Positions 1 through 64,000 of a stretch of 64,000 nt of DNA are shown piece after piece (the first letter of the stretch is position 1; each line of letters opens with the position of its first letter). Source of the stretch: Norana najaformis (Eukaryota; Annelida; Clitellata; Crassiclitellata; Hormogastridae); assembly GCA_964023275.1 (NCBI GenBank), contig OZ029927.1, positions 18,160,039-18,224,038 of the forward strand. Direction: 5' to 3'. Both the position numbers and the translations under genes were made by a program. Under the pieces are notes generated by a model. That model was not told the DNA's origin and ran no database searches. It saw only the letters and a list, made by a program, of their open reading frames with translations.

Positions 1-75
1 GAGAGAAAGAGAGGGAGAGAGGGAGGAACAGGAAGTGGCAGAAGCCGTCGAACGTATTATCAACAAGCCACTTGT

Positions 76-435
76 TTTCTGTTCTGTTGCTTTCTGTTCT
101 GTTGCTTTCTGTTCTGTTGCTTTCTGTTCTGTTGCTTTCTGTTCTGTTGCTTTCTGTTCTGTTGCTTTCTGTTCTGTTGCTTTCTGTTCTGTTGCTTTCT
201 GTTCTGTTGCTTTCTGTTCTGTTGCTTTCTGTTCTGTTGCTTTCTGTTCTGTTGCTTTCTGTTCTGTTGCTTTCTGTTCTGTTGCTTTGTGTTCTGTTGC
301 TTTCTGTTCTGTTGCTTTGTGTTCTGTTGCTTTGTGTTCTGTTGCTTTCTGTTCTGTTGCTTTCTGTTCTGTTGCTTTCTGTTCTGTTGCTTTCTGTTCT
401 GTTGCTTTCTGTTCTGTTGCTTTCTGTTCTGTTGC
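76..435. repeat. 15-bp minisatellite, 24 units
   Basis: Twenty-four head-to-tail copies of a 15-bp unit (TTTCTGTTCTGTTGC), nearly perfect. The only visible variant is C to G at the fifth base in a few units (near 289, 319 and 334). The unit length is a multiple of three, so long open frames arise by chance; these are not treated as genes. Confidence 0.97.
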
Positions 436-582
436 TTTCTGTGACTCTTCGATTAGACTGGCCATTTATAAACCATCGGGACAGACTTGTCCCGCACATA
501 ATGACTGCCATGTTAGACATGTTATTGCTATTTTTCGGCATTTCAGAGCTTGGTTTCCTCAACAGGCATGGTGTCTTCTTTA

Positions 583-706
583 ATATATGTATGTATGCAT
601 GTATGCATGCATGTACGTATGGATGCATGTATGCATGCATGTATGTATGTATGTATGTATATATGTATGTATGTATGTATGTATGTACGTATGTATGCAT
701 GTATAT
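583..706. repeat. ATGT/ATGC microsatellite
   Basis: Imperfect tetranucleotide array of ATGT with ATGC and ACGT variants. It is followed at about 712-740 by a GCGCCTTTTGAG module that recurs elsewhere in the window as a retroelement tail. Confidence 0.95.
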
Positions 707-740
707 CTCAATGAATTTGTATAGCGCCTTTTGAGTAACT

Positions 741-940
741 CACTAAGCCACTGAAGCACGGATACTTAATGAACTCTAAGGAAAAACGTCTTGAGTCTTG
801 CAAAAAATTTTATTTAAAGTATGCAACATATACGTTGTATATAATATATATATAATACATACAATGCTTTGCAGTACATCATAAACATATATACATTACA
901 TGCAATATATGCAACACATTCAGCACTTACAATTGTAAGT
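741..940. other. Gene-free AT-rich stretch
   Basis: AT-rich DNA with several palindromic TATA runs (about 830-905). No coding frame or RNA gene is visible. Confidence 0.6.
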
Positions 941-1015
941 AGAAACTTCTATAGCGCCGATGTCAAATGCACAAGGAATCAACCGATGGCTCACCAAAAT
1001 TAAACTGTAGTTAGA
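941..1015. mobile_element. SINE fragment, family D
   Basis: This stretch (TATAGCGCCGATGTCAAATG, then CACAAGG.ATCAACCGATGG) matches, in reverse complement, the right end of the element at 14265-14490. Two diverged copies in opposite orientation indicate a dispersed short retroelement. It is only a fragment and no promoter boxes are visible. Confidence 0.6.
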
Positions 1016-1016
1016 T

Positions 1017-1018
<2 letters not shown>

Positions 1019-1052
<34 letters not shown>
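1019..1052. repeat. AT dinucleotide repeat
   Basis: Uninterrupted alternating A and T over about 34 bp. Confidence 0.95.
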
Positions 1053-1055
<3 letters not shown>

Positions 1056-1161
1056 AGAGGCACATTGCATGACATTCAATACATATTAGTTTTTATCAAT
1101 ACTGCTTGCAACTCGGTTGCCTGAATGCTTGGAAGGCTCTTGTTTGTATGCTATTGTTTGC

Positions 1162-1235
1162 TATTCTCTCTCTGTCTCTGTCTCTCTGTTTCTCTGTCTC
1201 TTTCTGTCTCTCTCTCTCGCTCTCGCTCTCTCTAT
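1162..1235. repeat. CT-rich microsatellite
   Basis: TCTCTG, TCTC and CTCG repeats. The overlapping leucine/serine-rich frames are low complexity and are not called as genes. Confidence 0.9.
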
Positions 1236-1720
1236 TTCTTTTCAAAACCCCAGACACTGCAGCCTTTATAAACAGTCACATGATAATAGCCTTGCTATAA
1301 TCCCCAGTGTCCCCTGTAACCAGGCAAATTGTGTTAAATCAGCCACACTTGTTTTCATCTACTAGAAGACACTACCTTTCTTTAGGAACGTACCCTATAA
1401 CTCAGTCGAGTGGCAACCCATTTAGTAAATACGCCGACATATTGAATCCGTTCGGTTGGCTGGTTAGCACCACAACGGCCGCCTATGTACAACATTCTCA
1501 TCGAGGCAAGCATTTCTAGTTGAGCCTCAGTGCGAAGTGAATATGCGCCGTTCTTTTCAGCGTCGTCAAGCGACGCAGAACGGCAATAACAAGAGCTTCT
1601 TTGACAACACCCTTTAAATGCCAGCAGGCGCACACCTCCTACTGTAGATAATGCACGAATTAAGGAGGTTGTTTTTATCGTGTCAACACAATGCATCGCG
1701 CAGTCGCGGACTAGAAACTA
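1236..1720. other. Gene-free stretch
   Basis: Moderate-complexity DNA in which I recognise no gene, RNA or mobile element. Short frames on both strands have no recognisable domain. Confidence 0.5.
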
Positions 1721-1721
1721 G

Positions 1722-2105
1722 AAAGAGAGACAGGCTGACATGGAGAGAAGATAGAGAGAGAGAGAAGAGGAGAGAGGAGAGAAGAGAAGGGAGAGGAAGA
1801 GGTGAGAGAGGTGAGAGATGAGGTAGAAAGAGAGACAGGCTGACATGGAGAGAAGATAGAGAGAGAAGAGGAGAGAGAAGAGGAGAGAGAAGAGAAGGGA
1901 GAGGAAGAGGTGAGAGAGGTGAGGTAGAGAGACAGGCTGACATGGAGAGAAGATAGAGAGAGAAGAGGAGAGAGAAGAGAAGAGAGAGGAAGAGGAGAGG
2001 AGAGAGATGAGGTAGAAAGAGAGACAGACTGACATGGAGAGAAGATAGAGAGAGAAGAGGAGACAGAAGAGAAGGGAGAGGAAGAGAGATGAGATAGAGA
2101 GACAG
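1722..2105. repeat. GA-rich higher-order tandem repeat
   Basis: About four copies of a roughly 90-110 bp unit. Each contains GAGAGACAGGCTGACATGGA followed by GAAGATAGAGAGAGAAGAGG and a purine-only spacer. The CAGGCTGACATGG core (CAGACTGACATGG in one copy) separates it from simple GA slippage. Confidence 0.88.
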
Positions 2106-2340
2106 ACAGACTGCTATGTGCTGTGGCAGCGAATAGGCCACGCGGCATAATCGCGTTGCACCGCCATGCGTGAGTTAGCTACCTGCTGCTAACGCGATTC
2201 ATTAGAAAGCACCTGTTGACTGGCACCGCTGCTCAGTTGAGGTCTTGAAGTGTCTCCAGTGGGAACCGCATGGAGGCTTGATTATCGTTTTCATTGGCAG
2301 ATTGAACCTGCGAATCTGCGTTGACTTTTAATGAACCTCA
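2106..2340. other. Gene-free spacer
   Basis: Unique-looking sequence between two low-complexity arrays, with nothing recognisable. Confidence 0.5.
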
Positions 2341-2800
2341 CATCCTCCTCCTCTTCTTCTTTTTCTTCCTCTTCCGCCTTGTGTTGCTTTGATTCGTCCT
2401 AACTCTCCTCGTCGTATAGCTGCTTTTGACCGTTTCTTTCCTATTCCCTTCTTCCGGTTCTTTCTTCTTATTCCTCTTACTTCTGTTTATCCTCTTCCTC
2501 CTCCTTTATCTCCTATCTTCTTCTTCTTCTTCTTCGTCTTCGTCTTCTACTTCTTCTTCTTCTTCTTCTTCTTATTCTTCTTCTTCTTCTTCTTCTTCTT
2601 CTTCTTCTTCTTCTTCTTCTTCTTCTTCTTCTTCTTCTTCTTCCTCTCTTCTTCATCCTTTGCGTCCAACTCCTTCTCCTTCTTTGACTCCTTATTGTTC
2701 TTCCATCTCCTCTTCCTCTTCTCTATCTAGTCCGCCTTGTTCTCTTCCTCTTATTCCTCTTTCTCCCATCTTCTTCTTCCTCTTCGGGGAAAATAGAGCT
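2341..2800. repeat. TTC trinucleotide array
   Basis: Pyrimidine-only array of TTC with CTC and TCC interruptions, purest at about 2515-2645. Poly-Ser and poly-Phe frames inside it are artefacts. Confidence 0.95.
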
Positions 2801-2859
2801 TCATCTCTTTTGGCGGGTCAACTACAAACGGTTTCCGATTAAGCTATACACAGTTTTTG

Positions 2860-2975
2860 AGCGCGTCTGTGTCGTCACTGTGTCTGTCTGATGGTCTATC
2901 TGTTCGCCTGTGTCTGTCTGTCTGCTGTGTTTGTATGTCGGCCAGTCTCTCGGTCTGCTTTGTCGTATGTGCCTC
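2860..2975. repeat. TCTG-rich low-complexity tract
   Basis: Degenerate GTCTGTCTG repeats that grade into unique sequence by about 3000. Confidence 0.75.
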
Positions 2976-3172
2976 TGTCTTCCTTCTGTCCTCTACCTTC
3001 TGTAGCCTTTTCGTCCTCCTAGCGACTCTTCCTTTGGGCCACTTCTCTAAACCATATCTGCACTGCTTCCTTTCCTTCGGAAGTCCACTATGGGGCTTAA
3101 CTCTTTGTATACATACAAGTTTTTGAAACCTTGTGGCTATTAATAAGCTAAAAGCTAGTAATATTCTTGACT

Positions 3173-3325
3173 AATTTATATTCTGAATCTAAGGCTCGCA
3201 GCAATTGTGAGTGAAGGACTTGCTCAAGGTCCTTACACAGTAATCGTCTAATGTGAGGCTCGAACCCGTACTCTACGCTTTTCAAGCCGGGCGCTCTATC
3301 CAATATGCTACCGTGTCCCACATAT
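3173..3325 (-). mobile_element. tRNA-derived SINE, family A
   Basis: On the minus strand the element starts with a tRNA-like head: box A like TAGCATATTGG near 3310-3300 and box B GGGTTCGAGCC near 3268-3258. A conserved body follows (ACCTTGAGCAAGTCCTTCAC, then TCACAATTGC). The same order occurs at 5041-5212 (plus) and 19500-19682 (minus). Pol III internal promoter boxes plus a shared non-tRNA body define a SINE. It is not a functional tRNA because the arms do not close into a cloverleaf. Confidence 0.85.
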
Positions 3326-4319
3326 AACAATTCATAATAATCATCAAGTAATTGATAGATCACGTGGTTATTTACAAACCTTTTAGTCATTTATAGACTG
3401 TATGACTAGTTACATGCTATATCTACTTAAAAGGAAACATGTTGTTTTAGATTTATAATTTTGCACACCAGTTACATGCTGTAGCTATTTAAAAGGAAAT
3501 TGCTATATTTACAAACCATGTACACACAGCTGAGTGGATGTCACAAATAATAGAAGTTGTTTCCATCTGATAAAGTGAACGATAAACTGCTGTCATCGGG
3601 TTCAGTGTTTATCAGCTTCAGGCGATCTTAGTGATACCGTAGAGGGTCTTATAGAACATGTTGGGTGGAAAATGACATCGGAAAACCTTGCGTCGCAGTT
3701 GAAGCCGGATATTTCAGGATTAATGGCATTTATATGATCCAATGTCAGTTTAATAGGTCAAGGTTGGTCCCTTGAGCCTTTCTTCGCAGTAAATCTTCTC
3801 GGTCTCGGCATCAAGTCTTTTGTTTCACAGCTTTGTTGCTGTTCCAGCAGACCCGAGCTCCGGCTCTGAAAAGACGGTGTTGATCTACGATGTATTCGAC
3901 GGGGACGCTTTGACATCTTGCGATGCGCCCAGTAATGCGCGAATGTATGGCATCCAGACATTTTACAAGGCCCTTGGGAACTCTCAATGGCGTTGAGCAA
4001 AGCTATGCATTTTATATAGGTCTTATCAGAGGGGGCCAGCAGGGCCATTTGGCCCAAGCCTCACATGGCATGGGGCCTCATCTTTACATACTTTTTTGTC
4101 GACTTTGTCGATTTTAAAACAAGAAAGAAATGTTCTTATTCGAATCAAAGATTTTCTGTTTGTGATTCAGTAATTTGCAAACAAATATTTCGAATTCGTA
4201 TAATTTATTTTATTATTTTTTGTTTATATTTATTTATCCTTTTTGTACTATAAAATGACAACTGCGATTTGGGCAAATTGTTTGCGCACACCGTACCACT
4301 GTCACCAAGAAGTAGAATT
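3326..4319. other. Gene-free stretch, AT-rich at its right end
   Basis: No convincing gene. A 99-codon minus frame at 3758-4057 has no domain, homologue or splice support that I recognise. TTACATGCT.TA followed by AAAAGGAAA occurs twice near 3412 and 3472, a short local duplication. Confidence 0.5.
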
Positions 4320-4465
4320 TTGTTACCGGCGTAAGCTGGAATGTAAAATAGCAAGTCCTGCGATGAACTGGCTCCGTGTCCAGGACCTTGGGATTCGTCC
4401 ATTGCCCGCTATAGGGCCAAGAAAAGGAGATGAGCGCCTCCCCTACGACTCAACTTAAAGGCGCT
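4320..4465 (+). mobile_element. SINE fragment, family B
   Basis: Shares AAGCTGGAATGTAAAATAGC, GCGATG and ACCTTGGGATTCGTCCATT with the fuller copy at 15745-16075, in the same order. The tRNA-like head is missing, so this is a 5'-truncated copy. Confidence 0.7.
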
Positions 4466-5040
4466 ACGTTATCAAACTCACTAACTTGCTTACACGCCTA
4501 ATGAAGCGAGTAAATGCAGAATTAATAGATACTAATAATACTAAAAATAATTCAGTCACAGAACATTTTTCTCTTAACTCAGGAGGTTTATCTCTTAACT
4601 CTCACCTTGTGTTGCTACTGTTTTACTTTGCCCAAACGGGGCAACATATGTCGTGGTATTTAACGGATGACTACCCGTCCTAGTAGGCCCCTACTAACCG
4701 GAGTCTTTAGTGCTTAAATTCACTGCCAGCGCTGAGTCGCCATCTAGATCTCTGAGATCTCGTCTGTTGTCAGCCACTGATTTAATCTGGAATTTGTCTC
4801 GAAACTGGCACAGACCCAAGCCGGATTTTCGATCTCGTCCTTGATTGAGCGCCTGTTTACACGCCTCAGCATAATTCGTGGACGGACGCGTAGTGGGCTA
4901 TGGATAGCCTTTTAGCGTGTATCTTGATTTAACTGATCTGACGCAGAAGAAGTGAGCATTGTAAACCACCCAACTAGTTCCTTCTTACTTCCTACTCCGC
5001 TTCTGTATTGTCTGAGACTGAGCCGATGGGACTTTTAGTC
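4466..5040. other. Gene-free stretch
   Basis: No coding region or RNA gene is recognised between two SINE copies. Confidence 0.5.
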
Positions 5041-5209
5041 TTGTGGGCACGGTAGCCGACTGGATAGAGCGCTCGGCTTTTATCGCGAAGAGTACGGGTT
5101 CGAGACCCGACGAGACGGTTATTGTGTAGGGACCTTGAGCAAATCCTTCACTCACAATTGCTTGGCGTCATCTATTGATGTTTAGTCATTAGACATATAG
5201 TGGCGTTTA

Positions 5210-5212
<3 letters not shown>
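5041..5212 (+). mobile_element. tRNA-derived SINE, family A
   Basis: Best-preserved plus-strand copy of family A. Box A TAGCCGACTGG is at 5053-5063 and box B GGTTCGAGACC at 5097-5107, with the usual spacing. The family body ACCTTGAGCAAATCCTTCAC follows, and the element runs into a CT dinucleotide array that may have grown from its tail. The boxes would be read by RNA polymerase III. Confidence 0.88.
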
Positions 5213-5271
<59 letters not shown>

Positions 5272-5500
5272 TAGATACTACTATTACTACTACTACCACT
5301 ACCACTACAACTACTACCACTACCATTACTACTACCATTACTACTACTACCACTACAACTACTACCACTACCATTACTACTACCATTACTACTACTACTA
5401 CTACTACCACTACAACTACTACCACTACCATTACTACTACCATAACTACTACCATTACTACTACTACTACTGCTACAAATAATAATAATAATAGTAATAA
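5213..5500. repeat. CT array followed by ACT/ACC trinucleotide array
   Basis: About 28 perfect CT units at 5213-5268, then ACT, ACC and ACA trinucleotides to about 5475 and AAT units to 5500. The poly-Val and poly-Ser frames are artefacts. Confidence 0.96.
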
Positions 5501-6130
5501 TAACAATTGATCGTAAGCGCTTGAAAGTGATCCGCATAATATTTATTATTTATTTATTGGATTTATTACGCGCGCAAGTTAAGTATATTTGAATCCAAGG
5601 TGTCGTTACACGGAGTCCCCCCTGCAGGCTTGAACGCGCAGCCGCTAGGTGGCAGACCCAGCGCGTTAACTGAAGAGATCGCTGTGTCAGGTTAAATGTC
5701 ACAAAAAAACAACGTCCGATGCTTCGCTTGCGAGGTAACTTTATTATGCGCCATGTCACCGAGTCTCTTTAGGAGGGGTTTGTTTTGAAGAGGCCTTTAC
5801 AGATTTTGCGATTGCACGAGCACTTCGTTTTTTCGGCTTGTTTTTTGATTCACCATTGGTCGATGCAGTCTGCAATCTACACCTGTGCCATGGAAAATGC
5901 TAATTAATAAGTATTATAATTACATTTTTACGAGATTTATATAGCGCCGACGATGGGTTCACTCACTGTCTCGTGTCATTCAGGGCGCAGAGTCACAAAA
6001 AACACGATATTACATCTTAAACATGTCATCAGAACCTACATTAAATTTTATCTCGCTTTAATCTGCAGCGCACGGGTTTCATTAATTAATGCGTCACACT
6101 GATTGGAGCAACACACATCAATACACTGTC
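5501..6130. other. Gene-free stretch with retroelement tail
   Basis: Contains a tail-like module TTTATATAGCGCCGACGATGG near 5936-5956 followed by GGGCGCAGAGTC. This resembles the 3' modules of other SINEs here. The rest is unrecognised. Confidence 0.5.
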
Positions 6131-6136
6131 AACTAT

Positions 6137-6234
<98 letters not shown>

Positions 6235-6265
6235 TTCCTACTCCAGACAGACAGACAGACATGCA
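6137..6265. repeat. ACAG tetranucleotide array
   Basis: Nearly perfect CAGA/ACAG repeats with one interruption (TTCCTACTC near 6235). A looser ACAT array follows at about 6335-6415. Confidence 0.96.
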
Positions 6266-6479
6266 GTTATAAAATTGCACATATAGAATACCATGCAAGC
6301 ATACATATATATATTTATTCATAAATATACACTGTACATACATACATACATACATTAATACATACATACACACATACATACATATTTACACACACAGACA
6401 TACATACAGACAGAGGAACAGTGTATATTTAGCGGTTAGGATGACTTTAATTCTGAAATTGGGGAAAAATTGTAATTTA

Positions 6480-6727
6480 ATTTTCAAAGCCGAGGCTTTA
6501 ATTTTCAAAGCCGAGGCTTCCATTTTCAGAGCCGAGGCTTTCATTTTCAAAGCCGAGGCTTTCATTTTCAAAGCCGAGGCTTCCATTTTCAGAGCCGAGG
6601 CTTCCATTTTCAGAGCCGAGGCTTTCATTTTCAAAGCCGAGGCTTCCGTTTTCAAAGCCGAGGCTTCCATTTTCAAAGCCGAGGCTTCCATTTTCAAAGC
6701 CTAGGCTTTCATTTTCAAAGCCGAGGC
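6480..6727. repeat. 21-bp minisatellite, about 12 units
   Basis: Tandem copies of ATTTTCAAAGCCGAGGCTTYC. Variation is mostly CAAAG versus CAGAG and CTTTC versus CTTCC. Each unit contains the near-palindrome AAGCCGAGGCTT, able to form a small hairpin. The 21-bp period keeps frames open on both strands (heptapeptide repeats), so the open frames are not evidence of coding. Confidence 0.96.
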
Positions 6728-6817
6728 GCTAATTTTGAATCTCCTACTACAACTCTAGCACTGGTCAACATAGGAATCGTTACTGACTGGAAAAGGCCCT
6801 AATGTGTAGCATCTTGG

Positions 6818-6868
6818 TGTGCTGAACACGAATATAACCATAAAAATTTTTTATTGGCTCTCGTTTTG
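6818..6868 (+). repeat. Left terminal inverted repeat
   Basis: Begins TGTGCTGAACACGAATA and runs to about GGCTCTCGTTTT. The 18-nt outer part is an exact inverted match of the right arm, and the inner part matches with scattered substitutions. Confidence 0.88.
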
Positions 6869-7055
6869 AAAATATTTCATATAGTTCATTTTTTATGTTT
6901 CACCATGTAAATTTATGCAGTAGGACTGCGACAATATCCTAAATAAGTCTAGAATGATGTAATATTCCACCTCATTGCATAATCCCATCATGGACACATC
7001 ATGCACAGTTGATTACGTCATTTTCTGATGCAATGTAAAATTACAGCCAGTCGGC

Positions 7056-7093
7056 TGCTGACGTAAGATGACGTCAGCAGTGTACTATATAAA
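7056..7093 (+). promoter_or_regulatory. CRE-like dyad plus TATA box
   Basis: CTGCTGACGT at 7056-7065 and ACGTCAGCAG at 7071-7080 form a perfect 10-bp inverted repeat around AAGATG. The right half completes TGACGTCA (7069-7076), the consensus CREB/ATF site. TATATAAA follows at 7086-7093. The ATG at 7209 is about 115 nt downstream, a normal layout for a Pol II core promoter with a short leader. That ATF/CREB factors act here is an inference. Confidence 0.7.
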
Positions 7094-7208
7094 GCGAGTC
7101 GGAACGGTTGAGCATTTACAATATTACAGACTTTGTGCGAGACAGTTTAAGTTACTGTTTTATAAAACTGTTATTACTTTATCCATTTAGATACAATACA
7201 GAACAGTA

Positions 7209-8906
7209 ATGCCTCGGAAGTGCGTAAATACTGTGGACAACTTTTGTTACATTTGTGGGGAAGTGACATTTGCCAACCAGAAGAAAAGTATCACTTATCA
7301 AGTCAAGAAGGCATATCATGCTTACTTCGAATGCAAGGTTGGTGACCAAGACAAGCCATGGGCCCCGCATATATGCTGTGCTACATGTACAACACAGCTT
7401 TCACAGTGGTTGAATGGCAAAAGACCATCAATGCCGTTTGCAGTTCCCATGGTGTGGAGAGAGCAAAGCAACCACGTAGATGACTGTTACTTCTGCTTGG
7501 TTCCTCCTCTTTCCGGTGGAATAACGAAGCAAAAGAAGTCGACAATAGTCTACCCAAACATTCCGTCAGCATTGAGACCAGTTCCACATGGTGATGGACT
7601 TCCTATTCCAGAACCTCCAGCAGAATATATTTTCCTTGATTCATCTGATGAGGACAAGAGTGAGCCGACATGTTCTTCTCCTGGTCCGTCAGCGTGCAGT
7701 GATCCCGATTTTCACTGTGGTGCATCATCAACCCCACACAGAATAACACAGGAAGAACTAAATGACCTTGTTCGTGATTTGGACTTATCCAAAAACAAGG
7801 CAGAATTGCTAGGATCAAGACTCCAACAATGGAATCTTCTAGAAGAAGATGTCACAATTACTTCATATAGAAAGCGCCATCAGCAGTTGGAACCTTTCTT
7901 TATGAAGGAAGGTAATCTGGTATTCTGTTCCAATATTGACGACCTCATGAATGCCTTACAGATCACTCATGACCCACAAGAATGGAGACTCTTTGTAGAC
8001 TCTTCAACACTGAGTCTTAAGGCTGTGCTTTTGCACAATGGAAACCGTCTTCCATCTATTCCATTAGCGCATGCTGTCCACATGAAAGAGACATACGATA
8101 ACCTAAAACAGCTACTGCATTCCATTGACTATAACAGGTACAAATGGCACCTGTGTGGTGATTTGAAGGTAGTTGCCATTTTAATGGGACTGCAGCAAGG
8201 ATATACAAAATATATGTGTTTCTTGTGTGAGTGGGATAGCCGAGCAAGAGAGTTGCACTACGTGCGGAAGGAATGGACTCCCAGACAAAACATGGCAGTT
8301 GGACAGAAGAATATCCAGCACCCAGCTCTGGTCGAGGCTCACAAAATCCTACTACCACCCCTTCACATCAAACTAGGTTTGGTGAAGAACTTCGTGAAAG
8401 CCATGGACCGCACTTCGCCAGCTTTCCGATACCTGCATGAAAAATTCCCTCGACTCAGCGAAGCAAAGATTAAAGAGGGAGTTTTTGTGGGTCCTCAGAT
8501 TAGAGAACTCTTCAAAGATGACCGCTTCAACAACTTGCTGGAGGGTGATGCGAAACAAGCATGGAATGCTTTTCGTCTAGTGTCTACAGACTTTCTGGGG
8601 AATGTTAGGGCAGAAAACTACAAGGAACTAGTAGAAGACATGCTCAAGCAGTACCAGAAATTTCGCTGCAATATGTCTCTGAAGATGCATTTCCTTCATT
8701 CCCATCTGGATTTCTTCCCTGACAACTGTGGTATGGTTAGTGACGAACATGGCGAACGTTTTCATCAAGATATCGCAACAATGGAGCAAAGGTACCAGGG
8801 AAAATGGTCCATTACAATGTTGGCTGACTACTGCTGGACACTCCGCAGAGATGCTCCCGAACAGCTGTACAAGAGACAGGCAAAAAATCTAAGAACTAGT
8901 CTATGA
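7209..8906 (+). CDS. Transposase-like 565-aa protein with zinc-binding cysteines
   Basis: Uninterrupted 565-codon frame from ATG 7209 to TGA 8904-8906, in normal mixed codon use unlike the surrounding repeats. The N-terminus has CYIC (C13/C16) and HICCATC (H54, C57/C60), reminiscent of a ZAD- or THAP-like zinc module, then CYFC (C93/C96). A Ser/Glu-rich linker (about 145-175) precedes a domain with FVDSS (D264), CGDLK (D318), CFLCEWDSR (C337/C340) and DEHGERFHQD (D512-D521). An Asp, an Asp followed by a Cys-x2-Cys insert, and a late Glu fit an RNase H-like DDE fold. Proteins of this type recur in invertebrate genomes as uncharacterised proteins. Flanking inverted repeats and the absence of introns support a transposase; a host-domesticated gene is the alternative. 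Confidence 0.85.
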   Translation: MPRKCVNTVDNFCYICGEVTFANQKKSITYQVKKAYHAYFECKVGDQDKPWAPHICCATCTTQLSQWLNGKRPSMPFAVPMVWREQSNHVDDCYFCLVPPLSGGITKQKKSTIVYPNIPSALRPVPHGDGLPIPEPPAEYIFLDSSDEDKSEPTCSSPGPSACSDPDFHCGASSTPHRITQEELNDLVRDLDLSKNKAELLGSRLQQWNLLEEDVTITSYRKRHQQLEPFFMKEGNLVFCSNIDDLMNALQITHDPQEWRLFVDSSTLSLKAVLLHNGNRLPSIPLAHAVHMKETYDNLKQLLHSIDYNRYKWHLCGDLKVVAILMGLQQGYTKYMCFLCEWDSRARELHYVRKEWTPRQNMAVGQKNIQHPALVEAHKILLPPLHIKLGLVKNFVKAMDRTSPAFRYLHEKFPRLSEAKIKEGVFVGPQIRELFKDDRFNNLLEGDAKQAWNAFRLVSTDFLGNVRAENYKELVEDMLKQYQKFRCNMSLKMHFLHSHLDFFPDNCGMVSDEHGERFHQDIATMEQRYQGKWSITMLADYCWTLRRDAPEQLYKRQAKNLRTSL

Positions 8907-8987
8907 CCTGGTTTTTACAAATATTAACTGTAAGTGTATCACTATTGGCATGCATTGTGCGATATAAAATTACTTCATTTCAGATTA

Positions 8988-9041
8988 CAAAAAAACTAGA
9001 GCCAATTCGGCATTTTCACTGTCATATTCGTGTTCAGCACA
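8988..9041 (-). repeat. Right terminal inverted repeat
   Basis: Inverted copy of the left arm. It ends ATATTCGTGTTCAGCACA at 9024-9041 and lies about 80 bp beyond the stop codon. Confidence 0.88.
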
Positions 9042-9080
9042 TACAAATTGATAAGAACTGACTAATTTCATTTCAGTAAC

Positions 9081-9680
9081 ATGACTTTTGTAAAAATTTG
9101 TTGTCCAGTGTAATTGCTCTTGACACTATTCACATTACAAAAGCACATTCGTCAATGGCAGATGAAGTTTCTGTTACCGATGAGTCGATCGATGGACGGC
9201 GTGCAAGCGTAACTGGTGCATCAACAGCAGGATGTTTACTCAGAAAATTGATTTTCAGGAGGCTACTCGATCGATCACCGACAGGAGACCACCGAGTCAA
9301 AGTAAAGGAGGGAGTAAATGCGAATGAGAGGGATAAAAGGCAGACATGGAAACAGAGACAAGCAGAGCTCTATGTTGATCTTGTTTTGATAATCCATCGT
9401 CCTTTAAACGATGTGTTCGTCTTCTGAAGTCATTCTCTAATCGAATTGTGTTATTTTCTTCTTTTCTTATTGCTTTCCATTTCTCGGAACTCCAATAAAA
9501 GGCAACAACATTCGGAAAACTTTATTTTTGGTATTGCTTGTGGCCAGAGAGACGTTTATTTGTCGTGGAGAAGGATTCCTCGCATACCTGAACTTCGGCC
9601 TACATACAACATGGACGTTGGCCCAGGACAGAACGGAGTGGCTTTGCCTCGTGGACGGGGCTACGTTGAGCTGAGTTCTT
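9081..9680. other. Gene-free stretch
   Basis: Two short frames (9098-9427 and 9446-9739) have no recognisable domain and the second ends in a GA repeat. Neither is called. Confidence 0.5.
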
Positions 9681-9684
9681 CACC

Positions 9685-9687
9685 AGG

Positions 9688-9736
<49 letters not shown>

Positions 9737-10108
9737 TGAGAGTGACAAAGAGAGAGAGTGACAGAGACAGACAGAGACAGAGACAAAGAGAGTAATGAAT
9801 ACAAGTAATATTTCACCAGTTCTTCATCAGTTTAATTCAATTCAGTCCAAATTCCCTCTGACTTGACGCAGCGCTCGTGATTAAGCTGGTTTCTTGCGCC
9901 TGGCATTTAGATAGCCCTTTTGAAAATTTCACGTCTACGATTACGATTAAAGTCGCGCCGAAGTCTCTGTCGTAGGCGTGCATTAATTTAGGCCTTTAGA
10001 GAGAGACAGACAGACAGACAGAGTAAGAGAGAAAGAGAGACAGAGACAGAGAGACAGAGACAGAGACAGACAGAGATAGACAGACAGAGATAGAGACAGA
10101 GACAGAGA
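9685..10108. repeat. GA and GACA low-complexity tracts
   Basis: AGAG repeats at about 9685-9795 and GACAGA repeats at 9999-10108, around unique sequence. The spacer includes a retroelement-tail motif (CTACGATTACGATTAAAGTC, then GCGCCGAA) near 9935-9962. Confidence 0.85.
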
Positions 10109-10152
10109 ATTAGGGTTAGGGTTAGGATTAGGGGTTTAGGGTTAGGGTTAGT
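10109..10152. repeat. Interstitial TTAGGG telomere-like tract
   Basis: About seven units of TTAGGG with single-base variants (TTAGGA, TTAGGGG, TTTAGGG). TTAGGG is the telomere repeat of most metazoans except many arthropods and nematodes. The tract sits mid-sequence next to GACA repeats, so it is interstitial and not a chromosome end. Confidence 0.9.
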
Positions 10153-10554
10153 GTTGGTTCGTGAGCGGATCTTTAATCTGGTTTAACTGATGCAGCCGAA
10201 TCGCAGCTACAAGCGTCGGAATCTGATCAAAAGAAGCACAAATCAGCAGCAACTTTAAAGCGCAGAGGTCTGATTCTCGACACAAACATCGTCTTAGTTC
10301 TGTATCTGTCACCAACAAATTCTTCCGTTTATCCTGTTTGTCTACAGACTAAGTTTACAGTTATTGTTCGACTGGAACGTTGCCTCTGCAAAGCCGAGGA
10401 ATTAAAGATGAACTCGTGTGGGTGGACTGTGCAGTCACGAATCCAAGCAGATCATTCTGATTGATGGCGGTGTTAAATGAAGCTGTATTAGTGCTTAGAT
10501 ACATGCCTACACACGAACAAACAAACATACATACATATATGCATGCATATATGT
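10153..10554. other. Gene-free stretch
   Basis: No gene or element recognised. Confidence 0.5.
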
Positions 10555-10800
10555 TTGCATCCATCCATCCGTCCATCCATCCACCCATCCATCGATCCAT
10601 CAATCCGTCCGTCCATCCATCCATCCACCCATCCATCCATCCATCCGTCCGTCCGTCCGTCCATCCATCCATCAATCCGTCCATCCATCCATTCACCCAC
10701 CCACCCACACATCCATCCATCCATCCATTCATCCATCCATACATCCATCCATTCATTCATCCATCCATTCATCCAGCCATCCATTCATCCATCCATTCAT
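10555..10800. repeat. CATC tetranucleotide array
   Basis: CATC repeats with CGTC, CACC and CATT variants. Trp/Met/Gly-rich or Pro/Ser/Ile-rich frames through it are artefacts. Confidence 0.96.
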
Positions 10801-10985
10801 CTGCTTCTGTCCCTTGTCTCCTGTAATAACTGGTCGAACGATAATTCAGTCCACGACTTGATCTTATCGATCCATGCCATCTGGGGTCTTCCCCGAGCTC
10901 GGGATCTAGGAATTGTGCCTTGGATGATCTCTTTCTCGAAGCAGTCCGCACTCTTTCGTAGTATTAGTAGTCCAATGTTTAACGA
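10801..10985 (-). pseudogene. Non-LTR retrotransposon RT C-terminal fragment
   Basis: Read on the minus strand, one frame gives a segment with LEKEIIQGT-like and [16 protein letters not shown] motifs (here [20 protein letters not shown]), followed by a typical end. This is the C-terminal tail found in reverse transcriptases of RTE/Jockey-like non-LTR elements. Nothing upstream of it remains and the frame is short, so it is a dead 3' fragment bounded on one side by the CATC array. Confidence 0.7.
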
Positions 10986-11578
10986 TATCTTATGGCATCA
11001 AAGGCCGCTGACGTCGCCCTCCTCCTTCATCCAGGCATGAAGTACTAGCATTACCCGAACAGTGACTGTGGCTGAGTTCTACACTTTCGTAGCATATGCC
11101 CGAAGTATAACTCTCCGTAAGCTAGACGAAACAGAACACACCTGCTCTCCATAGCATGGATTACCATGTGGAGTTTTGTTCCTTCAGGCTACGCAGGATA
11201 GAGCTTTTGAAGAATTTGGCTAATGCGCCAAACGAAAGTTGAGAAGAGCATAAAACACAGAAGCCTGACGGCAGTAACTTGGCAAAAATAGTATGAATCG
11301 CGCTACAGAGAAAACCATTATACATGGTGACTGCTTATTCCGCTAGTCTGCCTAAGGCGCTGACGGCCATTAAAGCAGGTTTCGATTACGAAAAGTCGTT
11401 AAATTTGTCTGCGCTCTTTCTTGTTTTCTTCGAACAGCAAATACTCGTTTAGGCTGTGGGCGCATGCATTTTCCCTCTCGAGTACGCACCGGGTTTATAC
11501 ACTATGTACTCCGGTTGATCTAAGGAACGCCGATTGGGTGTCCTGACTCAGTTCGAGTGAGTAACTAAGTTAGTAAGT
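10986..11578. other. Gene-free stretch
   Basis: No gene or known element recognised. Confidence 0.5.
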
Positions 11579-11860
11579 AGGTAAAGAAGTGGATATGTAT
11601 GTATTTATGTATGTATATATGCACGTATGTGTGTATATATGTATGTATATGTGCAGTCTGTATGTGTGCAAGCTTGCATGTATGCATGTATGTGTGTATG
11701 TATGTATGCTGTAGGTAAGCATATATGTATGTAAATGTGCAGTTTCGCATGTTTGCACGCGTGCATGTATGTGCGTATGTATACTTGCATGCATGTATGT
11801 ATGTATGTATGTGTGCATTTACGTATATATGCACGCATGCATGCATGCATATATTGTTTA
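11579..11860. repeat. ATGT/GTAT array
   Basis: Degenerate ATGT, GTGT and GCAT repeats. Confidence 0.93.
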
Positions 11861-12490
11861 TTGTTTATTGAATCACCAACAATCTACACAGTTACAAGTT
11901 TCACCGATATAATCATGAATATAAACATGTAAGTATGGGTGTATATGAATATGTATGAAGACACCATACACCGCCTTTTAAGTACCTGTCAAAATTGATG
12001 TACACGATGTATCTAGCTAATCTAGACATGTTCATGTTAGATGCACCGAGTGCGTTCCGAATGCAGCACCTGCGTACCGAGCATACTCGGAGTGTAATCG
12101 GTGCGTAAGTGGAATGCGCCCAACGAAGTCGACAAAATAAACAACGGCTTGGACATGATATAAAATGACTGTTATATTTTAAATTGTATTTCGGTATGTT
12201 TGTCGAATCCTGGAGGAATAAACAAAACAAGTTTTATGAGGCGAATGATCCAGTTTTCTGAGAGATCCAGTGAAAAATGACAATATCTGTGTGACATCCA
12301 ATTCTGCTTTAATACACCTAGGAGTGAGTGTGTTGATGAGGTGACGCAAATATGGATGATAGATGCAACATTCTCAAATATTGATAAAATGCACTGGCTT
12401 ACATTTGAAAAGTGTGTTAATATTTGCAAAGTTGACGTCGTTAATAACACTTCGCAGTCCAAGAGATCGCGCAGGTTGGAAAGCGGACCA
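11861..12490. other. Gene-free stretch
   Basis: Short frames on both strands (for example 12172-12522) show no recognisable domain. An AAATGCGCCCAACGAAG-like motif near 12112-12128 resembles the 3' module of SINE family C. Confidence 0.5.
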
Positions 12491-12496
12491 AAATAC

Positions 12497-12544
12497 AGGT
12501 CAGTTCCTGACCTGATTATCAATTATTAGGTCAGTTCCTGACCT
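12497..12544. promoter_or_regulatory. Two AGGTCA-N5-TGACCT palindromes
   Basis: AGGTCAGTTCCTGACCT occurs at 12497-12513 and again at 12528-12544, exactly 31 bp apart. Each is an inverted repeat of the nuclear-receptor half-site AGGTCA with a 5-bp spacer. GATTATCAATTATT separates them and also joins TGACCT to AGGTCA. Binding by a nuclear receptor is an inference from the motif, and no gene nearby shows what it would control. Confidence 0.5.
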
Positions 12545-12599
12545 GATAATTGAGTTAAAAGACACAAACATTCCTTTTTAACATATCCTATCCTGACCG

Positions 12600-12818
12600 C
12601 CTTTCTTCCTCTTATCCCTCTTTCCGCTCGAATCCCAAACATCACCCACCGCAGCTGCCACGCTGTCTCTCTGCCTGACTCTTGGATCTTGACCTGGGAC
12701 CGAACACTTTTGCCTATCGATTTTGTTTTGACTGAGTGCCTGTGAATAAAGTGGTCCCCCATGACGTGGCTTTCTTGGGCGCTGTAGAAATTTCGGGATT
12801 ACGATAACGATTAAGCAA
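12600..12818 (+). mobile_element. SINE, family C
   Basis: The right half matches the reverse complement of 43768-44055: TTTTGCCTATCGATTTTG, TTTTGACTGAGTGCCTGTGA, then GGGCGCTGTAGAAATTTCGG and a tail of ATTACG-like hexamers. It is therefore a plus-oriented copy with its tail at about 12798-12818. A B-box-like GCTCGAATCCC near 12627 suggests a tRNA-like head. Confidence 0.75.
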
Positions 12819-12949
12819 GATTAATTAATATTTTTTTAACAGAGGTATGTATGATCCCTCAGGAATTGAAAAATTCTCCGGAGAATGACAAAAAATTATT
12901 TTTTTCCTCCCACGAAATATAATTCCTATTATTGTCATAGTCATTATTA

Positions 12950-12958
12950 TTATTGATG

Positions 12959-12996
<38 letters not shown>

Positions 12997-13042
12997 GATG
13001 ATCATCATCATTATTATTATTATCGTCGTCGTCATCTTTGTT

Positions 13043-13076
<34 letters not shown>

Positions 13077-13100
13077 CTGCTGTTGTTGTTGTTGTTGTGA
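12950..13100. repeat. ATT and GTT trinucleotide arrays
   Basis: ATT repeats, then ATC/GTC, then GTT/GCT repeats. Confidence 0.95.
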
Positions 13101-13540
13101 GAGTAATAAGCCATCAGTCCAGATGAAAAAGTTTTCTCTAGCAACGTTCTCAGTTGTAATCTGAATCGTGGGCGCAATACAAATCGACTGGGCCACTTTC
13201 TCGACTCGTCAGAGGACTTAAAAACTCGATCGCAATCTACTGCCAGCCTTTCTTCATCCTTTTTCCGGTTCGTCGCCGCTGGAACTAATTTCTTTTAACG
13301 ACCTGTCCATCGAAGAACTAAGAACTAAGACATCATCGCCTTAACCCGAAATTACATCTCGCGCTGTTTGACAACAATACTAGAAAACGTTGGAAATCTG
13401 CCTCAGGCGCACGAGGGGACATTTGCAATTGGCCAGCTCTCAATAGATGGCGCTATTAGGCTTGACCACGCTGGTCAACTAAGGGTCATTCAATCAGTGG
13501 CTATTTACAGGGTCAGTTTGCCGGAACACACAGACACAAA
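13101..13540. other. Gene-free stretch
   Basis: No gene or element recognised. Confidence 0.5.
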
Positions 13541-13865
13541 GATACTCAAAAATACAAACAAGAATGCATGCGCTCCTATACACATGCATATGCAGACACG
13601 CTCATACACAGAGAGACATACACACACGCATACATATATGAACACTTACTCGCCAACACACAGATACACACAAGAATACACACAGAAACACATGCATACA
13701 CACAGACATAATATATATACACACATATATGCACACATACACATAAATACGCGCCTACACACATGCATATATATATAAATACATACGCACACGAACAAAC
13801 ACACAAAGCTACCCACAAACATACATACAAACAAATTTACCCACATACATACAAACACACATCTA
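13541..13865. repeat. CACA/CATA low-complexity array
   Basis: Degenerate ACAC, ACAT and CATA repeats. It serves as the insertion site of the MITE that follows. Confidence 0.9.
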
Positions 13866-13870
13866 AACAC

Positions 13871-14024
13871 CAGTGGCGGATCCAGAATTGCTTGCGTGGG
13901 AGACAAGGGCATTTCCAGAGGCAGTCCATTAAGAACGGGTCTGGACGGAGGGGCGCCGGCATAAAACGAAGAGGGGCGGGGAGTGGTTCGCCACCTCCCA
14001 CGCCTATAGCTAAATCCGCCACTT
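13871..14024. mobile_element. hAT-like MITE
   Basis: Starts CAGTGGCGGATCCAG and ends TAAATCCGCCACTT, which are near-perfect inverted ends. The 154-bp interior is GC-rich with GGGGCG runs and no coding capacity. CAGTGGCGGA ends are typical of short non-autonomous hAT-type elements. The flanks CTAAACAC and CTACGTAC are only a partial 8-bp match, so the target-site duplication is uncertain in this repetitive setting. Confidence 0.75.
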
Positions 14025-14264
14025 CTACGTACATACCTACACATACACATTCTGTTTATATGTATTTAACGTTTAGTATGTATGAATGAAAAATAAGCCT
14101 GCTTTCGTTAGGTATCGGCCTGCGATGGGACGTTTGCAGAGCAAAATGGCCGCCTGCATCAGTCGTAAATTTGTAACGAAGTGACCCAGATAACAACTAC
14201 CAATCAGATGATGAGTGTTGTCGTTTCATTGGAAACCTGCGCATTATTATTATTAATCAGATAC
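14025..14264. other. Spacer
   Basis: Nothing recognised. Confidence 0.5.
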
Positions 14265-14490
14265 TTATCTAGCGCTTATTTATGAATTAAACTCAAAGGC
14301 GCGAGTATAGCTGGAAAAAGATAAATCTAAAAATGTTTGCGAAATGAAATAAGAGAAAGAAAAGCATCCCTCAAAGTGAATTCCATATGATGTGGACTGA
14401 CCTTCTGGATATTGACCTGATTGCGGCTTGGCTTTGGTGCGCCATCGGTTGATGCCTTGTGCATTAGACACCGGCGCATTAAAAGTTTCT
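14265..14490. mobile_element. SINE-like element, family D
   Basis: The right end (GCCATCGGTTGATGCCTTGT, GCATTAGACACCGGCGC) is the reverse complement of the fragment at 941-1015. The left end carries CTAGCGCTTATTTATGAATT next to ATT repeats. Having GCGC modules at both ends resembles the other retroelement tails here. No Pol III boxes are clear. Confidence 0.55.
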
Positions 14491-14800
14491 TCCTCTTCTT
14501 CTTCTTCTTCTTCTGTTTCTTCTTCTTCTTCTTCTTCTTCTTCTTCTTCTTCTTCTTCTTCTTCTTTCCTCTTCTTCTTCTTCTTCTTATTATTATTATT
14601 ACTTCCTTCCTTCCTTCCTTCCTTCCTTCCTTCCTTCCTTCCTTCCTTCCTTCCTTCCTTCCTTCCTTTCTTCCTTCCTTCCTTCCTTCCTTCCTTCCTT
14701 CCTTCCTTCCTTCCTTCCTTCCTTCCTTCCTTCCTTCCTTCCTTCCTTCCTTCCTTAATTCCTTCCTTCCTTCCATCCTTACTTAATACTTACCTACTTA
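14491..14800. repeat. TTC array joined to TTCC array
   Basis: TTC repeats at 14491-14590, ATT units, then about 40 TTCC repeats at 14602-14780 ending in TTAC variants. Confidence 0.97.
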
Positions 14801-15214
14801 CTTACTAGCATGCTTGCTTCCTTGCTCACTGAGAACGCGAAGAACCGCAGATAGCAAAGAGCTACAGGCAGCATAGACTGACAGATGGCAAGAAAGAGGC
14901 GATAGACCCTCGCAGGTAATTGCATCTCTCTCAACGGAGCCTTAAACACAACGAACTCCAGGCAATCCTCCGAATGAAAGGATTGCCGCGGTGAGCATGA
15001 AACGCCGATGTTAATTGCAAAAGATCGTTGCTGATTAGCTTGTAAAGAAATCAAAGGAAGAGGCGATTGGCAGCTGTGGCACGAAGAACGACCACACACG
15101 TAGGAGGCGATACCGCAAGTGTTTTTTATACAAGCGTCACAAATAACTTGATCTATAGGCTCTGCATACACACGTGCATGGTTATGTATAGGTCCACATC
15201 TACGTACTGAATAA
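14801..15214. other. Gene-free stretch
   Basis: A 125-codon minus frame (14794-15171) has no recognisable domain and is not called. Confidence 0.5.
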
Positions 15215-15267
15215 CTATATATATATATACACTTACATGCTGTTGATCATATATATATACTTATATA

Positions 15268-15377
15268 CTTATATGCTGTTGATCATATATATGTATATAT
15301 ATATATGTTGATCATATATATATATATGATCAACACACATATATATACATATATATATATGATCAACAGCATATAAG
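15268..15377. repeat. 110-bp AT-rich palindrome
   Basis: CTTATATGCTGTTGATCATA at the left is mirrored by TATGATCAACAGCATATAAG at the right. An inner TGTTGATCATATA / TATATGATCAACA pair surrounds the centre. The arms differ only by small shifts in the AT runs, so the sequence could extrude a cruciform. A further TGCTGTTGATCATATATAT copy lies just left (about 15239). Confidence 0.85.
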
Positions 15378-15424
15378 TTTGAGTCTGTATATAACTACAT
15401 ATCTGTATGCACGTATGTAATTAC

Positions 15425-15480
15425 ATATATTGTAATTGTAATTTGACATTTATATATCGCAGCTTCAAGAGAAACTAATT
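15425..15480 (-). mobile_element. LINE 3' tail fragment
   Basis: AATTGTAATTTGACATTTAT followed by ATCGCAGCTTCAAGAGAAAC matches the 3' end of the LINE at 28770-29865 (AATTGTAATCTGACATTTAT, AAGCGCCACTTCAAGA). Only the terminal ~55 bp is present, as expected for a severely 5'-truncated insertion. Confidence 0.65.
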
Positions 15481-15544
15481 GTACCGTCTGTATGACTTTG
15501 TGTGTCTGTTTGTTTGTCTTATATTTGTTGCTCTACCTCTACTA

Positions 15545-15680
15545 CATATAATACATACACAAATACATACATATATACTTACATGCATACATACATATAT
15601 ACATACATGCGTTCATGTGTGTGTATGTCTCTGTGTATGTGTGTATGTGTGTGTGCGTGCGTGCGTGTATATGTGTGGCA
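15545..15680. repeat. ACAT/TGTG microsatellite
   Basis: ACAT and CATA repeats passing into TGTG, GTAT and GCGT repeats. Confidence 0.9.
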
Positions 15681-15744
15681 GTCTGTCTTACAGTTATAGA
15701 CTCTTCTCAACTTTGCGCAAAATTCAATGAAGACACACGCTGGT

Positions 15745-16075
15745 TTATCGGTAGTGTGCCTGGTCTTCACCTAACGGTGGGCGGTTCGAGCCTGCAGAAC
15801 AGACTCCGTGTAATGACCCTGGACAGGTCGTTCGCGCACACTTGTCTCTGTCTCTGAGCAGTTGAACCTAGTACCGGTTTGAGGTGGGATGTAAACAGCA
15901 AGTACGGCGATGCGCTGACCCCTCATCTACGACCTTGGGATTCGTCTATTTCCGGCTCAAAGGCGGAAGTGCGGAAAATGATCGTCTCCCCCGCGTTCCA
16001 CTAAAGGGACATACATTGGAGCCATCCCATTTTAACGGAGACAATATCTTACTATTAGAGGCGCTTTAGAAGTTA
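15745..16075 (+). mobile_element. tRNA-derived SINE, family B
   Basis: Head with A-box-like ATCGGTAGTGTGCCTGG near 15748 and box B GGTTCGAGCCT near 15783. A body follows with GTGGGATGTAAACAGCAAGT and ACCTTGGGATTCGTCTATTT, and the end is GGCGCTTTAGAAG. The fragment at 4320-4465 shares the body. Confidence 0.7.
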
Positions 16076-16672
16076 TTATGAAAAGCATGGGCATGTAAAA
16101 ACACATCAAACCAACGCACCTGTCTTCATTTAGAATAAGAACACAAACGAATATAAACCTCAATCAACCGAAGGGCGCAGTGCGGAAGCAGCGGTTTAAG
16201 GAATTTCGCGTTAATTTAATTTTACTGGACAACGCTAATTGCACGTTCCGCGTACACCGAGTTCGAGAAAACGAAATAAGTGCATCGTGATCGAATATCT
16301 ACTTCCGGTTTTAATGAAAACGACAGCAGATGGCGACAGACGGATTTCAATGGATTTGCCGCGTGACTGGCAGAATTAGCAATCATTATAAAGCATCAGA
16401 TTGGATTTAATTCCTTGGGTTTGCGCAGAGGCTAGAACTGCAGCAAAACACGAGATCTTACTTACTTACGCACAGGTTCCACCCATGCCAGCATGCCCAT
16501 AAGCATTTGATGGAACCCATATGGGTCTCATTTGGGCCACATGTAAGCATACTGGCAGGAATACATACTGACACGCATTTTGTAATGTAATTATGTAATC
16601 TTCTTCTTTTTCTTCTTCTCCTTCCTCTTCTCCTTCTCTCTTCCGTCAGGGGTGTGCCGACGATGAGGTCTG
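16076..16672. other. Gene-free stretch
   Basis: No gene recognised. A short TTC/CTT-rich tract lies at 16600-16645. Confidence 0.5.
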
Positions 16673-16712
16673 AACAAGATGTCTCCACTTTGCACTTTTT
16701 TTGAAGCGCTTT

Positions 16713-16843
16713 GAGAGGCTTCAAAAGGCGCTTTGTAAATGTTCAGTTGCATAGCACTATTACATAATTGGAAACAAGATGTCTCCATTTATGTAATAGT
16801 GCTGTGCAACTGAACATTTACAAAGCGCCTTTTGAAGCCTCTC
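16713..16843. repeat. Near-perfect 55-bp inverted repeat (hairpin)
   Basis: Arms at 16713-16767 and 16789-16843 are reverse complements over 55 bp with one difference (GCATAGC versus GCACAGC), which would still pair as G-U in RNA. The 21-nt loop contains ACAAGATGTCTCCA, repeated directly at 16674-16687 just outside the left arm. The outer part of each arm is the GGCTTCAAAAGGCGC module seen in retroelement tails. A folded-back duplication by template switching, or a non-autonomous foldback element, are both possible. Confidence 0.92.
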
Positions 16844-16864
16844 GAAGCCAAAAATTACCTAAGG

Positions 16865-17110
16865 CAGCGGTAAATTGGCTTGGATGGAAAGGAGAACCAA
16901 CGAATGGGTAATGGAAGAAAGCGGCATGGAACGTCAACTGGTAAGTAACATCAGGTCAAGGAAGTTGACATACTTTGGTCATAGTATGAGAAAAAATAGA
17001 CTGTTTGGAGAAGGAAATAATGCAGGGTACAACATCTGGATCGCGAGCAGATGGAAGACCACGAACAGCCTGGATTGAGAACACAAGGTCTTGGGCAGGG
17101 TTAACTATGA
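16865..17110 (+). pseudogene. Non-LTR retrotransposon RT C-terminal remnant
   Basis: The frame reads WMERRTNEWVMEESGMERQL followed by VSNIRSRKLTYFGHSMRKN, the conserved C-terminal region of endonuclease-reverse transcriptase type LINEs (an arrangement like ERQL...R.RKL.YFGH.MR). A frameshift then moves the GRPRTAWIENTRSW part to another frame (about 17045-17095). It is broken and 5'-truncated. Confidence 0.78.
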
Positions 17111-17195
17111 TTCAAATACTGAGGACAACTGAAGATTGAAACATTTGGAGAGGGACGGTTCATGGTGCGGCCCAACTTCGGATCGAAGATGGCTA

Positions 17196-17525
17196 AAGAC
17201 AAGACAATACAAGACAAGACAAGACCAGACAAGACAAGACCAGACAAGACAAGACCACACAAGACAAGACCAGACAAGACAAGACAAGACAAGACAAGAC
17301 AAGACAAGACCAGACAAGACAAGACCAGACAAGACCAGACAAGACCAGACAAGACCAGACAAGACAAGACCAGACAAGACCAGACAAGACAAGACAAGAC
17401 CAGACAAGACAAGGCAAGACCAGACAAGACCAGACAAGACCAGACAAGACCAGACAAGACAAGACCAGACAAGACCAGACAAGACAAGACCAGAAAAGAC
17501 AAGACCAGACAAGACCAGACAAGAA
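17196..17525. repeat. Pentanucleotide array (AAGAC/CAGAC)
   Basis: About 65 units of AAGAC alternating irregularly with CAGAC. The period of five opens all frames in turn, so every ORF through it is spurious. Confidence 0.97.
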
Positions 17526-17990
17526 CGGTAAATTGCTACCAAATGAATTCAGACTAGATATACAAATTATACAACATATATAAATATATAACATATTCAA
17601 AATGTATAAATTTGTATAGCGCCTTTTAAGAACCTCTCAACGGGCGATAATAGGGTCTAGATGTACGCAGTGAGAAATCAATTACGCAGAACATCAGTCA
17701 GGCCCCAAGATTTTGTTTTATGGGGAGACATCCATAACGCTCACCCAGCATCCGCCACTTGTTTTGAGATGCACGCAGACGTGTAGAACCAGAATTGCAT
17801 AATCGTAATCGTAAACTCGAAATTTCAAAAGTGCTACTTCAAAGAGCAAGGCACCAGCTTATTCATGAGCTTCTATCCACCCCCTCTCAGGGTTCCGCAA
17901 GCACCTGAAGACTACATAACTGTGATTCTACTTGTTCGGGTCGGGAGCGCCTCTGTAGAATCTGTAGGATTCTCTTGAAAAGGCGCACAT
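17526..17990. other. Gene-free stretch with retroelement tails
   Basis: Contains TTTGTATAGCGCCTTTTAAG at about 17610 and an AATCGTAATCGTAAACTCGA module at about 17802, the inverted tail of SINE family C, followed by related GCTTATTCATGAGC. These are partial copies with no intact element. Confidence 0.55.
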
Positions 17991-18490
17991 ATGTGTGTAA
18001 TGTATGTGTGTATGTATGTATATATGTCTGTATGTATGCATATATGTGTGTATGTATATGAATATGTATGTATGTATGTATGTAAGTATGTATGTAGGTA
18101 TGTATGTACGCATGTATGCATGTACGTATGTATGTATTTGAGTATGTATGTATGTATGTATGTATATATGTCTGTAAGCATGCATATATGTGTGTATGTA
18201 TATGAATATGTATGTGTGTATGTCTGTATATATGCATATATGTATGTATGTATGTATGTATGCATGCGTGTACGTATGTATGTTTGTACGTATGTAAATA
18301 TGTATGTATGTATGTATGTATGTTTGTTTGTATGTATGTATGTAGGTATGTATGTACGCTTGTATGCATGTACGTATGTATGTATGTATGTATGTATGTA
18401 TGTATGTATATCTTCATATATGTACGTATGTATGTATGTATGTATGTATTTATTTATATATGTACACATGTATGTATGTATGTGTGCGTT
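17991..18490. repeat. ATGT array
   Basis: ATGT repeats with TATATGTGTGTATGTATATG higher-order variants repeating at about 150 bp. Confidence 0.95.
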
Positions 18491-18838
18491 AGGATTCTCT
18501 TGGAAAGGCGCCAAACACGTTTCTGGTAACAATTACACGTATAAATACAATTACTTAAACTTGTATACTGTGCATGTTTTAGGTTTCGTTTCGAGTAGCC
18601 ACACTGATCCACGGCAGCACAGTTCTTTGACAAATATTTACAATTGCATAACAAAATACAGTTTTAATCAGCGGCTAACGAAAACACCGGCTTAACGAGA
18701 CCGTGACATGTTTGTTGCCATGGAAACAGATCCCATATCATTTGTCAGTCTAATCAAAAAATTTCATTTTGTCACTGGATGACGCATCAATATCCAGTTT
18801 ATAGAAGCTTTGACCACTGAAACAAACAGGTAGCCAGT
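18491..18838. other. Gene-free spacer
   Basis: No gene recognised. A GATTCTCTTGGAAAGGCGCC motif at its left matches the GATTCTCTTGAAAAGGCGC motif at about 17969, so the ATGT array is bracketed by two copies of this module. Confidence 0.55.
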
Positions 18839-19430
18839 GTATGTATGTACGTAATGTTTGTGTGTATATATGCATGTATCTATGTATGTACGTATGTATG
18901 TACCTATGTATGTATATTATGTATATATGTCATGTATGTATTTATGTATGTACGTAAGTATGTCTGAATGTATGTATGTATGTATGTGCGTATATATGTA
19001 CGTACTTACGTATGTATGTATGTACGTATGTATGTATGTATGTACGTACGCATGTATGTATGTATGTTTGTATGTATGTATGTATGTATGCATGTATGTA
19101 TCTTTGTATCTATGCATGCATGCATGTATGCATGTATGTCTGAATGTATGTATGTATGTATGTGTGTATGTATGTATATGTTTATGTATGCATGCATGTC
19201 TGCATGTCTGCATGTATGTATGTATGTATGCATGTATGTATGTATGTATGTATGTATGTATTTATCTGTGTATGCATGCATGCATGTCTGCATGTCTGCA
19301 TGTCTGCATGTATGTATGTATGTATGTATGTATGCATGTTTGCATGTATGCATGTATGTTTGAATGTATGTATGTATGTATGTATGTGTGTATGCATATG
19401 TGCATGTATCTTTATATGTATGTATGACGC
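18839..19430. repeat. ATGT/GCATGT array
   Basis: Long degenerate ATGT array with CATGTCTGCATGTCTG subrepeats. Confidence 0.95.
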
Positions 19431-19499
19431 TCAACACTGTGGTGTATAAGCCTACTGAGAGACAAATCATAGTATTCACTCTGCTAAGATTACTATTAT

Positions 19500-19682
19500 T
19501 TTAATTTCTGCATTTATTAGGCGCCTCTGTCTAATGACTTAACATCAGTCGATGGCGCCGAGCTATTGTGAGTGAAGCACTTGCTCAAGGTCCTTAGTCA
19601 CCGTCTCAGCGAAGGAGGCTCGAACCCATACCCTTCGCATTACAAGCCGAACGCTCTACCCAATAGTCTACCGTGCCCACAA
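19500..19682 (-). mobile_element. tRNA-derived SINE, family A, near full length
   Basis: Minus-strand copy. The head lies at about 19682-19605 with the reverse of box B (GGCTCGAACCC near 19617) and box A. The body is GTGAGTGAAGCACTTGCTC reversed, and the 3' part is ATCGACTGATGTTAAGTC then GGCGCC and AATAAATGCAGAAATTAAAA. The same 3' piece appears alone near 27128 and 27268. Confidence 0.85.
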
Positions 19683-20047
19683 GTATCGGTGAATTCGTTT
19701 CTTAAACTTTTAATCATGGTCAAGTTGGGAAATCTTGGAGTTCCTTCTTAGAATTAGCCAGCAGACTGAATTGCCAGATAAGAGGAGCAATCTGACCATA
19801 GCATGGGTCGAGAATGCAAGAGAAAGGACTTCGATATGAAGACATAATAAGACAATCAGGCGGTCTTCAGGACGGACCGGGTATTCTGAGGACAGCAATG
19901 ATTGTTGCAACTGGGAAATCGAAATAGCCCTTAGGATTTAATTGAGGAAGCTTTCATCCATCACGGTCTCATCTTTCGCTTTTGTCTTCTTGGCTCCTGA
20001 TGCTCACTGGATTCGAATCCAATCACAGACCATTCTGACGGCGAGTC
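19683..20047. other. Gene-free spacer
   Basis: No gene recognised. Confidence 0.5.
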
Positions 20048-20200
20048 AGTCAGTCAGTCAACGATTTAGTATGTATGCATGTCTGTGTGTGTCTGTGTGT
20101 GTCTGTGTGTCTGCCTGCCTCCCTGAATGTCTGTCTGCCTGTTTGCCTGTCTGTGTCTGTCTGTGTCTGTATGTCTGTGTGTCTGTCTGTTTATTCATTT
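20048..20200. repeat. CAGT then TCTG/TGTC array
   Basis: Four CAGT units, then degenerate GTCTGTGT and CTGCCTG repeats. Confidence 0.9.
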
Positions 20201-20700
20201 TCTTTCAACTGTCAAACACGCAAAGCTTACGATCGCATGTCTATCTCACCAGCTGCAATTCAAATCGTATTTGCCAATGACCATATCAAATTATATACAG
20301 GTCCTCAACCATACACAAGCAAGCATACTTATATACACATGTAGAAGCATGTTACAACGACCCAAATAGGTTTCATTATCTATATATCTGCGCATTATTT
20401 TAGTGCAGAATTATCGACGCGATTCTCGCAATTCTTCCTCAGTAACAATCGACGAATCTACCGGCGCTCAACCGGCGGGACTTTAAAGAATTCTACACAT
20501 ATCGGTTGACCTCCCAAGCCGCGCATTGTTTCGGTCTATTTGATCGGCTTCGACATACATATAGGCCTAAAAGCTTTAGGCCAAATAGGCCGCAGTCGAG
20601 GCCTACACGCTTTTCCATTGCAACTGGAAGGAACAAAATCCGGGAAACGTAGAGGAACTGTGCGGCAATTTTTTCCACTGTCTTTGGTATAGTTATTAAG
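20201..20700. other. Gene-free stretch
   Basis: No gene recognised. A short inverted set of AGGCCTAAAAGCTTTAGGCC at about 20561-20580 is a 20-bp palindrome. Confidence 0.5.
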
Positions 20701-21105
20701 ACAAATGCATACATACATACATATATACATACATATATACATACATACATACATACATAACATAATGCATGCATACATGCATACATACATACATACATGC
20801 ATGCATACATAGATACATACATACATAACATAATACATACATGCATACATACATACATGCATGCATACATAGATACATGCATACATGCATGCATACAGAG
20901 ATACATACATACATACATAACATAATACATAATACATACATACATACATACATACATGCATGCATACATAGATACGTACATACATAACATAATACATGCA
21001 TGCATACATAGATACATGCATACATGCATACATACATACATACATGCATGCATACATAGATACATGCATACATGCATGCATACATAGATACATACATACA
21101 TGTCC
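20701..21105. repeat. ACAT array with higher-order unit
   Basis: ACAT repeats organised in a longer unit that includes ACATAACATAATACATGCAT and ATGCATACATAGATACATGC. The unit recurs about four times. Confidence 0.95.
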
Positions 21106-21358
21106 ATCATAACAGCACCCTGATACAACAGCATGAATGTAAATGTACACGTGTTGCCATAACGACAGTGTGGCCTCGACGCCCCTCATTTTCCTATGAA
21201 ATGATCGCGTGAGATTCTTCACCACCGCTGTCCGTTTGAAAGGATGTCACCATACAATGTTACAGCGCTTACTATACTCATGCAAAAAAACTCAACACAA
21301 TAGAGTAAAATACCATAGAGTACAATACAATTGAAGACAATAGGATGCAATACATACA
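21106..21358. other. Spacer
   Basis: Unrecognised. Contains a GTGAGATTCTTCACCACCGC then TTACAGCGCTTACT module like other retroelement tails. Confidence 0.5.
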
Positions 21359-21655
21359 GATAAACAAACATGCATACATACATACATACATACATACATA
21401 TACATACATATATACGTTCATACATATATACATACATACATGTCTACATATCCACATAACTACATATCTACATACCCACATATCTACCGACATAAATACA
21501 TATACATGCAGATATACATAAATGCAGGCATATATATGAGTACTTATATAAATACATACAAACATACAAACATACATACATAGATACATACATAGATACA
21601 TGAATTGCATAAATACATGCATAAATACATACATACATACATACATACATACACA
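21359..21655. repeat. ACAT/ATAC array
   Basis: Degenerate ACAT repeats. Confidence 0.94.
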
Positions 21656-22140
21656 CAGTAATTAGACGTTCCCAGCATATGGTAACCCACACGCAGTCTC
21701 ACACACAAAACAGTAATTCGTCCTGTCTTTGGTCAGATCTAATCAGAATATATTCGTGTTTCAGAAAACAGCTATATGTTTAATGATATATATATATATA
21801 ACATATATATATAATATATATACAGCCTCCTGAAAAAGTTCTCCTGATGGTGCTGCTGCTGCTGCTGCTGATTCAGGAGGCGAGGATGGAGTTACACGCA
21901 CCGACAGAGAGATTAGATGCAATAAAATTATATGAAGCCCCAAGTAATTGGTCATCTAAACTCTACGACCTTTCTGCGCTGATTCTTGTAATATATATAT
22001 ATGTATACACACACTATGGCCTATGTATATGCATCCTGTTATAATAGATATATATATGTATATATCATAGCGCCATTGTGAGGTTCTTTATCACCCTTGT
22101 GAGATTCTTTGAAATCGCTACACAGATGACCACAAACAAC
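21656..22140. other. Gene-free stretch with AT runs
   Basis: AT repeats at 21785-21825 and a short CTG run at 21850. No gene recognised. Confidence 0.5.
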
Positions 22141-22510
22141 CAGGTTTATACATACATACTTACCTACCTACCTACATACATACATACATACATACATACA
22201 TGCAATCATAAATACATACATCCATACATGCAAACATACATACATACATACATACAATCATAAATACATACATCCATACATGCAAACACACATACATACA
22301 TACATATTATACATACATATATACATGCATATATAGATACATACATACATGCATATATGCTTACACACATACATACGTATATACATACACAAATACATAC
22401 ATATATACTTACATACATACATATAATACATACACAAATACATACATATATACATACATACATACATATAATACATACACAAATACATACATATATACAT
22501 ACATGCATAT
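22141..22510. repeat. CATA array with higher-order units
   Basis: CATA repeats with ATAATACATACACAAATACA repeated three times at roughly 50-bp spacing. Confidence 0.95.
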
Positions 22511-22589
22511 GTTTAGGCCATAAGATATGCCCATCTCATACTCTTTTATAAAGGCAGCCGTTACATAGGCCTACATAGGCCTATATATT

Positions 22590-22790
22590 GTTTTTGAATG
22601 CAGACCAATTTGCGTGTCCCACCTAACCAATTAATTAGGCAAGGTTGGGAAGAACTGAAACGAGTTTTAAGCGTCGTCTTGATTGTCATCGAAGAACAGG
22701 CAAAACGCCCTGAACTGGGCAGTGAGTTCCAAAGACTCGGACTAGCCACTAAACTAAGTTGTTTGATTGTAGTTCTTAGTAAATGGAGCA
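22590..22790 (-). pseudogene. Non-LTR retrotransposon RT C-terminal fragment
   Basis: The minus-strand frame contains SPSLWNSLPSSGR, then IKTTLKTRFSS, the closing motif of CR1/L2-type reverse transcriptases (WNSLP ... FK..LKT.LF). The fragment ends at an AAT array on its right, so most of the element is missing. Confidence 0.72.
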
Positions 22791-22829
22791 GCAATAATAA
22801 TAATAATAGTAATAATAATAATAATAATG

Positions 22830-22880
<51 letters not shown>

Positions 22881-22935
22881 GTAATAATAATAACAATAAT
22901 AATAACAACAATAATAATAATAATAACAATAGGCT
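22791..22935. repeat. AAT trinucleotide array
   Basis: AAT repeats with AGT and AAC interruptions. Confidence 0.97.
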
Positions 22936-23059
22936 CTGCGAATGCTAACCATGGACAGACTCGATATTTTGCTGAATATTCGTTTACTTCACTGCGATGT
23001 TATTATTTACCTACAGCCTGTTTGTATTGTTGAAATCGTGAAATAAAGAAATGTATTAT

Positions 23060-23265
23060 TAAAAAAATAATAGTAATCATAATCATAATAATTATAGTCA
23101 TCATCATCATCAACAACAACAACAATAATAATAATTATTATTATAATAATAATAATCGTCGTAGTCGATGCCCTATAATAATAATATAATCATAATAACA
23201 GTAATAATAATTATCATCATCATCATTGTTATCATCATCATAGTCATCATCATCATCATGTAAGC
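23060..23265. repeat. AAT/ATC trinucleotide tracts
   Basis: Alternating AAT, ATT, ATC and AAC repeats. Confidence 0.92.
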
Positions 23266-23627
23266 TAACAGTGAAGTGATTCATACAGCGCATGCAGGGA
23301 AAATTCGGTCATTCGTCGGCCTAACTTCATGTACACACTCTGGTTTTTATGAGTGCAATCGTTCTTAGCCGCATGTTCTTCGTGGCCGCTATTAATCACC
23401 GGCTTCGTGCAGGTTAACTAGAGGTCATGGAAATAGAGCTTTCCGGTTTTACTGAGACCGCTATTTTCATCTGATCCCAAGAAATGCAAGCCATGTAAAC
23501 AAAAGTATGAGCATATCAGCTCATATATATGTGAGTATATAAACACACGTCTACATCTATACAGAACTGAACACAGTTAGCATCACATATATACTAAACA
23601 TATCGTTAGTTGTTATATATATATATG

Positions 23628-23658
<31 letters not shown>

Positions 23659-24219
23659 GTGTGTGTGAGGTGTCATCTGTTCTACATGGAAGAATTTTTC
23701 TGATGTTCTTGTCTTTATTTTTCATTCATTGCCTTTGTATTAATCGATGTTATCATCAGAACACAGCTGAAGCTGTTGCAGCAAGTAACTGCTGCTGATG
23801 CTGCTGATGCTGCTGAAGCCGATGCATCATTCCAGATTTAGCATCTCCTTAGTTGTCACTGCAAACAATTGACAAAGGTACTTTTATGAGATAACTGGCT
23901 CCTTTTGCGTGTCACTCTCCCTATCCCCTTGTCTGTCTTCATTTATATGTTAATATATGCATGTGTCTGTACATATGTATGCATGTATGTATGAACGTGT
24001 ATCTAGATGTGTGTGTATATATATGAATGAATGCATATGTGCATGTGTGTGTGTTTACGTAGATATGTATGCAAGCTATGGAAGTTTGTATAGATGTATG
24101 TATATACATGTATGTAAGCTTATGTAAGTATATGCACATGTGTATGTATGTATACGTATGTGTGTATGTTAAACGCAGCATTTGGAGATACAAAAAGAAG
24201 TCATTATGAAGATATCATC
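23266..24219. other. Gene-free stretch with small repeats
   Basis: AT and GT runs at 23615-23668, a CTGATG run at 23790-23820, and degenerate ATGT repeats at 23940-24175. No gene recognised. Confidence 0.55.
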
Positions 24220-24945
24220 GTATGCTCTCTCGCTCTCTCTCTCTCTCTTTCTCTATATATCTCTATCTCTCTCTCTCTCGCTCCCTCTCTTTCTCTCTCT
24301 CTCGATCTCTCTCTCGCTCTCTTTCTGGCTGTCTCTCTCTCGCGCTCTCTCTTTCTCTTTCTGTATATATTTCTATTTCTATCTCTCTCGCTCTCTTTCT
24401 TGCTGTCTCTCTCTTTTTCTCTCTTTCTCTCTCTTTCTCTCTCTTTCTCTATATATCTCTCTTTCTCTCTCTCGCTCCCTCTCTTTTTCTCTCTCTCCCG
24501 CTCTCTCTCTCGATCTCTTTCTGGCTGTCTCTCGCGCTCTCTCTCTCTCTCTTTCTCTTTCTGTATATAATTTTATCTCTATCTCTCTTTCTCTCTCCCT
24601 CTCCCTCTATCTCTCTCTCTCTCTCTTTCTCTTTCTGTATATAATTTTATCTCTATCTCTCTTTCTCTCTCCCTCTCCCTCTATCTCTATCCCTCTCTCG
24701 CTCTCGCTCTCTTGCTGTCTCTCTTTCTCTCTCGCTCTCTCTCTCTTTCTCTGTATATATCTCTATCTCTCTTTTTCTCTCTCGCTCCCTCTCTTTCTCT
24801 CTCTCTCTCTATCTCTCTCTCTCTCTCGCTCTCTTTCTGGCTGTCTCTGTCTCTCGCTCTCTCTTTCTCTTTCTGTATATATTTCTATCTCTATCTCTAT
24901 CCCTCTCTCGCTCTCTCGCTCTCTCGCTCTCTCTCTCTCTGTCAT
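24220..24945. repeat. CT-rich array with higher-order period
   Basis: TCTC-dominated tract in which CTTTCTCTTTCTGTATATAT and CTTTCTGGCTGTCTCTCTC recur about every 120-180 bp. It is therefore a decayed long-unit tandem repeat and not plain slippage. A 310-codon Ser/Leu frame through it is an artefact. Confidence 0.95.
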
Positions 24946-26146
24946 AATCTTATACATCAAACAGATGAAACCGCATGAAACTTCAGCTTTTATCAAAATA
25001 ATGTCCATTTATTTAGACATGAATTTCAGATTAAGACTTTGTTTGTCGGGATATAAATCTATAAAAGTCCAAAATACAGTCTTAAAACCTGAGATTTGTG
25101 GCTTGTCGACATAATATATCTGGCAATAAACCACGGTTTCTGTGACAAACATCCATTAGACATACGGCTAATCGTCATGAAAGCCCGTGTATTCGTGTTT
25201 GCGGGTGCACGTCAGCAGAAACCCTCTGGAGCATCATTCGAACTGTCTTTGTAGACCCTACTGTCGTGCGGTGCGTGTCGCAAATGCTTGGCGTTATATA
25301 AATGTTTGGTTATATTACATTATGGTCTCCACGTCTTAAATGCTTAGTCTTTGTCCACAAACGCGTGTAATGCATTACGAAATTTACTTGGCGCCAGTAG
25401 CTAAACACATACGTCGGTCTATGTACATGTGGGCTAATGTACAAAAGCTCTTTGTACATGCTCATGTAGATTAAGGCCGACAGCTTCGCAAGTCTGTTGC
25501 TTCTTTGGAAACTGAGTATTGTTATAAATCGGCGCCTTCCACCAGGAAAACCGGTTAATGAAACGTACATCTGACAACATCCCTCAGAGGCGAAAACATA
25601 CGGTGCCCTTGTGTGCCAACGATATACGGTGGCCCCTAGGTGCCACCCGAGAACAAAAACTTGACAACTGTTATAAGTCGACCGCACATGCTACGTACTA
25701 TCATGGGAAATTGTTTCGTGGCAACAACTCTCGCACGTGTAATGAAGACCAAGCTTCTGTGATCTGTAATCATATGTTGACTTTTTATTTTAGGACAAGC
25801 AGAAGATGAGACAACTTAGTCGAGATGAGGGATTGACTGATAAAAAGGAAAGTTTTGTCTTTGAACAGTTTTGTCAGATTTGTCAAGACGGTTAATCTGG
25901 TGACAGCCTACGATCAGTACGTATCTCTTGAAGTGGGGATATAGAAATTTGCGATTACGATTACGATTACAATTACAATGTATGCATTGTAATATTGTAA
26001 TATTGGAATGTTCGAGATTAAGAGGATGGGCTAGAAAGTAGCGAACCAGTAAAGTTAGGTAGAGGAAAGAAAGAGGCAATTCGCTGTCAGTGGGCTTGAC
26101 GACACTATGTGTTAAAAAATTCCGTTAGGGTACAAGAAAGAAAATA
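24946..26146. other. Gene-free stretch with retroelement tail
   Basis: No gene recognised. GGATATAGAAATTTGCGATT followed by ACGATTACGATTACAATTAC at 25938-25978 is the family C/LINE hexamer tail. Confidence 0.5.
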
Positions 26147-26294
26147 CAGTCAGTCAGTCAGTCAGTCAGTCAGTCAGTCAGTCAGTCAGTCAGTCAGTCA
26201 GTCAGTCAGTCAGTCAGTCAGTCAGTCAGTCAGTCAGTCAGTCAGTCAGTCAGTCAGTCAGTCAGTCAGTCAGTCAGTCAGTCAGTCAGTCAGT
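26147..26294. repeat. Perfect CAGT array, 37 units
   Basis: 148 bp of uninterrupted CAGT. It runs directly into an ATGT array. Confidence 0.99.
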
Positions 26295-26525
26295 ATGTAT
26301 GCATGCATGTATGTATGTATGTATGTTGTATATATGTATGTATGTATGCATGCATGTATGCATGTATGTATGTATGTATGAAGGTATGTATGTATGTATG
26401 TATGTATGTATTATGTATGTATGTTGTATATATGTATGTACGAACGTATGTATGTATGTATCTATGTATGCATGCATGTATGTATGTATATATGTATGTA
26501 TGCATGTATGTATGCATTTATCTAA
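26295..26525. repeat. ATGT array
   Basis: ATGT repeats with GCATGC and TTGTATAT variants. Confidence 0.95.
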
Positions 26526-27120
26526 ATAACTATACAGCTCCTTTTTGAAAGCTCTCAAATGCACGACGGTTCCATACTTGGTATATGATCTGCAGCTGTT
26601 CCAGTTTTCAACCATACTTGCCAGTACATATAGAGCACAAAAAATTGCTGATACTACTGTGCATATGTATATCTGCAAAAATATGTGTATAGGTTGAGTG
26701 CCTTGTGGCAGCTAAATCCTACGCCGCATTTGTCAGAGATCCCGTCTTGCTAAAGCAGAAGATACATTTAACGAAGGGACCTAGAGTGGACCTTCTTAGA
26801 TGCGGTCAGTGACGGCGAAGGTATGGACACTCTGTCCAGTTTCCAGGAAATTTCAGCTGACGCGGAAATAAATCGATGGCCAAATGCTAGGAACACCGAT
26901 CAACTGCAAGTAGCTTGGCCCAAGACAACCGCTATATAAATTTCTAGATATATTAGCAGGTTGCTGAAGAAGTGTCATCTTTGAAAGGCGATGCATTCAA
27001 AATTCCTTTTACACAGGCTTGCGCTCATATTTGGCTCATATACATACACGCTCCGGAATGTGTGTGTGTATGTTTTTAATGTTTATGTATGTATGTATTT
27101 GCTCATATATGTATGAATGT
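26526..27120. other. Gene-free stretch
   Basis: Begins with a retroelement-tail module (CTCCTTTTTGAAAGCTCTCA, about 26537). The rest is unrecognised. Confidence 0.5.
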
Positions 27121-27440
27121 ATGTGATTATAATTTCTGCATATGTTAAGCGCCTACTGGCTAAGCATCAATCGATGGTGTGAATATATATGTGTATGTAT
27201 GTATGTATGTACGTACGAGTATGTGTATATGTATTATCTGTATGTATGTATGCATATGTGTATGTGATTATAATTTCTGCATTTATTAAGCGCCACTATA
27301 TACTTGCTAAGGATCAATCGATGGTGTGAATATGTGTGTATGTGTATGTATATATGTATGTATGTAATGTATTACCCATCGATTGACACTTCGCGTGATA
27401 TGATAGCAGCGCTATAGAAATTCAGAGATTAGATTAGATT
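27121..27440. repeat. Duplicated SINE-A tail within ATGT repeats
   Basis: TGATTATAATTTCTGCAT followed by TTAAGCGCC and ATCAATCGATGGTGTGAAT occurs at 27123-27185 and again at 27265-27330, each followed by ATGT repeats. A third module AGCGCTATAGAAATTCAGAG plus ATTAG repeats ends the block at 27408-27440. Confidence 0.75.
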
Positions 27441-28217
27441 TGTCGATGATCTTCTCATTAAGCGACTACTCTTTGACATGTTTCGTGACCGATGCTTTCC
27501 AGCAAACGTTTACGGGCGCCAAAGAAGTCATCGAAACGCAACAGCGAAACACAGAATCGCTTCAGAAACCACAGATTGTGTGCGTGCTTGCGTGTGTTGC
27601 CGGTACTAGGTTCAACTGCTCATTTTATGTTCGGAACAGTAGGTTACTGCGGAAATATTGATACGTTGTTTTCGTTGCAGGCAATAGCGCGATGTATGTA
27701 GTAAGCCATAAGTCTGTCTGTCTGTCCATCTGTATGTTGCTCGCAGAGTCAAGGCATCGGCTTTATATGCACACACAAGAAAAACAGCTCTGAAGGATGT
27801 GCTACAAAAAAGATTCGCTGCGCAATTAACTGTAAGGATTTATTAGTGTAGCCTATCATTAGCTCATTCATAATTATTCATGTGTCTCTAGTCATGTACA
27901 TCTTTGGTGTATATACACACATATATATTTATACATACATGTATATGCGCTAAGGTCCATGTATATATGCATTTCAGTGTATATACATAAGAAAATATCC
28001 TGTATCAGCAGAGCAGTAGTGATAAAAGAGAAATTAGCGTGTAAACGTCGAGTTCTTCGCTACTGCGCCGATGCATTTTGACACAAAGACGTCGTAAAAG
28101 TGATATATCTCGATATGCCTCGCAAGCAGCACTTGTGTGCAAACATTCGTGCACACAGTCTTAATAAAATGGTGGTCGCCTGCCCTAGCAGAACTCAGTG
28201 ATAATGACGAATACTAT
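27441..28217. other. Gene-free stretch
   Basis: Two overlapping frames of about 70 codons (27440-27701) show no known domain. Nothing else is recognised. Confidence 0.5.
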
Positions 28218-28769
<552 letters not shown>

Positions 28770-29865
28770 ATTGTAATTGTAATTGTAATCTGACATTTAT
28801 AAAGCGCCACTTCAAGAATAGACTCATCAGAAGCGCTCCCGACCCGAACCAGTGAGACCACTGGCAAATAATACAGACTTCAGGCGCTTGCGAAACTGCG
28901 GAAGAGACAAACTGAGGAATACTAGCCGGAGCTCTCGGGAAAGGCGATTCCAGCTATTGGGTCCAACATAGGCAAAGCTTCTAGACTGCGCTGTAGCAGT
29001 GCGCATACGAGGGACAGTCAGAAGTCCAAGGGAGGCCGACCGGAGAGTGCTACGGCCTGGAACCAAGGAGACCGAAATGCAGAAGTCCTTAAGATATGAT
29101 GGAGCAGAGCCAACGAGACAATTACGCATAAGCGTTAGGATCTTGAACTGGATACGCTGCTGAATGGGAAGCCAGTGTAGAGTGTCCCGCATAAAGGAAG
29201 TTATATGGCCATACCTGGGACGCCTCCAATAAGACGGGCAGAAGCATTGAGAACAGATTGAAGCTTGGAAATATTGGCAAGTGAGAGTCCAGCAAAGATA
29301 GCGTTACCAAAGTCCACCCTGGTGCAGATAAGGGCATGAATTAGAGTAGTAACGGCATGAAAGGAGAGGGAGCGGCGGATGGTACGAAGCTGACGAAGGT
29401 GGTAGAAGCATGAGCGGGAGGACATTGGTAACATGATCGGTCAAGGAGAGTTCCCGGTCCAGAACAACCCCAAGATCACGGACTTTGGAACAGAATTGAA
29501 TGTCCGGAAACCTCTGGCGTAAGGATGATGAATCTATCTTTGCCAGCTGAGCACGACCACCAAGCCAGATGAACTGGGTCTTAGCAGAGTTTTAGTCGGA
29601 GGCGATTGGAGGACATCCAGAGACCAAGGGCAGATGTTGCGTCAAGAATACTCTCAACCAGAGAGGAAGCCGCTTCCGCTGGGCCATGAACGAAGGCCTG
29701 AGTGTCGTCTGCATACTGATGGACAGCAACACCCATGGGAAGGAGAACCCGTGCCAGGTCGGCAGTGTACAGAATGTAGAGGAGAGGGGCCAGAACAGAA
29801 CCCTGAGGAAGGCCAAAAGGTATAAGGGACCAGGCGGAACGTGTAGGCCCAAAGATAACAGTAGT
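28770..29865 (-). mobile_element. 5'-truncated CR1/L2-type non-LTR retrotransposon
   Basis: Minus-strand reverse transcriptase remnant in several frames. At its upstream end is GLPQGSVLAPLLYILYTADL, then HQYADDTQ (the YADD catalytic motif, about 29705-29695), then LGLWMSSNRLRLK. Next come VTTLIHALICTRVDFGNAIF and AGLSLANISKLQSVLNASAR, and LHWLPIQQRIQFKILTLM with PNSWNRLSRELR at 29180-28890. It stops near 28830, and the 3' tail is GGCGCTTTATAAATGTCAG plus ATTACA hexamers. The frame changes between the motifs show frameshifts. The 5' end stops at an AGT array. Confidence 0.88.
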
Positions 29866-29876
29866 AGTAGTAGTAT

Positions 29877-29932
<56 letters not shown>

Positions 29933-30000
29933 TTGGTAGTAGTAGTAGTAGCAGCAGCAGTAGTAGTAGTAAATGTAATAATAATAATAATAACAACAAC
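29866..30000. repeat. AGT then AAT trinucleotide array
   Basis: About 30 AGT units with AGC and ATT variants, then AAT and AAC. Confidence 0.97.
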
Positions 30001-30067
30001 AAATAACATTTTAAAGATTTAAGTTTTATTTGCGCTTTAATTTCGCCGTTCCACTTTTCAGATTTAG

Positions 30068-30243
30068 CCGAAGTTGTTCCGAAGCCGTGACAGAGTGGAT
30101 AAGTCCGTCAGGTGCGAACTGTGTGACATGGTTTTGAACTCTGAACAGCAAGCTAAGCAGCACGACAACGGAAAGCATCACCTGCGGCGGATGCGGAAGC
30201 TGAAGCTGAACTCATCAGCATCTGAAGAAAAATGCTCAGCGGG
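30068..30243 (+). CDS. Probable exon of a U1-like (zf-met) zinc-finger gene
   Basis: The frame encodes CELCDMVLNSEQQAKQHDNG then KHHLRRM, a C-x2-C-x12-H-x5-H finger with the NSEQQA and RR features of zf-met fingers in dsRNA/RNA-binding proteins (ZNF385/ZMAT type). TTCCACTTTTCAGATTTAG just before 30068 provides a 3' splice site; an in-frame TAG there means coding must begin after it. GCGG followed by GTCTCA near 30241-30243 is a weak but phase-compatible donor for the exon at 30817. No initiator ATG is visible, so this is an internal exon. Confidence 0.6.
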
Positions 30244-30284
30244 TCTCACGCAATTTCATCCATAGTTTCACTGCTTTTCTCTAT

Positions 30285-30560
30285 GTATGTACGTAAGTTC
30301 ATATGTATGTATGCTTGTATCTATGTGTGTATGTATGTATGTATGTGTGCATGTATGTATGTATGTATGTATGTATGGATGTATGTATGTATGTATGTAT
30401 GCATGTATGTATGTATGTATGTATGTATGTATGTATGTATGCATACATGTATGTATGTATGCATGCATGTATGTATGTATGTATGTATGCTTGGTTGTAT
30501 GTAGGTATGCATATGTATGTGCATGCAAGTACGTATGTATGCATGTTTGCATGTATGTAT
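30285..30560. repeat. ATGT array in putative intron
   Basis: ATGT repeats with GCATGC variants, between the two putative zinc-finger-gene exons. Confidence 0.95.
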
Positions 30561-30816
30561 TTGGCAGCTTATAAGTACCTCACAAAAGCGCTTCATGCTT
30601 GCAAGAGCGAGGAGCTTCTTCACAGAGGCATAATTGTTGAGGCATAATTGTTGGTTGTAACGAGAGGCCCTTTTGCTATATTGTCCAAGAGACTCCGTTT
30701 TTGAATTACTGATACAGACACTATTTTGGTATTGTTCATACAGGCACTGCTCTTGCCAGAGGCGTGTTATAAGTAGCGGATACTTTTCATTACACGCATG
30801 GAGATGTGTTAATTTC

Positions 30817-31396
30817 AGATCTGACGAACAGCTGTTGTAAAACGGACTCACATGTAAAGAAGACACGGACGAAGAAACGCCACGACCAGCGGAATGACGA
30901 ATCCACAGCAGGTGGAGATCCTGCTGTAGATGAAGAAACATCGCCGAACGCTGAAGACACCGCGAAGTCTCAAAGACCTGCAGACGAAACAGACGCATCG
31001 AATCCGGCACGATTAAAAAGCAATGGAACGGTGACAGTAGAAGTTGAATACGTTGATTCAGCAGGCGATAGAACGAATGCAGTGGAACTAGGGAAGCTGG
31101 GTAATGCTGACTCAGCAGAAGAACTTGAATTAGCGTCGGATGAGTTCCTGCACTCAAGCCATCAGTCTAACTATCAATCCTTTTCAATTAATTCTTTTTC
31201 CAGTTCTTCAACTGCGCTCTTGTTCAGAGTTCTTGTCAGTCGTTTACTTGTTGGAGTTCTTCGTGCGGCGAACGCTATCTTAATCGGTACTCTTTGCTAC
31301 AGAACTCCACGTTATCTATACCTAGCGCTTCTTGTTGTAGTTCTCCACTTTTTCACGGTGTTCTTAGTCAAAGTTCTTCACCCTCCAGTTACTTGA
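30817..31396 (+). CDS. Probable downstream (perhaps last) exon of the zinc-finger gene
   Basis: GTGTTAATTTCAG at 30806-30818 is a good 3' splice site. The following frame gives a basic patch (HVKKTRTKKRHDQ) and then an acidic, Ser/Thr-rich stretch (GDPAVDEETSPNAEDTAKSQ), a plausible disordered region. Joined in phase 1 to the exon at 30068-30243 the frame stays open. From about 31160 the composition turns hydrophobic and unlike a real protein, so the true end or a donor may lie earlier. Confidence is limited to the first ~110 codons. Confidence 0.45.
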
Positions 31397-32639
31397 CGTC
31401 TTCCGTTTCGTTCAGTTTCAAAATGGCCACACGTTACTCCATGACCTCATCGCGGGACAGGGTTGTTCTTCCAATGTCTGCCACTTCCTTTGTTCCTGGT
31501 TCTTTACGACCTCGGCCTTGAACTCTGACATTGCCTCATATTTCTTCTTCAATCTTTCACTTCTGCGTTAGGTTTGTGGTGCTGTTTTTGGATTGAAGCC
31601 AGTGAATTGCTCCTTTATAACTACAGTAGGATGCTCTCTTGACAGTAGACTCCAGCGTGGTTACGAAGAAATTGCATGATCATAAAATACAGTGTAATTT
31701 AAAATCAGATAAAGTAATTAAAATAAATTAATGGCTCTTTGTTACATGCCTCCATTAGTTCTCAAATAGACATTAGTCCTGAAAGAGACATAAGGCCTCA
31801 GATGCGTGGCCATAAGGTTGAAATATCTTCGAGCAACTGCGACAATAGCAATCTAACAACCAGGAAACACTTACGGTTTGATCGATTTCACATCGAGCAT
31901 GGCCTGAAAGAGTGGCTTTTCATCTTGCACTCAAGTAACTGTCTGCTTGTAGGATACAATGACTGCTTTCAGAAAATGCATTGCTCAAATGTTCTGCCAA
32001 CATTAGTTTCTATTGTGACTGATGAGCCAGTACAAGAAGCATTTGGCTGGACAGATTTTTAATCGATTTGTCTGTTTTTGATATTAGTGAGTGCATGATC
32101 TTTATACATGATTTTATGGCGCTATATAAGTTAACCTACATTTCCAGCCTTAATTCGTCCTCGTATTGTTTTCATCACTCGTATTCAGAGAAACTTTGGA
32201 TGAAGTTTCAACTTCATAGTTGAAGTTTCAACTTCGGTTGAAGTTTCAGACTGTTCAACTGTGCGTAGTCTAAGTAAACGGGTTGGAAAGAGCTCGCTAG
32301 CGTTTCCCAGTTTCCCAGAGCCACCAACAGAATTGAACCCAATTCACGAAGTCTTGTTTCTTGGGTAGTCAGTGCTTTTATGAAACGCTTCGGGAATGTT
32401 TGATGCAATTTATTACAGATCTTGCAGAAGCCGACCTCACATGGTGAAGTTCTCGTAATGTAAGCGGGTTTACATTTAGCGCTTACTTATGAAGTTAGAT
32501 AGTAGGAAAAGAATTGAGATAGAAGAAATAGAAGTGAGATAATAGGATTATAAATGAGGTAGTAGGAAGAGCAAGAATAGGAGTGAGAAAGTATAAATAA
32601 ATGTCAGATAGATTCTATTGGAAATAAAGTGAGATAGTA
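31397..32639. other. Gene-free stretch
   Basis: A 107-codon plus frame (31739-32062) has no recognisable domain. GTTGAAGTTTCAACTTC repeats at 32197-32245 form a small inverted/direct repeat cluster. GGCGCTATATAAGTT at about 32118 is another retroelement-tail motif. Confidence 0.5.
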
Positions 32640-32775
32640 TTATTATTACTCATTCTGCCATTCACTAATTCACTGTCTCACTCACTCTATTTCTCACTCA
32701 CTCACTCTCTCTCTCTCTCTGTCTCATTTACTTACTTACTCGCTCAATCATTCAATTACTCACCTACTCACTTAA
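32640..32775. repeat. CTCA/CTCT low-complexity tract
   Basis: Degenerate CACTCACTCT and TTACTTACT repeats. Confidence 0.85.
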
Positions 32776-33375
32776 AATAGCGAAAATTGAGTGAACCCGC
32801 CATTATGACGTTTCCTTATGATATATGACGTAAACTTTTGGAAAACGTCTGTCTTTCTAAAACCCGCAGACGCTAGTGTGGTCAGAACGCTTCTGTTAGA
32901 TACAACTGCTATGTAAAGAAGGAACTTTTATGGTTACCTTCAAATGCCACAATGCATCAAGTTAACGTAATAATGTAGGATCATAGGGTCACAGTTGCCT
33001 GACATTGTTAAAGCACCTTATAAGTTGTGTCTGTTAAAACCAGACATGGCATTTCAGAGCTTAGAGGCATTAGCCAATCAGAAAGTAAGAAACCGACTAA
33101 AGACTGTCCTGAAATAATATAATGACGTTTAGTTAGTAACTCTATTCACTGGATCAACCAGGGTGCCGAGCAGAACTATGGAACGATGAGTACATGCACT
33201 TTGACCGGCGATTAGCGCTTGCATGGTACGTAAATGAGGAAGCTTCGTCGCCAAACTTCTGTCCATATATTTTATTGGCGAATAAGAGCATCTCTCACTG
33301 TCAGCAATGATCATTAGGCGCACCATTGAAAATATCCTATAGAAAATATCCAAGTAGAGTTCACTTAACCCTTTG
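32776..33375. other. Gene-free stretch
   Basis: No gene recognised. Confidence 0.5.
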
Positions 33376-33650
33376 TCCATTACCACCAACCACCACCGGC
33401 ACTTTAACCCTTTGTCCACTACCAATAGCACCACCACCACCAACATCACCGGCCCTTAACCCCTCGTCAACCACCAACAACCACCACCCCTGGCCCTTAA
33501 TCCACCGCTACCAACCCCACCACCAAAACCACCACCAACAACAACAAAAACAACAACAACAACGACGACGACAACGACAACAATGCCAACGAAAACGACA
33601 ACAACGACAATGATAACTACAACAACGACGACAACAACAGTGGCAGTGAG
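33376..33650. repeat. CCA/CAA/CGA trinucleotide tract
   Basis: ACCACC repeats including a duplicated CCTTTGTCCA.TACCA segment, then ACAACA and ACGACG. Confidence 0.9.
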
Positions 33651-33779
33651 ATAGCAGGAATGTAAGTGACGCAGTAGGAAGAGATTACAATACCACGTCC
33701 CCAAAACAATACACAAATGCTATGATGGCGTAGTGTGACCTTGAACCAAGAACTGTCCTTCTCAGAGCATGTCGAACCT

Positions 33780-34115
33780 TCTGCATCACATTCGCACTTC
33801 AAGCCCCTCGCTTCCAACTCAAGCCGTCACGACCCTGAAGGTCGCATCAGGGTTGCGCATCAGGGTTGACTATGACAAAGCCAGTTATGCAGGCTTTGCC
33901 CTTCCCCGCATTAATCGGCTACATGCTGCAGTAATACTGCGACTCGTCTGATCGGTGGTATATCTAGACTTCGGCACAAATTCAGTTTCATGTGGGAAGA
34001 ACTGCGCTGGTTACCTGTGCAAAACGCATGGAGTTCAAGATCTGGATGCTTAGGCGAAATTGTTCTGTAAGCTTGAAGTGACGCTATATAAATAAATATC
34101 ACTGCGAACACCAAG
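33780..34115 (+). pseudogene. CR1/L2-type LINE 3' fragment
   Basis: Plus-strand frames give VDYDKASYAGFALPRINRLH then AAVILRLV, matching the RT pattern VDYCNSLYAGLP...LQ..N.AARLV. After a frameshift come FMWEELRWLPVQN and a short end, corresponding to LRWLPV. The 3' tail is ACGCTATATAAATAAATATC at about 34081. Multiple frameshifts mark it as dead. Confidence 0.8.
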
Positions 34116-34244
34116 TAATGGATCATTACGTATAGTTATGAACCGGATGTTAACACTTCCAAGTTTACAGCTCTACGATGGTCGATGTTTGGCACAGAGG
34201 GCAGGATTTGAGCTTCGGGTATCTGTTGTATTTTATAATAATAA

Positions 34245-34500
34245 AAAATAATAATAATAATAAGACAATTTATATAGCGCCGTAGCACAGCCGAGGCCGA
34301 AGAAAAGGGCGCTGTACAAGGGTTCAAAAATCAACTGCAGTCATAAGATATCCTAAAAAGATGTGTCTTGAGTCGTGACTTGAATGTGTCCAGCGATGGG
34401 GCATTCGTCACATTCTCAGGAAGACTGTTCCACGCAGTGGGTCCGGCGACAGTGAAGGAACGTTCCCCGAACTTTGTGGAAGAAGTACAGGAGTTTGTTA
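34245..34500 (-). pseudogene. CR1/L2-type LINE 3' fragment with TTA tail
   Basis: The minus-strand frame ends FGERSFTVAGPTAWNSLPEN, then FKSRLKTHLFRISYDCS and a stop. This is the classic closing segment of CR1/L2 reverse transcriptases. The 3' UTR has TACAGCGCCCTTTTCTTCGG, CCTCGGC and GGCGCTATATAAATTGTC, then TTATTA repeats at 34258-34240. The same tail occurs on the plus strand at 58329-58440. Confidence 0.85.
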
Positions 34501-34679
34501 ATAGTACTCGGAATTTTTTATCGTAAACCCTGTAATCGTAAATTATTATGGTTCCTCTTCAGAGACATTTAGAGACGCTATCTACGCCAGCTCTCTGACG
34601 ATTGTTGTTCTCTGTTCTGCTGTGGTTTTGCATACGAACTCATCAACACTTCACCCCTTGCAACCTCTGCGCAGATGAA

Positions 34680-34985
34680 ATGTCAGATGAAACGAGGTCA
34701 TATAAGCTGAAATAACTTCAAACGACATAATTAGATTGCCAGTGTGAATAGTAGAGCTGGGACAACCAAGTAGATAAGAACTGGAGACATCTAGCGAAGC
34801 CATGTGAAAGTTTCCTGCTATCTTGCGCCATCTGTCGAATCGTTTCGATTTTGCTTTGGGTTTCCAGTAACAGAGAAGATTTGATTTTTAGGTAAATCTA
34901 TGGATTTTGGTGGCGTCTACGGAATGGAAGAAGACTGCAATTCATGAAAGTTCTAATAGCTACTACTGCTACTGTGAACGTTCAA
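34680..34985 (+). repeat. Dispersed duplicate block (copy 1)
   Basis: Matches 58630-58912 in the same orientation. Shared segments include TTTCCTGCTATCTTGCGCCA / CTTCCTGCTATCTTGCGCCA, CTATGGATTTTGGTGGCGTC and TACTGTGAACRTTC. No coding function is recognised. It appears to belong to the ancestral UGT repeat unit, lying just upstream of the unit-1 flank. Confidence 0.85.
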
Positions 34986-35307
34986 TGGGAATTGCCACAA
35001 TAGAAAAATTGTACATTTTGGCTGGCTGTGATGGTAAGCACAGACATTCTTATCCAACATGGATGCAGTGTTGGCCCAGTCCAACTGTATGTAAAATTCT
35101 TGTTTGATGGATGACAATTATTAAATTGCTTAATTTCTTACATAAAATTTACATACAAATTTTTCAAACTCTGAAGCCTCTTTTCTTTGCAAGGCCTAGG
35201 CCAAATGGCTATGCAGTAGTAGATACAGTAGTTATTATAATATAATAATAATATATGTAAGTTACTCAATTACATTTCATTTATGGTGTTGTGCACAGAT
35301 GCAGTCA

Positions 35308-35468
35308 GGGCTAACTGGCTGACCCGCACTGCAACAAACGCAGATATTGATGACGTCACCAAAGAATGGCTACGAACAGCAAGTGATCGTGGTGGTGGGC
35401 GCCAAAGCCGAGTTCCAACCAAACAACGTGACTCAGAACATTTCAGCAACACATGCGAAGCAGAATAA
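35308..35468 (+). pseudogene. DUF4806-like terminal exon remnant
   Basis: The frame DAVRANWLTRTATNADIDDV then TKEWLRTASDRGGGR resembles the C-terminal end of DUF4806-type proteins common in invertebrate mobile genes. TTGTGCACAG just before it is a possible acceptor. In unit 2 (44878-45043) a 1-nt deletion (GGGCTACCGGC for GGGCTAACTGGC) breaks the frame, and in unit 3 (53686-53808) its start is lost. Function is unlikely; the family assignment is from pattern memory. Confidence 0.4.
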
Positions 35469-36189
35469 TAGGGATTTAGCATTCTCATACTTAATTTTTG
35501 GACTACACTTGTAAAAATATTTCATTACAATGTTTCAGTTACTGTTGTGAATATTCATTTCTTGTTTAAATTTTTGGCATGGTAGTAACTTTGATTTTTA
35601 TTTAATTGTTTTTTACATGTTCCTGACTTATTAATTCTTTCCGTATTTGCTTCTTAATTAATTCAGCAACAAGGGGAAGCAGGCTAATAGGAATTTAGAA
35701 CTCTTACATTTATAATTTTTGCACTATAAATGTTAAAATATTTCATTACAATGTTATGGTTACAGTTATGAATATTCATTTCTTACTTTTTGGCTTGGCA
35801 GTAACTGATTAATTTTTATTTAATTGTTTTTGACTTGTTCATGACTCTTATTGCGTTTTCCCTTAATTGTTTCTGATTAATTTTTTCCTTTATTGTTTCT
35901 CACTTGACGACGACGACGACGACGATGATGACAATGACGATGATGATATTGTTTAGTAGGCAGAGGCAATTAATGTCATATTGAACTGTTTGGCTTCTGC
36001 TTTAACTTTCTGCTACTTCTCTACATATCTGGCTTTTTTAATGTCCGTAATTTCTTTATATATTACTCTATAAAGTCTTTTTACATTATTAATGCTGGCT
36101 ACATTGTAATGAACTGTGTTACATTTAAAACAAATTTATCGTTTTTATGCTATTTGATCAATTTAGGAGGATATCTACAGTAATTGCAA

Positions 36190-36430
36190 TGTCGAGAGCC
36201 GATGACAGCCCGACATCGTTTGACGTCAGAATCCGACGTCCGGCCGACGACATTTATCGACATCGCATTGACATCGAAAAACACGTAGACCCCTGAGCAG
36301 CAGCTGAGTCTTCTGACGTCTTTTCGATGTCAGAAGTCGACGAGTTGTGCCGATGAGTGCGACGTGTTCCCGCCGTCGACCAAACGAGTAGTGGTTATCT
36401 GGGTTTACATTTACCTTTAACTCCATATTC
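36190..36430. promoter_or_regulatory. CpG- and GACGTC-rich conserved block, unit 1
   Basis: In otherwise AT-rich DNA this block has many CG dinucleotides and repeated GACGTC, TCGAC and GACATCG motifs, including TTTGACGTCAGAATCCGACG. It is almost unchanged at 45768-46010 and 54518-54762, each about 375-620 bp before a UGT start, and is absent before UGT4. A promoter or CpG-type regulatory element is plausible. A decayed mobile element carried by the duplication is the alternative. Confidence 0.5.
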
Positions 36431-36554
36431 AATATTGATATGGTTACGATTTAAATGAAGGCGTTTAGTTTCATACATTAGTACACAGCTGTATGTTTCA
36501 TGTATTCTGAAAACTGTTGGCATTATATAATAAGCTATGTACGGTACTTTCCAA

Positions 36555-36686
36555 AGGTCACACGCATTGACAAACTACGCAGAAAGACAAAACCCAGACC
36601 TCGTTTAGACTTTCGGATGTCAAAGGGTGCCTTTATCAACGGGCGCCGAATTGTGACCTTAGGCCTCGTCATGGAGGCAAAGTTCA
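36555..36686. promoter_or_regulatory. Cluster of nuclear-receptor half-sites upstream of UGT1
   Basis: CAAAGGTCA (AGGTCA at 36555-36560), TGACCT at 36654-36659 and AGTTCA at 36681-36686. Units 2 and 3 have the same three, with the last as AGGTCA. Animal UGT genes are often controlled by nuclear receptors, but hexamer half-sites are short and function is inferred. Confidence 0.35.
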
Positions 36687-36806
36687 CGATTATCTATCAA
36701 AGACCAGCGTTTCTCTCATTCTTATTCAGTCTTCCCGACCATTCGTTGATTGCCTACGTGCCCGACTTTTGAATGTTGCAGACTCTACCCGATCGGTGCA
36801 GAGAAA

Positions 36807-38348
36807 ATGCGTTGCCTTGCAACAGTACTGATTTTACTGGAGACTTTTCAAGCCGTTTCTGGTGCAAAGATCATCATGACATCGCCACAGTTTGGTAGCC
36901 ACATATTAGAACAAGCCTCACTCGGAGAAGAACTGGCATCAAGAGGTCACCAGGTTTTTATTGCCGTTGGTTCGCGATACCCGAACATAGCCAACATCGA
37001 GAAACGCGGACTGAAGACGCTCACCTATAAGATTCCCAATGATGTTCTGTATGGAGTCTCGGACGAAATGGAAAAACTGGCGGCGGAAATCGTTTTCGAC
37101 CAGAGTTCAGACAAAATGGCCTTATCAGGTAAAGTGGGATCCCAGCTTTGTTATCGCGACTGTGCATATATGATGGCGGATGACGATTTTTTGGAGAATG
37201 TGAGACGACTCAAGTTCGACCTGGCGATCGTGGAATCGTTCATTATCGGGCCTTGCACTCTAATCTTACCAAAATATTTCGGACTACCTTTCGTCTCGAA
37301 TTCCGGACTTTTTGTTCCATGGCATATTCGCATCCCAGCACTACCGTCGTTCGCCAATTTCATGTCTGCCTGGACTGGTTTGTCTGATATAACATTCACA
37401 TCCAGACTGGGCAACTTATTCACGTATTGCGCTATTGACATAATATTTTCCAATATGGCGCCTGAAAATACAACCCTTCTCGAACGCTATGGTTCAGAAT
37501 ACGAAACGTGGAATGATCTTTTAAGGCAGTCAGAGCTGTTCTTAGTAGATCGCGATCATCATCTTGGCCCTCCGATTCCAGAAATGCCGAATTATATTTC
37601 TGTGGCTGGAATAAATACAGCTAAACCCAAGAAACTTCCAAAAGACTTGGAAGACTTAGCGGAAAAATCAGATGGCATTATTTTGCTGAGTTTCGGATCG
37701 GCTGGATATTACTTTCCAAAAGAAGTTGTTGTGAAATTTCTTGAAGCGTTTTCCAAACTGAATCAGACAGTACTGGCGAAGCTTTTCATTCCAGACGACG
37801 TCAAAGTACCACAGAATGTTAAGGTATTCTCGTGGTTGCCACAAAACGACATTCTCGGTCATCCAAAGACAAAGCTCTTTATTACTCACTGTGGAATCAA
37901 TGGTCAATACGAGGCGCTGTATCATGGTGTACCGATGATAGGATTTCCACTCTTTGCAGAGCAGCATCAAAACTGTCATCGAGCCTACAAGAAGGAATTC
38001 GGTTTGGAGATGAAGATACAGGATTTCACTTCCGATGAACTGTTCGTCAATATCCAAGAAGTTCTCAACAATCCGAAATATCGGTCAACAATCGGAAAAG
38101 CATCAGAAGTTTTTCGGGATCAACCAATGACTGCGCGCGAAAGAGGGGCATTCTGGGTTGAACATGTGATCAGACACGGAGGAAAACACCTGCGCTCTCC
38201 TGCAATGGACCTTCCTCTCTATCAATTCCTCATGTTAGATGTGCTATTTGTGATTGCATTTGGCATTGCTGCTGTTATATTTCTGTTAAGAAGTGTTTTA
38301 AGGTGTCTTTGCAACAGATCAAAACAGCCAAAGTTAAAATCCAGTTGA
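36807..38348 (+). CDS. UDP-glucuronosyltransferase-like UGT, copy 1
   Basis: An ER-membrane GT1-family enzyme expected to transfer a sugar from a UDP-sugar to a lipophilic acceptor. 513 codons, no intron. Signal peptide at residues 1-20 (ends AVSGA). The catalytic-base candidate is H32 in FGSH, and the acidic partner position holds E143 (AIVES; Asp in vertebrate UGTs). The donor signature runs from W343 (WLPQNDILGHPKTK) through FITHCGINGQYEALYHGVP to AEQ (E385/Q386). HCG replaces the usual HGG (C362). Predicted N-glycosylation sites are N221 and N319. A membrane helix spans about 474-494, then a short basic tail ending KLKSS, a KxKxx ER-retrieval motif. The ATG at 36807 is chosen over 36750 because UGT3 has an in-frame stop in the corresponding extension. 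AATAAA lies at 38525. A conserved TGTTGCAG before the start may be a 5'-UTR splice acceptor. Confidence 0.95.
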   Translation: MRCLATVLILLETFQAVSGAKIIMTSPQFGSHILEQASLGEELASRGHQVFIAVGSRYPNIANIEKRGLKTLTYKIPNDVLYGVSDEMEKLAAEIVFDQSSDKMALSGKVGSQLCYRDCAYMMADDDFLENVRRLKFDLAIVESFIIGPCTLILPKYFGLPFVSNSGLFVPWHIRIPALPSFANFMSAWTGLSDITFTSRLGNLFTYCAIDIIFSNMAPENTTLLERYGSEYETWNDLLRQSELFLVDRDHHLGPPIPEMPNYISVAGINTAKPKKLPKDLEDLAEKSDGIILLSFGSAGYYFPKEVVVKFLEAFSKLNQTVLAKLFIPDDVKVPQNVKVFSWLPQNDILGHPKTKLFITHCGINGQYEALYHGVPMIGFPLFAEQHQNCHRAYKKEFGLEMKIQDFTSDELFVNIQEVLNNPKYRSTIGKASEVFRDQPMTARERGAFWVEHVIRHGGKHLRSPAMDLPLYQFLMLDVLFVIAFGIAAVIFLLRSVLRCLCNRSKQPKLKSS

Positions 38349-39990
38349 TTCCCAAAATTGGCTTAAGCCTTTCGCTGACTGGACTATTGACACTCTTATC
38401 TATGGATATAAAAGCCTTCCAGAAATTGACTGAACACACTAATAATTGAATAGGCGTAAGTCTTAATAACGACAGATCCATCGTATGTCATTAATATTCT
38501 TCGAACAGTTTTTCTTTTCTGAGGAATAAATTACACCACAGCTAAAACATTTTCAACTACGGTAATGACTTTTAATAAATCGCTTTTAATTCTCCTATTA
38601 TAGGAGATGGGTTTCCTTTGTTCAGAGAAAGTGCATAAACACAGGTAAAATTTTAAAAGTATAATAATGGCAATATGCGTCTCCATTTCCATTAAAAGAA
38701 TATTATGTATGTTGAGCAGGAAAGGATAAGACTTTCTGGTTTGCTTGTGAACTTCTGTTGCAACATTTGACACAGAGACCCCAGTTGATGGTCGCTACAA
38801 GTCGTTAGATTATGATATCTAGAATGTTTTAAAACACATTCTGTCTATTCTGACTACTGTAATCTCAACACTTCCATCTGATAGGTGCCAATGGAGCTTA
38901 TATTAATAATAATAATATTATTAATACAACGCATTTATATGCAGTGTCCTATTTTAAGAATGTTGTTTCTAACATGTACTGCATTCATCCAGTGGCATAA
39001 CTTTAACCACAGGCAACAGTTCTATGGGCTAACTCCAGCAGAAGGATAAATGCTAATGCTTCATGAGCTGACCTGAACAAGAATTTGTATTACGTAGTAT
39101 AAAGAACAGTTCATAAAAGAACAATAGAAGTTGACCAGGTCAGATAGTCTGATTTGCAGAAGGCTGTCACTTTTCTGAATTAAAATGCGACGCCACAATC
39201 ACTTAGGTGTGACTTATCGCTGATGTGACAGATGTAAGTTTTCTCCACTACTAATTACGCGCAAATTTTTCTTGTAATGTAACAATTGGCGCTCTACCAC
39301 GGTTTAATTCCTGGAATTTTAACTTAGATAATGCGAAGTACTTTCTCATTTATTAGGTAATATCTCATGTTAACATAAATCGGCTCAACATGTAGCATTT
39401 GAGCATGAGTGTGTATCTTTTCCAGAAAAAGATAAATTAGCTGGCAATTAAGGCATTCGTTTTATATTTATATGTCAAAACCTTTTTATATTTTCTTCAC
39501 ATATAAGATTAACATGCCGGTCTGATGATAAAAGTTAAAGAATCCTTTTAAATTGTTAATATGCTAAAAACAGCCAGACAATGTTTAGAAACCGCCAGAC
39601 TGTATAGCTTTTCTATTTTTCAGGGGCACTTTCCCGTTAATTTGCACTCATTGAAAGCGCTGTGTTCGTTACTAATTCTAAGATACGTAGAAGATAACAA
39701 ATTGTTTAACAGCTCCCGTAGCCATCTTTAAATGCTTGAAGGGTAAGTTTTGTACGATATTTCGGATATTTGGATAAAAATTATAACTTAAATTTGTTCG
39801 AATCCCGTGTATTAACGTACGTTTACATTTAAAGCCCTTTTAGTTCTTTGTATAGACAGAGGATATATATATATTATATATATATATATAGTCTATAATT
39901 GTGCCATTAAATTTTTTTGATTGACTATCATTGATCCCAAATTCGACATATCATGTTACACATAAAACGTACAGTTTGCCAGGATACAAA
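38349..39990. other. UGT1 3' flank, AT-rich
   Basis: Holds AATAAA (38525-38530). Most of it is repeated after UGT2 (47926-49540) and its first ~890 bp after UGT3 (to 57515). An AATAATAATATTATTAAT palindrome lies at about 38902. An AT tract occurs near 39870. No gene recognised. Confidence 0.6.
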
Positions 39991-42900
39991 AGGCAAGCCA
40001 AGAAGAGCCCAGGGTTCCCCTTAATTAGGGTCGACTATTAACATCGATAACACAAGATGGCAATCGAAATGTAAACAAAGCAATTATCATTATATAACCA
40101 AACTAAACAAGTTATGTACAATCCGTACATAAATGAAACTGAAAATAAAACTATGCACAAGTCCATTGCACTGGACAGTCCCATAAGAAACTCAAAAAAG
40201 AAGAAGAAACTAATAGTTTGTATGGACATTTTAATTAGCAGTCAAACAGACGATAATAGTTTCGCATCTGCCTTTTAAACAATTTCAAACTTAACGAAAT
40301 ACGAAAGCTCATTGGTAAAGCGTTTCAGACTGAAGGACCAGCACATTTAATATTAAATAATTGAGTATTGGTGCGAGCAAAACTGGCATAATAATTACCC
40401 TGGGTCCTGGTAAAATATGAGTGATGATCGGTAATGTTGAAGTAACCATCAAACTTCGATGGCAATAATTTATGTTGATATTGATACATAAAAATAGACA
40501 TTTGAAACTTAGTAATGGAATTAATTTTTAAAATATTTAGATTAACAAAACAGTGTTCAATATCCTTCCCTTGAAATTTTTTTGTATCAATTCTAAGAAC
40601 ACTGCGCTGCAAAACAGACAAGCATTTTATACGCGAGGGATAATTGGAGGTCCATAATAGGTTACAGTAGCACAAGTAAGGATAAATCTACGAATAATAC
40701 AGATTAATTAATATCGCTTGGGTAGGATATAACGAATACATGACAGCATACCACAGCATTAACAATTTTACTTGATATATGAGACATATGCTGTCTCCAA
40801 CTTAAATGAGAGTCAATATAAACTCCAAGAAATTTACACGAATTCACTTGAATAATGAGTTGGTTATCGGTAAAAATATTAACGGTCGATTTACAAAGAA
40901 CCTTCCGATGTGATCTAAATAATATAAAATTAGTCTTATGTAAATTCAAGGATAGCCTATTAGCACGAAACCAGTCAGCAACTGATACAAGTTCGCTATT
41001 GACAGACCCAATCAGAGCATCCAACGATTTATTAGGTAAAAAACATACGTGTCATTGGCAAACAATATAAAATGAAGTAATTTAGATGAGTTCGGAAGGT
41101 CATTTATATATAACAACAACAAAAGTGGGCCTAGAGTAGAGCCTTGCGGAACTCCATAACGGATGGATCTGATGTTGGACGGGCTCTACTACACTAAACT
41201 TACTGTTGTCTCTCAATGGAGGTAGCTCTTAAACCGACAAAGTGGAAGTCCCCGTACTCCATAAAATTCAAGCTTCCTTATCAAGATAGCATGATCTACA
41301 GTGTCGAAAGCTTTCGCCAAGTCAAGAAACATTCCAACAGATAGCTAATTACTGTCAATAGCCTGGGAAATGTTATCGTGCAGATCTAAAAGCGCCATTG
41401 AGATAGATAGGCCCGTTTGGAAGCTAAACTGGTTATGATATATTACATTCGTTTTTGAATGTAGTTGTAAAAGCGATCAAACATCAATTTTTCAAAATAT
41501 TTTGGAAATAAAGAAAGAATTGAAATTGGCCTATAGTTGCTGACATTGTGTTTAGTTCCTGATTTAAAAATAGGTATTACCTTGGCAATTTTTATAACAA
41601 TAGGATCTATAACTTTGGAAAATTAGCAATTAATTATTTCAGTCAACGGTGAGGCAATATTATGGATAGTAGGATCAACAATGCAGGGATCTATACCATC
41701 TGGACCAGCACTATGCGTAATTCTCAGAGAACAGAAAATTGTGATGATTTCTTCGGCTGAAGTTGAACATAGTCCAAATGACTGAAAGGGTGAATTCCTC
41801 AAAAAGGATTCAAAATAAGTTTTAGTTTTTGGAATGGTTTGCGCTAGCGACTGTCCAACACCAGTAAAGAACTTATAAAACTTATTTGAGATAGAATTAG
41901 AGTCGGTATACATCAGTACATCTATATTAAGACCATCAACAGGTTTAATCAAATCACCTGACACAACCAGTGATCGCACAATACTCCAAATTTTTATTGC
42001 TATTTTTACAAGCAGTGAATTTATCAGCAAAATACTGCTGTTCAGCTTTAAGTATAATTTGTTTAAATTTATTTCTATAATGATGAATTTAGATTTATTT
42101 TCATGAGAAGGTTTTTAGATATTTAAGATATAGTTTAGATTTTTCTGCCGGATTTGAACAAAGCAGTTGTCATCCAAGGTTGCTTAATATGACTTCGCTT
42201 AGAATGATTGCCAGGGATCAGACGGAGCGCCATATTGTACGCATTCTTGTATAGGTCAATTAACAATGTATAAGCAAGTAAAGGGTCGTGATTTTCACAA
42301 GCATTAATTATCGGTGTCCAGCCAATCCTACCCAATATTGAGTGGAAATGTTTTATCGACTCATCAGTAGTCGCTTGGTATGCAAATTTTAACTGCTTAC
42401 TATAACAGGTTTTAAGTAGCCCCAAGCAATGATAGGAAGATGGTAAGATATTTCACTTATAAGAATTGATGAGTCGAAAGAAGTTTCATAAACATTGGTG
42501 CAAATATTATCAATTAGAGTGGCAGAGGTATCGGTTATTCGCATAGGTCGAAGTATTAATGGGGTAAAATGTTAGAAGTTGTCGTAGAAATTTCGAGTAT
42601 GAACATGATTCTCAGTTTTAAAAAGATCAACATTAAAATCAACACCAAATAAATACGTTTTCCCAGTAAGCGACAGTCCAGATTATAACTGTTCCATTTC
42701 CACGCTGAAGAGTTCTAAAGGTGACACAGGCGGACGATAGACTACACGTATACTGTATACAGTCTTTTCCTTTATCTTGTGGTATAGTTATGAATATACA
42801 CTCATATGTTACATTGTCAAACAACGGTGTTTCTAAATACAATATTTTAAATTTAACACCTGTCTTTATAAGAAATGCTACTCTACCTTCTTTGTCAGAA

Positions 42901-43575
42901 GTTCTACATTTGGATACGAACTGATAACCTGGAATGTTTGTGGAGGGCTCAGTAACAGAGTCGAGCCATGTTTCGGTAAAGGCCAACACAGTAACCGGAA
43001 TCTATGAAAAAGAATCAGAACCTCAGGTATTTTGGGATAGAGGCTTCTGCAGCTCAAGTGCATAAATTTAAACGCGTTATAGGGTAAAGAAGAAAATTTA
43101 GCAGCTAAAGAATCAGCAGTTTGATATGAGCTGTTGCAAAGACTGGAGGTAAAATAGTTTTCGTCTGGTTCCAAATCTCTCTTATTTAAGACAGCACGCT
43201 TCTGCTGTCCAACAAATGGGTCAAATTTCAGTTTGTCATAGTGTGTAGACAAATGAAATGGAGAGTCATCCAACACAGAAATAGCATCAAGAAAAAGAAA
43301 TTCATCATTTATATGATTGAGTCGGAGAATCGATTTAATGCACTGCGAGCAGTACCGGGATTCACGTTGAGCCTTAATTAAACTTATCTGGGTCCAAATC
43401 AGTACATCTTAAATGAACAACATTGCTGCAGATCGCGCAGTTTGCATATTCGTGGATAGATTTTATGTCACTGCTACATACAGAACATGATTGTGTAACT
43501 AAGAATTCAATCGCTAGTGATAATTGGCGTCTGGTGAGGTTTACACTTGTAAATATGCTATTTAGCATAGGTCAT
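39990..43575 (-). mobile_element. APE-type non-LTR retrotransposon, near full length but dead (copy 1)
   Basis: On the minus strand, in order: a PHD/zinc-knuckle-like ORF1 piece (CSVCSSDIKS, then CAICSNVVHLRC; 43568-43374); the endonuclease with HLSCRSLYPKIPEVL (about 43070), FTETWLDS (42985), VYRPP (about 42745) and SATLIDNIC (about 42515); then the reverse transcriptase with AGPDGIDP (about 41700), SNYRPISI (41545), [14 protein letters not shown] (about 41320), GVPQGSTLGPLL (41150), FANDT (about 41060) and LNLHKTNFILFRS (40950), ending at 40325. Frameshifts separate the parts. The catalytic FADD reads FAND. Jockey/CR1-like clade by motif. It was copied with unit 1, since unit 2 has it at the same place. 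Confidence 0.88.
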
Positions 43576-43767
43576 ACCCAGTTGCAAGAAATGAAAAAGT
43601 AATTTGAAAAAAATAGCAGCATGATCAGTCACTCGTTACAATCGGATGTAGTAAGATGCATATACGCAAGCATCTGACACACCCACACATACACAATTGC
43701 ATATATACATGCACAATTTCAATACGTGCACGATGTTCAATCGATCTGTTAAAATGCAGCACATGGA

Positions 43768-44055
43768 TCGTAATCGTAATCTCGAAATTTCTATAGCGCC
43801 CAACGAAAACCAATTAAGTCACGGGGACCTGCTTATTCACAGGCGCTCAGTCAAAACAACATCGATAAGCAAAAGGCTTAATCCTCAGCTGCCGGAAAGT
43901 GTATCATTGCCACTTCAGACCTTCAATCAAATGACCGCTCTTGAAAGAAGACTTCAGCATTCGCCAGAGGACAGACAGCAGCTGGTGGGTCTAATTATAT
44001 TATGTAAATGTCTGATTCGATGTGATTGCAGTTGGCATAAATTAACTCATAAATA
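43768..44055 (-). mobile_element. SINE, family C, in unit 1
   Basis: The plus strand starts with the inverted tail (GATCGTAATCGTAATCTCGA, AATTTCTATAGCGCCCAACG). The body contains AGGCGCTCAGTCAAAACAAC and ATCGATAAGCAAAAGGCTTA, matching 12600-12818 in reverse. The identical copy at 53151-53438 comes from the segmental duplication, not from a second insertion. Confidence 0.78.
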
Positions 44056-44335
44056 ATTCTCAGATTGGCAATAATTTTATTTTCATGCATGCCAATTTTC
44101 ATTTTTACATATTTACATCTTAAAATACCATTTTCTTACTGTACCACTAAACCTGAAGTCCGCATTTGTTTGCAGATTTTTTGTCTGAATGTTGTTATGT
44201 AATTTTTTTAGTGTTCAATTGTTAGTCAGTTTACATCAAGCTCCCCCGCCAGAGCCACCTACTTCATATTACTTAGTTCATGTTAAATAGCACCATGGTT
44301 GTCAGAACACCAAAATTGTGATTGTGTTGTTATGG

Positions 44336-44510
44336 GTCCGTTTTTAAGGTTAATGATCTTGGGATCATTGGTGGGCTGACCTTAAAGGCCTTGGTGATGA
44401 CTAATTTGGCAAGACAGTTCAGTTTTTATGGGCGACGCGGCAAGCATGGCTTCACCTCACTGCAGCTGAATGTTGTTGTTTATGGTCAGTCTTTCATTTT
44501 AACATTTTTT
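44336..44510 (+). pseudogene. DUF4806-like internal exon remnant
   Basis: The frame FKVNDLGIIGGLTLKALVMT then NLARQFSFYGRRGKHGFTSL resembles the DUF4806 core (LA.QF...G..GK..F..L.L). It is followed by ATGGTCAGTC, a donor-like end, and TTGTTTACAG at about 44518. It lies 370 bp before the terminal-exon remnant of unit 2, in the order expected of one gene. It is missing from the unit 2/3 junction, where about 615 bp is deleted. Confidence 0.38.
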
Positions 44511-45767
44511 GTTTACAGGATTATGTATGTGAAGTTTGTGTGATGAGAACATTAATTATTTTCACACAATGGGAATTGCCACAGTAGAAAAATTGTTCAT
44601 TTTGGCTGGCTGTGATGGTAAGCACAGACATTCTTATCCAACATGGATGCAGTGTTGGCCCAGTCCAACTGTATGTAAAATTCTTGTTTGATGGATGACA
44701 ATTATTATATTGCTTAATTTCTTTCATAAATTTACATACAAATTTTTCAAACTCTGAAGCCTCTTTTCTTTGCAAGGCCTAGGCCAAATGGCTATGCAGT
44801 AGTAGATAGTTATTATAATATAATAATAATATATGTAAGTTACTCAATTACATTTCATTTATGGTGTTGTGCACAGATGCAGTCAGGGCTACCGGCTGAC
44901 CCGCACTGCAACAAACGCAGATATTGATGACGTCACCAAAGAATGGCTACGAACAGCAAGTGATCGTGGTGGTGGGCGCCAAAGCCCAGTTCCAACCAAA
45001 CAACGTGACTCAGAACATTTCAGCAGCACATGCGAAGCAGAATAATAGGGATTTAGCATTCTCATACTTAATTTTTGGACTACACTTGTAAAAATATTTC
45101 ATTACAATGTTTCAGTTACTGTTGTGAATATTCATTTCTTGTTTAAATTTTTGGCATGGTAGTAACTTTGATTTTTATTTAATTGTTTTTTACATGTTCC
45201 TGACTTATTAATTCTTTCCGTAATTGCTTCTTAATTAATTCAGCAACAAGGGGAAGCAGGCTAATAGGAATTTAGAACTCTTACATTTATAATTTTTGCA
45301 CTATAAATGTTAAAATATTTCATTACAATGTTATGGTTACAGTTATGAATATTCATTTCTTACTTTTTGGCTTGGCAGTAACTGATTAATTTTTATTTAA
45401 TTGTTTTTGACTTGTTCATGACTCTTATTGCGTTTTCCCTTAATTGTTTCTGATTAATTTTTTCCTTTATTGTTTCTCACTTGACGACGACGACGACGAC
45501 GATGATGACAATGACGATGATGATATTGTTTAGTAGGCAGAGGCAATTAATGTCATATTGAACTGTTTGGCTTCTGCTTTAACTTTCTGCTACTTCTCTA
45601 CATATCTGGCTTTTTTAATGTCCGTAATTTCTTTATATATTACTCTATAAAGTCTTTTTACATTATTAATGCTGGCTACATTGTAATGAACTGTGTTACA
45701 TTTAAAACAAATTTATCGTTTTTATGCTATTTGATCAATTTAGGAGGATATCTACAGTAATTGCAAT

Positions 45768-46010
45768 GTCGAGAGCCGATGACAGCCCGACATCGTTTGA
45801 CGTCAGAATCCGACGTCCGGCCGACGACATTTATCGACATCGCATTGACATCGAAAAACACGTAGACCCCTGAGCAGCAGCTGAGTCTTCTGACGTCTTT
45901 TCGATGTCAGAAGTCGACGAGTTGTGCCGATGAGTGCGACGTGTTCCCGCCGTCGACCAAACGAGTAGTGGTTATCTGGGTTTACATTTACCTTTAACTC
46001 CATATTCAAT
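45768..46010. promoter_or_regulatory. CpG- and GACGTC-rich conserved block, unit 2
   Basis: Essentially identical to the block upstream of UGT1, ending about 375 bp before the UGT2 start. AGGTCA half-sites follow at about 46132 and 46259, with TGACCT between them. Confidence 0.5.
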
Positions 46011-46383
46011 ATTGATCTGGTTACGAATTAAATGAAGGCGTTTAGTTTCATACATTAGTACACAGCTGTATGTTTCATGTATTCTGAAAGCTGTTGGCAT
46101 TAGATAATAACCTATGCACGGTACTTACCAAAGGTCACACACATTGACAAACTACGCAGAAAGACAAAACCCAGACCTCGTTTAGACTTTCGGATGTCAA
46201 AGGGCGCCTTTATCAACGGGCGCAGAATTGTGACCTTAGGCCTCGTCATGGAGGCAAAGGTCAGGATTATCTTTCAAAGGGCTGCGCTTCTCTCATTCTT
46301 ATTCAGTCTTCCCGACCATTCGTTGATTGCTTACGTGCCTGACTTTTGAATGTTGCAGACACTACCCGATCGGAGCAGACGTA

Positions 46384-47925
46384 ATGCATTGCGTTGTAAG
46401 AGTGCTGATTTTACTGGAGACTTTTCAAGCTGTTTCTGGTGCAAAGATCATCATGACATCGCCACAACTGGGTAGCCACATATTAGAACAAGCCTCACTC
46501 GGAGAAGAACTGGCATCAAGAGGTCATCAGGTTTTTATTGCCATTGGTTCGCGATACCCGAACATAGCCAACATCGAGAAACGCGGACTGAAGACGCTCA
46601 CCTATAAGATTCCCGATGATGTTCTATATGGAGTCTCGGACGAAATGGAAAAACGGACAGCAGTAGTCGTTTTCGACCAGAGTTCAGACAAAATGGCCTT
46701 ATCAGGTAAAGTGGCATCCCAGCTTTGTTATCGCGACTGTGCATATATGATGGCGGACGATGATTTTCTGGAGAATGTGAGACGACTCAAGTTCGACCTG
46801 GCGATCGTGGAACCGTTCATTCTCGGGCCTTGCACTCTTGTCTTACCAAAATACTTCGGACTACCTTTCGTCTCGAATTCCGGAATTTTTGTTCCATGGC
46901 ATATTCGCATCCCAGCACTACCGTCGTTCGCCAATTTCATGTCTGCCTGGACTGGTTTGTCTGATATAACATTCACATCCAGACTGGGCAACTTATTCAC
47001 GTATTGCGCTATCGACATAATATTATCCAATATTGCGCCTGAAAATACAACCCTTCTCGAACAATATGCTCCGGAATACGAAACGTGGAATGATCTGTTA
47101 CGACAGTCCGAGCTGTTCTTAGCAGATCGCGATCATCATCTTTCCGCTCCGATTCCAGAAATGCCGAATTATATTTCTGTGGCTGGATTGACAACCGCTA
47201 AACCCAAGAAACTTCCAAAAGACTTGGAAGTCTTAGCGGAAAAATCAGATGGCATTATTTTGCTGAGTTTCGGATCGAATGCATATTACTTTCCAAAAGA
47301 AGTTGTTGTGAAATTTCTTGAAGCCTTTTCAAAACTGAATCAGACAGTACTTGTGAAGTTCTTCATTCCAGACGACGTCAAAGTCCCACAGAATGTTAAG
47401 GTATTCTCGTGGTTGCCACAAAACGACATTCTCGGTCATCCAAAGACAAAGCTCTTTATTACTCACTGTGGAATCAATGGTCAATACGAGGCGCTATATC
47501 ATGGTGTACCGATGGTAGGATTTCCACTCTTTGCAGAGCAGCATCAAAACTGTCATCGAGCTCACAAGAAAGATTTCGGTTTGGAGATGAAGATACAGGA
47601 TTTCACTTCTGATGAACTATTCTCCAATATCCAAGAAGTTCTCAACAATCCGAAATATCGGTCAACAATCGGAAAAGCATCAGAAGTTTTTCGGGATCAA
47701 CCAATGACTGCGCGCCAAAGAGGGGCGTTCTGGGTTGAACACGTGATCAGACACGGAGGAAAACACCTGCGCTCTCCTGCAATGGACCTTCCTCTCTATC
47801 AGTTCCTCATGTTAGATGTGCTATTTGTGATTGCTGCTGGTATTGCTGCTGTTATATTTCTGTTAAGAAGTGTTTTCAGGTGCCTTTGCAACAGATCAAA
47901 ACATCCAAAGTTAAAATCCAGTTGA
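46384..47925 (+). CDS. UDP-glucuronosyltransferase-like UGT, copy 2
   Basis: 513 codons, collinear with copy 1 and with the same signal peptide length, H32, E143 (AIVEP), HCG signature, membrane helix and KLKSS end. It differs from the others mainly in residues 91-95 (RTAVV) and in the linker before the donor domain (HHLSAPIPEMP, then AGLTTAKPKK). VKFFIPDD replaces AKLFIPDD of copies 1 and 3, and the membrane segment reads VIAAGIAAV. The Leu-Thr-Thr and VKFF variants are shared with copy 4. AATAAA is at 48049. An upstream in-frame ATG at 46327 is disregarded for the reason given for copy 1. Confidence 0.95.
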   Translation: MHCVVRVLILLETFQAVSGAKIIMTSPQLGSHILEQASLGEELASRGHQVFIAIGSRYPNIANIEKRGLKTLTYKIPDDVLYGVSDEMEKRTAVVVFDQSSDKMALSGKVASQLCYRDCAYMMADDDFLENVRRLKFDLAIVEPFILGPCTLVLPKYFGLPFVSNSGIFVPWHIRIPALPSFANFMSAWTGLSDITFTSRLGNLFTYCAIDIILSNIAPENTTLLEQYAPEYETWNDLLRQSELFLADRDHHLSAPIPEMPNYISVAGLTTAKPKKLPKDLEVLAEKSDGIILLSFGSNAYYFPKEVVVKFLEAFSKLNQTVLVKFFIPDDVKVPQNVKVFSWLPQNDILGHPKTKLFITHCGINGQYEALYHGVPMVGFPLFAEQHQNCHRAHKKDFGLEMKIQDFTSDELFSNIQEVLNNPKYRSTIGKASEVFRDQPMTARQRGAFWVEHVIRHGGKHLRSPAMDLPLYQFLMLDVLFVIAAGIAAVIFLLRSVFRCLCNRSKHPKLKSS

Positions 47926-49540
47926 TAGCCTAATTGGCTTAAGCCTTTCGCTGACTGGACAATTGACACTCTTCTCTACGGAAATTAATGCCTTCCCGAT
48001 AAGGACTAGACACACTAATAACTGAAGAGGCCCAAGTTTTTTCTGAAGAATAAATTACACCACAGCTAAAACATTTTCAACTACAGTAATGACTTTTAAT
48101 AAATCGCTTTTAATTCTCCTATTATAGTCATGACTAATCTTTGGATAGGGTTTCCTTTGCTCAGAAAACGTGCTGAAAAACAGGTAAAATTTTAAAAGCA
48201 TAATAATGGCAATGTGTGTCTCCATTTCCACTGATAGAATATTATGTATGTTGAGCAGGAAAGGATAAGTAAGACTTTCTGATCTGCTTTTGTGAACGTC
48301 TGTAGCAACATTTAACACAGAGACCCAGTTGATGGTCGCTACAAGTCGTTAGATTATGATATCTAGAATGTTCTAAAACACATTCTGTCTATTCTGATCT
48401 ACTGTAATCTCAACACTTCCATCTGATAGGTGCCAATGGAGCTTATATTAATAATAATATTATTAATAATACAACGCATTTATAAGCAGTGTCCTATTTT
48501 AAGCCTGTTGTTTCTAACATGTACTGCATTCATCCAATGGCATAACTTTAACTATAAGCAACAGTTCTATGGGCTAACTCCAGCAGACGGATAGATGCTA
48601 ATGCTTCATGAGCTGACGTGAACAAGGATTTGTATTACTTAGTATAAAGAACAGTTCATAAAAGAACAATAGAAGTTGACCAGGTCAGATAGTCTGATTT
48701 GCAGAAGGCTGTCACTTTTCTGAATTAAAATGCGACGCCACAATCACTTAGGTGTGACTTATCGCTGATGTGACAGATGTAAGTTTTCTCCACTACTAAT
48801 TACGCGCTAATTTTTCTTGTAATGTAACAATTGGCGCTCTACCACGGTTTAATTCCTGGAATTTTAACTTAGATAATGCGAAGTACTTTCTCATTTATTA
48901 GGTAATATCTCATGTTAACATCAATCGGCTTAACATTTAGCATTTGAGCATGAGTGTGGATCTTTTCCAGAAAAAGATAAATTAGCTGGCAATTAAGGCA
49001 TTCGTTTTATATTTATATGTCAAAACCTTTTTATATTTCCTTCACATATAAGATTAACATGCCGGTCTGATGATAAAAGTTAAAGAATCCTTTTAAATTG
49101 TTAATATGCTAAAAACAGCCAGGCAATGTTTAGAAACCGCCAGACTGTATAGCTTTTCTATTTTTCAGGGGCACTTTCCCGTTAATTTGCACTCATTGAA
49201 AGCGCTGTGTTCGTTACTAATTCTAAGATACGTAGAAGATAACAAATTGTTTAACAGCTCCCGTAGCCATCTTTAAATGCTTGAAGGGTAAGTTTTGTAC
49301 GATATTTCGGATATTTGGATAAAAATTATAACTTAAATTTGTTCGAATCCCGTGTATTAACGTACGTTTACATTTAAAGCCCTTTTAGTTCTTTGTATAG
49401 ACAGAGGATATATATATATTATATATATATATAGTCTATAATTGTGCCATTAAATTTTTTTGATTGACTATCATTGATCCCAAATTCGACATATCATGTT
49501 ACACATAAAACGTACAGTTTGCCAGGATACAAAAGGCAAG
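47926..49540. other. UGT2 3' flank, AT-rich
   Basis: Collinear with 38349-39990. AATAAA lies at 48049-48054. Relative to the UGT1 flank, about 60 bp around the TCTTAATAACGACAG segment is missing. No gene recognised. Confidence 0.6.
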
Positions 49541-52500
49541 CCAAGAAGAGCCCAGGGTTCCCCTTAATTAGGGTCGCCTATTAACATCGATAACACAAGA
49601 TGGCAGTCGAAATGTAAACAAAGCAATTATCATTATATAACCAAACTAAACAAGTTATGTACAATCCGTACATAAATGAAACTGAAAATAAAACTATGTA
49701 CAAGTCCATTGCACTGGACAGTCCCATTAGAAACTCAAAAAAGAAGAAGAAACTAATAGTTTGTATGGACATTTTAATTAGCAGTCAAACAGACGATAAT
49801 AGTTTCGCATCTGCCTTTTAAACAATTTCAAACTTAACGAAATACGAAAGCTCATTGGTAAAGCGTTTCAGACTGAAGGACCAGCACATTTAATATTAAA
49901 TAATTGAGTATTGGTGCGAGCAAAACTGGCATTATAATTACCCTGGGTCCTGGTAAAATATGAGTGATGATTGGTAATGTTGAAGTAACCATCAAACTTC
50001 TATGGCAATAATTTATGTTGATATTGATACATAAAAATAGACATTTGAAACTTAGTAATGGAATTAATTTTTAAAATATTTAGATTAACAAAACAGTGTT
50101 CAATATCCTTCCCTTGAAATTTTTTGTATCAATTCTAAGAACACTGCGCTGCAAAACAGACAAGCATTTTATACGCGAGGGATAATTAGTGGCCCATAAT
50201 AGGTTACAGTAGGACAAGTAAGGATAAATCTACGAATAATACAGATTAATTAATATCCGCTTGGGTAGGATATAACGAATACATGACAGCATACCACAGC
50301 ATTAACAATTTGATATATGAGACATATGCTGTTTCCAACTTAAATGAGAGTCAATATAAACTCCAAGAAATTTACACGAATTCACTTGAATAATGAGTTG
50401 GTTATCGGTAAAATATTAACGGTCGATTTACAAAGAACCTTCCGATGTGATCTAAATAATATAAAATTAGTCTTATGTAAATTCAATGATAGCCTATTAG
50501 CACGAAACCAGTCAGCAACTGATACAAGTTCGCTATTGACAGACTCAATCAGAGCATCCAACGATTTATTAGGTAAAAAAAAATACGTGTCATTGGCAAA
50601 CAATATAAAATGAAGTAATTTAGATGAGTTCGGAAGGTCATTTATATATAACAACAACAAAAGTGGGCCTAGAGTAGAGCCTTGCGGAACTCCATAACGG
50701 ATGGATCTGATGTTGGACGGGGCTCTACTACACTAAACTTACTGTTGTCTCTCATGGAGGTAGCTCTTAAACCGACAAAGTGGAAGTCCCCGTACTCCAT
50801 AAAATTTAAGCTTCTTTATCAAGATCCACAGTGTCGAAAGCTTTCGCCAAGTCAAGAAACATTCCAACAGATAGCTAATTGCTATCAATAGCCTGGGAAA
50901 TGTTATCGTGCAGATCTAAAAGCGCCATTGAGGTAGATAGGACCGTTTGAAAGCTAAACTGGTTATGATATATTACATTCATTTTTGAATGCAGTTATAA
51001 AAGCGTTCATGCATCAATTTTTCAAAATATTTTGAAAAGAAAGGAAGAATTGAAATTGGCCTATGGTTGCTGACATTGTGTTTAGTTCCTGATTTAAAAA
51101 TAGGTATTACCTTGGCAATTTTTATACCAATAGGATCTATACCTTTGGAAAATTAGCAATTAATTATTTCAGTCAACGGTGAGGCAATATTATGGATAGT
51201 AGGATCAACAATGCAGGGATCTATACCATCTGGACCAGCACTATGCGTAATTCTCAGAGAACAGAAAATAGTGATGATTTCTTCGGCTGAAGTTGAACAT
51301 AGTCCAAATGACTGAAAGGGTGAATTCCTCAAAAAGGATTCAAAATAAGTTTTAGTTTTTGGAATGGCTTGCGCTAGCGACTCTCCAACACCAGTGAAGA
51401 ACGCATTAAACTTATTTGAGATAGAATTAGAGTCGGTATACATCAGTACATCTATATTAAGACCATCAACAGGTTTAATCAAATCACCTGACCCAACCAG
51501 TGATCGCACAATACTCCAAATTTTTTAATGCCATTTTTACAAGCAGTGAATTTATCAGCAAAAATCTGCTGTTCAGCTTTAATTATAATTTGTTTAAATT
51601 TATTTCTATAATGATGAATTTAGATTTATTTTCATCAGAAGGATTTTTTTAGATATTTAAGATATAGTTTAGATTATTAGTTATCGGTGTCCAGCCAATC
51701 CTACCCAGTATTGAGTGGAAATGTTTGATCGACTCATCAGTAATTAGTCGCTTGGTATGCAAATTTTAACTGCTTACTATATCAGGGTTTAAGTAGCCCC
51801 AAACATTGATAGGAAGATGGTAAGATATTTCACTTATAAGAATTGATGAGTCGAGAGAAGTTTCATAAACATTGGTGCAAATATTATCAATTAGAGTGGC
51901 AGAGGTATCGGTTATTCGCGTAGGTCGAAGTATTAATGGGGTAAAATGTTAGGAGTAGAAGTTGTCGCAGAAATTTCGAGTATGAACATGATTCTCAGTT
52001 TTAAAAAGATCAACATTAAAATCAACACCAAATAAATACTTTTTCCCAGTAAGCGACAGTCCAGATTATAACTGTTCCATTTCCACGCTGAAGAGTTCTA
52101 AATGTGACACAGGCGGACGATAGACTACACGTATACTGTATACAGTCTATTCCTTTATCTTGTGGTATAGTTAGGAATTTACACTCATATGTTACATGGT
52201 CAAACAACGGTGTTTCTAAATACAATATTTTAAATTTAACACCTGTCTTTATAAGAAATGCTACTCTGCTTACTTTGTCAGAAGTGCTACATTTGGATAA
52301 GAACTAATAACCTGGAATGTTTGTGGAGGGCTAAGTAACAGAGTTGAGCCATGTTTCGGTTAAGGCCAACACAGTAACCGGAATCTGTGAAAAAGAATCA
52401 GAACCTCAGGTATTTTGGGATAGAGGCTTCTGCAGCTCAAGTGCATAAATTTAAACGCGTCATAGGGTAAAGAAGAAAATTTAGCAGCTAAAGAATCAGC

Positions 52501-52958
52501 AGTTTGATATGAGCTGTTGCAAAGACTGGAGGTAAAATAGTTTTCGTCTGGTTCCAAATCTCTCTTATTTAAGACAGCACGCTTCTGCTGTCCAACAAAT
52601 GGGTCAAATTTCAGTTTGTCATAGTGTGTAGACAAATGAAATGGAGAGTCATCCAACACAGAAATAGCATCAAGAAAAAGAAATTCATCATTTATATGAT
52701 TGAGTCGGAGAATCGATTTAATGCACTGCGAGCAGTACCGGGATTCACGTTGAGCCTTAATTAAACTTATCTGGGTCCAAATCAGTACATCTTAAATGAA
52801 CAACATTGCTGCAGATCGCGCAGTTTGCATATTCGTGGATAGATTTTATGTCACTGCTACATACAGAACATGATTGTGTAACTAAGAATTCAATCGCTAG
52901 TGATAATTGGCGTCTGGTGAGGTTTACACTTGTAAATATGCTATTTAGCATAGGTCAT
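49540..52958 (-). mobile_element. APE-type non-LTR retrotransposon, dead (copy 2)
   Basis: Same insertion as in unit 1, at the matching position, so it predates the duplication. ORF1 piece at 52951-52757, endonuclease start HLSCRSLYPKIPE near 52453, AGPDGIDP near 51235, FANDT near 50600. Additional damage compared with copy 1: an 8-nt deletion in the KAFDTVDHA motif (about 50825) and loss of about 165 bp near 51678. The shared FAND shows that the catalytic change predates the duplication. Confidence 0.88.
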
Positions 52959-53150
52959 ACCCAGTTGCAAGAAATGAAAAAGTAATTTGAAAAAAATAGC
53001 AGCATGATCAGTCACTCGTTACAATCGGATGTAGTAAGATGCATATACGCAAGCATCTGACACACCCACACATACACAATTGCATATATACATGCACAAT
53101 TTCAATACGTGCACGATGTTCAATCGATCTGTTAAAATGCAGCACATGGA

Positions 53151-53438
53151 TCGTAATCGTAATCTCGAAATTTCTATAGCGCCCAACGAAAACCAATTAA
53201 GTCACGGGGACCTGCTTATTCACAGGCGCTCAGTCAAAACAACATCGATAAGCAAAAGGCTTAATCCTCAGCTGCCGGAAAGTGTATCATTGCCACTTCA
53301 GACCTTCAATCAAATGACCGCTCTTGAAAGAAGACTTCAGCATTCGCCAGAGGACAGACAGCAGCTGGTGGGTCTAATTATATTATGTAAATGTCTGATT
53401 CGATGTGATTGCAGTTGGCATAAATTAACTCATAAATA
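53151..53438 (-). mobile_element. SINE, family C, in unit 2
   Basis: Same sequence as 43768-44055, carried by the segmental duplication. Confidence 0.78.
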
Positions 53439-54517
53439 ATTCTCAGATTGGCAATAATTTTATTTTCATGCATGCCAATTTTCATTTTTACATATTTACA
53501 TCTTAAAATACCATTTTCTTACTGTACCAGTAAACCTGAAGTCCGCTTTTGTTTGCAGATTTTTTGTCTGAATGTTGTTATGTAATTTTTTTAATGTTCA
53601 ATTGTTAGTCAGTTTACATCGAGCTCCCCCGCCAGAGCCATCTACTTCATATTACTTAGTTCATGTTAAATAGCACCAAACGCAGATATTGATGACGTCA
53701 CCAAAGAATGGCTACGAACAGCAAGTGATCGTGGTGGTGGGCGCCAAAGCCGAGTTCCAACCAAACAACGTGACTCAGTACATTTCAGCAGCACATGTGA
53801 AGCAGAATAATAGGGATTTACCATTCTCATACATAAGTTTTGCACTACACTTGTAAAAATATTTCATTACAATGTTTCAGTTACTGTTGTGAATATTCAT
53901 TTCTTGTTTAATTTGTTGGCATGGAAGTAACATTAATTATTATTTAATTGTTTTTGACATGTTCCTGACTTATTAATTCTTTCCGTAATTGCTTCTTAAT
54001 TAATTCAGCAACACAGTTGAAGCAGGCTAATAGGAATTTAGAACTCTTACATTTATAAATTTTGCACTATAAATGTTAAAATATTTCATTACAATGTTAT
54101 AGTTACAGTTATGAATATTCATTTCTTACTTTTTTGGCTTGGCAGTAACTGATTAATTTTTATTTAATTGTTTTTGACTTGTTCATGACTCTTATTGCGT
54201 TTTCCCTTAATTTTTTTCTGATTAATATTTTCATTAATTGTTTCTCACTTGAGGACGACGACGACGATGATGATATTGTTTAGTTGGCAGAGGCAATTAA
54301 TGTAATAGTGAACTGTTTTACTTCTGTTTTCACTTTCTGCTACTTCTTTACATATCTGACTTTTTTAATGTCCGTAATTTCTTTATATCTTACTCTATAA
54401 AGTCTTTTTACATTATTAATGCTGGATACATTGTAATGAACTGTGTTACATTTAAAACAAATTTATCGTTTTTATGCTATTTGATCAATTTAGGAGGATA
54501 TCTACAGTAATTGCAAA

Positions 54518-54762
54518 TTGTCGAAAGCCGATGACAGCCCGACATCGTTTGACGTCAGAATCCGACGTCCGGCCGACGACTTTTATCGACATCGCATTGA
54601 CATCGAAAAACACGTAGACCCCTGAGCAGCAGCTGAGTCTTCTGACGTCTTTTGGATGTCAGAAGTCGACGAGTTGTGCCGATGAGTGCGACGTGTTCCC
54701 GCCGTCGACCAAACGAGTAGTGGTTATCTGGGTTTACATTTACCTGTAACTCCATATTCAAT
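54518..54762. promoter_or_regulatory. CpG- and GACGTC-rich conserved block, unit 3
   Basis: Third copy of the block, with only a few substitutions although the flanking AT-rich DNA of unit 3 has diverged noticeably more. Confidence 0.5.
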
Positions 54763-55134
54763 ATTGATCTGGTTACGATTTAAATGAAGGCGTTTAGTTT
54801 CATACATTAGTACACAGCTGTATGTTTCATGTATTCTGAAAGCTGTTGGCATTAGAAAATAGGCTATGTACGGTACTTTCCAAAGGTCACACGCATTGAC
54901 AAACTACGCAGAAAGACAAAACCCAGACCTCGTTTAGACTTTCGGATGTCAAAGGGCGCCTTTATCAACGGGCGCAGAATTGTGACCTTAGGCCTCGTCA
55001 TGGAGGCAAAGGTCAGGATTATCTTTCAAAGGGCTGCGTTTCTCTCATTCTTATTCAGTCTTTCCGACCATTCGTTGATTGCTTACGTGCCTGATTTTGA
55101 ATGTTGCAGACTCTAATCGATCGGTACAGAGAAA

Positions 55135-56676
55135 ATGCGTTGCCTTGCAACAGTACTGATTTTACTGGAGACTTTCCAAGCTGTCTCTGGTGCAAAGATC
55201 ATCATGACATCGCCACAGTTTGGTAGCCACATATTAGAACAAGCCTCACTCGGAGAAGAACTGGCATCAAGAGGTCATCAGGTTTTTATTGCCGTTGGTT
55301 CACGATACCCGAACATAGCCAACATCGAGAAACGCGGACTGAAGACGCTCACCTATAAGATTCCCGATGATGTTCTGTATGGAGTATCGGATGAAATGGA
55401 GAAACTGTTTGCGAAAATTGTTTTTGACCAGAGTTCAGACAAAATGGCCTCATCAGGTAAAGTGGCATCCCAGCTTTGTTATCGCGACTGTGCATATATG
55501 ATGGCGGACGACGATTTTCTGGAGAATGTGAGACGACTCAAGTTTGACCTGGCAATCGCGGGACCGTTCATTCTCGGGCCTTGCACTCTAATCTTACCAA
55601 AATACTTCGGACTACCTTTCGTCTCGAATTCTGGATTTTTTGTTCCATGGCATATTCGCATCCCAGCACTACCGTCGTTCGCCAATTTCATGTCTGCCTG
55701 GACTGGTTTGTCTGATATAACATTCACATCCAGACTGGGCAACTTATTCACTTATTGCGCTATTGACATAATATTATCCAATATTGCGCCTGAAAATACA
55801 ACCCTTCTCGAACAATATGCTCCGGAATACGAAACGTGGAATGATCTTTTACGGCAGTCAGAGCTGTTCTTGGTAGATCGCGATCATCATCTTGGCCCTT
55901 CGATTCCAGAAATGCCGAATTATGTGTCTGTGGCTGGAATAAACATAGATAAGCCCAAGAAACTTCCAAAAGACTTGGAAGACTTAGCGGAAAAATCAGA
56001 TGCCATTATTTTGCTGAGTTTCGGATCGGCTGCATATTACTTTCCAAAAGAAGTTGTTGTGAAATTTCTTGAAGCTTTTTCAAAACTAAATCAGACAGTA
56101 CTGGCGAAGCTTTTCATTCCAGACGACGTCAAAGTCCCACAGAATGTTAAGTTATTCTCGTGGTTGCCACAAAACGACATTCTCGGTCATCCAAAGACAA
56201 AGCTCTTTATTACTCATTGTGGAATCAACGGTCAATACGAGGCGTTGTACCACGGTGTACCGATGATAGGATTTCCACTCTTTGCAGAACAGCATCAAAA
56301 CTGTCATCGAGCCTACAAGAAGGAATTCGGTTTGAAGATGAAGATACAGGATTTCACTTCCGATGAACTGTTCGTCAATATCCAAGAAGTTCTCAACAAT
56401 CCGAAATATCGGTCAACAATCGGAAAAGCATCAGAAGTTTTTCGGGATCAACCAATGACTGCGCGCGAAAGAGGGGCGTTCTGGGTTAAACATGTGATCA
56501 GACACGGAGGAAAACACCTGCGCTCTCCTGCAATGGACCTTCCTCTCTATCAGTTCCTCATGTTAGATGTGCTATTTGTGATTGCTGCTGGTATTGCTGC
56601 TGTTATATTTCTGTTAAGAAGTGTTTTCAGGTTCTTTTGCAACAGATCAAAACAGCCAAAGCTAAAATCCAGTTGA
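55135..56676 (+). CDS. UDP-glucuronosyltransferase-like UGT, copy 3, with altered catalytic-acid position
   Basis: 513 codons with the same architecture as copy 1. An in-frame TAA 15 nt before this ATG fixes the start for the whole family. H32 is kept, but codon 143 (55561-55563) is GGA: AIAGPFILG replaces AIVE of the other copies, so the acidic partner of the catalytic His is missing at this position. Other differences are LFAKI at 91-95 (shared with copy 4), HHLGPSIPEMPNYVSV, INIDKPKK and FWVKH. The signature and tail are intact and the frame is undisturbed, so this is a substitution in a maintained gene, not general decay. Activity could be reduced, altered, or supported by another residue. 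AATAAA is at 56852. Confidence 0.94.
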   Translation: MRCLATVLILLETFQAVSGAKIIMTSPQFGSHILEQASLGEELASRGHQVFIAVGSRYPNIANIEKRGLKTLTYKIPDDVLYGVSDEMEKLFAKIVFDQSSDKMASSGKVASQLCYRDCAYMMADDDFLENVRRLKFDLAIAGPFILGPCTLILPKYFGLPFVSNSGFFVPWHIRIPALPSFANFMSAWTGLSDITFTSRLGNLFTYCAIDIILSNIAPENTTLLEQYAPEYETWNDLLRQSELFLVDRDHHLGPSIPEMPNYVSVAGINIDKPKKLPKDLEDLAEKSDAIILLSFGSAAYYFPKEVVVKFLEAFSKLNQTVLAKLFIPDDVKVPQNVKLFSWLPQNDILGHPKTKLFITHCGINGQYEALYHGVPMIGFPLFAEQHQNCHRAYKKEFGLKMKIQDFTSDELFVNIQEVLNNPKYRSTIGKASEVFRDQPMTARERGAFWVKHVIRHGGKHLRSPAMDLPLYQFLMLDVLFVIAAGIAAVIFLLRSVFRFFCNRSKQPKLKSS

Positions 56677-57515
56677 TACCCAAATTGGCTTAAGCCTTTC
56701 GCTGACTGGACTATTGACACTCTTATCTATGGATATAAAAGCCTTCCAGAAATGGACTGAACACACTAATAATTGAATAGGCGTAAGTCTTAATAATGAC
56801 AGATCCATCGTATGTCATTAATATTCTTCGAACAGCTTTTCTTTTCTGAAGAATAAATTACACCACAGCTAAAACATTTTCAACTACAATAATGGCAATC
56901 ACTTTTATTCTCTTCTTATAGTCATTAATAGTCCTTAGATGGGTTTCCTTTGTTCAGAGAACGTACATAAACACAGTTAAACTTTTAAAAGTATAATAAT
57001 GGCAATATGCGGCTCCATTTCCATTGGAAGAATATTATGTATGTTGAGCAGGAAAGGTTAAGACTTTCTGGTCTGCTCTTATGAACTTCTGTTGCAACAT
57101 TAAACACAGAGACTCCATTTGATGGTCGCTACAATTCGTTAGATTATGTTTTCTAGAATTTGCAAAACACGTTCTGTCTATTCTACTGCGGAATTTCCAA
57201 CTGATACTTTGAAATGGCGTATAATAAATGCGGCGTCCTATTGTTGGCCTGTTGTTTCTAACACGCACTGCATTCATCCAATAGCATTATTTTATAAACA
57301 GTTCTTTGGGCTACACTTCAGCAGACGAAAACTGGATGACTTCAAGAGCTGAGCTGATCAAGAAGTTTTGTTCCATAAAGTAAAGAACAAATCATAGAAG
57401 AACAATTGAAGTTTGAACAGGTCAAGTAGTCAGATTTACAGAAGGCTGTCACTTTCTGAATTAAAATGCGACGCCACAATCACTTAGGTGTGACTTATCG
57501 CTGATTTGACAGATA
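56677..57515. other. UGT3 3' flank
   Basis: Homologous to the UGT1 and UGT2 3' flanks, with AATAAA at 56852-56857. It diverges from them after about 57515. No gene. Confidence 0.6.
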
Positions 57516-57587
57516 TAAACATGGATGTGGATAAGGTGAAAATGCAAAACGGTTACGTGTTTGATGTTAGAACACGCGACGGAACAA

Positions 57588-57605
57588 TATATATATATAT
57601 ATATC
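57588..57605. repeat. Short AT repeat
   Basis: Alternating AT at the point where homology to the other unit flanks has ended. Confidence 0.8.
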
Positions 57606-57662
57606 AAATTAATCTAACATTTGTCTCCTTTACATTATCACTCAAATTTAGCGCGTGTTAAC

Positions 57663-57825
57663 GGTCTTCTTCTTCCTCTTCTTCCTCTTCCTCTTTTTCT
57701 TATTCTTCTTCCTCTTCCTCTTCTGCTTCTTGTTCTTTTTTTCTTTTTCTTCTCCTTCATCATCATCATCATCTTCTTCTTCTTCTTCTTCTTTTTCTTC
57801 TTCTTCTTCTTCTTCTTATTCTTCT
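57663..57825. repeat. TTC/CTT low-complexity array
   Basis: TTC, CTC and CTT repeats with a short ATC run. Confidence 0.95.
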
Positions 57826-57949
57826 ATAACAGAGAGAGGTCGGCTGATTCATATGTTGGACTTTGTGAACTGTAAGACAGATTTTATACTGGATTCTTTG
57901 AGCGTTGGCAACCAATATAACGAATGCAATATAGATGCAATATGCTGAT

Positions 57950-58085
57950 ACTTAGATATGTTTATGGCTCTGGAGACAGAAGTTCGAACCATTTGTAGTT
58001 TGTGCAGATCTCTTTTGTGATGCCAAAAAATGAGTTACAGCAGTCAAGCCTGCTGGAAATCAATGCATGGGATTAAGGCAGTTCA
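57950..58085 (-). pseudogene. Possible non-LTR RT fragment
   Basis: The minus-strand frame gives RLDCCNSFFGITKEI, resembling the RLDYCNSLL.G...K.. motif of CR1/L2 reverse transcriptases. No other motif is found next to it, so this is a weak call. Confidence 0.4.
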
Positions 58086-58328
58086 AGGCAAAAAAGAAAT
58101 GATTCTGCGAACATTCTCGTATGTGAAATGAAGCTGATTTGTATATGGCACCAATGTGATTACATAAATGACAAATACACAAGAATAGGCTTAAACCAAG
58201 ATTCTTTATTGCTATGGAACCAGTGGAATCTGTTGAAGCAAGCTGTACTGTTCATCTACAATGGCTCACAAAGCCTTTCCGCATGCATCAAGGAATGTTT
58301 TAGAACGAGTCATTTGGTAGAGTACACT

Positions 58329-58440
58329 GTACATGTACAGCGCTCTTTGTTCGGCCTCGGCTATATTACGGCGCTCTATAAATCGTCTTATTATTATTAT
58401 AATCATTATAATTATTATAAATTAGTAGTAGTAGTAGTTT
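58329..58440 (+). mobile_element. LINE 3' tail fragment
   Basis: TACAGCGCTCTTTGTTCGGC, CTCGGCTATATTACGGCGCTC and TATAAATCGTCTTATTATTA match the 3' UTR of the LINE at 34245-34500, in the opposite orientation. It is severely 5'-truncated. Confidence 0.75.
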
Positions 58441-58629
58441 TTATTGCTTTTATTCGCAGTTGAGTCAGGCCAAATATCCAATGAAATTAACTTACAGTAA
58501 AATTAATAAGAGTGAAGCCTTGCTGCAAGCGACTCGAATTATTTAATTCTACCGGTGGAAATGGATCAGCTGAACTTCAGTCATCTGAATGAGATCAGGT
58601 TAAATCAATTCAAGTGAACGGGTCAATGT

Positions 58630-58912
58630 CAGATGAGAAGAGGTCACACGTCAGAACTGGATTGCAAAAAGTGAATGCTTCAGCTCGGACGACTAAGTAG
58701 ATACGAACTGCAGACATCTGGCAAAGCCATTTGAAAGCTTCCTGCTATCTTGCGCCATCTTTCAAATACCTTTGAATTTCTTTTGGGTGCTAGTAACAGA
58801 GAAGAGTTGATTTAGTAGGTAATTCTATGGATTTTGGTGGCGTCGATGGAAGGACGAAGATTGCAATTCAAGAAAGTATTGATAACACCGTCTACTGTGA
58901 ACATTCGCATTT
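58630..58912 (+). repeat. Dispersed duplicate block (copy 2)
   Basis: Homologue of 34680-34985. It lies between UGT3 and UGT4 in the same orientation, at a position comparable to its place upstream of UGT1. Confidence 0.85.
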
Positions 58913-58949
58913 ACAACATCTAGACGTCCTTCAATCAGTTCTTTCCACA

Positions 58950-59155
58950 GACCATTGAAGACGGTCTTTTTTCCCTTTATTTCGTTATTTCGTTCTTTCG
59001 TTCTTTGCTTCCTTCCTTGGTTTTCTTCCGTTTTTTGCTTTCTAACTATATACTGATTCGTTCTTTGCCTCTTTCCTTTATGTTGTTTCATTCTTTTATT
59101 CATTTCTTCCTTCATTTATCATTCCTTCCTTCCTTCCATCCCTTCTTCCTTCATA
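58950..59155. repeat. TTCC/TTCT low-complexity tract
   Basis: Degenerate TTCC and TTCTTT repeats. Confidence 0.85.
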
Positions 59156-60060
59156 TACATGCATATATGTACAAGCTTGCATTCATGCAATTACCCTAAC
59201 ACCGCCACTGCCGTACTCCGGCGGTGCCAGTCCCAAGTCTGGATAAAGGAGGAGGAGGGCGACGCTAATCATCTTCGTTATGACACCGCGTCTTTAAACA
59301 ACAACCATATGCAAGAACCCTCGTGCAAGTACTCTATGTATACTGGACTGCGTGAAGATTCTATTAATCACGAGACAAAGTCCGCAGGTCCGAAAACACT
59401 TCACAACAAATTCAGCAAATTTGGAATTTGCTCGACAGGTCATCAGACATTCATCTTAACCTACATGTATAAACATTGCTCGAGCAGAGTTTTCCGTCAG
59501 GGCCTGCAAGAGTTAAGCAGAAGTTAGTAGCAAGTTGGTTCTTGGAAAATTTGTCATGGAAAATTAGTCGAAAGGATTCAGCCAGTAGTTGAGGGAAGAA
59601 GCGACTTGGAAGAAAGCAGAGAGGGTTAGAGACAGGAATAGACTGAAAATCGGTTTCATCTTTCAGACAGATAAATTACAGCTAATATTTTGGGAACGCG
59701 TTTTGGCGTTTATTCTTCTCGAACAATATACATCTCAACGCCATTTGGCATTTCAAGCGAATTCAGGTGGAACAAAAACATTGTCTTGGAAAAGGTAACC
59801 GGTGCCATGCGATGGTGACACCTGGCCGTCGATTGGGTTACCCGAAGCTCAGACCGACCGAAGACTTACGGTGTAAAATTGCGAATAATAAGAGGCTCGG
59901 CGTGACCAAGGATCACTGAGAAATCTCCGCCAATATGATATTTCTAATTTGGGGAGAGATTTCGCTGCTGTGCAAACTAATCTCTAGTGAATATATTGCA
60001 AAGGAGTTTCATATAACGCACGAGTAGACGGTTATCCGTAACAAGCCTCATATTTGTGTC
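59156..60060. other. Gene-free stretch
   Basis: A 122-codon plus frame (59159-59527) has no recognisable domain or splice context. Nothing else is recognised. Confidence 0.5.
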
Positions 60061-60280
60061 CCTACAAACACAAACAGGCAGACAGACAGACACGGGTGGA
60101 CAAACAGACAAAAAGAGAAACAGAGGCGGAGACACGCACGGAAACTCAAGAGGGATGACCGGGTGCACACACAGATGGCTAAAAGAGACACAAACAAACA
60201 TGAAAGAACTCATAGGTTGTTGTACAGACAGACAGACAGACACACACACAGACATGCAGACAGACAGTCACACGCACACA
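60061..60280. repeat. ACAG-rich low-complexity tract
   Basis: Interrupted CAGACAGACA and CACACACA repeats, purest at 60224-60270. Confidence 0.88.
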
Positions 60281-61687
60281 GATTTTAATATAGTGGTCGT
60301 AAAATTAGACGCACTGTCACTTATACTTTGGACGGAGTGCAATAACTTAACGCAGTTGAAATTTGGAAACATTTCTGAAGATAAACTGTGATGATGCAAA
60401 GTCTTCTTTTAGTAACAAGCGACTTATCCTTGACAGGCCATAAAAATCCCAAATCATATCTACACGTGTGGCCACATAGACATATTTTCGTTCGTGTGTA
60501 TGTGCACAAGTTCGTAATAAAATGGACATAAATATACATATATATGCGTATGCATATTATCATGCGTTCTTTTCGGTTCATATGTGTACATGCTTGTGCG
60601 TGTTTTTAGTCCTCTAGGTGTGCATATGTTCATGTATATACATGTCATGGCTCATTATATATATATATACATTAATATGGTGCTGCACCTGTTTGCTTAC
60701 TATATAAAGCTTCAACCTCATCGTTAATGCCAAGATGTCTGAAGTGACACTAAGCTAAGCGTACACTTTTGATAAAGTTCATGCTAAATGCACGTATGTG
60801 TATTAACATGTTTGCAGCCGGGGCCATGCTAGCAAGGTGAACTGGCGTGGTCTGTCCTAGATAATATGGGAGTTATTCAGAGTTGAAAAGCCTTCAGAAT
60901 GACTCAGCTAAACTGTTTGTTGTCCCGTCTATTGATGGTGCAGAGGGCGTCCGCAAATCGAGCTGAGCTAGAAAGCTGCTTTAAAGCGTCCCACAACTTA
61001 ACCCGAAGGATTCAGATGCAGTATCAGCCAGGGTTGCAGGGTTGTTAATCGACAGTTTTCAACTTGTTGTGAGAAGACTCACGATCACGGATTTGCGAGA
61101 ACTCGTAGGTAAATGCAAATGTAAATACATTCGTTTTCTATAGCCATTGTACAGACTCGACCCTGCTCACACTTCAATGAATTAATCGGGTGGAATCTTT
61201 CACCAAAACTGTCCGTTTCAAATGACGACACGCCAAATAAGGTCCCCGGGCACGGACCGTGCCAGCCCGAGATTCAAATTTTAAGTAAGTTGAGGAAGGG
61301 TATACGCCTTCAAGATCAGTCTTAGATATAAAAGTGGCATACCAGAAGTGTGCTTACCAGCCACTTAAAGTTGGTAGAATGACGGGTATGGGTAATACAA
61401 TATTTTTCAATGTTTTGACGTCGTGTAATGTTGACCACTGCGTTAAAGTGTCTAACGCGATGCGATGATTTGACAGGTTTTTCATTTTTCGTGGGCTGTG
61501 ACATATTCTGAAAGATTTTTAAATCACAAGCGTTCAAATGAGTGTGGCCATAAAATGAGTATATCGAGCAATTATAAGATCCCGCTATCAAGAGGACTGG
61601 CCAGTCGCCCTCATATGCCGTGGCTACGAAAACAAACTAACTCACACTTTACGAACATGACTGCAAAAGCCCACCCTCTCGGGGTTA
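60281..61687. other. Gene-free stretch upstream of UGT4
   Basis: No gene recognised. ATATATATATACATTAATAT lies at about 60657. A GTGGAATCTTTCACCAAAAC then GTCCGTTTCAAATGACGACA segment at about 61190-61230 resembles 21208-21250. This interval lacks the CpG block and the 5' flank of the other UGT genes. Confidence 0.55.
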
Positions 61688-61804
61688 GCTTTCAAAGGGT
61701 ACGCCTTTCTCATTTTTTTCTCATTCGGTCTTTCCGAACATTCGTTGATTGCTTATGTGTCTGACTTTGAATGTTACAGACTCTACCCGACCGGTGAAGT
61801 GACA
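61688..61804 (+). promoter_or_regulatory. UGT4 proximal 5' flank (shared segment)
   Basis: Homology to the other UGT 5' flanks begins near AGCTTTCAAAGGGT and covers only about 115 bp before the ATG, including CATTCGTTGATTGC and TTTGAATGTTACAG. The conserved AG of TGTTACAG fits a 5'-UTR splice acceptor, which could explain why similarity reaches only this far. Confidence 0.4.
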
Positions 61805-63346
61805 ATGCATTCCCTTGTACGTTTACTGATTTTACTGGAGACTTTCCAAGCTGTCTCTGGTGCAAAGATCATCATGACATCGCCACAGTTTGGTAGCCAC
61901 ATATTAGAACAAGCCTCACTCGGAGAAGAACTGGCATCAAGAGGTCATCAGGTTTTTATTGCCATTGGTTCGCGATACCCGAACATAGCCAACATCAAGA
62001 AACGCGGACTGAAGACGCTCACCTATAAGATTCCCGATGATGTTCTGTATGGAGTATCGGATGAAATGGAGAAACTGTTTGCGAAAATTGTTTTTGACCA
62101 GAGTTCAGACAAAATGGCCTCATCAGGTAAAGTGGCATCCCAGCTTTGTTATCGCGACTGTGCATATATGATGGCGGACGACGATTTTCTGGAGAATGTG
62201 AGACGACTCAAGTTTGAACTGGCGATCGTGGAACCCTTCGTCATCGCGCCTTGCACTCTAATCTTACCAAAATACTTCGGACTACCTTTCGTCTCGAATT
62301 CTGGACTTTTTGTTCCATGGCATATTCGCATCCCAGCACTACCGTCGTTCGTCAATTTCATGTCTGACTGGACCGGTTTGTCTGATATTACACTCACATC
62401 CAGGCTGGGCAACTTATTCACGTATTGCGCTATTGACATAATATTATCCAGTTTTGCGCCAAAAAATACAACTCTTCTGGAACGTTATGCTCCGGAATAC
62501 GAATCGTGGAATGATCTTTTACGACAGTCCGAGCTGTTCTTAGCAGGACGCGATCATCAGCTTGGCTTTCCGATTCCAGAAATGCCGAATTATATTTCTG
62601 TGGCTGGATTGACAACAGCTAAACCCAAGAAACTTCCAAAAGACTTGGAAGACTTAGCGGAAAAATCAGATGGCATTATTTTGCTGAGTTTCGGATCGGC
62701 TGCATATTACTTTCCAAAAGAAGTTGTTGTGAAATTTCTTGAAGCTTTTTCAAAACTGAATCAGACAGTACTTGTGAAGTTCTTCATTCCAGACGACGTC
62801 AAAGTCCCACAGAATGTTAAGGTATTCTCGTGGTTGCCACAAAACGACATTCTCGGTCATCCAAAGACGAAGCTCTTTATTACTCACTGTGGAATCAATG
62901 GTCAACACGAGGCGCTGTACCATGGTGTACCGATGATAGGATTTCCACTCTTTGCAGAGCAGCATCAAAACTGTCATCGAGCCTACAAGAAGGAATTCGG
63001 TTTGGAGATGAAGATACAGGATTTCACTTCTGATGAACTGTTCGTCAATATCCAAGAAGTTCTGAACAATCCGAAATATCGGTCAACAATCGGAAAAGCA
63101 TCGGAAATATTTCGGGATCAACCAATGACTGCGCGCCAAAGAGCGGCATTCTGGATTGAACATGTGATCAGACACGGAGGAAAACACCTGCGCTCTCCTG
63201 CAATGGACCTTCCTCTCTATCAGTTCCTCATGTTAGATGTGCTATTTGTGGTTGCATTTGGCATTGCTGCTGTTATATTTCTGTTAAGAAGTGTTTTCAG
63301 GTGCCTTTGCAACAGATCAAAACAGCCAAAGCTAAAATCCAGTTGA
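61805..63346 (+). CDS. UDP-glucuronosyltransferase-like UGT, copy 4
   Basis: 513 codons with the same architecture as copy 1: H32, E143 (AIVEP), HCG signature, membrane anchor and KLKSS end. The first ~210 codons follow copy 3 closely (LFAKI, KMASSGKV). The middle follows copy 2 (AGLTTAKPKK, VKFFIPDD) and the membrane segment follows copy 1 (VVAFGIAAV). Private changes include FVIAP at 145-149, KNTTLL, GRDHQLGF, NGQHEAL and RAAFWIEH. The acceptor-side N-terminal half holds most of the private changes, consistent with a different substrate range. No AATAAA appears at the position used by copies 1-3; ATTAAA near 63575 is a possible substitute. Confidence 0.95.
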   Translation: MHSLVRLLILLETFQAVSGAKIIMTSPQFGSHILEQASLGEELASRGHQVFIAIGSRYPNIANIKKRGLKTLTYKIPDDVLYGVSDEMEKLFAKIVFDQSSDKMASSGKVASQLCYRDCAYMMADDDFLENVRRLKFELAIVEPFVIAPCTLILPKYFGLPFVSNSGLFVPWHIRIPALPSFVNFMSDWTGLSDITLTSRLGNLFTYCAIDIILSSFAPKNTTLLERYAPEYESWNDLLRQSELFLAGRDHQLGFPIPEMPNYISVAGLTTAKPKKLPKDLEDLAEKSDGIILLSFGSAAYYFPKEVVVKFLEAFSKLNQTVLVKFFIPDDVKVPQNVKVFSWLPQNDILGHPKTKLFITHCGINGQHEALYHGVPMIGFPLFAEQHQNCHRAYKKEFGLEMKIQDFTSDELFVNIQEVLNNPKYRSTIGKASEIFRDQPMTARQRAAFWIEHVIRHGGKHLRSPAMDLPLYQFLMLDVLFVVAFGIAAVIFLLRSVFRCLCNRSKQPKLKSS

Positions 63347-64000
63347 TTGTCCAGTTCACTTAAACCTATAAGTGAATAGACAATTGACAATGCTATTCCT
63401 CTTATCTATGGAAGTAAATGCCTTCAAGAAATGAACTTAGCACTCTTATGATGGAATAGGTCAAGGTTTAATAATCGCTGAAATATTTTGAACTACAAAA
63501 ATGACAATATATCGCTTTAATTATCGCCATGTATTCGTCAGTAGTATTTGGACAGGTTTTTCTTTTTGGAGACATTAAACTCGAACACGTGTTAAGCGGA
63601 GTATTTAAAAGTAATGACATTAATAATAATGGGAGAATATTATGTATGTTGAGCAATCAGAGGGAGAAATGTTTGGTCTATTTTGGGTATCTCTATTGCA
63701 GCATAATATACAGAGGCAGCGGTTGATGGTCGCTACTAGTCGTTAGATTTTGCTATCCCGGAGTTTTAAAACACATTCAATCTCGTCTGATGTACTGCAA
63801 TCTGAACATTTCTATCTGGTAGGTGGGTATGGGGCATAAGAAATGTTATGTCTTACTGTTAGCCTGTTGTATCTAACATCCACGGTATTCATGCAATGGG
63901 ATTAATTTACCCACAGGCAACAGTTCTATGGGTGTACAGTGCATCAGACGAAATTTAATGATTTCATGAGCTGAGCTGTACAAGAATTCTTATTGCATAA
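63347..64000. other. UGT4 3' flank
   Basis: Diverged homologue of the other UGT 3' flanks (ATTATGTATGTTGAGCA, GGTCGCTAC.AGTCGTTAGAT, GGCAACAGTTCTATGGG). Runs to the window edge, and no gene is seen. Confidence 0.6.

Follow-up and report, generated by a model that had tools for sequence, protein, structure and literature searches.

The question raised by this locus is whether an intact open reading frame lying between inverted repeats, in a window of 64,000 nucleotides from the annelid Norana najaformis, forms part of a mobile element and, if so, of which kind. An earlier note on this DNA had described an autonomous-looking inverted-repeat element, running from 6779 to 9080, with a zinc-finger and DDE-like protein of no named family. 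From the analysis presented here, it is very likely a DNA transposon that moves autonomously by cut-and-paste, is of the Chapaev3 kind within the Chapaev-Mirage-CACTA (CMC) clade, and has multiplied in this genome very recently. Chapaev3 is a group of animal transposons distantly related to RAG1, the recombinase of antibody genes.

The extent of the element became clear from comparison of 47 copies with differing flanks. Likeness between the copies reaches CACTGG at position 6759 and CCAGTG at position 9110, and the flanks diverge outside these points, so that the whole transposon measures 2352 bp. The span given in the earlier note as the whole element was thus too short, the true ends lying 20 bp further left and 30 bp further right, and the block GTTACTGA, which had been taken for the outer edge, is an internal one beyond which the copies are still alike. 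The ends of the copy in the window are composed as follows.

6759–9110, plus strand: whole transposon with CACTGG...CCAGTG ends
6756–6758, unstranded: left flanking trinucleotide TAG, from flank comparison
6759–6770, plus strand: left terminal repeat CACTGGTCAACA, 11/12 identical to the right terminus
6779–6786, plus strand: left subterminal block GTTACTGA, 20 nt inside the terminus
6818–6867, plus strand: left 50-nt arm, an inverted match to the right arm
8992–9041, minus strand: right 50-nt arm, an inverted match to the left arm
9073–9080, minus strand: right subterminal block GTTACTGA, 30 nt inside the terminus
9099–9110, minus strand: right terminal repeat CACTGGACAACA, compared with the left terminus
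9111–9113, unstranded: right flanking trinucleotide TAA, from flank comparison

A tandem array of 21-bp units (12 copies, consensus TTTCATTTTCAAAGCCGAGGC) occupies window positions 6476–6727, which leaves a gap of about 30 bp to the left terminus of the window copy.

Copies of the element are dispersed over the genome. A DNA search of the 608 Mb assembly, in which the best 40 of 1149 first-look candidates were scored, returned full-length and near-identical copies in all cases, and a protein search, with the best 77 of 6567 candidates scored, gave 98–100% identity throughout. The protein is thus encoded at 98% identity or more at at least 77 genomic places, 64 of these 77 being without an internal stop. 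With a 120-base query from the left end, the best 40 of 1010 candidates were scored. The copy counts rest on the best-scoring candidates only, and the total number may plausibly amount to several hundred. A single-copy gene with no second set of the inverted repeats is ruled out by the dozens of near-identical copies carrying these repeats at many genomic places, and the mobility that the earlier note had proposed is evident from dispersed copies, defined ends and target duplications.

The 47 copies were obtained from 58 loci (L001–L058) by removal of 9 duplicates of places already counted and of L031 and L058, which were set aside by a length filter. The median pairwise distance between them is 0.00425 (about 0.4%), with no difference at all in two pairs, and 44/47 have retained an open frame of 560 aa or more, values that overstate intactness and youth for the family as a whole because these copies were drawn from the best-scoring matches. 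The minor variants (36 synonymous, 105 non-synonymous) are evenly spread over the codon positions, a near-neutral distribution as expected with neutral drift of copies after insertion. The copies are young, and the element is a Chapaev3-like transposon that has been active recently and is probably autonomous; it may even be active at present. A second sample consisted of 20 left ends, fetched out of 35 left-end matches outside the first loci; the right end was found at full-length distance in 13 of them, the other 7 being truncated, deleted or shifted. Two copies situated about 19 kb apart on C10 in opposite orientation (L009 and L010) have the left flank in common and differ in their right flanks, which suggests a rearrangement or inverted duplication.

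Alignment of genomic copies, which the earlier note had proposed for finding the exact ends and the target-site duplications, disclosed duplications of 3 bp. Canonical CACTGG..CCAGTG termini, in agreement with the 5'-CAC ... GTG-3' ends of Chapaev3, are present on both sides in 35/47 copies, and at least one end is non-canonical in the other 12. An exact 3-bp duplication flanks 24 of the 35 copies with two canonical ends, the letters being TAA (10), TTA (9), TAT (2), CTA (1), TTG (1) and TTT (1), so that TAA or TTA accounts for 19 of the 24. An A stands just before the duplication in 20/24 and a T just after it in 18/24, while the full A-TWA-T pattern is found in 12/24 only; a TWA duplication between A and T is thus a preference of this element and not invariable. 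When left and right flanks were swapped between copies as a control, 3-bp identity was seen in 254/1190 cases, a background that is high because the target motif itself is common to the copies. Longer matches are rare, and a 6-bp match was seen in 1/35 canonical copies (L013), where it is a TTA repeat. Unequal flanking trinucleotides occur in 11/35 canonical copies, among them the window copy (L029), whose target duplication is imperfect with TAG on the left versus TAA on the right. In the second sample an exact 3-bp duplication was found in 7/12, a count that leaves out L062, which has a one-letter difference in its terminus, though its flanks match too. A paralogous empty site points in the same direction: L043 sits in a repeat of which an empty relative occurs in L052 (85% identity over 439 columns), and there the junction shows TAA only once, L043 itself having an altered right terminus. 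Slight alterations of the right terminus were observed in L028, L043, L021, L022, L030 and L019, and CCAGTATA before the TAA is common to L028 and L043.

Transib elements produce target duplications of 5 bp. Membership of the Transib/RAG group is ruled out by the 3-bp duplications described here (24/35, with a 4-bp match in 1/35, L038, in place of the 3-bp one, and a 5-bp match in 0/35), and ProtoRAG differs in the same way, since its duplications are described as 5 bp long (PMC8289069). What the element shares with Transib, RAG1 and ProtoRAG, as far as the descriptions drawn on extend, are the CAC termini and the occurrence of C(2)C...H(4)H between the second Asp and the last Glu (PMC4411706, PMC8289069, PMC8355894).

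The coding part of the element is made up of the following features, where some of the residue calls for decayed relatives (see below) depend on local matches that are weak or out of register.

7209–8906, plus strand: transposase frame, an uninterrupted ORF of 565 aa plus stop
7245–7496, plus strand: cysteine-rich N-terminal part spanning C13–C96, a candidate zinc finger of the Chapa type
7998–8000, plus strand: D264, candidate first catalytic Asp, D in 4/5 covered decayed relatives
8160–8162, plus strand: D318, candidate second catalytic Asp, D in 5/5 covered decayed relatives
8217–8228, plus strand: C(2)C motif C337-x2-C340, both Cys in 4/6 relatives, with a gap in the other 2
8361–8366, plus strand: LH motif L385-H386, read in the protein
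8688–8705, plus strand: H(4)H motif H494-x4-H499, with H494 in 3/5, H499 in 2/5 and both in 1/5 covered relatives
8745–8756, plus strand: E513 and E516, one of the two being the candidate catalytic Glu, both Glu in 2/5 covered decayed relatives

The intact frame and all residues that the earlier note had named (C13/C16, C57/C60, C93/C96, D264, D318, C337/C340 and E513/E516) are found at the positions it gave, and its portrayal of an autonomous-looking inverted-repeat element, with the motif order of a DDE transposase and an insert of the zinc-binding type, agrees with the sequence. The distance from D318 to C337 is 19 residues, and the same spacing is found in RAG1 (D708, C727). The motifs follow each other in the order D264, D318, C337-x2-C340, L385-H386, H494-x4-H499 and E513/E516, as in Chapaev3, for which C(2)C, LH and H(4)H are listed (PMC4079192), but motif order alone is only moderate evidence because shuffles reproduce it (125/20000 for the core, 986/20000 for the whole protein). 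The CxxC pairs at 13, 57 and 93 fit, in a comparison by description alone, the 'Chapa' complex zinc finger reported at the N-terminus of Chapaev3 and RAG1-like proteins (PMC4411706). In Pfam, the N-terminal region gave a sub-threshold hit only, and a retrotransposon gag was rejected, the Pfam hit to it being below threshold. No model of Pfam or NCBIfam scored above cut-off with the 565-aa protein, a sequence search of the PDB gave no match at E below 1, and the RAG1 and Transib chains in the PDB showed no sequence match to it. Single-sequence AlphaFold2 models of the full protein and of residues 236–560 were too poor for use (mean pLDDT 38 and 40), and the fold searches done with them, in which nothing reached E 0.001, hence carry no weight.

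Relatives of the family were sought with a degenerate pattern built to exclude the young copies, which yielded 10 further genomic sites, and none with the reversed pattern as control. The 6 of these 10 sites that were read contain stops and frameshifts and show 36–52% identity in the best-scoring matches, which indicates that the genome contains, beside the young lineage, older ones of this kind that are dead. Conservation of LH in these relatives is no evidence, because the search pattern itself selected the LH region. Scans of viral contigs and prokaryote genomes gave no confirmed relative, a result of little weight since these collections are not eukaryotic; three contigs from the viral scan match a short motif only, and tblastn of the whole protein found nothing significant there.

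Considering the above, the assertion that the protein has no named family finds no support. In the published account of Chapaev3, a group that includes Merrow, Garfield and Conan, the hallmarks are CAC/GTG termini, a duplicated TWA with A before it and T after it, the motifs C(2)C, LH and H(4)H, an element of about 2.3 kb and a transposase of about 560 aa, the Garfield_BM element for example having 2289 bp and 556 aa, and most members are described as single-exon (PMC4079192). The Norana element, in which 565 aa are encoded by one uninterrupted genomic frame, is alike in termini, target duplications, motifs, size and exon number, the likeness being one to the published description. It differs from that account in that the flanking A and T, called invariable there, are no more than a preference here, and in having one uninterrupted frame whereas Garfield and Merrow have two exons (PMC4079192). 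The spacing at its termini differs by 10 bp between left and right. The classification itself is ordinary, in that it adds a further member to a known transposon group, of which this is a good intact example.

Descent from Chapaev3 itself, and not from another lineage of the same clade, would best account for these likenesses. The alternative that the element is an animal EnSpm/CACTA-type transposon, or comes from a CMC lineage as yet without a name in which termini, 3-bp duplications and cut-and-paste mechanism are the same, appears unlikely to us, even though several of the observations fit it. The CAC..GTG termini and 3-bp duplications found here are called consistent with EnSpm too, and C(2)C together with H(3-4)H, located after the second Asp and before the last Glu, is ascribed to all CMCT lineages named in that work (PMC12730594). 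CA..TG ends and short duplications are further traits that the element has in common with EnSpm/CACTA and this wider clade. These termini and duplications do not discriminate for EnSpm/CACTA, because they are common to Chapaev, and against such an origin it can be stated that the TWA preference, the length of 2.35 kb and the uninterrupted 565-aa frame come closest to the published description of Chapaev3, and that no Pfam family scored above its cut-off.

That the element represents a DDE transposon superfamily of its own, separate from the CMC clade, as implied by the earlier note, might be argued from the lack of Pfam and NCBIfam matches above cut-off and of anything of weight among PDB sequences, but the libraries searched may contain no Chapaev3 model, and since the element agrees with the published hallmarks of Chapaev3 in its termini, its target duplication, its motifs and its size, we regard this as very improbable. 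That a host gene, domesticated or belonging to a multigene family, lies between inverted repeats by chance, for which the intact 565-aa frame could be cited, is hardly conceivable and is refuted by dozens of dispersed near-identical copies with target duplications, by identity across the element that stops sharply at the termini, and by the near-neutral variation.

The ends of this Chapaev3-like transposon have a modular composition, with the order, going inward, of a 12-bp terminus, a spacer (8 bp at the left end, 18 bp at the right end), GTTACTGA, 31 bases and a 50-bp arm. The inverted arms of about 50 bp that had been noted earlier match at 40/50 positions, including the exact 18-nt outer stretch, as compared to a maximum of 31 for 50-nt inverted matches when both end regions were shuffled base by base 60 times. 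Also the second inverted match at equal distance, reported in the same note, was recovered, GTTACTGA lying 31 nt outside both arms. The 31 bases in between are unconserved (10/31 alike), and an 8-nt match in the register of the arms occurred in 16/20000 shuffles. The 50-nt arm is a probable candidate for the transposase-binding site.

The distance from terminus to GTTACTGA is constant, namely 20 nt in 42/42 copies with a left terminus (5/47 are without one) and 30 nt in 39/40 copies with a right terminus (7/47 are without one), which counts as one observation and not as 42 because the copies are near-identical. If counted from a 7-nt heptamer starting with CAC, a way of counting that is our own choice, the left spacer measures 13 bp and the right one 23 bp, close to the 12/23 of V(D)J signals, and their difference of 10 bp is about one helical turn. 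According to published accounts, V(D)J signals (12/23), ProtoRAG (27/31) and a few Transibs also have end blocks whose spacers are unequal (PMC8289069, PMC8355894). It is tempting to see in this an asymmetric design resembling that of recombination signal sequences (RSS), but we give this reading little chance, because the gain or loss of 10 bp, in one event at one ancestral end, explains the spacing equally well; moreover, GTTACTGA is unlike the RSS nonamer, and the spacing was measured in one family only. If transposition were to require a left and a right end together, the pairing of asymmetric ends would either predate the RAG/Transib lineage or have arisen independently of it. With its unequal end spacing, the family allows the question of how such pairing originated to be tested in a lineage other than that of RAG.

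A possible mechanism can be formulated for the Chapaev3-like transposon. The 565-aa transposase would be read from its one uninterrupted frame and would bind the modular ends (12-bp terminus, GTTACTGA and 50-bp arm), probably through its N-terminal cysteine-rich domain. Cleavage at CAC/GTG would be carried out by a catalytic centre of D264, D318 and E513 or E516, in a putative DDE-type fold with an RNase H-like core, braced by a predicted zinc site formed by C(2)C...H(4)H. A-TWA-T would then be the preferred place of insertion, where a staggered cut would give rise to the 3-bp duplication. The biology of Chapaev is described as largely uncharacterised (PMC4079192), and a literature search covering titles and abstract openings found no activity test of Chapaev, which may exist nevertheless. 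The many near-identical stop-free copies with clean ends offer a natural entry to the biochemistry of a distant relative of RAG1.

Upstream of the reading frame, two features of a possible promoter were recognized.

7013–7076, plus strand: three CRE-like sites from a motif search, TTACGTCA at 7013, TGACGTAA at 7059 and TGACGTCA at 7069
7086–7093, plus strand: TATA-like box TATATAAA, read from the sequence

The three CRE-like sites stand directly upstream of TATATAAA within the transposon (window 7013–7093) and may have a role in promoter function, with TATATAAA possibly serving as a TATA-like box. CRE-like sites number 10 in the 64 kb window, as many being found in 1/100 shuffles. Elsewhere in the window, four similar open frames of 519–561 aa, which resemble UDP-glycosyltransferases, are arranged in a row (36750–38348, 46327–47925, 55117–56676 and 61661–63346), and paired TGACGTCA sites 857–870 bp apart precede three of the four (35351 and 36221, 44928 and 45798, 53693 and 54550). 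Open frames on the minus strand at 41623–43408 are presumably fragments of a decayed retrotransposon of the reverse transcriptase type.
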